Positions 1-34,464 of a stretch of DNA of 34,464 nt are shown here, in pieces. Positions within the stretch are counted from its first letter, which is position 1; each line of letters starts with the position of its first letter. Both the position numbers and the translations under genes were made by a program. Origin of the DNA: Bacillota bacterium (GTDB lineage Bacteria; Bacillota; UBA4882; UBA8346); the NCBI GenBank assembly GCA_029553165.1, contig JAKPCT010000256.1, positions 1-34,464 of the forward strand. The letters run 5' to 3'. A model generated the notes under the pieces. It was not told where the DNA came from, made no database searches, and saw only the letters and a list, made by a program, of their open reading frames with translations.

Positions 1-142
1 TTTTACAATAGAGATCGACTACATTCAACAATTGAATATGTTTCACCAAATAAAAAACGGAACGTTGCGTAAAGCAAAGTATATTTATGAAAAGATGAAA
101 TATCCGCCGTTTTAGGTGTCTATTTTATTGATATAAGGTCAC
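1..142 (+). mobile_element. 3' end of an IS3-family insertion sequence (transposase C-terminus)
   Basis: Frame 1 reads FYNRDRLHSTIEYVSPNKK and stops at 70-72. This matches the last residues of the IS3-family OrfB (DDE) transposase, whose C-terminus carries a YN-R-HS---Y-SP pattern. The element continues off the left edge, so it cannot be said whether it is complete. The AT-rich stretch at about 118-142, beginning tgtctattttattg, is a plausible right terminal inverted repeat, but the partner end is not in the window. The transposase fragment is certain only as a C-terminal piece; the outer boundary is inferred. Confidence 0.7.
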
Positions 143-418
143 TAATGATGGATTTTCGATTTTAATACTTGGTTGAGGATAATCGTCTTCAGCCAGATAC
201 TTAACATACATGTCTATCTTACTCCCATTCGTACATCCATCCAAACACTCTTTTGGCATCAATAATGTAACCATTTTCTGGTTAGTCTTCTAAAGGCTTG
301 GGCTGTAGCTGTTCCTTTCTTCTTTTAGCCACCAATGCAAATCATGACCATAATAAATATCTTTTGCCCAAAATTCCTCATCTTCATGATAGATTAGATT
401 CAATTTCTCTATTAATCA
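125..418 (-). pseudogene. Frameshifted remnant of an unidentified protein gene
   Basis: No intact frame exists, but three stretches read like real protein when joined across frames. The first contains YHEDEEFWAKDIYYGHDLHW, the second ENGYIIDAKRVFGWMYEWE, and the third SKIDMYVKYLAEDDYPQPS, ending in a stop at 125-127. The first and third share a frame, interrupted by a stop; the second is one frame off. At least two frameshifts are therefore needed. A possible ATG overlaps the stop of the upstream membrane protein gene, suggesting a former two-gene unit. The 3' end runs into the putative IS end. I do not recognise the family; the composition is rich in aromatic and acidic residues. Confidence 0.5.
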
Positions 419-717
419 TTATTGGTTTTATCAGGCGTAGGCTCTTCAAAAGGAATACCAATTTGATCCCATTGTTTTTTAGCATTTTGTTTTGCTTCTT
501 CAACCATCTCTACTAATGTATCATCATTTCTGATAGTCTCAATCGCTTTTAAGGTTTGTCCGGCCAAATCATTATCAACATTTTGGGATTGAACAACAGT
601 CGGATCATTGATTTTGACAAATCTTTTTTGGTAATAAGATATTAGATACCCCATTAATATAATTGACAGTATCACTATATACAACGTAGATTTCCAAGGT
701 TTTTTTGATTGAGACAT
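412..717 (-). CDS. Small single-pass membrane protein, function unknown
   Basis: The predicted product is 101 residues. A short basic N-terminus (MSQSKKPWK) is followed by one hydrophobic segment at about residues 10-30 (TLYIVILSIILMGYLISYY). A hydrophilic, acidic tail ends in PDKTNND. This suggests an N-in anchor with an extracytoplasmic tail, or a short signal anchor. The ATG at 717 was chosen because an aaaaggag site lies eight bases upstream; the in-frame GTG at 726 would overlap that site. The downstream remnant starts at or overlaps this gene's stop, so the two may once have been co-transcribed. I do not recognise a family. The gene is intact although both sides are degraded. Confidence 0.6.
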   Translation of the reverse strand: MSQSKKPWKSTLYIVILSIILMGYLISYYQKRFVKINDPTVVQSQNVDNDLAGQTLKAIETIRNDDTLVEMVEEAKQNAKKQWDQIGIPFEEPTPDKTNND

Positions 718-935
718 ATTTAGCACTCCTTTTTGATTTAAATAATGTTAATGAATAAGATATAAAACCAACTTTTGATTTAGTCATACATTCCCTCCCA
801 ATTACTTTTTATTCAGGGAATCTTACAATACTAAAATATTTAAACACAAAATCTTGGCAGATCCATCTGGAATAAAATTCGTCAATTGGAAGTTCATTTC
901 CTTTAAGGCAGTTCGCAACTTTACTTGAAAAGATG

Positions 936-965
936 AAAAAGAGCTAACCAGAATTGCATTAGCTC
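936..965 (-). terminator. Rho-independent terminator of the thiamine operon
   Basis: On the minus strand the arms gagctaa and ttagctc form a perfect 7-bp stem with an 11-base loop, followed directly by five T residues. It lies 25 bases beyond the thiC stop and no further gene continues the operon. Confidence 0.75.
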
Positions 966-990
966 CAATTAAAACGATCAATTTATAAAT

Positions 991-2292
991 TTATAAAATA
1001 TTAACTGGCTCTCCGTCCAAGATCTTATTCATATTTCTTACTGCGCACATCTTGCCACACATTGTACAGGTATCTTCATTCTCCGGCATTGAATTAGTAC
1101 GATATTTCCGTGGTTTTTCCGCATCGATTGCCAGCTGAAACATCTGCTCCCAATCAAGGTTCTTTCGGGCGGTACTCATCTGATAGTCCCAATCGCGGGC
1201 CCCTTTAACTCCTTTGGCTATATCTGCAGCATGAGCTGCAATCTTGGCAGCAATGATTCCTTCCTTCATATCCTCCAGATCCGGCAGACGCAAGTGTTCA
1301 GCCGGAGTCACATAACAGAGAAAATCAGCGCCGTTCGCAGCAGCGATCGCTCCCCCAATCGCGCTGGTAATATGGTCATAACCGGGAGCGACATCAGTAA
1401 CGAGCGGTCCCAATACATAAAAAGGCGCGCCGTGACATAACCGCTTCTCTAAAATCATATTGGCAGCAATTTCATTGATTGCCATATGACCCGGGCCCTC
1501 AATCATCACCTGAACATTACGCTCCCAAGCACGCTTTGTCAGTTCTCCCAAAACAATCAACTCTTCAATCTGCGCCGCATCAGTAGAATCATTGATACTC
1601 CCCGGGCGGCAGGCATCACCCAGGCTGATCGTTACATCAAACGTTTCAAAGATTGTTAAGATTTCATCAAAGTATTCATAAAACGGATTTTCATTGCCGG
1701 TCAGCTCCATCCACGCAAAGAGTAAGGCTCCCCCTCGGGAAACAATATTCGTTAACCGGCCACTATTCTTAAAACGCTCTACTGTAGCTTTATTCAACCC
1801 GGCATGAATGGTCATAAAATCAACTCCGTCCTCGGCATGTGCCCGGACAACAGCAATAAATTCCTCTGCTGTAATGGCCGCCAAATCCTTCTCATAAAAC
1901 CCTACCGCATCATAAACCGGAACAGTGCCAACCATTGCCGGCGAATAATCAATTAACACCCGCCGAAACTCCCGCGTCTTGCCATATGAACTGAGGTCCA
2001 TAATTGCTTCAACTTTCATCGCAATTGCTTGTTTAAACTTCTCCAGCTCTAAGTCAAAATTGCAACAATCCTTGGAAATCCCCAAGTTAACATTAATTTT
2101 GGTCCGTAGACCCTGACCAATTCCGTCAAAGTCTAACCGGTGATGATTCTTATTCGCAGGAATAATCACTTTTCCCTCGACCATCAGTTGCCGTAATTGC
2201 TCAATCTCAATCTGTTCCTTACGGGCAACGACCTCCATCTCTTTGGAAATTATTCCTCTTCGGGCTGCATCCATTTGCGTTGTATAATTCAT
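991..2292 (-). CDS. thiC: Phosphomethylpyrimidine synthase ThiC
   Basis: ThiC is the radical-SAM enzyme that rearranges aminoimidazole ribotide into hydroxymethylpyrimidine phosphate (HMP-P), the pyrimidine half of thiamine. The product is 433 residues, the shorter form without the long N-terminal extension of enterobacterial ThiC. The N-terminus [13 protein letters not shown] and the core segments EGPGHM and [14 protein letters not shown] are typical. The C-terminal iron-sulfur motif is CTMCGKMC (Cx2Cx3C), as I recall for short clostridial homologues. The start at 2292 has a gaagga site about ten bases upstream. An in-frame ATG at 2319 overlaps the thiE stop but has no good ribosome site. 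It is the last gene of the TPP-riboswitch operon, with a terminator just beyond. Confidence 0.96.
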
Positions 2293-2315
2293 TAAAGCAC
2301 CATCCTTCTTTAAAT

Positions 2316-3368
2316 TCATCGTGAATTGTGAATCACTTCACGTAGCTTAACAATCTTCTGTGCAATATCATCAGCACCAACAATCTCCGTTACTAAGGCG
2401 ACACATTTTGCTCCGTGAGCGATAACATCCGCCAAATTATGCTCCTTGATCCCGCCAATTGCCACGAATGGCAGTTTGATATTGTTGACTACATAGTCAA
2501 GATAGCCCAAACCCACCGGATCACAGACATCTTTCTTGGTAAACGTTTTATAAATCGGTCCAACTCCGATATAGTCGACCCCTTGGCGCACTGCCGCTTC
2601 CGCCTGTTCCGGCGAATGAGTGGAAAGGCCGATGATCATTGAGTCCCCAACCAACCCCCGTACTTTATCAACTGGAAGATCATCCTGACCAAGATGAATG
2701 CCGTCGGCTTTCACTAGCAGCGCCAGATCGACATCGTCGTTGACAATAAACGTTACTCCTGCCGCTTCGGTCAACTCCCTGATTTTTAAGCATTCAGTAT
2801 ATTTATCTTTGGATGTTTTCTCTTTCTCCCGGTACTGAATGATTTGAACACCGGCCGCAAGCATCTCCCGGACAACCTGAAGGTTATCCCGCCCCTTCGA
2901 ATACTCAGACGCAGTGATACAGTAGAGGTCTGTGGCCAATTTCCTTCTTTTCGCTTCAATACCCAGGGCTTTACCGAAATCCTTCTCCAAACTGTAACTG
3001 AGGAAACGATACTCTTCATAACGCTTTGAAAGTTGATAATAGCCTAATACTTTAAGATCTTCCTCAATTACCCGCAATGCTTCCTGGCATCTTTTAAAGT
3101 TTGCAATAACCAGCTCCCATAATGATGCTTTATTATCACTTGCTACCGCCTGGGAGATCGCCAATCCCAGATCATTTTGGGAATCCCGTTGTTGCAGGCA
3201 TTGTAACAATACCGGCATCATGCTCTTGCGAACCGCATGCCGCAAAGCCTTAATTCGCTCCGATAACTCCCGATTATCAAAGGAAAACCGGGCCAGATCA
3301 TCCAGCACCCTTAGCCCCTCGGCAGCCCGATTGACATTGGCGTCCAACACGCGAAACAATTTCTCCAT
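2316..3368 (-). CDS. thiE: Bifunctional ThiD2-like/ThiE thiamine-phosphate synthase
   Basis: The product is 350 residues, well above the roughly 210 of a plain ThiE. The C-terminal half (from about residue 145) is ThiE, which joins HMP-PP to the thiazole phosphate. It shows IQYREK, the metal/diphosphate segment [13 protein letters not shown], and [13 protein letters not shown]. The N-terminal part (about 1-135) begins [20 protein letters not shown], the pattern I associate with ThiD2, a monofunctional HMP-P kinase domain found alone or fused to ThiE. No separate thiD lies in the operon, so the fusion would supply HMP-P to HMP-PP. The ATG at 3368 overlaps the thiF stop (TGATG) and follows gggagg. 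The ThiE part is secure; ThiD2 is by motif memory. Confidence 0.92.
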
Positions 3369-3988
3369 CAGAACCTCCCACAACCATTTAACACGTAACT
3401 CAAGATAAGATCTGCCTGTTTAGCGGCAACGATATTGACCCGTGGCGCCATAGGGGGCATAGTTTCACTAACCTCGGAAACCTGATCCCCGACAAGATAA
3501 AAACGGTCATGGATCTTGGTGACCTTAATCAGGTCACTGTTGCCCCAACCGGCAACTCCGGAAGCGGCAACCAATAACTTTCCCGAGGCATAATACGTCT
3601 CCACCAAAAGTTTTTTATTGACAACCCCATCAAATGCTTCAACAACAACATCACAATCTGCAAAGATTCTGTCGACATTCCCCGTGGTAACACGTTCCTG
3701 AACTGCTTCCACTTCGATATGAGGATTAATCTGCAAAACATTATCCTTCAACGCCAGAACTTTAGGTTGTCCGATCTGATGGCAGAAGTAAAACTGCCGG
3801 TTTAAGTTTGATGCTTCAACACGGTCAAAGTCGCAGATCTTAAATCTACAAAAACCGCTGCGTACCAAATAGAGCAAACAATTGGAACCCAAACCGCCGG
3901 CACCCGCAATTCCGACTTTTACCTGCCTGATCTTTCGTAAATTAGCAACACCAAGATATCCTTCCAGCGCTTGTTCAAAATCCTTCAC
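3368..3988 (-). CDS. thiF: ThiS adenylyltransferase ThiF
   Basis: ThiF adenylates the C-terminal glycine of the sulfur carrier ThiS so that sulfur can be loaded for thiazole formation. The product is 206 residues, the compact form usual in clostridia. The Rossmann nucleotide-binding motif is GIAGAGGLGSNC near residue 25, followed by the E1-like segment FDRVEASNLNRQFYF and the switch region VVEAFDGVVNKK. I place the start at the GTG at 3988, which follows aaagggg at seven bases and gives VKDFEQALEGYLG, the usual beginning of this family. A TTG at 4006 would add six residues. The gene lies between thiH and thiE and overlaps the latter, so translation is probably coupled. Confidence 0.93.
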   Translation of the reverse strand: MKDFEQALEGYLGVANLRKIRQVKVGIAGAGGLGSNCLLYLVRSGFCRFKICDFDRVEASNLNRQFYFCHQIGQPKVLALKDNVLQINPHIEVEAVQERVTTGNVDRIFADCDVVVEAFDGVVNKKLLVETYYASGKLLVAASGVAGWGNSDLIKVTKIHDRFYLVGDQVSEVSETMPPMAPRVNIVAAKQADLILSYVLNGCGRF

Positions 3989-4020
3989 CAATCTGCCCCT
4001 TTCCAAACTTCATCTCAAAG

Positions 4021-5124
4021 TTAAATTGCCAGCCAATCTTTGAATACCGGCTGATATCCTTTTTGAATGATCATCCGTTTGATCTCCGCAACACTACGGG
4101 TATCAGACAGAGCAAACTGCCCTTCGGACTCTTCCTGATGGGCATAACCGCCAACTTTGGTTGAGGAACCCGCTGACATCTTGGTTACCCCCAGGCCAAT
4201 CAGATTGTCTCTCAGTCTGGCCGACTCCCGGGTTGAGATCGTAATCCCCACCCGTGGCAAGAACAATCTTAACGCCAATAATATCTGTACTAAATTACGA
4301 TCCGATACCGGAGCCTGCGGTTGAAACGCTCCAACATGCGGTCGCAGTCTTGGTAAGGAGACCCCCAGCTCTACATCTGAAAATTTAGTTTGTAAATAGT
4401 CCGCATGTAATCCGGTAAAGAAGGCTTCCTTCCGCCAATCAGCCAAACCTAACAACGCCCCAATATTGATACTTCTCATCCCGGCTTTGGCCGCCCGCTC
4501 CGGGGCTTCTAACCGAAACCGATAATCTCGTTTCGGACCCTTTAAATGGACCTGATCATAAGTAGTTTCATCGTATGCTTCCTGATAGACAGTCAGCCCG
4601 TCAACACCATCCTCAATTAACCGGGCATATTCTGACTCCTGGAGTGGATAAACTTCAATAGTGATCGATGCAAAGTATTGTTTTAAGATTTGAACACATT
4701 CTCCAAGATAAGCTACCGGTGTTTCCCGGCGTGATTCCCCGGTTAAGATCAGGATATGCCTGAGCCCCGTCCTGGCGAGCGCTTCGGCCTCACGTTCAAC
4801 TTCTTCAAAGGACAACTTTTTGCGGGTAATTTTATTCCTAACATTAAAGCCGCAATAAGCACATTGATTGACACAATAATTTGCCAGATACAACGGTGCA
4901 TATAAGAAGATTACCCGCCCAAAATGTTGCAAAGTAAGCTGCCTCGCTTTAGCAGCCATTAACTCCAGATAAGGCTGCGCTTGATCAGTTAACAACGCCA
5001 AAAAGTCTAACGGCTCTAAACGTTCTTTACTGATTATCCGCAGAAGCTCGGGTGCTGATAATCCCTTCAAAAAAGCATCAAAATCAAACTCCTGATATTG
5101 CTGATAGACCTCATAAAAGCTCAT
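4021..5124 (-). CDS. thiH: 2-iminoacetate synthase ThiH
   Basis: ThiH is a radical-SAM tyrosine lyase. It cleaves tyrosine to p-cresol and dehydroglycine (2-iminoacetate), the glycine-derived atoms of the thiazole ring, and does not need oxygen. The product is 367 residues, normal length. The 4Fe-4S motif is CVNQCAYC (Cx3Cx2C) near residue 80, and LILTGESR and the C-terminal STKVGGYAH match the family. The start at 5124 is preceded by ggagg at eight bases; an in-frame GTG at 5139 overlaps that site and is less likely. It lies between thiG and thiF, partners in the same ring assembly. ThiH rather than ThiO suggests an anaerobic lifestyle. Confidence 0.95.
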
Positions 5125-5178
5125 TAAGAATTCCTCCACCGTTTGTGTAAACCGCCAGCTCCAACAACACTTACCCTC

Positions 5179-5955
5179 TCAAACAACAGACTCCAGAAAA
5201 CCCGTAAGGGGTGATGAAGCCTCGGCAAACTCTTTAGTTACTCCTAGCCCTGCCAAATAAGCCAATCTGCCTGCCTCTACCGCTTTTCCAAACGCCCGTC
5301 CCATCATAATGGGATCTCCGGCAGTAGCAATGGCCGTATTAACAAGCACGGCTGCTGCCCCCAGTTCCATTGCTTCGGCTGCTTCCGAAGGTTTTCCGAT
5401 TCCCGCATCAACCACAATCGGTAATTCGATCTCAGCAATTAAAATTTTGAGCAACTCTCTGGTCCGCAACCCCTTATTAGTACCAATCGGCGCTCCCAAT
5501 GGCATTACGGCCGCTGCACCTGCATCCCGGAACCGCTTTGCATCCATCAGGTCCGGGCACATATACGGTAACACCACAAAGCCCTCCTTCGCGAGGACTT
5601 CAGTAGCCCTAATCGTCTCCAGATTGTCCGGCAGTAAGTATTTATTGTCCGTAATCACCTCGATTTTAATCCAGTTGCCACAACCCATTGCTCTGGCAAG
5701 CCTGGCTATCCGGATTGCTTCAGCAGCATTACGGGCCCCTGAAGTATTCGGCATTACAATACATTCTTTCGGAATGAAATTAAGCAGATTCTCGTCCGGC
5801 GTATCCAAATCAACCCGGCGTAACGCTACGGTCACAACCTCCGCTCCTGATACTTCAACCAGTTTAGGAATGATCTGATGTGTTGCCAACTTCCCTGTCC
5901 CTAAAAAAAACCGGCTCTTAATCTGCCTCCCGCCAATAATCAGTTGATCTGTCAT
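5179..5955 (-). CDS. thiG: Thiazole synthase ThiG
   Basis: ThiG is a TIM-barrel enzyme that condenses deoxyxylulose 5-phosphate, dehydroglycine and ThiS-thiocarboxylate sulfur into the thiamine thiazole phosphate. The product is 258 residues, full length. It shows SRFFLGTGK at the N-terminus, the segment IKIEVITD with the lysine expected to form the imine with the sugar phosphate, and the phosphate-binding glycine stretches [12 protein letters not shown] and [10 protein letters not shown]. The ATG at 5955 follows a strong gaggaggt site. It lies 22 bases after thiS, the usual thiS-thiG pairing. A 190-codon antisense open frame inside it is a shadow. Confidence 0.96.
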
Positions 5956-5977
5956 GAACCTACCTCCTCAATAATTA

Positions 5978-6178
5978 TTAACCACCACCGACAAAACTCA
6001 AAATCTCCAGTTGATCACCGTCTTCTAAAATAATTTGCCCCCAAGCTTCAGTGGTTACGATCTCCAAATTTCGCTCGACAACAATCCTTTCCGGCTCAAA
6101 ACCCCTGGATTTCAAAAACTCACTTAAAGTTACTGCCTTTTCCAGTTCAATCTCCCGGCCGTTAACTTTGAGCTTCAA
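5978..6178 (-). CDS. thiS: Sulfur carrier protein ThiS
   Basis: ThiS is a ubiquitin-fold protein whose C-terminal Gly-Gly is adenylated by ThiF and converted to a thiocarboxylate, the sulfur donor for ThiG. The product is 66 residues with KLKVNGREIEL at the N-terminus and the diagnostic ending FVGGG. I place the start at the TTG at 6178, six bases after a perfect aggaggt; reading further upstream would translate the ribosome site itself. It is the first gene of the operon. Its ribosome site lies only about ten bases inside the 3' boundary of a group II intron remnant, so that deletion remnant now forms part of its leader. Confidence 0.93.
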   Translation of the reverse strand: MKLKVNGREIELEKAVTLSEFLKSRGFEPERIVVERNLEIVTTEAWGQIILEDGDQLEILSFVGGG

Positions 6179-6196
6179 GCTTTCACCTCCTGACAA

Positions 6197-6404
6197 TCGA
6201 GTAGGGGGTAGGTGATTATTTCACCTACCGACTTCTCACACCACCGTACGTACCCATAGCTGTTGTCTGAAAATTCCTTCCCGTAGATCGGGGTTAATAC
6301 CTGTGCTATGGCTTGCTGTATTACTCGGTCGACCACTGTGGTTATTCCCAATAACCCCCGTAACGGACTTTCACCCGTCTGGCTCGCGTGCATGCCGCGC
6401 GCAC
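6197..6404 (-). mobile_element. Deleted group II intron remnant (probably class IIC)
   Basis: About 208 bases on the minus strand retain both ends of a group II intron. The 5' end begins GTGCG and runs into a segment with gccagacgggtgaaag, a typical domain I beginning. The middle encodes VVDRVIQQAIAQVLTPIYGK and EFSDNSYG, the intron reverse-transcriptase pattern that normally follows RPLGIPT. It then jumps to the intron's 3' end (tacgtacggtggtgtgag, then a stable stem from ggtaggtg and cacctacc, ending ctactcgat). Most of the RT/maturase and the first half of domain V are missing, so it cannot splice itself. It sits directly after a terminator hairpin, where class IIC introns characteristically insert. 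The exact boundaries are inferred. Confidence 0.75.
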
Positions 6405-6407
6405 ATC

Positions 6408-6437
6408 AAAAAAGCACTTACCATGCGGTAAGTGCTT
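6408..6437 (-). terminator. Riboswitch-controlled terminator in the thi leader
   Basis: On the minus strand aagcacttacc pairs perfectly with ggtaagtgctt over 11 bp with a four-base loop, followed by a run of T. It lies about 45 bases after the TPP aptamer and before thiS, so it is the expected expression platform: terminator formed when TPP is bound. The aptamer and hairpin are visible; the switching is inferred. Confidence 0.8.
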
Positions 6438-6481
6438 AATCGTACGTATTAATTAATCAGTTAATCAGTTAACAGATTAAC

Positions 6482-6565
6482 AACACTTCCCTACGGCGGT
6501 ACTAACCACATCAGGTTCAAAGGGTTAAGAGATTCACTCTTTCTCAGCCTCACGGCACCCCTAGT
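6482..6565 (-). promoter_or_regulatory. TPP riboswitch aptamer (THI element)
   Basis: The minus strand carries the conserved THI-element blocks in order: ctaggggtgcc, then gaggctgagaaa, acccttTGAACCTGAT, ggttagtaccgccg and tagggaagtg. These are the pyrimidine-sensing CTGAGA loop and the ACCTGAT / GxTAxTACCG diphosphate-sensing helices. It precedes the whole thiSGHFEC operon and should repress it when thiamine diphosphate is plentiful. Confidence 0.96.
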
Positions 6566-6592
6566 ATTGATTTAAATATTCAATTTTAATTT

Positions 6593-6621
6593 ATTATAAT
6601 TAAATCAAAGCTTCTTGTAAA
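6593..6621 (-). promoter_or_regulatory. Sigma-A-type promoter of the thiamine operon
   Basis: The minus strand reads TTTACA (6621-6616), a 17-base spacer, then TATAAT (6598-6593). Transcription would start near 6586, about 20 bases before the aptamer. It begins right behind the stop of the DUF4116-like gene, and I see no terminator between them, so some read-through into the leader is possible. Confidence 0.7.
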
Positions 6622-6629
6622 GAGATCTT

Positions 6630-9600
6630 TTAGCCACCAAAAGACCTTTCTGATGAATTAGTTGGTTTTCCTCTCCCTTCTCTTTCACTTACTCTTAGCA
6701 TCATTTGATGTAATATTTTTTCACGGTTTTTTTCTTTTAGAGCTTTTAATTCCTGGATATTATAGTCATCTTGATTGCGTTTTCCAGCAAACCTTTGTTG
6801 TACCGTCTTATCTGCCATACGTTCTTCTTCCTTCACTATCAGTGTTTTTCCTGCGGCAATTTTTTCAAATATTCTCTCAATTGCGGTTTCTCGTTCCTGG
6901 ACGCTTTTTTTCATTATTCCTGTTTTTGGTGTTTTAGCTATGTCCAGTAAACGTATTTTTTCCCCATTCTCAACATAAACCATATACCAGTCTACTCCAA
7001 TTATTACGTGCAATTCTTCTGGGTTAGAGCCGTGCAATTTTCCTAATTCCTCGACTGTACTGATATTGGCCATCATGATCATTTCATGATTATCATTATA
7101 AGCTTCCATTTCAATATTTCTAATTGTTTGAATGTCGGTCAGACTGATTTGATGCCCTACCTTTTCATTTAACTCATCACGGTGTATCGCCAGAATCCCT
7201 GTTGCAATATTATCCCTTACTGTTTTAACTTCTTTTTTATAGAGTATTGCTTGTTCTTTAGCGTCAGTATAGACATTTCCTCTTGGTAGAATCAATTCTT
7301 CATTTCCAACCCTTTGCTTTTCACTAAAGTCAACGTCCGAATTTTTCAAGCCAATGGTTACCATCGTCAGTTGATTGCTCTCATATTGCGCCTTGGTTAA
7401 TTTCCCTTCTTCCAATAATTTTGTCATTCGTTCATCATCTGCTTTGACTAATTCCCTTACAAATTCCTCCACTGTTTCTTTAATTTTAACTTCATTTTCT
7501 CTACTATTCTTATTGTGTGGTACTTCAAGATTATCAATACAGATTACTCTTTTTCCGTGAGCTTTTTCTTCCCATAACCATCCTTGTCCGACAATCTCCC
7601 CATGATCATCCCTGATTACCAGTACCCTTCCATTTAGTTTTTTCATACTGTGTTCCATTGAACTTTGTCCTGCTCGGTCCAGCGCTTGGCAGCAGTTGGT
7701 CAGTTCTCCGACAAAGATTCCTAATGGATCGTCCAATCGCAGCACTTCAAAGCTACAGCCATTACCTAGTTTTCCTTTTACTCTTGCTATACTACTTGCT
7801 TCTCTTTCCCTTGCTTCCTTCCATATTTCTAAGGCTCGTTGGAATTGTTCCTGACTGTAGCCATAGTTTTTCGCATATTCTGCCCCTTTTTCAAACCCAG
7901 GAACAATCATGAATTTTTTGTTCGTGATGTATGTTAATGCGGTTGCCAGTGTTATTTCTTTTCCTGGGTTCATTTGAACAATTTCGGAATATCGTTCCTG
8001 AATGTTCCTAATTTGTTTAGAAATGGGATCTTCAATTATCTGATCAATATATTTTCCTAAGAATTCTCCAAATCTTTTATCATAGTTAATAGTGAGTTTA
8101 TCAAACACCCGATGTACATCTTTGGGAGTCATTAACCCTTTTATATGTATGTCTTGTTCGAATATTGCCTTAACTATCGCTTTTTCAATTTCCGGCTCTA
8201 ATGTTTCTATTTTTTCGTATCTTACTGTCTCTCTTTGATATCCTTTTTTAGTATTATCTTTTATTGCTTCGGCTTCTTTTAACACTTTGTTATATTGGAC
8301 TTCCTCGATTATCAGATTAATATTTTGTCTCGCATTTGCCCCTAACATGTTGGCTTCGGCTGTTAAACCGCTTTCTCTTAATATTATTCTGGTATAATCA
8401 AACAATTTTTTATTGGTATTACTAATTGCTGCAATGTTCTTACCTTTAGGGTCCTGCCATTCATGCAGAAACAACTCCCCTTTTTCGGTTGTTACTACTC
8501 TCATATTAAATCTGTATGTCCCATCTTTTTGCCGGGTAAAGATTTTTTTTAGGCATTCTGCTCCCAGTTTATCAATCTGCTCATATTGGTCTTTAGTCAG
8601 TGGTTTATCTGGTTTAGCTCCTATTTGATATAGCAGATTTTTGCTTAATACGTATCCATTTGGTTTGGATTTTATTATGAAGTTTTCTCCGTCTTGACCG
8701 ATCATTTCTCTGATATTTATTGGTGTTAATCCGTACTCCCGGTTATTATTTTGACTACCTATCAATAAATCTGCATATTGTGACGGTGTTAAGACAGTAT
8801 TCGTTATCCCTTTTGCAGCTAATGCATTCATTAATGAAAGATAATTTAATGTTTCTATATGTTCTTCTCTTCGAAATACGTATCTTTCTTCGGTTATCTT
8901 TTTATATACCGTTTCTATTCCCGCGATCGCTTCCAGCTTTTGATATTCCTGGCTCTCCAGTTGCTGCGGCAGACTGTTGATTAAACGTTTGATTGTGGTG
9001 TATCCTTTTTTTTGATTTTCAAAGACGCCCAAAGCATAACAAACTTTTAATAACGATAATTTAACATCATCACTTTGATATTCTGCATTTCCAGCCAATT
9101 CAGCCCATTTCCCTTTATTTTGGATAAATTTATCAATATCATTAATGGGCATGTTCTTCATTATTATATAACTTGGTATAAATTTGGCCTTTGCCTGCCA
9201 AATCGCCATTATATGTTCAGAATAATTATTGATCATTCTTTCTAATTTTTCTGGCTCTCTGATACCAAGATTTATGACTCGATCTCCCAAATATCTGAAT
9301 GCATAGCGATATTTTTCATCAAATAGCTCTTCACAGTTCTTCCCTGCTAAATACTGTTTCCAGTGAGGGTTCCTCTTTAAATCTTTAAAGGTTACTCTTC
9401 TTTCTTTTAATAACTCCTGGAACTCTTGGGGCAGCTTCTCCCTGTCGACCTTTGCTAAACTTTCATTATTTTTAATGATTGAGCTCAACAGCGGTATTTC
9501 TTTCAAGGTTATTTTCGCTAATCTTTCGTGATCAGCGATCTTCTTGATTACCACCCTTAAGTCTTCCAACTCCTCTTTGGTAACTTGATCGCGGTCAAAC

Positions 9601-10406
9601 CCATTCCATATCACTTCACTTATTTTTATTATAAACTCATCATCGTCTTTCAGTTTTTCCCCTGCATAAACTAATGTTCTTCGGTCTTGTGATGCTGCTA
9701 GTTCGATTATTTCCGGATCATTCCTGATATCTTCCCCTGCAAGTCCCAATGCACACCAATCCTGCATAATGGCAATCACAACTATTTCTTTATCATTTTT
9801 TACTGCTTCTCCTGCATAACGCAATGCATACCATTTTTTTAATACTGCTATTTTAACTAAATCCTTATCATTTCTTAATGTATCCCCGGCAAATTGCAGA
9901 TTATCCCCATCTTCTGTTACTGCTTGTAACACAATTTTCCGATTTTTTCTGACATCTTCGCCTGCATATTGTAAGGCGCCCGGAAAATTTAATAAGGCCA
10001 ATCCCACTATCTCAACATTATTTCTTAATGCTTCACTCGCATATTGCAAAGCATTACCAGACACCATTACTGCAAATATCATAACTTCTTCATCATCTTT
10101 TAATGCCTCTCCCGCATATTGTAAAGCCTCCACTGAATTTGCAACTGCCATTTTTACTATTTCCTTATCATTTCTTAAGGCTTCACTCGCGTATTGTAAG
10201 TTTTCACCATGCCTAAATACGGCAGTTTCAACTATTTCCCGATCATTTTTAAATTTTTCGTTCACATATTGAAATGCATCCCATTGGTGAGATACTGCTG
10301 TTTTCACTATTTCTCTGTCATTTCTTAAATCTGCTTCTAAATCTTTAAACTGTATCTCATTATTAATTAACTTTTTAATAATCAGCTGTCTTTCTTCAAC
10401 CGTCAT
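6630..10406 (-). CDS. Giant DUF4116-like repeat protein, copy 1 (1258 aa)
   Basis: Residues 27-251 are nine tandem 25-residue units of the form LRNDKEIVKMAV-----ALQYAGEA plus a broken tenth, which I recognise as DUF4116-type repeats. Residues about 260-890 are mostly helical and charged, without a motif I know. Near residue 900 comes LTNCCQALDRAG, then GQGWLWEE and ICIDNLEV, strand-like segments followed by a helix, faintly like a GNAT fold. A second conserved block near 1140 reads GVDWYMVYVENG. The C-terminus ends SFGG. There is no signal peptide or membrane segment. The start at 10406 follows ggggg. It is 20 bases after the ProA-like gene and is paralogous to the 11645-15640 gene along its whole length. 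It is more AT-rich than the thi genes. Function unknown. Confidence 0.85.
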   Translation of the reverse strand: MTVEERQLIIKKLINNEIQFKDLEADLRNDREIVKTAVSHQWDAFQYVNEKFKNDREIVETAVFRHGENLQYASEALRNDKEIVKMAVANSVEALQYAGEALKDDEEVMIFAVMVSGNALQYASEALRNNVEIVGLALLNFPGALQYAGEDVRKNRKIVLQAVTEDGDNLQFAGDTLRNDKDLVKIAVLKKWYALRYAGEAVKNDKEIVVIAIMQDWCALGLAGEDIRNDPEIIELAASQDRRTLVYAGEKLKDDDEFIIKISEVIWNGFDRDQVTKEELEDLRVVIKKIADHERLAKITLKEIPLLSSIIKNNESLAKVDREKLPQEFQELLKERRVTFKDLKRNPHWKQYLAGKNCEELFDEKYRYAFRYLGDRVINLGIREPEKLERMINNYSEHIMAIWQAKAKFIPSYIIMKNMPINDIDKFIQNKGKWAELAGNAEYQSDDVKLSLLKVCYALGVFENQKKGYTTIKRLINSLPQQLESQEYQKLEAIAGIETVYKKITEERYVFRREEHIETLNYLSLMNALAAKGITNTVLTPSQYADLLIGSQNNNREYGLTPINIREMIGQDGENFIIKSKPNGYVLSKNLLYQIGAKPDKPLTKDQYEQIDKLGAECLKKIFTRQKDGTYRFNMRVVTTEKGELFLHEWQDPKGKNIAAISNTNKKLFDYTRIILRESGLTAEANMLGANARQNINLIIEEVQYNKVLKEAEAIKDNTKKGYQRETVRYEKIETLEPEIEKAIVKAIFEQDIHIKGLMTPKDVHRVFDKLTINYDKRFGEFLGKYIDQIIEDPISKQIRNIQERYSEIVQMNPGKEITLATALTYITNKKFMIVPGFEKGAEYAKNYGYSQEQFQRALEIWKEAREREASSIARVKGKLGNGCSFEVLRLDDPLGIFVGELTNCCQALDRAGQSSMEHSMKKLNGRVLVIRDDHGEIVGQGWLWEEKAHGKRVICIDNLEVPHNKNSRENEVKIKETVEEFVRELVKADDERMTKLLEEGKLTKAQYESNQLTMVTIGLKNSDVDFSEKQRVGNEELILPRGNVYTDAKEQAILYKKEVKTVRDNIATGILAIHRDELNEKVGHQISLTDIQTIRNIEMEAYNDNHEMIMMANISTVEELGKLHGSNPEELHVIIGVDWYMVYVENGEKIRLLDIAKTPKTGIMKKSVQERETAIERIFEKIAAGKTLIVKEEERMADKTVQQRFAGKRNQDDYNIQELKALKEKNREKILHQMMLRVSEREGRGKPTNSSERSFGG
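9654..10328 (-). repeat. Nine in-frame 75-bp coding repeats
   Basis: The stretch encodes nine consecutive 25-residue DUF4116-like units (residues 27-251). Units are diverged from each other, unlike a recent slippage array; the best-conserved columns are the L-N-D start, EIV, and the ALQYAGEA end. Confidence 0.85.
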
Positions 10407-10426
10407 TTCCTAACCCCCAATGATAC

Positions 10427-11368
10427 TTAAAAAGGATAAAACACATTCTTCTTGAGCATTAAATCTTCAAAATTAATATCAAAGCCACCATGGATCATTG
10501 GGCTTGCATTTACTGATACTGTTTTAGCCTTTACTTCTGTCATAAATTTAACTGCATTTTTTCGGTCTTTAGTTATTATTGATGCGCTGAATCCACTTCC
10601 GCTTCGGTTTATTTCTGCTATTGCATGGTCGATGTCGTCAACTGTTTCCAGTCCTTCATAGTTTTGTTTGAGGTCTTCATTCACTAATATTTTGATCTTT
10701 GCTTTACTCTTGATTATCTTGCTGATCAATTCACGATCCACTTCATCTTCAATATATATTTCATAATGGTCATATCCGCTGGTCATCACTTCAACTCTTG
10801 CTTTTTCTATAACTTCTTGTTGTTTTTCCCGGTCTCCGATTACCAGGACTCGATTGATTCTTAAACTGTTTTGGCAAAGCTCGGTTTCACCTTCAAATAC
10901 TATTTGTACTAGATCCGCCGGACATTTGTTGGCGCTCAATACTTTTTTGGTCAATTCAATTATTAGTCCGTTTGTTGTTATGTTTTTGTTGGTACATAAG
11001 ATCATTGCGTTATGTGTAGCGATTGCTCTTGCCACTAATCCCGCTGTTATGTACGGGTCGCCTTCATAGATTACTCCGAATACTCCGATGCTTTCTTGCT
11101 GGGTTCCATAGATAAATCCGTCTTCTGTTTTGAAACTTTCAATCGTCTTCTTATACTCTCTGCTTCTTTCAGCAATTTTTTCAAATTCATTTCGGATCGA
11201 TATCAGCGGTAAATGTTCAATATCATCATTGATCCTTGCCTGTTCTAATAAATCTTCATTTTCTAACAGCTGTTCTCCCACCAGTTTGATTATATCTTTG
11301 GTATTTACCTCATTTTGCATTCTTTGATAGGCATTTTCGGCTTTAAATATTATATCTGATAGATTCAT
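10427..11368 (-). CDS. ProA/aldehyde-dehydrogenase-like protein lacking the catalytic cysteine
   Basis: The 313-residue product matches gamma-glutamyl phosphate reductase (ProA) in pattern. It has SIGVFGVIYEGDPYITAG (about 93-110) for the family's IGVIYE-RP segment, then EINRSGSGFSASIITKDRKN and VKAKTVSVNASPMIHGGFD for the NADPH-domain core. Where ProA has its ATCNA-E-LLVH cysteine motif, this protein reads VMTSGYDHYEIYIED (about 194-208), with no cysteine. It also ends at YPF, about 100 residues short of a usual ProA, lacking the QKLHARGP tail. It is probably a pseudoenzyme or binding protein rather than a proline enzyme. The start at 11368 follows aggaggg. It lies between two giant DUF4116-like genes with a 20-base gap to one, so a shared role is likely. 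Confidence 0.75.
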   Translation of the reverse strand: MNLSDIIFKAENAYQRMQNEVNTKDIIKLVGEQLLENEDLLEQARINDDIEHLPLISIRNEFEKIAERSREYKKTIESFKTEDGFIYGTQQESIGVFGVIYEGDPYITAGLVARAIATHNAMILCTNKNITTNGLIIELTKKVLSANKCPADLVQIVFEGETELCQNSLRINRVLVIGDREKQQEVIEKARVEVMTSGYDHYEIYIEDEVDRELISKIIKSKAKIKILVNEDLKQNYEGLETVDDIDHAIAEINRSGSGFSASIITKDRKNAVKFMTEVKAKTVSVNASPMIHGGFDINFEDLMLKKNVFYPF

Positions 11369-11529
11369 TCTTTTACCCTCCTAATAATTTCTAAATTATT
11401 AATACTTTACAGTTTTTACTAATGATCGTTTACGGTTTCATCGTAACTTTCTAGTGGCTATTCTTTACTTAAAATGTTAGACTATTTTTTAGCAGTGACA
11501 TTTATTAATCAATAAAATGCTACATTTTA

Positions 11530-11625
11530 TCACTCTACAAGAGTAATTTCTTCTTTATCATTAACTTTTGCAGTTAATAACTCACTGGAACTACGACCTT
11601 CACTGTCTTCCAGAAGTATGCATGA
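11530..11625 (-). pseudogene. Possible 31-codon coding scrap between copy 2 and the ProA-like gene
   Basis: Within the 276-base gap the minus strand has a short open frame with protein-like composition (LLEDSEGRSSSELLTAK, then EEITLVE and a stop at 11530-11532), preceded by a stop and with no start codon or ribosome site. It may be a decayed C-terminus or chance. The rest of the gap up to 11530 is AT-rich leader for the ProA-like gene. Confidence 0.25.
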
Positions 11626-11644
11626 CTAACTAGATGAAGTTTCA

Positions 11645-14600
11645 TCACCCGCCAAAAGCCCATTTTGACGAGTTAGTTGGCTCTCCTCTTCCTTTTCTTT
11701 CACTTACACTTAGCATCAGGTGATGGGATGCTTCATTGCGAAAATCATTTCTCGTTTGATCCTTCATCACCCGGATATCATAACGATTTTGATTTCTGAC
11801 GATCATTCGTTGCACTGTTTTATATGCCGTACGTTCTCTTGCTTCTGTTAACAGTGTCTTTCCTGCCGCGGCTTTTTCTAAGATCCTTTCATAGGCCGTT
11901 TCTCTCTCTTGCGCACTCTTTCTGATTATTCCTGACTTTGGTGTTTTGGCTATGTCTAGAATGTGGACTGTTTCTGCAGTCTCGGCATAGACCATATACC
12001 AGTCCACCCCTTTGATTAAGCGCATCTCTTCGGGCTTGTAACTGTATAATTTTCCTAATTCTTCGACGGTCTTTATCTCTCCCATCATGATCATTTCAGG
12101 ATTGTCATTATAGGCTTCTCTTTCAATATTTTTAATTGTCTTGATATCTGTTGGGCTTATCTGTTTCCCCGTTTTTTCATTCAATTCATCCCGATGCAGC
12201 GCTATTAATCCTGCGGATCTATTATCATGTATTGCTTTAACTTTCCTTTCATATAAAATCGCTTGGTGCTTAGCATCAGTGTATACATTTTCTTTGGGTA
12301 GAATCAGTTCTTCAGCTTTTACCCGTTGCTTGTCACTAAAATCAATATCCGAATTTACCAGGCCAATAGTTACTGTAGTTAATTGATTACTTTCGTATTG
12401 TTTTTTAGTTATTTTTCCCTCTGCCATAAGCCTTGTCATTCGTTCATCGTCTGTTTTTACCAATTTTACTACGAAATTCTCCAGGGTTTCTTTAATTTTG
12501 ACACTATGTTCACCACTTCTTTTGCTTGCTGGAATTTCAACATTATCAATACAGATTACCCTTTTTCCGTTCTTTTTTTCTTCCCATAACCATCCTTGTC
12601 CAGTAATTTCCCCATTATTATCCCTTATCACCAGTACTCTTCCATTCGATTTTTTCATGCTGTGTTCCATTGAGCTTTGTCCTGCAGCGTCTAGCGCTTG
12701 ACAGCAGTTGGTCAGCTCTCCGACAAAGACTCCTAATGGATCATCTAACCGCAGCACTTCATAACTCCAGCCATTTTCCAGTTCTTCTACTACTCGTGGT
12801 ATACTGCTGGCTTCTCTTCTTCTGGCTTCGTCCCAGATTGCTTCCGCTCTGCGATATTTTTCCAGACTGTAACCATAGTCTTTAGCATATTCTGCTCCTT
12901 TTTCAAATCCAGGTAACGTTGGGTAAGTTTGGTTTGTTATGTGCGCTAATGCGACTGTCAATGTTATTTCTTTTTCCGGATTCATCCGCTTTATTTCAGA
13001 ATATCGTTCCTGGATGTTTCCAATTCGATCATACAGGATTGGATCTTCGATGATTTTGTCAATATATTTTCTGAAAAACTTTCCGAATTCTTCGTTATAA
13101 TTTATTTTCAGTTTATCAAATACCCGGTGTAATTTCTCTGGAGTCATTACTCCTTTTACTCGTATATCTTGTTCAATTATTGCTTTAATGATTTCATTTT
13201 CAATATTGGGATCTACGGTTGCAATTTTTTCATATCTTGCTATTTCTAACTGATATCCTTTTTTGGTATTGTCTTTTATTATTTCGGCTTCTTTCAGTAC
13301 TTTGTTATATTGTGCTTCATCTATTATTATATTGATATTTTGTCTTTCATTTGCTCCTAACATGTTAGCTTCTGTTATTAAGCCACATTCTCTGAATAGC
13401 ACTCTGGTATAGTCAAATAGTTTTTTGTTGGCTTTACTTATTTCTTCCAGGTTTTTGCTTTTGAGACCTTGTCCTTCATGGAGAAACACCTCTCCGTTTC
13501 CGGTACTCTCTACTCTCATGTTGAACTTATATGTCCCATCTTCTTGTTTGGTAAATATTCTTTTTAGATAATCCGCCCCTAATTTGTCAATTTGCTGATA
13601 TTGGTCTGTGGTTAATGGCTGGTCGGGTTTTACTCCTATTTGATATAACAGTTTTCTACTAAGTTCATATCCATTTGGTTTGGCTTTTACTACGAAGTTA
13701 TCTCCTTCTCTTGCCATCATTTCTCTTATTTCTGCTGGTAATAACTTGTTTTCCCATCTATTAAAACTCTGATTACCCAACAATTCTACATATTGTTGCT
13801 TTGTTAAAACACTAGCTGTGATTCCATTTTCAGCTAATGTTTCCATCAACAGTAGATAATTAAATACCTCTAAATGTTCTTCTCTTTTAAATACGTATCT
13901 TTCTTCATTTTTCTTTTGATAAACGAATTCTATTCCTTTGATGTTTTCCAGTTTCTGATATTCCTGAATCTCCAATTGCAGCGGTAAACTGTTGATTATT
14001 TTATCAATTATTTCGTATCCTTCTTTTTTGTTTTCAAATACACCCAGTGCATAAGATGCTTTTAATAATGATAACTTCGAATCATCATCTTGATATTTTA
14101 TATTTCCTGCCAGTCTGGCCCATTTCTCCTTGTTATGCAGAAATTTATCGATACTACCGGTTGGTATGTTCTTCATTATTATAGGGCTTGGTAAAAATTT
14201 TACCTTTTCATACCAGATTGCCATCAGATGTTCATATTTTAACATCTTCTCTAATCTTTCAGGATCTCTGGTCCCGAGATTTATTGCCTGGTCTCCCAAA
14301 CATTTTAATGCGTACCGGTATTGATATTCAAATATTGTTTCACAGTTTTTTCCTCTTAAATAATGCTTCCAGTTAGGATTCTTCTTTAAGTCTTCAAATC
14401 TTAACAATCTTTCTTTTAATAATTTCTGTAATTCTTGAGGCAGTTGCTCTTTTTCAATTTTTGCTAGATTTTCTTTAGATTTAAGAATTGAACTCAATAT
14501 GGATATTTGCTCTAACTCGATTTTAGTTAATCTTTCAAAATCATCGATCTTCTTAATTATTGTTCTTATATTTTCCATTTCCTCATTAGTGACGCGGTCT

Positions 14601-15640
14601 TTATTAAATCCATCCCATGCCAGTTCACTAATTTTTATTATAGTATTATCATCATTTTTAAGTTTTGTTCCAACATATATTAATGCCCTACTATCTTTTA
14701 ATGCTGCTAATTTTATTATTTCTTTATCATTTTTTAATTTCTCTCCTGCATATTCTAAGGCGCGCCAATCTTGTGATATTGCCATTTTTAATATTTCTTT
14801 GTTATTTCTTATTTCTTCTCCTGCATATTGTAAGGCACGCCAATTTTGTGATACTGCCACTGTTACTATTTCTTTATCGTTTCTTGTTTCTTCTCCAGCA
14901 TATTGCAAGGCATACCAATCCCTGGTTACTGCTGCCATTACTATTTCTTTATCATTTCTTAATGATTCCCCTGCATATTGCAAGGCTTCCCAACGATTTG
15001 TAACTGCCACTTTTACTATTTCTTTATCATTTCTTAATGCTTCACCCGCATATTGCAAAGCCTTACCATAACTTGCTATTGCCATTTTTACTATTTGTTT
15101 ATCATTTCTTAACGCTTCTCCCGCATATTCTAAGGCACCACCGTCATTTGATACCGCAATTTTTACTATTTCCCTATTGTTTCTCAATTCATTTCCGGCA
15201 TATTGTAATGCAGCTCCAGACTTTGATACTGCCAGTTCTACGATATCACGATCATTTCTTAATGCTTCTCCAGCGTATTGTAATGCATTCCCAGACTTTG
15301 ATACTGCCAGTTTTACTATTTCACGATCATTTTTTACTTCTTCTCCTGCGTATTGTAATGTGATACCAGATTTTAATACTGCTATCCTCACTATTTCGCG
15401 ATTATTTCTTAATGCTTCTCCCGCAAACTGTAATGCAAATCCAAAATTTGACACGGCCAGTTTCACTATTTCTTCATCATTTCTAAATTCTTCCCCCACA
15501 TATTTCAATGCTTCCCAATGATTTGCTACTGCTAGGATAACTAGTTCTCGATCTTTTCTTAAATCCGTTTCTATATCATTAAAGTTAATTTTATAGTTAG
15601 CAAGTTTATCTAAGAGTCTTTGTCTTTCTTCAGCTGTCAT
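11645..15640 (-). CDS. Giant DUF4116-like repeat protein, copy 2 (1331 aa)
   Basis: This is the longer paralogue of the protein at 6630-10406. Residues 27-326 are twelve 25-residue DUF4116-type units and a degenerate thirteenth. The long middle region includes a block shared with copy 1 (LLYQIGVKPDQPLTTDQY). LTNCCQALDAAGQSS lies near residue 977, followed by GQGWLWEEKKNG and ICIDNVEI, with GVDWYMVYAE downstream. The tail again ends in Gly-Gly (WAFGG). There is no signal peptide, membrane span or catalytic motif I can name. The ATG at 15640 was preferred because ggagg lies eight bases upstream; a GTG at 15655 overlaps that site. It is AT-rich and probably acquired or expanded by duplication. 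Function unknown. Confidence 0.85.
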   Translation of the reverse strand: MTAEERQRLLDKLANYKINFNDIETDLRKDRELVILAVANHWEALKYVGEEFRNDEEIVKLAVSNFGFALQFAGEALRNNREIVRIAVLKSGITLQYAGEEVKNDREIVKLAVSKSGNALQYAGEALRNDRDIVELAVSKSGAALQYAGNELRNNREIVKIAVSNDGGALEYAGEALRNDKQIVKMAIASYGKALQYAGEALRNDKEIVKVAVTNRWEALQYAGESLRNDKEIVMAAVTRDWYALQYAGEETRNDKEIVTVAVSQNWRALQYAGEEIRNNKEILKMAISQDWRALEYAGEKLKNDKEIIKLAALKDSRALIYVGTKLKNDDNTIIKISELAWDGFNKDRVTNEEMENIRTIIKKIDDFERLTKIELEQISILSSILKSKENLAKIEKEQLPQELQKLLKERLLRFEDLKKNPNWKHYLRGKNCETIFEYQYRYALKCLGDQAINLGTRDPERLEKMLKYEHLMAIWYEKVKFLPSPIIMKNIPTGSIDKFLHNKEKWARLAGNIKYQDDDSKLSLLKASYALGVFENKKEGYEIIDKIINSLPLQLEIQEYQKLENIKGIEFVYQKKNEERYVFKREEHLEVFNYLLLMETLAENGITASVLTKQQYVELLGNQSFNRWENKLLPAEIREMMAREGDNFVVKAKPNGYELSRKLLYQIGVKPDQPLTTDQYQQIDKLGADYLKRIFTKQEDGTYKFNMRVESTGNGEVFLHEGQGLKSKNLEEISKANKKLFDYTRVLFRECGLITEANMLGANERQNINIIIDEAQYNKVLKEAEIIKDNTKKGYQLEIARYEKIATVDPNIENEIIKAIIEQDIRVKGVMTPEKLHRVFDKLKINYNEEFGKFFRKYIDKIIEDPILYDRIGNIQERYSEIKRMNPEKEITLTVALAHITNQTYPTLPGFEKGAEYAKDYGYSLEKYRRAEAIWDEARRREASSIPRVVEELENGWSYEVLRLDDPLGVFVGELTNCCQALDAAGQSSMEHSMKKSNGRVLVIRDNNGEITGQGWLWEEKKNGKRVICIDNVEIPASKRSGEHSVKIKETLENFVVKLVKTDDERMTRLMAEGKITKKQYESNQLTTVTIGLVNSDIDFSDKQRVKAEELILPKENVYTDAKHQAILYERKVKAIHDNRSAGLIALHRDELNEKTGKQISPTDIKTIKNIEREAYNDNPEMIMMGEIKTVEELGKLYSYKPEEMRLIKGVDWYMVYAETAETVHILDIAKTPKSGIIRKSAQERETAYERILEKAAAGKTLLTEARERTAYKTVQRMIVRNQNRYDIRVMKDQTRNDFRNEASHHLMLSVSERKGRGEPTNSSKWAFGG
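14663..15562 (-). repeat. Twelve in-frame 75-bp coding repeats
   Basis: Residues 27-326 of copy 2 are twelve exact-length 25-residue units, three more than copy 1. Several neighbouring units (ALQYAGEA followed by LRNDKEIVK) are closer to each other than to those at the ends, consistent with internal duplication. The regular 75-base period also produces long antisense open frames that are not genes. Confidence 0.85.
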
Positions 15641-15712
15641 TACTCTATCCTCCACGCATCCTTAATACAGATATAGATATACACATCTACTTGTTCAGTA
15701 TCAAATAATTTC

Positions 15713-15739
15713 ATTATACAATAATTTTCAAAATGATAA
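15713..15739 (-). promoter_or_regulatory. Possible promoter of the copy 2 DUF4116-like gene
   Basis: On the minus strand TATAAT (15718-15713) is preceded at 15 bases by TTATCA (15739-15734). The spacing is short, but the position, between the upstream gene's terminator and the start at 15640, fits. Confidence 0.35.
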
Positions 15740-15759
15740 CATTTGCTTTATTCAGATAA

Positions 15760-15797
15760 TAAAAATCCTGTAAACCTTATTCAATTAAGACTTACAG
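15760..15797 (-). terminator. Terminator of the ankyrin gene
   Basis: On the minus strand ctgtaagtctta pairs with taaggtttacag over 12 positions (G-T pairs included) around a six-base loop, followed by gattttta. It isolates the ankyrin gene from the DUF4116-like gene downstream. Confidence 0.7.
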
Positions 15798-15825
15798 AAT
15801 TTACTCAAACTTTAAACTTGATAAT

Positions 15826-17022
15826 TTAAATAAACATCATTGAGTTAAAATTAACTTCATTTTCAAGAATTAACTTTACAATCTCCGTATAGCCACTATC
15901 TGCTGCATAATCTATACAAGTTAAGCCATCAAAACTTTTAAGCTCCGGATCCGCCCCATGAGCCAATAAATTTTTTACAATCTCATAATACCCTTGATAG
16001 CAGGCAACATGTAACGGAGTGATCTGATTCTCATCCATCACATTTACTTTAGCACCTCTTTCCAATAAAATGTCGACCACTGCTTGCGAACCAAATTCGC
16101 AGGCATAATGCAAAACACTGTGACAATGATCATCAACCGCATTAATATCAGCACCGTAGTCGACCAATATTTGCAAAACACTAATTAACTCCCTGCGTTG
16201 ACAACAATAATGCAAAAACGAACAGTTATTGCGGTCTCTGGCATTGATGTTTGCTCCGTTTTCAATCAGGATTTGTACTAATTTTTCTTTATTTTGATCT
16301 ATACAATAAAATAAAGGCGTTTTACCAAGACTGTCTTGCAACTCCAAGATTGCTCCGCGGGCGATTAACTCTTCCACGATCTCAACATTGCCACTGGCGC
16401 AGGCATGATGCAAAGCGCTTTTTCCAGTTAAACTCTTAAAGTTAATACTTGCTCCGGCATCCAATAACTGATTGACAATGGTAGTAAATCCTTCTTCGCA
16501 AGCGCAATGTAACGCAGTCATTCCATAATCATTCATTATATTAGGATTAGCACCATATTCCAATAACAATTGATTCAACTCAGGATAGTTAAGTTGTGTT
16601 ACAAAATGCAAGGCCGTATTACCATGATTATCCTGAGCATTAACAAATGCCCCCAACTCCAATAGCGTTTTGACAATTTGATATTGTTCTTTAATACAGG
16701 CATAATGAAGCGGGGTTTTTCCGGTGGAATCCTTTACCTCCAAATCAATCCCCTCTGCGATCAAATGTTTAACAATTGACAAACTATCATCTTTCTGGCA
16801 GGCATAATGAAATGGCGTACAGCCGTTAAGATCTTTCAAATAAAGGTCGACTTTGTTTTTGATTAACTCTGTAACAATTGGCTCATATCCAAAAAAACAT
16901 GCGGCATGTAAACAACTTTTTCCCGTATTATCCTGATAATTGACATCTTGTCCCTGAATTAAAAGTTGCTGCACTAAATTCAAATCACCCTTAATACATG
17001 CAGAATATAGTGTTACTTCCAT
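15826..17022 (-). CDS. Ankyrin-repeat protein (12 repeats)
   Basis: The 398-residue product is made entirely of about twelve 33-residue ankyrin repeats. Examples are KTPLHYACIKEQYQIVKTLL near residue 103 and ITPLHVACYQGYYEIVKNLL near 340, each with the TPLH-A helix start and a D--G turn. Ankyrin arrays bind partner proteins and have no catalytic activity. There is no signal peptide, transmembrane segment or extra domain, so it is probably a cytoplasmic binding protein unless secreted by a dedicated system. The ATG at 17022 follows gagga; a TTG at 17037 would overlap that site. It lies upstream of the DUF4116-like block but has its own terminator. Both blocks being long repeat proteins may reflect one accessory island. 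Confidence 0.92.
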   Translation of the reverse strand: MEVTLYSACIKGDLNLVQQLLIQGQDVNYQDNTGKSCLHAACFFGYEPIVTELIKNKVDLYLKDLNGCTPFHYACQKDDSLSIVKHLIAEGIDLEVKDSTGKTPLHYACIKEQYQIVKTLLELGAFVNAQDNHGNTALHFVTQLNYPELNQLLLEYGANPNIMNDYGMTALHCACEEGFTTIVNQLLDAGASINFKSLTGKSALHHACASGNVEIVEELIARGAILELQDSLGKTPLFYCIDQNKEKLVQILIENGANINARDRNNCSFLHYCCQRRELISVLQILVDYGADINAVDDHCHSVLHYACEFGSQAVVDILLERGAKVNVMDENQITPLHVACYQGYYEIVKNLLAHGADPELKSFDGLTCIDYAADSGYTEIVKLILENEVNFNSMMFI

Positions 17023-17117
17023 GATTAATCCTCGCAAAATTATATTTATGTATTAATATTATTATTCTGTTAATATCATTATATAGAAATAGGCTGCTTT
17101 TGTCAAACATTTATTTT

Positions 17118-17378
17118 TTATTCTTTTTTATCCTTAATTGAAAATTGGACTCCTCTAAAAAACAACAATATAATATAAAAAGAGGAAGTGATCCGGGCTT
17201 CTAAAGAACCGATTATTTTTAACTTATAAAAACCAATGATGGCAATAAACGACAGCAACAGAATAAACAGATCCTTCCGATCTCTCTTGGACAAACTTTT
17301 TAAATTTAAAATATCAGCCATCTTGATTAAGGCTTGTAAGATCTCTTCTAAAAAGGATTTCGGTGCTTTAGCATCCAT
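17118..17378 (-). CDS. Small membrane protein, function unknown
   Basis: The predicted product is 86 residues. A soluble N-terminal part (FLEEILQALIKMADIL) is followed by two hydrophobic segments (about residues 42-60, LFILLLSFIAIIGFY, and 66-78, SFYIILLFFRGV). The ATG at 17378 follows ggagg seven bases upstream and overlaps the end of the preceding gene by 11 bases, so the pair is translationally coupled. I recognise no family. Confidence 0.65.
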   Translation of the reverse strand: MDAKAPKSFLEEILQALIKMADILNLKSLSKRDRKDLFILLLSFIAIIGFYKLKIIGSLEARITSSFYIILLFFRGVQFSIKDKKE

Positions 17379-17697
17379 CTTTTTTCCTCCAAAGCCCATA
17401 TACCGTTTTTAGAAAACTACCCGTAATCCAAAAGATAATTCCCAGTGACACCATTGAGATTTTTTTGCAAAATGTCAGCGTTACTGCTGCCGATAATACT
17501 GCCAGATATGCGCCAATAAGGATCATAATCAAATTTGAGCGTTTATACTCTTTACGACATTTTGGAAGAGGCAGCTCAAGCACCCCCCTTCTGGTTGCTC
17601 TCTCCAAAGTTACAGCAATTTCATGCTTCATTTTATTATCCTGAATTATCTTTTGGTTACAATACATCCAATCCACCCCGTTGGTAAATGATTCCAT
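17368..17697 (-). CDS. Small two-pass membrane protein, function unknown
   Basis: The product is up to 109 residues, with a basic cytoplasmic N-terminal half (TLERATRRGVLELPLPKCRK). Two membrane segments follow (LIMILIGAYLAVLSAAVTLTF and MVSLGIIFWITGSFLKTVYG). The start is uncertain: the ATG at 17697 has only a weak site, while an internal ATG ten codons later is preceded by ggggtgg, and MKHEIAV further on is also possible. The end overlaps the next small membrane protein gene, so they probably work together. Family not recognised. Confidence 0.6.
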   Translation of the reverse strand: MESFTNGVDWMYCNQKIIQDNKMKHEIAVTLERATRRGVLELPLPKCRKEYKRSNLIMILIGAYLAVLSAAVTLTFCKKISMVSLGIIFWITGSFLKTVYGLWRKKDGC

Positions 17698-17789
17698 TGT
17701 TCACATCTTTTTTGAAATATATGATATTTCGAGCCATAAAATTCCATTTGGATTAAAATTTATATGTATAAAAACAAAGTATCTCCCAT

Positions 17790-17819
17790 AAAAAAAACTG
17801 TCGCAAAATCTTGCAACAG
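17790..17819 (-). terminator. Terminator behind the M23 peptidase gene
   Basis: On the minus strand ctgttgca pairs with tgcgacag (8 bp, one G-T) around a short loop, followed by eight T. It lies about 40 bases past the peptidase stop. Confidence 0.8.
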
Positions 17820-17858
17820 CTTGTCCATTTAATAATATAAACCTTTAGTATCACAGTT

Positions 17859-18753
17859 TCATTCCCAAGCAACCGTTTTACCGATAAACAAACCCGGGTC
17901 AACCGGAGTATCACCAACCCGAATGGTCAAGTGGAGATGCGGGCCTGTAGCCAAGCCGGTCATCCCAACCGCGCCAACTACTTGTCCTTTATCGATCATC
18001 TGCCCCTCGGTAACATTGATCTTTGAAAGGTGTAAATAGCTGGAGTATAAATCCAACCCATGATGAACAATCACCGTATTCCCGGAAACTTTTAATTCTC
18101 CGGCATAAATAACCTGCCCTTTATTAATACTGACAACCGGAGTTCCACTTGGCGCAGCAATATCCCAGCCGGAATGTCTGCCATTTTCAATATTATTCAC
18201 ATAACGGATCATCCCGAATTGAGTGGTAATTCGCCCGGAAAGCGGCCAAACAAAAGGTCCTTCCCATAATGGCGCGACCAATTTGGTTTCAGCCTTTTCT
18301 CTTGCTGCTGCGGTTACTTTAGCATCGTTTGCCTGGTTCGCAGGCGTCAAAACCTTCTTTCGGGTTTGTTCCGGCACCCGGATCCGTTGTTCAACAAACT
18401 GACGTCCAACAATCTCAATCTTCTGCTCTACCATATATTTTTGATTGCCATTTGCTACTTCAACTACTAAAGGATAGATCCCCTTCGTTGCACGATATGA
18501 AGCGGCTACAAAACCAATATATTGCCCTTTGTCTTCTTGAAATAACAGCTTTTTAACTTGGTTCAAAAACTTAACGGTCACAGCTGCGTTTGGCACCGTC
18601 TTGACGGTTATCAAAACAAAGTCACCAAGGACGAATGGTGGTTGCTGATAACTCTACTTCCGGTGACTGCTCCTTTATCATTGAAGCATTTCCGGTAACC
18701 AAGACAAAACTGATCAAGATCAAGATTATGGTTAAAGCTTGTTTCCTTGTCAT
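17859..18753 (-). pseudogene. M23 (LytM-type) peptidoglycan endopeptidase gene, split by a frameshift
   Basis: Joined across one frameshift, this would be a protein of about 297 residues. A signal peptide (MTRKQALTIILILISFVLVT) starts at an ATG at 18753 behind aggagg. It is followed by a beta-rich region and a C-terminal M23 zinc metallopeptidase domain with HSGWDIAAPSG and GPHLHL, which carry the zinc ligands. The first frame stops at 18622-18624, while the second reads SYQQPPFVLGDFVLITVK into the peptidase with no start of its own except a TTG at 18614. The shift must lie between 18622 and 18656. The peptidase part is intact, so this is either a recent mutation, a sequencing error, or an unsecreted remnant. 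The family cleaves peptide cross-links in the cell wall. Confidence 0.75.
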
Positions 18754-18836
18754 TGACTCCTCCTAAAAATAGATCTGGTACTCATTCTATTCGTCTATTT
18801 CGGTCCGTGGATCTACTAAAAATTGTTTCCAATGGT

Positions 18837-19313
18837 TTATTTGGCCCGGTAAATATTGATCAAATCAGTTTCTGAAACCTCTAAAAACCGTTGCGCCCAA
18901 ATTTTGGCACTTTCCAGATCATGTTCAAGATAATTACCACATTCTTTACGGGCAGCGCCAGGAATATTACCGTCAAATGCAACAATCTCAGTTAATACTT
19001 TTCGGACCAAACCCGCAACCGACTCAACCGGCTGATCTCCGGCAAAGATAAAATAAAATCCGGTCCGGCATCCCATTGGTGAAATATCAATTAATTCTTC
19101 AGTATATTTACGCATTAAAGTCGCGAATAAATGCTCCAGTGTGTGTAACGCATCATTCGGTACAAACTTTTGATTGGGCTGAGCAAACCGGACATCAAAC
19201 TTAGAGATTACACACTCCGGATATTCGGGATTGACACTCATTACTTTTGCTTTTCTGATATAAGGTGCGGTCACCTGATCATGGTCCAACTCAAAAGATT
19301 CAACTTTCTTCAT
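18837..19313 (-). CDS. luxS: S-ribosylhomocysteine lyase LuxS
   Basis: LuxS cleaves S-ribosylhomocysteine to homocysteine and DPD, the precursor of autoinducer-2. The product is 158 residues, usual length. Metal ligands are visible in HTLEHLFATLMR and in the ECGNYLEHDL segment; SPMGCRTGFY and the N-terminal VESFELDH also match the family. The ATG at 19313 follows gggggg; upstream in-frame codons read non-family sequence. It lies 23 bases after the nucleosidase gene that makes its substrate, so the two form the SAH-recycling pair. Confidence 0.97.
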   Translation of the reverse strand: MKKVESFELDHDQVTAPYIRKAKVMSVNPEYPECVISKFDVRFAQPNQKFVPNDALHTLEHLFATLMRKYTEELIDISPMGCRTGFYFIFAGDQPVESVAGLVRKVLTEIVAFDGNIPGAARKECGNYLEHDLESAKIWAQRFLEVSETDLINIYRAK

Positions 19314-19336
19314 TTTATCGTCCCCCCGTCTTTGCC

Positions 19337-20041
19337 TTATTGTTCTTCTAAAACTCCAAATAAAATCTCCAAGAAATGGACACATCGCTTTGCTGCAAGG
19401 GTTTTAAAATTATTATACATCTCCAGCGTATCATCGTCAGAATTATCCGAGATCGAGCGAATCACAACAAACGGAACCTTACATAATGCACAAACCTGTG
19501 CGACTGCTGCTCCCTCCATCTCATTGCAATAAGCCCCAAACTCATTATATAAATCCATTTTAACTTTTGCCGAGTTATTAAATTGATCTCCGGTGGCAAT
19601 CGGTCCCATCAGAACTTTATATTCTCCATGAACTACCTCTGCCATCGCTTGCTCACATAAAGCCGCCAATTGCGGATCCGCTTTAAAAATTCCATCATCA
19701 TCCTCATCAAAAGCGCCTTTTTTAATCCCAAACGCAGTTAAATCAAGATCATACTGAACACATGAAGTTGATATTACCACATCACCAATCTTCAGGCCTG
19801 GGTGGAGCGCTCCGGCAGAACCAACATTGATCAGACAACTGGGTTGAAAATGATCAATCAACAGTTGGGTGCAACGTGCCGCATTTACCTTACCAACCCC
19901 TGCCATCGCCATAACGCATCTGGTATTATTAAGTACCCCCTCATTGAATTCCAGCTCATAAATCCGGTGTACTTTAACATCTTGCATCTTCTCCAAAACA
20001 GCATCCCGTTCCGCAGTAACTGCAGTTATGATTCCAATCAT
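19337..20041 (-). CDS. mtnN: 5'-methylthioadenosine/S-adenosylhomocysteine nucleosidase
   Basis: The enzyme removes adenine from S-adenosylhomocysteine and methylthioadenosine, giving S-ribosylhomocysteine for LuxS and relieving inhibition of methyltransferases. The product is 234 residues, full length. Family signatures are IGIITAVTAERDAVL with the N-terminal glutamate, the phosphorylase-like segment NVGSAGAL, NEMEGAAVAQVC with the ribose-binding glutamate, and IRSISDNSDDD with the catalytic aspartate. The start at 20041 follows gagggg. It lies 17 bases after engB and just before luxS, suggesting one transcript. Confidence 0.96.
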   Translation of the reverse strand: MIGIITAVTAERDAVLEKMQDVKVHRIYELEFNEGVLNNTRCVMAMAGVGKVNAARCTQLLIDHFQPSCLINVGSAGALHPGLKIGDVVISTSCVQYDLDLTAFGIKKGAFDEDDDGIFKADPQLAALCEQAMAEVVHGEYKVLMGPIATGDQFNNSAKVKMDLYNEFGAYCNEMEGAAVAQVCALCKVPFVVIRSISDNSDDDTLEMYNNFKTLAAKRCVHFLEILFGVLEEQ

Positions 20042-20058
20042 CGTTATCCCCTCTCATT

Positions 20059-20646
20059 TTAACAATCAATTTGTTTTCGAATAAACTCCCAAACTTCTGC
20101 CCGCCCATCTTTGGTAGCTGCAGAAAATGGAATCACCGGTTCATTGTCTGTAAGGACCAAACTGCTTCGGACCAGCATTAGCTGTTTGTGTATTTGATTC
20201 TTTGATAATTTATCCAGTTTATTGGCTATTACTAAATAAGGCCGTGCTTGATTTCGCAACCAGTTTAACATTGTTTTGTCGTCGGCAGACGGCTCATGGC
20301 GGATATCGATTAACAACAAAATCAACTGCAATTGTTCCCGGGTGATCAAGTAAGTTTCGATCATCTCCGCCCAGCCAATCTTCTCCGCTTTGGAAACCTT
20401 CGCATAACCATAGCCTGGCAGATCCACCAGATATAATTTATTATTAACGCTATAAAAATTGATCTCTCTCGTTTTTCCCGGAGTAGCCGATTCTCGGGCT
20501 AACCCTTTGCGATTAACCAAAGCATTAATAAATGATGATTTTCCAACATTAGATCGCCCTACTAAGGCAACCTCGGGCCAAGAGTGTACCGGATATTGTT
20601 CTGGTTTCACTGCTGTTACGATATATTTCGCGTCTTTAATTTCCAT
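20059..20646 (-). CDS. engB: Ribosome-biogenesis GTPase EngB (YsxC/YihA)
   Basis: EngB is an essential small GTPase that acts in assembly of the large ribosomal subunit. The product is 195 residues, typical. The nucleotide motifs are complete: G1 GRSNVGKSS near residue 31, G2 threonine in TPGKT, G3 DLPGYG, and G4 NKLDK, with G5-like SAATKDG. The start at 20646 follows aggaga. It heads the engB-mtnN-luxS cluster; a functional link to SAH recycling is not obvious. Confidence 0.96.
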   Translation of the reverse strand: MEIKDAKYIVTAVKPEQYPVHSWPEVALVGRSNVGKSSFINALVNRKGLARESATPGKTREINFYSVNNKLYLVDLPGYGYAKVSKAEKIGWAEMIETYLITREQLQLILLLIDIRHEPSADDKTMLNWLRNQARPYLVIANKLDKLSKNQIHKQLMLVRSSLVLTDNEPVIPFSAATKDGRAEVWEFIRKQIDC

Positions 20647-20736
20647 ACCTATTCTCCTACTTTAAGACAGTTACGATTAATATACCAATTATCTAAGAGC
20701 GTAATACTCTTTCCATCCTATGTAAAATCCAAAAAA

Positions 20737-21645
20737 TTAGACGCTTAAAATGATCAGTGGTATGGTCAAAACCGATAGTAACGTTGTTACAAATACCATT
20801 CTTGAGGTAAACAGCGAATCACCCTGATATTCCTCAGCAATTGGAACAGCCGTTGCTGCGGCAGGCATTGCCGTCAATAGAACAGCAACTCCTAACAGAT
20901 TGGCTTGAAAATTAAACATTTTTAGTACTACAATCGTGATTAACGGCATTACCAACAGCCGAATAAATGAACCATAATAGAGTGCAAAGCCCGAAAAGAG
21001 ATCTGCCGTCTTGACGGTCGCCAGGGCAGAACCAATCACCAGCATCGCAATCGGCGTTGTCATTGAACCAAGTGTATGAATGGCTTGATAAATTGGCTCC
21101 GGCATTTTGATCGAAAACAGAAAAAAGAACAATCCCACTAGGGTTGCAATAATACCGGGATTCAACAACGCTTTTTTCAATGATTTCAGATCAGCCTTCT
21201 CCGTAAAAATAAAGACTCCGTAGGTCCAAACAAATAAATTAAAGACCGCCACATAGATAGAGGTATAAAAGACACCTTTCTGCCCATAGATGCTGCTCAC
21301 CACCGGATATCCCATAAAACCGCAATTGGTGAAGATGGTGATAAAACGAAGCACCTTTTTTTGCTCCCCGGTGTGCCATAGATAGACTACTTTGCTAAAA
21401 AAGATTGCAAACAGATGTGCTGAAACAGCAAAGATCAAGATCATTCCCGCTTCAGCCAACAACGCTTTTGAAAACGCAAACTGGAACGAGGACAAGGCTA
21501 ATAAAGGCGCGGTAATCTTGAGCAATAATTCATTTAGTCCCTTATGTAATTCAAGATTGATAACTCCAATTTTTCGGGCGGTAAATCCAACTAAGATCAT
21601 TAAAAATAAAGTAACAACCTGATAGATGATGATTGTTTTATCCAT
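20737..21645 (-). CDS. AEC-family transporter (auxin efflux carrier/malate permease type)
   Basis: The product is about 302 residues with ten predicted hydrophobic segments in two groups of five, the usual layout of the AEC family, which exports or exchanges small organic acids. Recognisable parts are NCGFMGYPVVSSIYG in the first half and AMPAAATAVPIAEEYQGD near the end, both conserved in the family. The substrate cannot be read from the sequence. The start at 21645 follows ggag at six bases; ATGs at 21702 and 21657 would add a non-hydrophobic leader. It stands alone, with about 90 bases to engB. Confidence 0.88.
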   Translation of the reverse strand: MDKTIIIYQVVTLFLMILVGFTARKIGVINLELHKGLNELLLKITAPLLALSSFQFAFSKALLAEAGMILIFAVSAHLFAIFFSKVVYLWHTGEQKKVLRFITIFTNCGFMGYPVVSSIYGQKGVFYTSIYVAVFNLFVWTYGVFIFTEKADLKSLKKALLNPGIIATLVGLFFFLFSIKMPEPIYQAIHTLGSMTTPIAMLVIGSALATVKTADLFSGFALYYGSFIRLLVMPLITIVVLKMFNFQANLLGVAVLLTAMPAAATAVPIAEEYQGDSLFTSRMVFVTTLLSVLTIPLIILSV

Positions 21646-21730
21646 AGTCAGCTCCATCAATTCTTTAAATATTACTTTATTGGAATTATTGTTCATTGTC
21701 AAATAATTATTATTTTATTAATAAAAATAT

Positions 21731-21754
21731 AAAAAAAACGACTGTTGCCAGTCG
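21731..21754 (-). terminator. Terminator of the sensor-kinase/c-di-GMP operon
   Basis: On the minus strand cgactg and cagtcg form a perfect six-base-pair stem with a four-base loop, followed by eight T. It lies about 18 bases past the response regulator gene. Confidence 0.8.
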
Positions 21755-21771
21755 CTGAACAATCTGTAATT

Positions 21772-23655
21772 CTATTTCTGACTGATTTCATTGATAAATT
21801 CCTTAAACGGTTTGGGTTTATTGAAATAAAACCCTTGAAAGATACAGTTTTTATTTGTGAGTAATCGTTTTTGTTCCAGGGTCTCGATCCCGCTGACGAT
21901 CACATTAAGATTGCGGCTTCGAATCAGATCAAGCATTAACCACAAAAACTCCTGATCTTCCTTATTCTTTACAATATTATGGACATAGGTTTTATCAATC
22001 CGGACGATCGTGTTTTGTGGCAAGTGCTGTAAGAAATTGATCAACGACTTGCCCCGGCCCAGGCCGTCGATGGTCAACTGGACGCCCAGTTTATTCAGTT
22101 CATTGATTATCTCCAAGGATTTTTCGGGAGCTTGCAGTGAAAACTTCTCTTCCAATCCTAATTTCAAATATTGTGGTTCTAAATTAGCTTCAGCTAAGTT
22201 TTGTTTCACAATATTGATAAAATTGGAGTCATAAAACTGATTGATCGTACAGTTTACCAAAACAAACAGATTATTATGCCCTGCAAGATGCAGTTCTTTC
22301 AGATGATGACAGGCTAACTTTAAGATATATTCACCAATCTTAAAAATAGTCCGGTTTTTTTCGGCGATATAGATAAATTGATCCGGCTTTAAAACCCCCA
22401 GCCGTGGATGATTCCAGCGAACCAATGCTTCGATTCCGATAATCTGCTCATTGCCATCCAACAAGCCCTGGTATTCCAGTTCAATCTCATCACTGATCAC
22501 CATGTTTTTCAAATCGGTATCAAGTGACAGTTGTCTGATATACTCGGTATCTTTAATCTTGTCAAAAAACAGATGCGTTCCCCCGGTTTCTTTAGCCCGG
22601 TACATCGCTAAGTCAGCATACTTTAACAACAGATTGGGATCCTCGGTATCATCAGGATAGGTGCTGATCCCAATACTGCATGAAGAATAAATTTCATGTC
22701 CGCTAATGATATATTTACTCTTGATACTTTCGACCAGTTTTTTGGCAATCGGATGAACATCTTCTTTGTTATCCGTCTTCACTATGGCTGTAAACTCATC
22801 ACCGCCTAACCGAAAGATGGCTTCCATCTCCCCGGTACTTTCCAGGAGCGAAGGGAGTTTAAACGCATCCTGCCCTAAGGTTAATTTAATCCGCTCGGAG
22901 ATCTCTTGCAGCAAAATATCGCCAATATCATGTCCCAACAGATCGTTAACTTGTTTAAAACCATCAATATCAATAAACAACAGGTAAAATTGGCGTCTTT
23001 GATTAGTCGGGGTATTATGAATTAAATTATACAACGACTGATAGAATGAATGCCGGTTCAAGAGTTTGGTCAACGGGTCGAAATTAGCAAGATAGATTAA
23101 TTCTCTGGTCCTTTTTTTGACTTCTGATTCTAAATCATTGATATGATTACGGTTTAACCGCTCCAAATTAAATTTGGTGGTTAACGCCAAAGTGATCTGC
23201 CGAACCGAAACACTGTCAAACGGTTTTTTAATAAACAGCAGATGATCGGTCTGGCCAAATTTAGCCAGGATTTGTTCCCAGGAATAGTCCGAATATGCCG
23301 TGCAGATTACAATTTGGACATAAGGATAGATCTCCCAAATTTTTTCAATTGTTTGGATCCCATCCATACCCGGAGGCATCCGTACATCCATAAAGATCAT
23401 GGCGTAAGGATTCCCTTCTTCAAGCGCCGCCTGTACTTTGCGGATCCCCTCTTCCCCCTGATAGGCATCGTCAATCTGATACTCGATCGTGAATTCCTGC
23501 TTGGTATTATCATCTTCACCAAACAATTCATTCTTCAATCTTTCAACTTCCTGATCCTTGAGTTCAAACTGATTGGGGTTCAGGATATGTTTCAAATCCT
23601 CATGAATGTCCTCATTATCATCAACAATCAGTATCCGGCTAACTTTCCCTTCCAT
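21772..23655 (-). CDS. Response regulator with REC, GGDEF and degenerate EAL domains
   Basis: The product is 627 residues. Residues 1-165 are a receiver domain (RILIVDDNED; phosphorylatable Asp about 90 in FMDVRMP; KKPFD) carrying an insertion of about 28 residues after the first helix. Residues about 185-360 are GGDEF, with an intact RLGGDEF site near 285 but no RxxD product-inhibition motif five residues before it. Residues about 375-627 are EAL. EALVRW is kept, but the usual DDFGTG reads IDGLGRG, KID reads RID and AEGVET reads SGIET, so phosphodiesterase activity is unlikely; it may only bind c-di-GMP. The probable role is a phosphorylation-controlled diguanylate cyclase. It follows two kinases by about 50 bases, which probably phosphorylate it. 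Confidence 0.9.
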   Translation of the reverse strand: MEGKVSRILIVDDNEDIHEDLKHILNPNQFELKDQEVERLKNELFGEDDNTKQEFTIEYQIDDAYQGEEGIRKVQAALEEGNPYAMIFMDVRMPPGMDGIQTIEKIWEIYPYVQIVICTAYSDYSWEQILAKFGQTDHLLFIKKPFDSVSVRQITLALTTKFNLERLNRNHINDLESEVKKRTRELIYLANFDPLTKLLNRHSFYQSLYNLIHNTPTNQRRQFYLLFIDIDGFKQVNDLLGHDIGDILLQEISERIKLTLGQDAFKLPSLLESTGEMEAIFRLGGDEFTAIVKTDNKEDVHPIAKKLVESIKSKYIISGHEIYSSCSIGISTYPDDTEDPNLLLKYADLAMYRAKETGGTHLFFDKIKDTEYIRQLSLDTDLKNMVISDEIELEYQGLLDGNEQIIGIEALVRWNHPRLGVLKPDQFIYIAEKNRTIFKIGEYILKLACHHLKELHLAGHNNLFVLVNCTINQFYDSNFINIVKQNLAEANLEPQYLKLGLEEKFSLQAPEKSLEIINELNKLGVQLTIDGLGRGKSLINFLQHLPQNTIVRIDKTYVHNIVKNKEDQEFLWLMLDLIRSRNLNVIVSGIETLEQKRLLTNKNCIFQGFYFNKPKPFKEFINEISQK

Positions 23656-23705
23656 CTCAATCGCTCCTTATCAAATTACCGTTAAATCCGACTCTTCTGT
23701 ACCAT

Positions 23706-26255
23706 TTAAGGAAATTCAAGAACAAAAGAAGCTCCTTTGCCTACCCCGTCGCTTTCCGCCCAAATTCTCCCATTCATCTCAGTCATATAATTCGCACAAC
23801 TATGCAGTCCAAAACCATGTCCATCTTCTTTGGTTGTAAACCCGTGAGTAAAGATCATCTCCAGCTTGTCCGGCGGAATACCATATCCGGTATCAGAAAT
23901 TCGAATGTACTTTTGATTATCGTTTTGATAAACCGAGATCGTTAAAATCCGATTGTCCTCATCCGAATCCAACATTGCTTCCTTGGCATTTTTGATCAAA
24001 TTAAGCAAAACATGAAACAGTTTAGTTGAATGGATCATCGCCGTGATTGGCTCACTATAATCCTTGATAATTTTAATCTTATACTTCTCTAAAGAAGCTA
24101 AATTAACCACCAGCGCTTTTTCAATAATACTGCAAAGGTCGATCTCTTCTAAATTAGGTTTATTAACTGTAAAGCTCTGATGTGTCGTCAGAATATCTTC
24201 AATTGAACCAAGCCGTTCTTCAATCCGGTTCGTAGCCACCAGCATCTGATCTTGTAAATCACCAAAAGCATCATTTAATTTAATCAAAAACTCCAATAAT
24301 TTTTCGCCCTTGGGATCCGTTTCAATAAACCAGTCCAATTGTTCAAGATTATCCTTTAACAGGGCAGTTGCTTTATAATAAGATGCAAAATGTGATGACT
24401 TGGAATACTCCTTCATCATATGTATGGAAATATTGATGCTGTTTAAAACATTACAGATGTTATGCAACGTTCCCGAGATAATATCAGCCATCCCCTGCCG
24501 ATGCGCCTGTTCCAAGAGTTTTTTATAACTATTGTCTAACTTGGCAATCAGGCTTGTCCCACATAAAACGGTACTGATATGGATACTCAGCTCTTGATAG
24601 ATCCGGGGATGTATCTGTTTCGGTTCAAAAATAATAAACCCGATTAACTGATCCGCTACCAACAGTAAATTGCTGATAATTGTGTATGGACGGTTATGCG
24701 GAAATAACGTCTTCGCAATCAATTGGTGCGGATCATCATGCTGATAAATACGTGGTTCTAATTTTTGATTTTCATGATAATGAAAGATCAGTTCACAGCT
24801 GTCAAAAGGGTTCGTTTCCATCTCCGGTTCTTTAAAAAGGTAAATCGAACAACTGATAATATCGAGCTGCTTTAGTTTGGCCTCCAAAGTGTCGACCACA
24901 TTTTGAATACTAAAATCACTTAATAATTGATGTCCAATCAACTGCAGGTTACGGTTTATTTTATTTAAATAGAGTTGTTGTCTCCCCCAGGCATTAATCA
25001 TTTTTTCTCTGATTAATATTTGGATTTGTTGCAATAAATCTTCACACCAGATTACAACTTCACAATCCTCACTTTTTAAATAGGGTAGCAGCCGGCTTCT
25101 GATTATTGCAGGCAGATCCTTAAGCGCTGTTAATTTCCGATAATCACTGAAGGTTCCCAGTTCTGCTGCAAGCCATTTAATTACTGAATACTGATCTTTA
25201 TTGATTAAACCAACTCGAATCGTTCGTAATAATCCGGAAAGATTAAGCCCGGTATTGGAAACTTCCCGAGCGATTTGGGTTGCAATTTGGTCCCAAACAA
25301 CCTCATCCAGTTCCATTAAACCCTTCGAAGCAGCAATCAACTGATCCGCTTTTGGCAAAAATACCGACTGGGAACTACAGCCACATGATTCCCGGATTAT
25401 TACCCTACCGGCAATCTCCGTTACCATTGGACATTTTTGCTGTCCGATTAATTGGAGCATCATTTTACATGTAATATAACCTAATTCCTTAAACGGATAA
25501 TACACTGTCGTCAGCGGCGGAGAACTAAATTTACCCAATAAACTCTCCTCAAAACAGGCAACAGCTATATCCTGTGGCACATTAAATCCTCTTAATTGCA
25601 ACTCTTCTAAAACAGCTACGGTCTCTTCAGTATAAAAAGAAACAATCGCTTCAAACTGAACTTTCCGTTCATCCAGTAATATCTCCAGTGCTTTTTTCCC
25701 TCTTATTAAAGGTTCACACTCGATTTCTTCAGCATTTACCACCAACTCCGGATGGTAAATCCCATACTCAGTCAGTAGTTCCTGATAAAAATCGGTCTGC
25801 TGATCCTGTCCCATTGGCTTAATCAAAGCAATCTTTTGGTAATGGTGGACCTTGATTAAGTGAAGCAAAACTTCTTTAAAATACTGCTCCTTCCGGAAGA
25901 ACACATACGGAATATCTTCAATTTCTTTACCCAAACTCAACAAAGGAAGTTTGGCAAACCGCGCTTTAAACTTAGCAAGATTATCGGCAGAAACTGCGCG
26001 CGACCACCCAAGAAAGATTAAACCATCAATATCGATTTGTTCAATACAATCCAACAATTTGTCGATGCCAAAATCAACTTCCTTTGAACCATTTAATAAA
26101 TGGCCAAACCGGATAACATTGACATCAAATTTTTGTGCCGCCTCAAAGATTCCTTCCGCAATCAAGCTCTGCGACTCGTCCAGATCATTATCATCTAAAA
26201 ATCCGATCGTTAATCTATTCTTCATCAGTTTCGCGATTTGATCATGATTGTCCAT
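23706..26255 (-). CDS. Soluble histidine kinase with a LacI-type ligand-binding domain, copy A
   Basis: The product is 849 residues. Residues about 15-285 resemble the periplasmic-binding-protein fold of LacI/GalR regulators (LTTVYYPFKELGYI near 260, GRVIIRESCGC after it) without a DNA-binding headpiece. A middle region of about 300 residues includes a possible GAF-like part. Near residue 600 is the phospho-acceptor box TLHNICNVLNS, followed by a HATPase domain (NLIKNAKEAM, DTGYGIPPDKL, GFGLHSCANYM). There is no signal peptide or membrane span, so it should sense a cytoplasmic small molecule. The ATG at 26255 follows ggag at eight bases. It is paralogous to the next gene upstream in the operon, 32 bases away. 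Confidence 0.88.
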   Translation of the reverse strand: MDNHDQIAKLMKNRLTIGFLDDNDLDESQSLIAEGIFEAAQKFDVNVIRFGHLLNGSKEVDFGIDKLLDCIEQIDIDGLIFLGWSRAVSADNLAKFKARFAKLPLLSLGKEIEDIPYVFFRKEQYFKEVLLHLIKVHHYQKIALIKPMGQDQQTDFYQELLTEYGIYHPELVVNAEEIECEPLIRGKKALEILLDERKVQFEAIVSFYTEETVAVLEELQLRGFNVPQDIAVACFEESLLGKFSSPPLTTVYYPFKELGYITCKMMLQLIGQQKCPMVTEIAGRVIIRESCGCSSQSVFLPKADQLIAASKGLMELDEVVWDQIATQIAREVSNTGLNLSGLLRTIRVGLINKDQYSVIKWLAAELGTFSDYRKLTALKDLPAIIRSRLLPYLKSEDCEVVIWCEDLLQQIQILIREKMINAWGRQQLYLNKINRNLQLIGHQLLSDFSIQNVVDTLEAKLKQLDIISCSIYLFKEPEMETNPFDSCELIFHYHENQKLEPRIYQHDDPHQLIAKTLFPHNRPYTIISNLLLVADQLIGFIIFEPKQIHPRIYQELSIHISTVLCGTSLIAKLDNSYKKLLEQAHRQGMADIISGTLHNICNVLNSINISIHMMKEYSKSSHFASYYKATALLKDNLEQLDWFIETDPKGEKLLEFLIKLNDAFGDLQDQMLVATNRIEERLGSIEDILTTHQSFTVNKPNLEEIDLCSIIEKALVVNLASLEKYKIKIIKDYSEPITAMIHSTKLFHVLLNLIKNAKEAMLDSDEDNRILTISVYQNDNQKYIRISDTGYGIPPDKLEMIFTHGFTTKEDGHGFGLHSCANYMTEMNGRIWAESDGVGKGASFVLEFP

Positions 26256-26287
26256 CACTCAAGCTCCATCTGGTTAATTGATCGTTA

Positions 26288-28810
26288 TTAAATAAATTTC
26301 AGTACAATGGTACTTCCTCTGCCTAGCCCTTCACTCTCCGCCCAAATGTGTCCGCCGATATCCATCATATAATTAGCGCAACTATAAAGACCAAACCCAC
26401 TGCTTTCTTTTTTGGTTGAATACCCATACGAGAAAATCTTATCTAACTTATCAGGTTCAATCCCACATCCGGTATCCGAGATATAGATCAGTTTCCCGTT
26501 TTCACTTTGATTCACAACAAAAGAAAGCTTTCGCTGTTGTTCCGGGGCTGTTAACATTGCGTCTTTGGCATTTTCAATAATGGTATAAAGAATATGAAAC
26601 AATTTGGCCCGCTGCACAATAACTCGGGGAAAATGTTGATACTCTTTATTAACGGTAATCCGTAACCGGTCCAATGAAGTCGATTGCAACTTCAAGACTT
26701 CCTCAATCACACCAACAACATCAACCGCTTCCGGATTGGCTTTAACACTGGCATACATCTGTTGCGCATTAATAATTTCGGTGATCGAATTGATCTTTTC
26801 ATCCAAGCGGTCAACATGGTATTTCAAATGATTTTGCATATTTATAAAAGAATCGGTTAATTTAACATAGAACTCCATCAATTTTTTTCCCTTAGGATCA
26901 TTTTGGATAAAGGTTTTGAAGTCATGAAGATTTTTCGCTAATATTTGATTAGCTTTCTTCAGTTCATTGACTGGTGAATTAGTTATTACATCCTTGAGAA
27001 TGTGTAATGAGGCATTTGCGCTGTTCAAAACATTCCCAATTGTATGAAGGATATTGATCGCAACATCAGCGATCCCTTCACGGTGAGCTTTGATTAACAG
27101 TTGGTTGTAACTATTATCAAGCCGTTGCAGCAACAGAGCGCCTCTGATCGCAACACTGATATCTTCCGCGAGTTCCTGGTAGACATTCTCCTCAATAGGG
27201 CCGGCCTCAAATATAACAACTCCAATTAAATCATGCTGCGAAGCCAACAAGTATGTATAATACGGTTTAGCTGCTTCCGAGTCGATTACCGGCCTTAATA
27301 TCTCTTTTAGGGTGACTGAAGTTGTCCCCTCATGTACAATCCGTTGCCTGTCACGATAATTAAATGCTAATGAAGCTGAATCAAACCGGTTGGGGCAGGC
27401 TTCTTCCGCGGATTTAAATACCGAATCAAAAACTATTACCGAACAGCCGGGAATCTCCAATTGGCTTAAGTTTTGTTCCAGCAAATTAAATAAATTATCA
27501 AGATTGAAATTATTGATTAACTCTTGTCCCACTTGATGCCGGATTTGACTCTGCTTCAGCTTTTGCAGTTCCGCATTGCCCCGGACAAGATGAAGCTTCT
27601 CCCATAAACAGACTTGGGCTTGTTGAAATAAATCGCCAAACCGCAACAGCTTCTCCTTACTGTTACTGAAATACGGCAGTAGTTGTCCCCGCAAAACTAA
27701 GATTAACTCTCCGATATTGGTTGCAATATATGATTCAGTGATTGTATCTAACTGACGTTTAAGTTCATCAATAAAATATTGGTTGCCGGTTAGTTCCAGA
27801 TCTTTGATCAACGCGGTGATCAAGCTTTGATAATCCAGATTTAAATAGTAAAATTGTTCATTCATCTTAGTAACAATCTTTGCTACCTCTGTTTCTGATA
27901 GCTGCTCCGGGCCCAATTCTTGAAGCGTCTGGCTGGTATCTGCAATTTTAATTGTACAACCACAAGAATCCCTGATAATTAATCTCCCTAAGACTTCGGT
28001 CGTTGTTGAACTACAACCATGCTCCAAGATTGCGATCAACTGCTCACAACCGCAATACCCCAGTTCAAACCATGGAAAGTAAACCGTTGTCAGTGAAGGA
28101 GAATAGTAACGGGCCAGATCTCCATCATCAAAACTGGTTACCGCAATCTTTTCCGGTACATTAATTCCCCGTTGTTGTAACTCCTCAATAATCGCTCCCG
28201 TCTCGCGATTATCCAAGCTAATAATGGCATCGAGCTCCACCATTCGCTCATCCAATAATAATGATACTGCTTTTTGGCCTCGCTCCTCCGCAGTCAGGCC
28301 GGTTAAATCAGTTTCGTTAACATAGAGATCCGGATTATAAATACCATTTTGTTGCATTATTTCGATATAATATTGACTGCTTAAATCCGGAATGCTTGAA
28401 GCAATATAAGCAATCTTTTGAAAACCGTGTTCCTCGATTAAATGACCGATCAACTGCTGAAAATGCCGCCCCCAGTCAAAATAAACACCCGGATCAGCCC
28501 GGTGATTAATTCCGATGCTTAAAATGGGCAGCGTTCCAAAGAAAGCTTTGAAAGGTTCACTTACTAAGAGATCATCAGCTAATCCAAAACAAAGTAAACC
28601 ATCCAGGCGATACTGCGCAACATATTCCAGCAAATCCGTTTGTTCCTGCGACAAATCATTAGAGTAAGGTTTTAAAGAACCAAATCGAATTAATTGGACA
28701 TTATGCTTTTCGGCAGCTTTAACAATCCCCATTACCAGCTGGTTTATATTATTTAGATTGTCAGACAGATAATTATTATCAAAATAACCAAACGTATATT
28801 TGGGTTTCAA
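26288..28810 (-). CDS. Soluble histidine kinase with a LacI-type ligand-binding domain, copy B
   Basis: The 840-residue product has the same architecture as its neighbour. The LacI-like sensor spans about 5-280 (FDDGDLARYYSPSLTTVYFP, LIIRDSCGC), a long middle region follows, and the H-box is ILHTIGNVLNS near residue 590. The HATPase motifs are ENAKDAML, DTGCGIEPDKLDK and GFGLYSCANYM. No membrane segment is seen. The apparent start is a TTG at 28810 with a gggatgg-type site just upstream. It is the first gene of the kinase-kinase-regulator unit. The sensor sequences of the two kinases differ clearly, so they probably recognise different ligands while converging on one regulator. The ligand is unknown; LacI relatives usually bind sugars or nucleosides. 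Confidence 0.88.
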   Translation of the reverse strand: MKPKYTFGYFDNNYLSDNLNNINQLVMGIVKAAEKHNVQLIRFGSLKPYSNDLSQEQTDLLEYVAQYRLDGLLCFGLADDLLVSEPFKAFFGTLPILSIGINHRADPGVYFDWGRHFQQLIGHLIEEHGFQKIAYIASSIPDLSSQYYIEIMQQNGIYNPDLYVNETDLTGLTAEERGQKAVSLLLDERMVELDAIISLDNRETGAIIEELQQRGINVPEKIAVTSFDDGDLARYYSPSLTTVYFPWFELGYCGCEQLIAILEHGCSSTTTEVLGRLIIRDSCGCTIKIADTSQTLQELGPEQLSETEVAKIVTKMNEQFYYLNLDYQSLITALIKDLELTGNQYFIDELKRQLDTITESYIATNIGELILVLRGQLLPYFSNSKEKLLRFGDLFQQAQVCLWEKLHLVRGNAELQKLKQSQIRHQVGQELINNFNLDNLFNLLEQNLSQLEIPGCSVIVFDSVFKSAEEACPNRFDSASLAFNYRDRQRIVHEGTTSVTLKEILRPVIDSEAAKPYYTYLLASQHDLIGVVIFEAGPIEENVYQELAEDISVAIRGALLLQRLDNSYNQLLIKAHREGIADVAINILHTIGNVLNSANASLHILKDVITNSPVNELKKANQILAKNLHDFKTFIQNDPKGKKLMEFYVKLTDSFINMQNHLKYHVDRLDEKINSITEIINAQQMYASVKANPEAVDVVGVIEEVLKLQSTSLDRLRITVNKEYQHFPRVIVQRAKLFHILYTIIENAKDAMLTAPEQQRKLSFVVNQSENGKLIYISDTGCGIEPDKLDKIFSYGYSTKKESSGFGLYSCANYMMDIGGHIWAESEGLGRGSTIVLKFI

Positions 28811-28950
28811 TCAGCCATCCCACCTGAAGTCGAACTTTAAACTTTAATATATATATCGGTCAATTTAACATTCATATAATACATATTCTTTGCTAAAAAC
28901 CATAAATTATTTAAATACTTCGTAAATCAGTTATAAAATCATTGATCTTA

Positions 28951-28978
28951 TAGACTCTGTACCATTATTTGTTATAAT
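28951..28978 (+). promoter_or_regulatory. Probable promoter of the hemerythrin gene
   Basis: TATAAT (28973-28978) lies about 38 bases upstream of the start at 29017, with a weak -35 (TAGACT, 28951-28956) at 16 bases. The region 28811-29016 is the divergent promoter region for the kinase operon as well; on the minus strand TTGACC is present but I see no convincing -10. Confidence 0.45.
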
Positions 28979-29016
28979 AAAAATATCTTTAGCTGACTAA
29001 TTTTTGGGGGTAAAAC

Positions 29017-29427
29017 ATGACACTATATTGGAACCAAAACATCCATACCATCGGAATCAAACATCTTGATGAACAACACCAACAGCTGTTCGAAACCTTA
29101 AGCCGGCTCCATGACTCGAGCCATAATGGTACAATTGAAACGGAAATACCAAAGATCATCGACTTTATGGAAGATTATTCCAAGAAGCACTTCCGTGATG
29201 AAGAGACCTTGATGCAAGAATACAACTATCAGGGTTTAAATGAACAACAAAGTGAACATGCTAAATTTATTGCTAAAATAGAAGAATTCAAAAGCGCCTA
29301 TGCCACAAACGGAGCCACGATCAATCTGGCATTGACCATTCACAATACTTTAAGCACTTGGTTAGTAGAGCATATTTCTTCACTTGACCGCACAATGGGC
29401 CTGTTTTTACTGGAAAAAATTAAATAA
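29017..29427 (+). CDS. Bacteriohemerythrin
   Basis: The product is 136 residues, one four-helix hemerythrin domain with a non-haem di-iron site that binds oxygen. The ligand pattern is complete: IKHLDEQHQQL, HFRDEE (His and Glu), EHAKF and WLVEHISSLD. It starts with LYWNQNI, typical of the family. A strong gggggt site lies upstream of the ATG. In anaerobes such proteins are thought to sense or scavenge oxygen. It is 28 bases before the DNA glycosylase gene on the same strand, so a link between oxygen stress and repair is possible. Confidence 0.95.
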   Translation: MTLYWNQNIHTIGIKHLDEQHQQLFETLSRLHDSSHNGTIETEIPKIIDFMEDYSKKHFRDEETLMQEYNYQGLNEQQSEHAKFIAKIEEFKSAYATNGATINLALTIHNTLSTWLVEHISSLDRTMGLFLLEKIK

Positions 29428-29455
29428 TTATCTTTAAACGAAGGACAGTTGAGTA

Positions 29456-30064
29456 ATGGAATATTTCGAATACGGTCAGGCGGAAATTGATCATTTAAAA
29501 GCAAGCGATCCCAAACTGGGGCAATTGATTGACACGATTGGGATTATCAAACGCCAGATCACCCCTGATCCCTTTGAGGCTCTAATCTCCAGCGTCGTCA
29601 GTCAACAAATTTCTAATAAAGCAGCGGAAACAGTCTGGAAGCGCTTTTTAGACTTAGTGGGTTCGATCACCCCGGAGAATATTTTACGAGCTAGCCAGAC
29701 TGTCATCCAAAGTTGCGGAATGTCCCACCGCAAAGTCAGCTACATTATTGGAATTGCTGAGGCTGCCAAAACAGGTGCCGTTGACTTTAAAAACTTAGCT
29801 TCCTTGTCCAATGAAACCATCATCGCGCAGCTAACCGCTTTGAACGGGGTTGGGGTTTGGACTGCCGAGATGTTACTGATCTTCTCCCTCAAACGGCCGG
29901 ATATCCTTAGTTATAATGATTTAGGGATCCGCCGCGGGATAATGATTTTACATGGTCTCCAAGAACTCACTAAAAAGCAGTTTGAACACTATCGCCAACG
30001 TTATTCGCCATATGGGACAATTGCTTCGTTCTACTTGTGGGAATTGAATAATAATAATAATTGA
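29456..30064 (+). CDS. DNA-3-methyladenine glycosylase, AlkA-type HhH-GPD
   Basis: The product is 202 residues, a single HhH-GPD domain without the extra N-terminal domain of E. coli AlkA. It shows ISSVVSQQISNKAAETV, the helix-hairpin-helix LNGVGVWTAEMLLIF, and SYNDLGIRRG with the catalytic aspartate. These enzymes remove alkylated purines by base excision. The ATG at 29456 follows aaggac. The C-terminus ends in a run of asparagines coded by AAT repeats, an unusual but harmless tail. It is the second gene of the hemerythrin unit and is followed by a hairpin. Confidence 0.93.
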   Translation: MEYFEYGQAEIDHLKASDPKLGQLIDTIGIIKRQITPDPFEALISSVVSQQISNKAAETVWKRFLDLVGSITPENILRASQTVIQSCGMSHRKVSYIIGIAEAAKTGAVDFKNLASLSNETIIAQLTALNGVGVWTAEMLLIFSLKRPDILSYNDLGIRRGIMILHGLQELTKKQFEHYRQRYSPYGTIASFYLWELNNNNN

Positions 30065-30074
30065 TAAAATAATT

Positions 30075-30115
30075 GAGGCATCTCTTCGATTAAAAGAAAG
30101 ATGCCTCTTATCTTG
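30075..30115 (+). terminator. Terminator between convergent genes
   Basis: gaggcatct pairs with agatgcctc over nine bases around a 15-base loop, with further pairing inside. T-rich sequence follows on both strands, so it may serve the glycosylase gene and the opposing membrane protein gene. Confidence 0.7.
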
Positions 30116-30155
30116 ATATGCTTTTCAAGTCTCATCATCGCATGCAAAGCAGCCG

Positions 30156-30581
30156 TTATTGTTCGATGATAATCTGTCTGTCAAAAGTAAATGACTTAAG
30201 ATCCAAATATACGTTTTGATCTTTATCGATCCGGTAAATAAACAGTTTGTTAGGGTTCACATCCTTGCTCACTACGGTTATAACCCGATCATTCTTCTCA
30301 ACAGGAAAAGTTCTTTCATATCTCATCGTCCTAATTTCCCTGGTGAAAGAGACTATGATATTATACTTGCTGAAATCCACGATATTACGGTCGATATTAT
30401 AATACTCAAATTCTTTGATATCGTTTTCTTTCAATAACATCCAATACTTGGTCTCGCCAAATGAATGCTCCGCTTCGATCTCCGCCACCTTGATCAGCGG
30501 AACGGTATTCATCCGCGCCAATATTGCTTGCAGAAGAAGGATTGTCAATAATATCAGGGATATGATAACGATTTTGTTCAT
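30156..30581 (-). CDS. Single-pass membrane-anchored protein, function unknown
   Basis: The 141-residue product begins with a hydrophobic anchor (KIVIISLILLTILLLQAI) and continues as a probably extracytoplasmic, beta-rich domain (YWMLLKENDI, YNIIVSFTREI, VYLDLKSFTF). The ATG at 30581 follows aaagga and gives an N-terminus suited to a signal anchor; longer starts run into the upstream lipoprotein gene. It lies 19 bases downstream of that gene, so the two form a unit. I recognise no family. Confidence 0.7.
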   Translation of the reverse strand: MNKIVIISLILLTILLLQAILARMNTVPLIKVAEIEAEHSFGETKYWMLLKENDIKEFEYYNIDRNIVDFSKYNIIVSFTREIRTMRYERTFPVEKNDRVITVVSKDVNPNKLFIYRIDKDQNVYLDLKSFTFDRQIIIEQ

Positions 30582-30600
30582 CTGGCCAATCCTTTCGACG

Positions 30601-31137
30601 TTATTCCCCAACAGAACATGAGTAATAAAAAGCCTCGTCCAGTTTTTGATAATCATGTTGCGTTTCTGGATCTAACTCGCCTTGATGATAGATTAATCGA
30701 TGAAAGACAACAATATTATCTTCCAGAACAGTCCTAAAAAAGATTATCTCCTGATTTGACTCTTCCTGGATTATTTGGTCAAAATTATTTTCAAACATGA
30801 GGTCGGACAACGTTTTAACAAAGCTACCCGTCTCCTCAAACTCTTCCCCTTTAGTGGTGGTCACGCTGATCGCGCCAGGTTTCACATCCATATAGAAATA
30901 TCCCTTATTATTGTTTAGTTTGTTAACGATCTCCAACAAGTTCTCGCGATCTTTGGATATCAAAGCCTCAAACTCTTTATGGGTGCGATCTTTTTCTTGA
31001 TTTATTTTATTGAGGTCCAATTCTTGATTTATTTTATTGCTATCCAACTGCTCGATCTGGTCTTCCTCCTTTGTGTTGCAAGCCTGAAAAACAAAAGCAC
31101 AACAGATCAATGTAAGTAACAAGATAATTTTCCTCAT
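30601..31137 (-). CDS. Predicted lipoprotein, function unknown
   Basis: The product is 178 residues. A signal peptide (MRKIILLLTLICCAFVF) ends in the lipobox QAC, so cysteine 20 would be lipidated and the protein held on the outer face of the membrane. Next comes a short internal duplication (LDSNKINQE and LDLNKINQE), likely a flexible or coiled linker, then a compact domain with no motif I recognise. The start follows aggggtgg. It is the first gene of a two-gene unit with the small membrane-anchored protein at 30156-30581. Confidence 0.8.
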   Translation of the reverse strand: MRKIILLLTLICCAFVFQACNTKEEDQIEQLDSNKINQELDLNKINQEKDRTHKEFEALISKDRENLLEIVNKLNNNKGYFYMDVKPGAISVTTTKGEEFEETGSFVKTLSDLMFENNFDQIIQEESNQEIIFFRTVLEDNIVVFHRLIYHQGELDPETQHDYQKLDEAFYYSCSVGE

Positions 31138-31175
31138 TTACCCACCCCTATTCTTCGCTTCCGGCAGTTCTGGAA

Positions 31176-31393
31176 ATGGTAATGATCTATTTTAAGGATA
31201 CAGTATTGCCTCAAGTGCATTGTTTGATCTTTCTGAATCTGATAAAATTTTCGAGAAAAAGGTGAAAAAGAGTCATATACCTTTTGGGATTGCAAATGCG
31301 GAATTTTCACAAACCGCTACAACGTTAGCCGAAATTGGATCTACGAGTGAAATATTAGTATTGATTTTTAACAAAGTACTTTTAAAATCTTAA
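31176..31393 (+). pseudogene. Frameshifted remnant resembling a 5'-nucleotidase N-terminus
   Basis: The plus strand has MVMIYFKDTVL in one frame, then IASSALFDLSESDKIFEKK in the next. Together they resemble the beginning of the cytosolic 5'-nucleotidase family (DTLVVGISSRALFD---E--IFE). The frame continues 40 codons with unrecognised sequence (IPFGIANAEFSQTATTLAEI) to a stop at 31391-31393. A shift near 31206 and a large internal deletion would explain it. This is the main content of the 31138-31419 gap. The family resemblance is from memory and moderate. Confidence 0.4.
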
Positions 31394-31419
31394 TAAGAAC
31401 CATATAAAGAGAAACTTTT

Positions 31420-31635
31420 TTATTTCTCCTCTTCCCTCACCAAACTCAAAATATCACCCGGTTCGCAATCAAGCGCTATGCAGATTTTCTCCAAAACTTC
31501 GAAAGTAACCCCTTTGGCCCGTTCATGATACAACGCGAGGACGGTATTGTTTGCTACCCCAGCTTTTTCAGCCAGCTCGGTTATTTTGATGCGCCGTTCG
31601 CCAAGGATTCGACTTAAGTTAAATTTTATCGGCAT
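31420..31635 (-). CDS. Small XRE/Cro-type transcriptional regulator
   Basis: The 71-residue product is a single Cro/CI helix-turn-helix domain (ITELAEKAGVANNTVLALYH) with the typical follow-on FEVLEKICIALDCEPGDIL of the small YozG-like group. It should bind DNA as a repressor or activator. The start at 31635 lies 14 bases after the xis-like gene, making a two-gene unit of tiny DNA-binding proteins beside the repeat-rich divergent promoter at 31851-31939. Such pairs are common on mobile elements; no integrase is visible here. Confidence 0.85.
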   Translation of the reverse strand: MPIKFNLSRILGERRIKITELAEKAGVANNTVLALYHERAKGVTFEVLEKICIALDCEPGDILSLVREEEK

Positions 31636-31649
31636 AATTTTACCTCAAA

Positions 31650-31835
31650 TTAATCTTTCTTCACATTCTCCTCAACAAACGCCTCAATATCCTTTAACCT
31701 GAACCTAACCGCCCCTTTCTTTCCTTCGCCCAGTTTCAAAGCCTGAATCTTCCCAGCCTTAACCCAGCGGTTTAATGTAGCCCGGCTGATCTTTAAAATT
31801 CTCATAACTTCATCGGCGGTAATCAGTTCGTCCAA
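31650..31835 (-). CDS. Excisionase-like helix-turn-helix protein
   Basis: The 61-residue product reads LITADEVMRILKISRATLNR, then WVKAGKIQALKLGEG and FRLKDIEAFVEE. This is the MerR/excisionase-like domain (HTH_17), which binds DNA through a winged helix. The TTG at 31835 follows aaaggag at about ten bases; the GTG at 31844 overlaps that site. It precedes the XRE gene in the same unit. It could be a recombination directionality factor or simply a regulator; without an integrase nearby the second is as likely. Confidence 0.8.
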   Translation of the reverse strand: MDELITADEVMRILKISRATLNRWVKAGKIQALKLGEGKKGAVRFRLKDIEAFVEENVKKD

Positions 31836-31850
31836 AATAAACACGCTCCT

Positions 31851-31939
31851 TTATAAGTCAAATGGTATCAATATGGTTTTTATTCGTCAATATGTCTCAT
31901 TTTGTGTTGACTTATAATGACTATTAATGATACAATATG
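31851..31939. promoter_or_regulatory. Divergent promoters with repeated operator-like motifs
   Basis: On the plus strand TTGACT (31907-31912) and TACAAT (31931-31936) at 18 bases would serve the 102-residue protein gene. On the minus strand TTGACG (31890-31885) and TACCAT (31867-31862) at 17 bases would serve the small DNA-binding genes. CAATATG occurs three times (31869, 31888, 31933). ttataagtcaa (31851-31861) and ttgacttataa (31907-31917) form a perfect 11-base inverted repeat. The motifs overlap both promoters, as operators would. Confidence 0.55.
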
Positions 31940-32019
31940 ATACATAAAAATTTTTTAAATTTATGTTTTACCTACCCTCCTATATTACTCAAACTTTCAA
32001 AAAACGGAGGTTTCCAGTT

Positions 32020-32328
32020 ATGCTTACTAGCAATCACAAATCCATCCACGCCATGATCCTTGAACACATTGCCCGGATTCATGACGAGATCATTATCCAT
32101 GATCCGGAGTTCAGACGGTTAAGTGAACGGCCTGTGGAATTGCTGAACCGGATCCGCGAGAAGTTGGCTCCCGAAGACCGTCATTTGCTCGATGAATATG
32201 ATGAGGAGTGGATTTTACCCATCAACCGGCAGGATGAGATCATCTATACTCAAGCATTGATACGGGGGATTGTCCCTGGGTATTGGGTGACGCTGGTGGG
32301 GAATGGGTTACAGGAGATTAAAGTCTGA
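32020..32328 (+). CDS. 102-residue helical protein, copy 1 of a duplicated pair
   Basis: The product is small and mostly helical (MILEHIARIHDEIIIHDPEF, then LLNRIREKLAPEDRHLLDEY). It ends in a conserved IIYTQALIRGIVPGYWVTLV, a hydrophobic helix of the F/Y-GF-G kind seen in small proteins such as DUF6809. It has no signal peptide or catalytic motif. The ATG at 32020 follows ggaggt; a longer frame starts at 31963 without a ribosome site. It differs from the copy at 33309 in 9 of 102 residues. It is transcribed away from the xis-like/XRE pair and is probably controlled by them. Confidence 0.75.
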   Translation: MLTSNHKSIHAMILEHIARIHDEIIIHDPEFRRLSERPVELLNRIREKLAPEDRHLLDEYDEEWILPINRQDEIIYTQALIRGIVPGYWVTLVGNGLQEIKV

Positions 32329-32332
32329 TTAA

Positions 32333-32379
32333 ATAAAAGACTCCATCTTTCGAATATTAATCTTGTCGAAAAATGGAGT
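32333..32379 (-). terminator. Terminator between the convergent 102-residue protein and HD-domain genes
   Basis: actccat (32340-32346) and atggagt (32373-32379) form the base of a long hairpin extended by ttcga/tcgaa. On the minus strand it is followed by cttttattt, so it fits the HD-domain gene best. Confidence 0.6.
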
Positions 32380-32400
32380 TCTACCTTATCCTCAACCTTA

Positions 32401-33003
32401 TTAAGCCATGACTTCTATTTTATCCTGGATCTGGTCTTCAGTCTCAGCCATAGCTTGCAGGGTCATGGAAAGCAACTTGTCAAGTTCCCAGCCAAGTTGT
32501 GCTGCACCGCGCTCAATGACTTCTCTGGAGCAACCAGCGGCAAAGCCTTTGCTCTTATACTTTTTCTTCAACGACTTAAGTTCCATGTCCTTGGTACTCT
32601 TCGAGGGACGCATCAGTGCTGCTGCCCAGATCAGTCCGGTCAACTCGTCTACTGCAAAGAGCACTTTCTCCATCTCATGCTCCGGAGCTACATCAATAGT
32701 GACGCCACAACCAACAGTAATACCATAGCCGTGGGACACAACACTGTGAATAATCTCCTCACTGACCCCAGCTTCACGCAGCAGCTCCGGCGCCTTTAAG
32801 CAGTGTTCATCCGGGTATAAACCGAAATCAATATCATGCAGTAGTCCGACAATGCCCCAATACTCGGCTTCCGCGCCATATCCCAGCTCTTTGGCAAACC
32901 ACTGCATTACAGCCTCAACTGTCAATGCATGCTGGATATGAAAAGGGTCTTTGTTATATTTTCTTAACAGCGCAAAAGCATCATCTCTTGTTATTTGTGC
33001 CAT
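32401..33003 (-). CDS. HD-domain protein (predicted phosphohydrolase)
   Basis: The 200-residue product has the HD metal-binding pattern: His in HIQHALTVEAVM, HD in GLLHDIDFG, and a later His in VVSHGYG, with Asp in AVDELTGLI. The family hydrolyses nucleotides or other phosphate esters; the substrate is not evident. The ATG at 33003 follows aaggaaggg. It lies between the two near-identical 102-residue protein genes on the opposite strand. Confidence 0.88.
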   Translation of the reverse strand: MAQITRDDAFALLRKYNKDPFHIQHALTVEAVMQWFAKELGYGAEAEYWGIVGLLHDIDFGLYPDEHCLKAPELLREAGVSEEIIHSVVSHGYGITVGCGVTIDVAPEHEMEKVLFAVDELTGLIWAAALMRPSKSTKDMELKSLKKKYKSKGFAAGCSREVIERGAAQLGWELDKLLSMTLQAMAETEDQIQDKIEVMA

Positions 33004-33043
33004 TATCCATCCCTTCCTTACTAAATTATTCGAAGCATAAGAA

Positions 33044-33169
33044 CTATTTACTCTTATTCTTGAACAAGATCGACTCAATAACCTTCTTAATCACAAACCG
33101 ATCTTCTTCATTTAGTTGCTCTACTTCCTTAAAATATCGTTCCAGTTCCTGATCTTTGAGACATAATAG
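33044..33169 (-). pseudogene. C-terminal remnant of an XRE-family regulator
   Basis: The minus strand reads LKDQELERYFKEVEQLNEED, then RFVIKKVIESILFKNKSK and a stop at 33044-33046. This is the usual C-terminal helix region of XRE regulators (--VE-L-EED-F-IK--I---L-K). The helix-turn-helix part is absent, an in-frame stop lies upstream, and no start codon fits. It occupies most of the 33004-33308 gap; the remainder is AT-rich leader of the second 102-residue gene. Confidence 0.55.
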
Positions 33170-33308
33170 TTACCGATTGGTTAGTGTACTTATTGAAGAA
33201 ATATTATACGATACGCAGATTCCTTATTTATTCTACACATTCCAAGCCTTTCCTTTTTAATGAATAAAAATCTCTTTCCCACAACCATTAAGATCAAGGA
33301 GGTCTCCG

Positions 33309-33614
33309 ATGCTCACCAGCCCCCATAGTTCCATCCACGTCATGATCCTTGAACACCTTGCCCGGATCCATGACGAGATCATTATCCATGATCCGGAGTT
33401 CAGACGGTTAAGTGAACGCCCTGCGGAATTGCTGAACCGAATCCGCGAGAAGTTGGCCCCTGAAGACCGGGATTTGCTTGATGAATATGATGAGGAGTGG
33501 ATTTTACCCATCAACCGGCAGGATGAGATCATTTATACTCAGGCATTGATGCGGGGAATCGTCCTTGGATACTGGGTGACGCTGGTGGGGAATGGGTTGC
33601 AGGAAATAAAAATT
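33309..33614 (+). repeat. Direct repeat of 32020-32325 (duplicated gene)
   Basis: The coding sequence repeats that at 32020-32325 with long identical runs (for example across the DEIIIHDPEFRRLSERP region) and few silent changes, indicating a recent duplication. The similarity stops near the start codon; the upstream sequences differ apart from the ribosome site. Confidence 0.85.
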
Positions 33615-33617
33615 TAA
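33309..33617 (+). CDS. 102-residue helical protein, copy 2 of a duplicated pair
   Basis: The product has 93 of 102 residues identical to the protein at 32020-32328. Changes are concentrated at the N-terminus (SPHSSIHV for SNHKSIHA) and in scattered conservative positions. The ATG at 33309 follows aaggaggt. Unlike copy 1, its upstream region lacks the CAATATG motifs, so it is probably regulated differently. It may be a DUF6809-like protein; function unknown. Confidence 0.75.
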   Translation: MLTSPHSSIHVMILEHLARIHDEIIIHDPEFRRLSERPAELLNRIREKLAPEDRDLLDEYDEEWILPINRQDEIIYTQALMRGIVLGYWVTLVGNGLQEIKI

Positions 33618-33763
33618 AACTCAAAACCAAACCAATAACGACAAGTGTTGACAAAAATATAGATAGAGTAGATTTGGGGTAAAAAAATTAGTTAGCCAAA
33701 TTAAATATTAAAATTAATTGGAGTAGAGAAAAAAAGAATCCTGAAGAGTTTAATTGAGGGTGT

Positions 33764-33958
33764 TTAAATTATTGGAATCCCATCATCGGACCACAAACCT
33801 AAAATGCTTTTACAATCAGAACAAACTACAACTGTAATTACTTCTTTATCATTCATATATTTGTCATTACATCGTTCTAAATTCTTACTTCCGCAATTAC
33901 ACGCTACTGGTAATCCCATTAATTCTTTTCTTTTCAACGCATTAAAAATATTAAACAT
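33764..33958 (-). CDS. Small zinc-ribbon-like protein
   Basis: The 64-residue product begins MFNIFNALKRKELMGLPV, then has CNCGSKN and, after about 25 residues, CSDCKS, a likely zinc ribbon of two cysteine pairs. Such small proteins bind zinc and often nucleic acid, but no function can be assigned. The ATG at 33958 follows aaaggag at seven bases; the longer frame upstream runs into the tRNA terminator. The 33618-33763 stretch behind it holds no gene I can see. Confidence 0.65.
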   Translation of the reverse strand: MFNIFNALKRKELMGLPVACNCGSKNLERCNDKYMNDKEVITVVVCSDCKSILGLWSDDGIPII

Positions 33959-34072
33959 TGTTTCACTCCTTTCTAATTTTTTTATCGTCAGCCATCTAAA
34001 AAACTTTACCAATAGCGGTGCGCATTTGCGGATTTTAGTTGCAATATTTGTTGCAGAGAGCATTTTTGGAGT

Positions 34073-34103
34073 AAAAAATAAAGGTCTCGCATTTCGCGAA
34101 ACC
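34073..34103 (-). terminator. Terminator of the tRNA-Arg gene
   Basis: On the minus strand ggtttcgc pairs with gcgagacc (8 bp, one G-T) around a five-base loop, followed by tttatttttt. It begins 14 bases after the tRNA's CCA end. Confidence 0.8.
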
Positions 34104-34116
34104 CTTGTCATTTCTA

Positions 34117-34192
34117 TGGCGGCCCCGAGATGAGTCGAACATCCGACACACGGTTTAGGAAACCGCTGCTCTATCCTCTGAGCTACGGGGCC
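34117..34192 (-). tRNA. tRNA-Arg (anticodon CCT)
   Basis: The 76-base minus-strand sequence folds as a complete cloverleaf. The acceptor stem is GGCCCCG/CGGGGCC, the D arm is GCTC-GAGC, and the anticodon stem CGGTT/AACCG encloses CCT, which reads AGG. The T arm carries GTTCGACTC, and CCA is encoded at the 3' end. No variable-arm expansion is seen. The 3' end points towards the accessory patch at 30-34 kb, but I found no second copy of the tRNA end. Confidence 0.96.
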
Positions 34193-34209
34193 AAATTAGG
34201 AGCATAAAT

Positions 34210-34238
34210 ATTATACCAAAAAAAGACCGGTTCGACAA
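34210..34238 (-). promoter_or_regulatory. Promoter of the tRNA-Arg gene
   Basis: On the minus strand TTGTCG (34238-34233), a 17-base spacer and TATAAT (34215-34210) lie about 18 bases before the tRNA's 5' end, a strong sigma-A-type layout for a tRNA gene. Confidence 0.8.
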
Positions 34239-34327
34239 CTTACAAAAAGCGGCACGATAGCGTCAAGACACTGTAGTAGTTTTTTAAAAACGAAGAAGTC
34301 CTCGCCTGAAACGAGTATTTTTATATA

Positions 34328-34462
34328 TTATGAACACGCAAAAGCCAAAGATAGCCCCCGCAATGCCTCATACAGAAAGCTTTTCGGGCCTTTTAGTACC
34401 GGTATATTATCTAATACTTCCCGCGCTACTCTTAACTTCTTCCGCTCCGTTTCCAGGCGTTC
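34328..34462 (-). CDS. C-terminal end of an unidentified protein (runs off the right edge)
   Basis: From the edge, 44 codons are open on the minus strand to a stop at 34328-34330. The sequence, ERLETERKKLRVAREVLD followed by NIPVLKGPKSFLYEALRG and LSLAFACS, has protein-like composition: a charged helix, then a hydrophobic end. The start is outside the window. I recognise no family. Between its stop and the tRNA promoter (34239-34327) I see only a weak four-base hairpin. Confidence 0.45.
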   Translation of the reverse strand, partial: ERLETERKKLRVAREVLDNIPVLKGPKSFLYEALRGLSLAFACS

Positions 34463-34464
34463 TT

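Follow-up and report, generated by a model that had tools for sequence, protein, structure and literature searches.

A compositionally distinct block of two giant DUF4116 proteins and a ProA-like protein, probably acquired together, beside a Bacillota thi operon

Polyvalent proteins, among which GNAT, RadC and LPD5 domains occur, are thought to be injected along with phage or plasmid DNA (PMC5512222). An alpha-solenoid fold has been predicted for the DUF4116 family (PMC8078820), and we find members of that family on several mobile elements. An Alistipes plasmid has a tandem pair of DUF4116 genes (L284:6914-10098) beside relaxase, LPD5 and helicase genes. A Fusobacterium plasmid encodes a fusion of a RadC-like JAMM stretch (AHNHPSG, identified by eye) to DUF4116 repeats (L282:6999-8600), the gene for which is located between MobA/MobL and PBECR4 genes, and a further DUF4116 protein is present in Fusobacterium phage phiFN37. 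At least 40 places matching the repeats were seen in Mycoplasmopsis cynos (NZ_LR214986.1, 987 kb). Here we describe two much larger DUF4116 proteins, giants A and B, and the ProA-like gene between them, in a window of 34,464 nucleotides (the whole stretch of Bacillota DNA that was analysed). We read this block, with a probability of about 0.5, as a horizontally acquired cassette, known from a single instance, in which polyvalent-type giants are joined by a non-catalytic ProA-derived partner or passenger, and whose mechanism we infer.

The first-pass annotation had placed the three genes on one strand, with a 20-base gap to the downstream giant, and the ORF coordinates bear this out (Table 1), the ProA-like gene ending 20 nt ahead of giant B. 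Clear Shine-Dalgarno stretches lie ahead of all three starts; giant A could alternatively start at an in-frame GTG at 15655, which would give 1336 aa. The 276 nt that separate giant A from the ProA-like gene contain neither a terminator-like site nor a consensus promoter on the block's strand, and their RNA fold is insignificant (z -0.65), so that a structured RNA or terminator at this position was rejected. The upstream neighbour of the block is an ankyrin-repeat gene, and the downstream neighbour is the thiGHFEC operon. A perfect TTGACA-17-TATAAT site is found directly upstream of the ankyrin-repeat gene (window 17106-17078, minus strand), and at window 23706-28810 a GGDEF/EAL response regulator adjoins a tandem pair of sensor kinases whose periplasmic domains are of the sugar-binding type. 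Three same-family relatives keep the thi operon, and the sequence fetched upstream of it in these three contains neither the block nor the block's upstream neighbours; gene by gene, the operon on our contig is ∼51-74% identical to those of same-family genomes. The source assembly is a draft of 303 contigs with an estimated contamination of 7%.

Table 1. Positions in the window of the block's genes and domains and of the sites at its edges
Feature	Position	Strand	Basis
Terminator-like hairpin of 17 pairs that separates giant A from the ankyrin gene	15763..15802	-	consensus match only
Giant A	11645..15640	-	intact ORF, 1331 aa from ATG at 15640
CCQ GNAT-like domain, giant A	12209..12871	-	alignments and profile match
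276-nt gap between giant A and ProA-like gene	11369..11644	-	sequence scan
ProA-like gene	10427..11368	-	intact ORF, 313 aa
Giant B	6630..10406	-	intact ORF, 1258 aa; architecture as in giant A
CCQ GNAT-like domain, giant B	7197..7859	-	alignments; AlphaFold2 model
Promoter-like site TTTACA-17-TATAAT, just past giant B, upstream of TPP riboswitch	6593..6621	-	consensus match only
TPP riboswitch of thiGHFEC operon, outside the block, marking its downstream edge	6471..6572	-	Rfam RF00059, 78.6 bits

The block had also been described as more AT-rich than its neighbours. This is correct with respect to the thi operon (GC ∼0.32-0.40 in the block versus 0.45-0.48 across the operon), whereas the other flank, at 0.35-0.42, is only slightly higher. 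GC3 and codon usage nonetheless set the block clearly apart on both sides, GC3 being 0.28-0.33 in the three block genes versus 0.34-0.49 in the identified flanking genes. By codon log-likelihood the ProA-like gene favors giant-type over flank-type usage by +64.6 bits, where simulations gave -69 (sd 13) for flank-type codons and +74.5 (sd 15) for giant-type codons. All twelve flanking genes tested scored negative, including thiC, HD and HhH, which were kept out of the background training set; the ankyrin-repeat gene likewise has host-type usage. Since the three genes have one codon signature in common, unlike that of the flanks, joint acquisition is the simplest reading, and the ProA-like gene probably arrived together with both giants.

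The two giants had been called alike from end to end, and they do align over 1236 aa with 64% identity and 79% similarity. Between them, dN is 0.23 and dS 1.08 (NG86), and the resulting dN/dS of ∼0.22 indicates that both are maintained by purifying selection. DUF4116 (PF13475) matches both far above its Pfam gathering cutoff of 24.9 bits, with 475.1 bits and 11 domain matches in giant A and 203.5 bits and 7 domain matches in giant B. Each repeat unit measures exactly 25 aa; giant A has about twelve (aa ∼27-325) and giant B about nine, and such units make up most of the length difference between the two proteins. The earlier label “DUF4116-like” is thus confirmed by Pfam, but it fits only the N-terminal quarter. 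In giant A the repeats are followed by a helical middle, a GNAT-like domain that we call CCQ, a degenerate second GNAT-like domain and a conserved tail, PTNSS..FGG. The informative part of the giants is the C-terminal GNAT-like domain that they share with phages, which the first-pass annotation missed. Two other candidate domains were set aside: a ParE_like match in giant A (25.9 bits) was judged a cross-hit because it is located inside the DUF4116 repeats, and Tox-HDC (PF15656) matched the C-terminus of giant B alone, at 18.2-18.5 bits against a cutoff of 21.

The CCQ domain, at the C-termini of both giants, is marked by the motif CCQ...QxWxW...DNxE...YTDA, and no Pfam or PHROGs model matches it above threshold. 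Its first phage match was Microcystis phage MaMV-DC ORF68L (29%), and pattern scans of viral contigs placed it in proteins of 648-2715 aa. Across a 12-row alignment that includes 10 phage rows, D..G...G..T.CCQ...Q.W.W...D..E...G...Y.D is invariant. A profile of these rows found matches in 2 of 399 phylum genomes besides the host's own. The better of the two is a 699-aa chromosomal Bacillota gene (L199:8175-10274) flanked on one side by a gene resembling that for the CCA-adding enzyme and on the other by the genes for ribosomal proteins S9 and L13 (identified from sequence by eye), and no DUF4116 or ProA-like gene was recognised among its neighbours; the weaker (E 0.003), in which no CCQ motif is visible, probably arose by chance. 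An AlphaFold2 model of giant B residues 840-1258 is confident in its first half (mostly pLDDT 85-94), where the CCQ domain lies, and the top PDB matches of this model in Foldseek are all GNATs, with a best E of 2.9e-4 and a TMt of about 0.5, for a query stretch that the output does not give. Judged by the acyl-CoA pyrophosphate loop Q/R-x-x-G-x-G/A that follows strand 4 in GNATs, the resemblance is incomplete: by eye, the alignment rows have no such loop after DNxE, and acyltransfer may therefore not be the activity of the CCQ domain.

The degenerate second GNAT-like region after the CCQ domain resembles the same position of a phage protein of ∼2700 aa that runs off its locus (L166:6880-14967, IMGVR_UViG_3300025073_000028). 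By eye, that protein has an HExxH stretch, then a CCQ domain, the GNAT-like region and a CCA/PolB-type NTase motif, and on this reading it may be a polyvalent-type protein. A 180-kb phage contig (IMGVR_UViG_3300026488_000012) has two paralogous CCQ-domain genes (L081, L164), an echo of the paired giants. The giants thus tie DUF4116, whose function is not established, to a strongly conserved, uncharacterised domain of large-phage proteins, for which we supply a defined alignment.

The ProA-like protein had been proposed to be a catalytically altered pseudoenzyme, and the alignment agrees. It is recognisable along its whole length against genuine ProA, at 22-28% identity, and scores 92.2 bits with NF001221 and 80.3 bits with TIGR00407, far below the respective NCBIfam equivalog cutoffs of 289 and 317 bits. 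At 313 aa, compared with about 415-430 aa in ProA, it has shortened terminal segments, and it has lost all the ProA catalytic motifs in-frame: PRGG, GNCH.YVD, the catalytic Cys segment NAKxQRPSVCNA, the TEEDWxTEYLD segment and GISTQKLHARGPMGL are absent, so the protein is presumably unable to catalyse the known ProA reaction. The confidence of its AlphaFold2 model is too low for interpretation (mean pLDDT 52.4), so that a surviving Rossmann core is only putative. The host's own ProA (L194) belongs to the FWNCSTRF subtype and is 24% identical to it, while the ProA-like protein has VNAS, as does the other ProA subtype, to which it is 25-28% identical; a recent duplication of the host gene is therefore an unlikely source.

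With its catalytic motifs gone and its ends shortened, the ProA-like gene might be a functionless passenger, a decaying ProA copy that came in with the giants and from which in-frame deletions have removed the catalytic parts. The low-confidence fold fits such decay, as do the searches for the short form, none of which turned up a homologue: the family and 300 phylum genomes gave full-length ProA alone, at 50 bits or less, the plasmid collections gave no short form, and the 80 ProA-related matches listed from viral contigs were all full-length. Yet the several separate losses left no frameshift or stop, and a frame of 313 codons stays open behind a strong ribosome-binding site, 20 nt ahead of giant B, in a gene with giant-type codons. 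We consider the passenger explanation unlikely, although it survives better than the other alternatives. Should the ProA derivative prove to work as a partner instead, it would offer a rare example of recruitment in which a metabolic enzyme has become a subunit without catalytic function in a mobile system of giant proteins.

Could the giants instead be exported effectors for interaction with a host, whose DUF4116 repeats act, ankyrin-like, on a eukaryotic or bacterial partner? An ankyrin-repeat gene does adjoin the block, and one DUF4116 gene, on an Escherichia marmotae plasmid, has type II secretion genes and a gene for a NEL-type E3 ligase in its vicinity, which makes an effector role conceivable. 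However, by hydropathy the giants have no long hydrophobic stretch, no membrane segment and no signal peptide at the N-terminus, and the ankyrin gene is host-type in its codons and set off by a terminator-like hairpin. Moreover, the giants' C-terminal domain is common to phage proteins, not to known effectors, and the Tox-HDC match stays below cutoff and is missing from giant A. Export of the giants therefore seems improbable.

The first-pass annotation had raised the possibility of a recurrent three-gene system, and had suggested asking whether ProA-like genes of this type always stand next to such giants. No second trio was found. The giants have no relative in any of the 28 other genomes of the class, so the co-occurrence rests on n = 1, nor in 398 further phylum genomes, apart from one marginal local match. 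Among viral contigs a scan with the DUF4116 repeats had no match, and neither the giants nor the ProA-like protein gave one in pattern scans of genome contigs; these searches of public collections used exact peptide patterns and are insensitive. The loci found elsewhere for the CCQ domain (192 kb) and for DUF4116 (75 kb) contain no ProA-like sequence, and the predicted co-occurrence thus fails outside this contig, an outcome that the first-pass annotation had itself named as counting against a system. We give a low standing to a dedicated three-protein complex, in which two unequal solenoid-acyltransferase giants would be regulated by a ProA pseudoenzyme that binds a nucleotide or a glutamate-derived ligand, as an undescribed mobile conflict or regulatory module; this is quite improbable. 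Least probable of all is a defence or counter-defence role, with one giant sensing or modifying, the pseudoenzyme supplying or sensing a small molecule and the second giant executing: in its favor are the foreign composition, the size of the giants, the inequality of the two paralogues and the links of the domains to mobile elements, but the instance is single, no recurrence beside known defence genes was seen, and no nuclease or NTPase domain was found.

Under the favored reading of an acquired cassette, the three genes would have been inserted as a block, with the ankyrin gene on one side and the thi operon on the other, and would be co-expressed. The giants would be ancient paralogues. Each has an N-terminal DUF4116 solenoid, presumably for binding, then a long helical stretch and at the C-terminus two GNAT-like domains, the CCQ domain first. 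Inside the cell they would bind proteins and perhaps acyl-modify them, like the proteins that phages and plasmids use in or against their hosts, the solenoid picking a target on which the CCQ domain then acts. The ProA-like protein would keep a Rossmann-type core and serve as a structural or ligand-binding partner, not as an enzyme. Counting against this reading, one trio is known, and Pfam scans of the window's ORFs recognised no phage, relaxase or integrase gene.

Each part of the block has a described counterpart from which it departs. ProA (gamma-glutamyl phosphate reductase) keeps the catalytic Cys segment and the other catalytic motifs that the ProA-like protein has lost. MaMV-DC ORF68L and other large-phage proteins have the C-terminal CCQ...QxWxW...DN.E...YTDA domain in common with the giants; unlike the giants, they have no recognised DUF4116 repeats and no ProA-like neighbour. 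The giants resemble DUF4116 repeat proteins in their 25-aa units and in scores far above the Pfam cutoff, whereas the members read from plasmid and phage records are about 385-670 aa long and have no CCQ match, compared with 1258-1331 aa and a CCQ domain in the giants. The giants differ from the polyvalent proteins (PMC5512222) in being set beside a thi operon and in having only solenoid and GNAT-like domains recognised in them. As the window has no recognised phage structural or conjugation gene, the giants fall outside the polyvalent class by neighbourhood. They nevertheless resemble it in being very large and multidomain with GNAT-type domains, in combining a DUF4116 solenoid with a CCQ domain common to phage proteins, and in the company that DUF4116 keeps elsewhere, next to relaxase, MobA/MobL, LPD5 and PBECR4 genes or in a RadC-like fusion. 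Judged by this architecture, their working mode may well be polyvalent-like.
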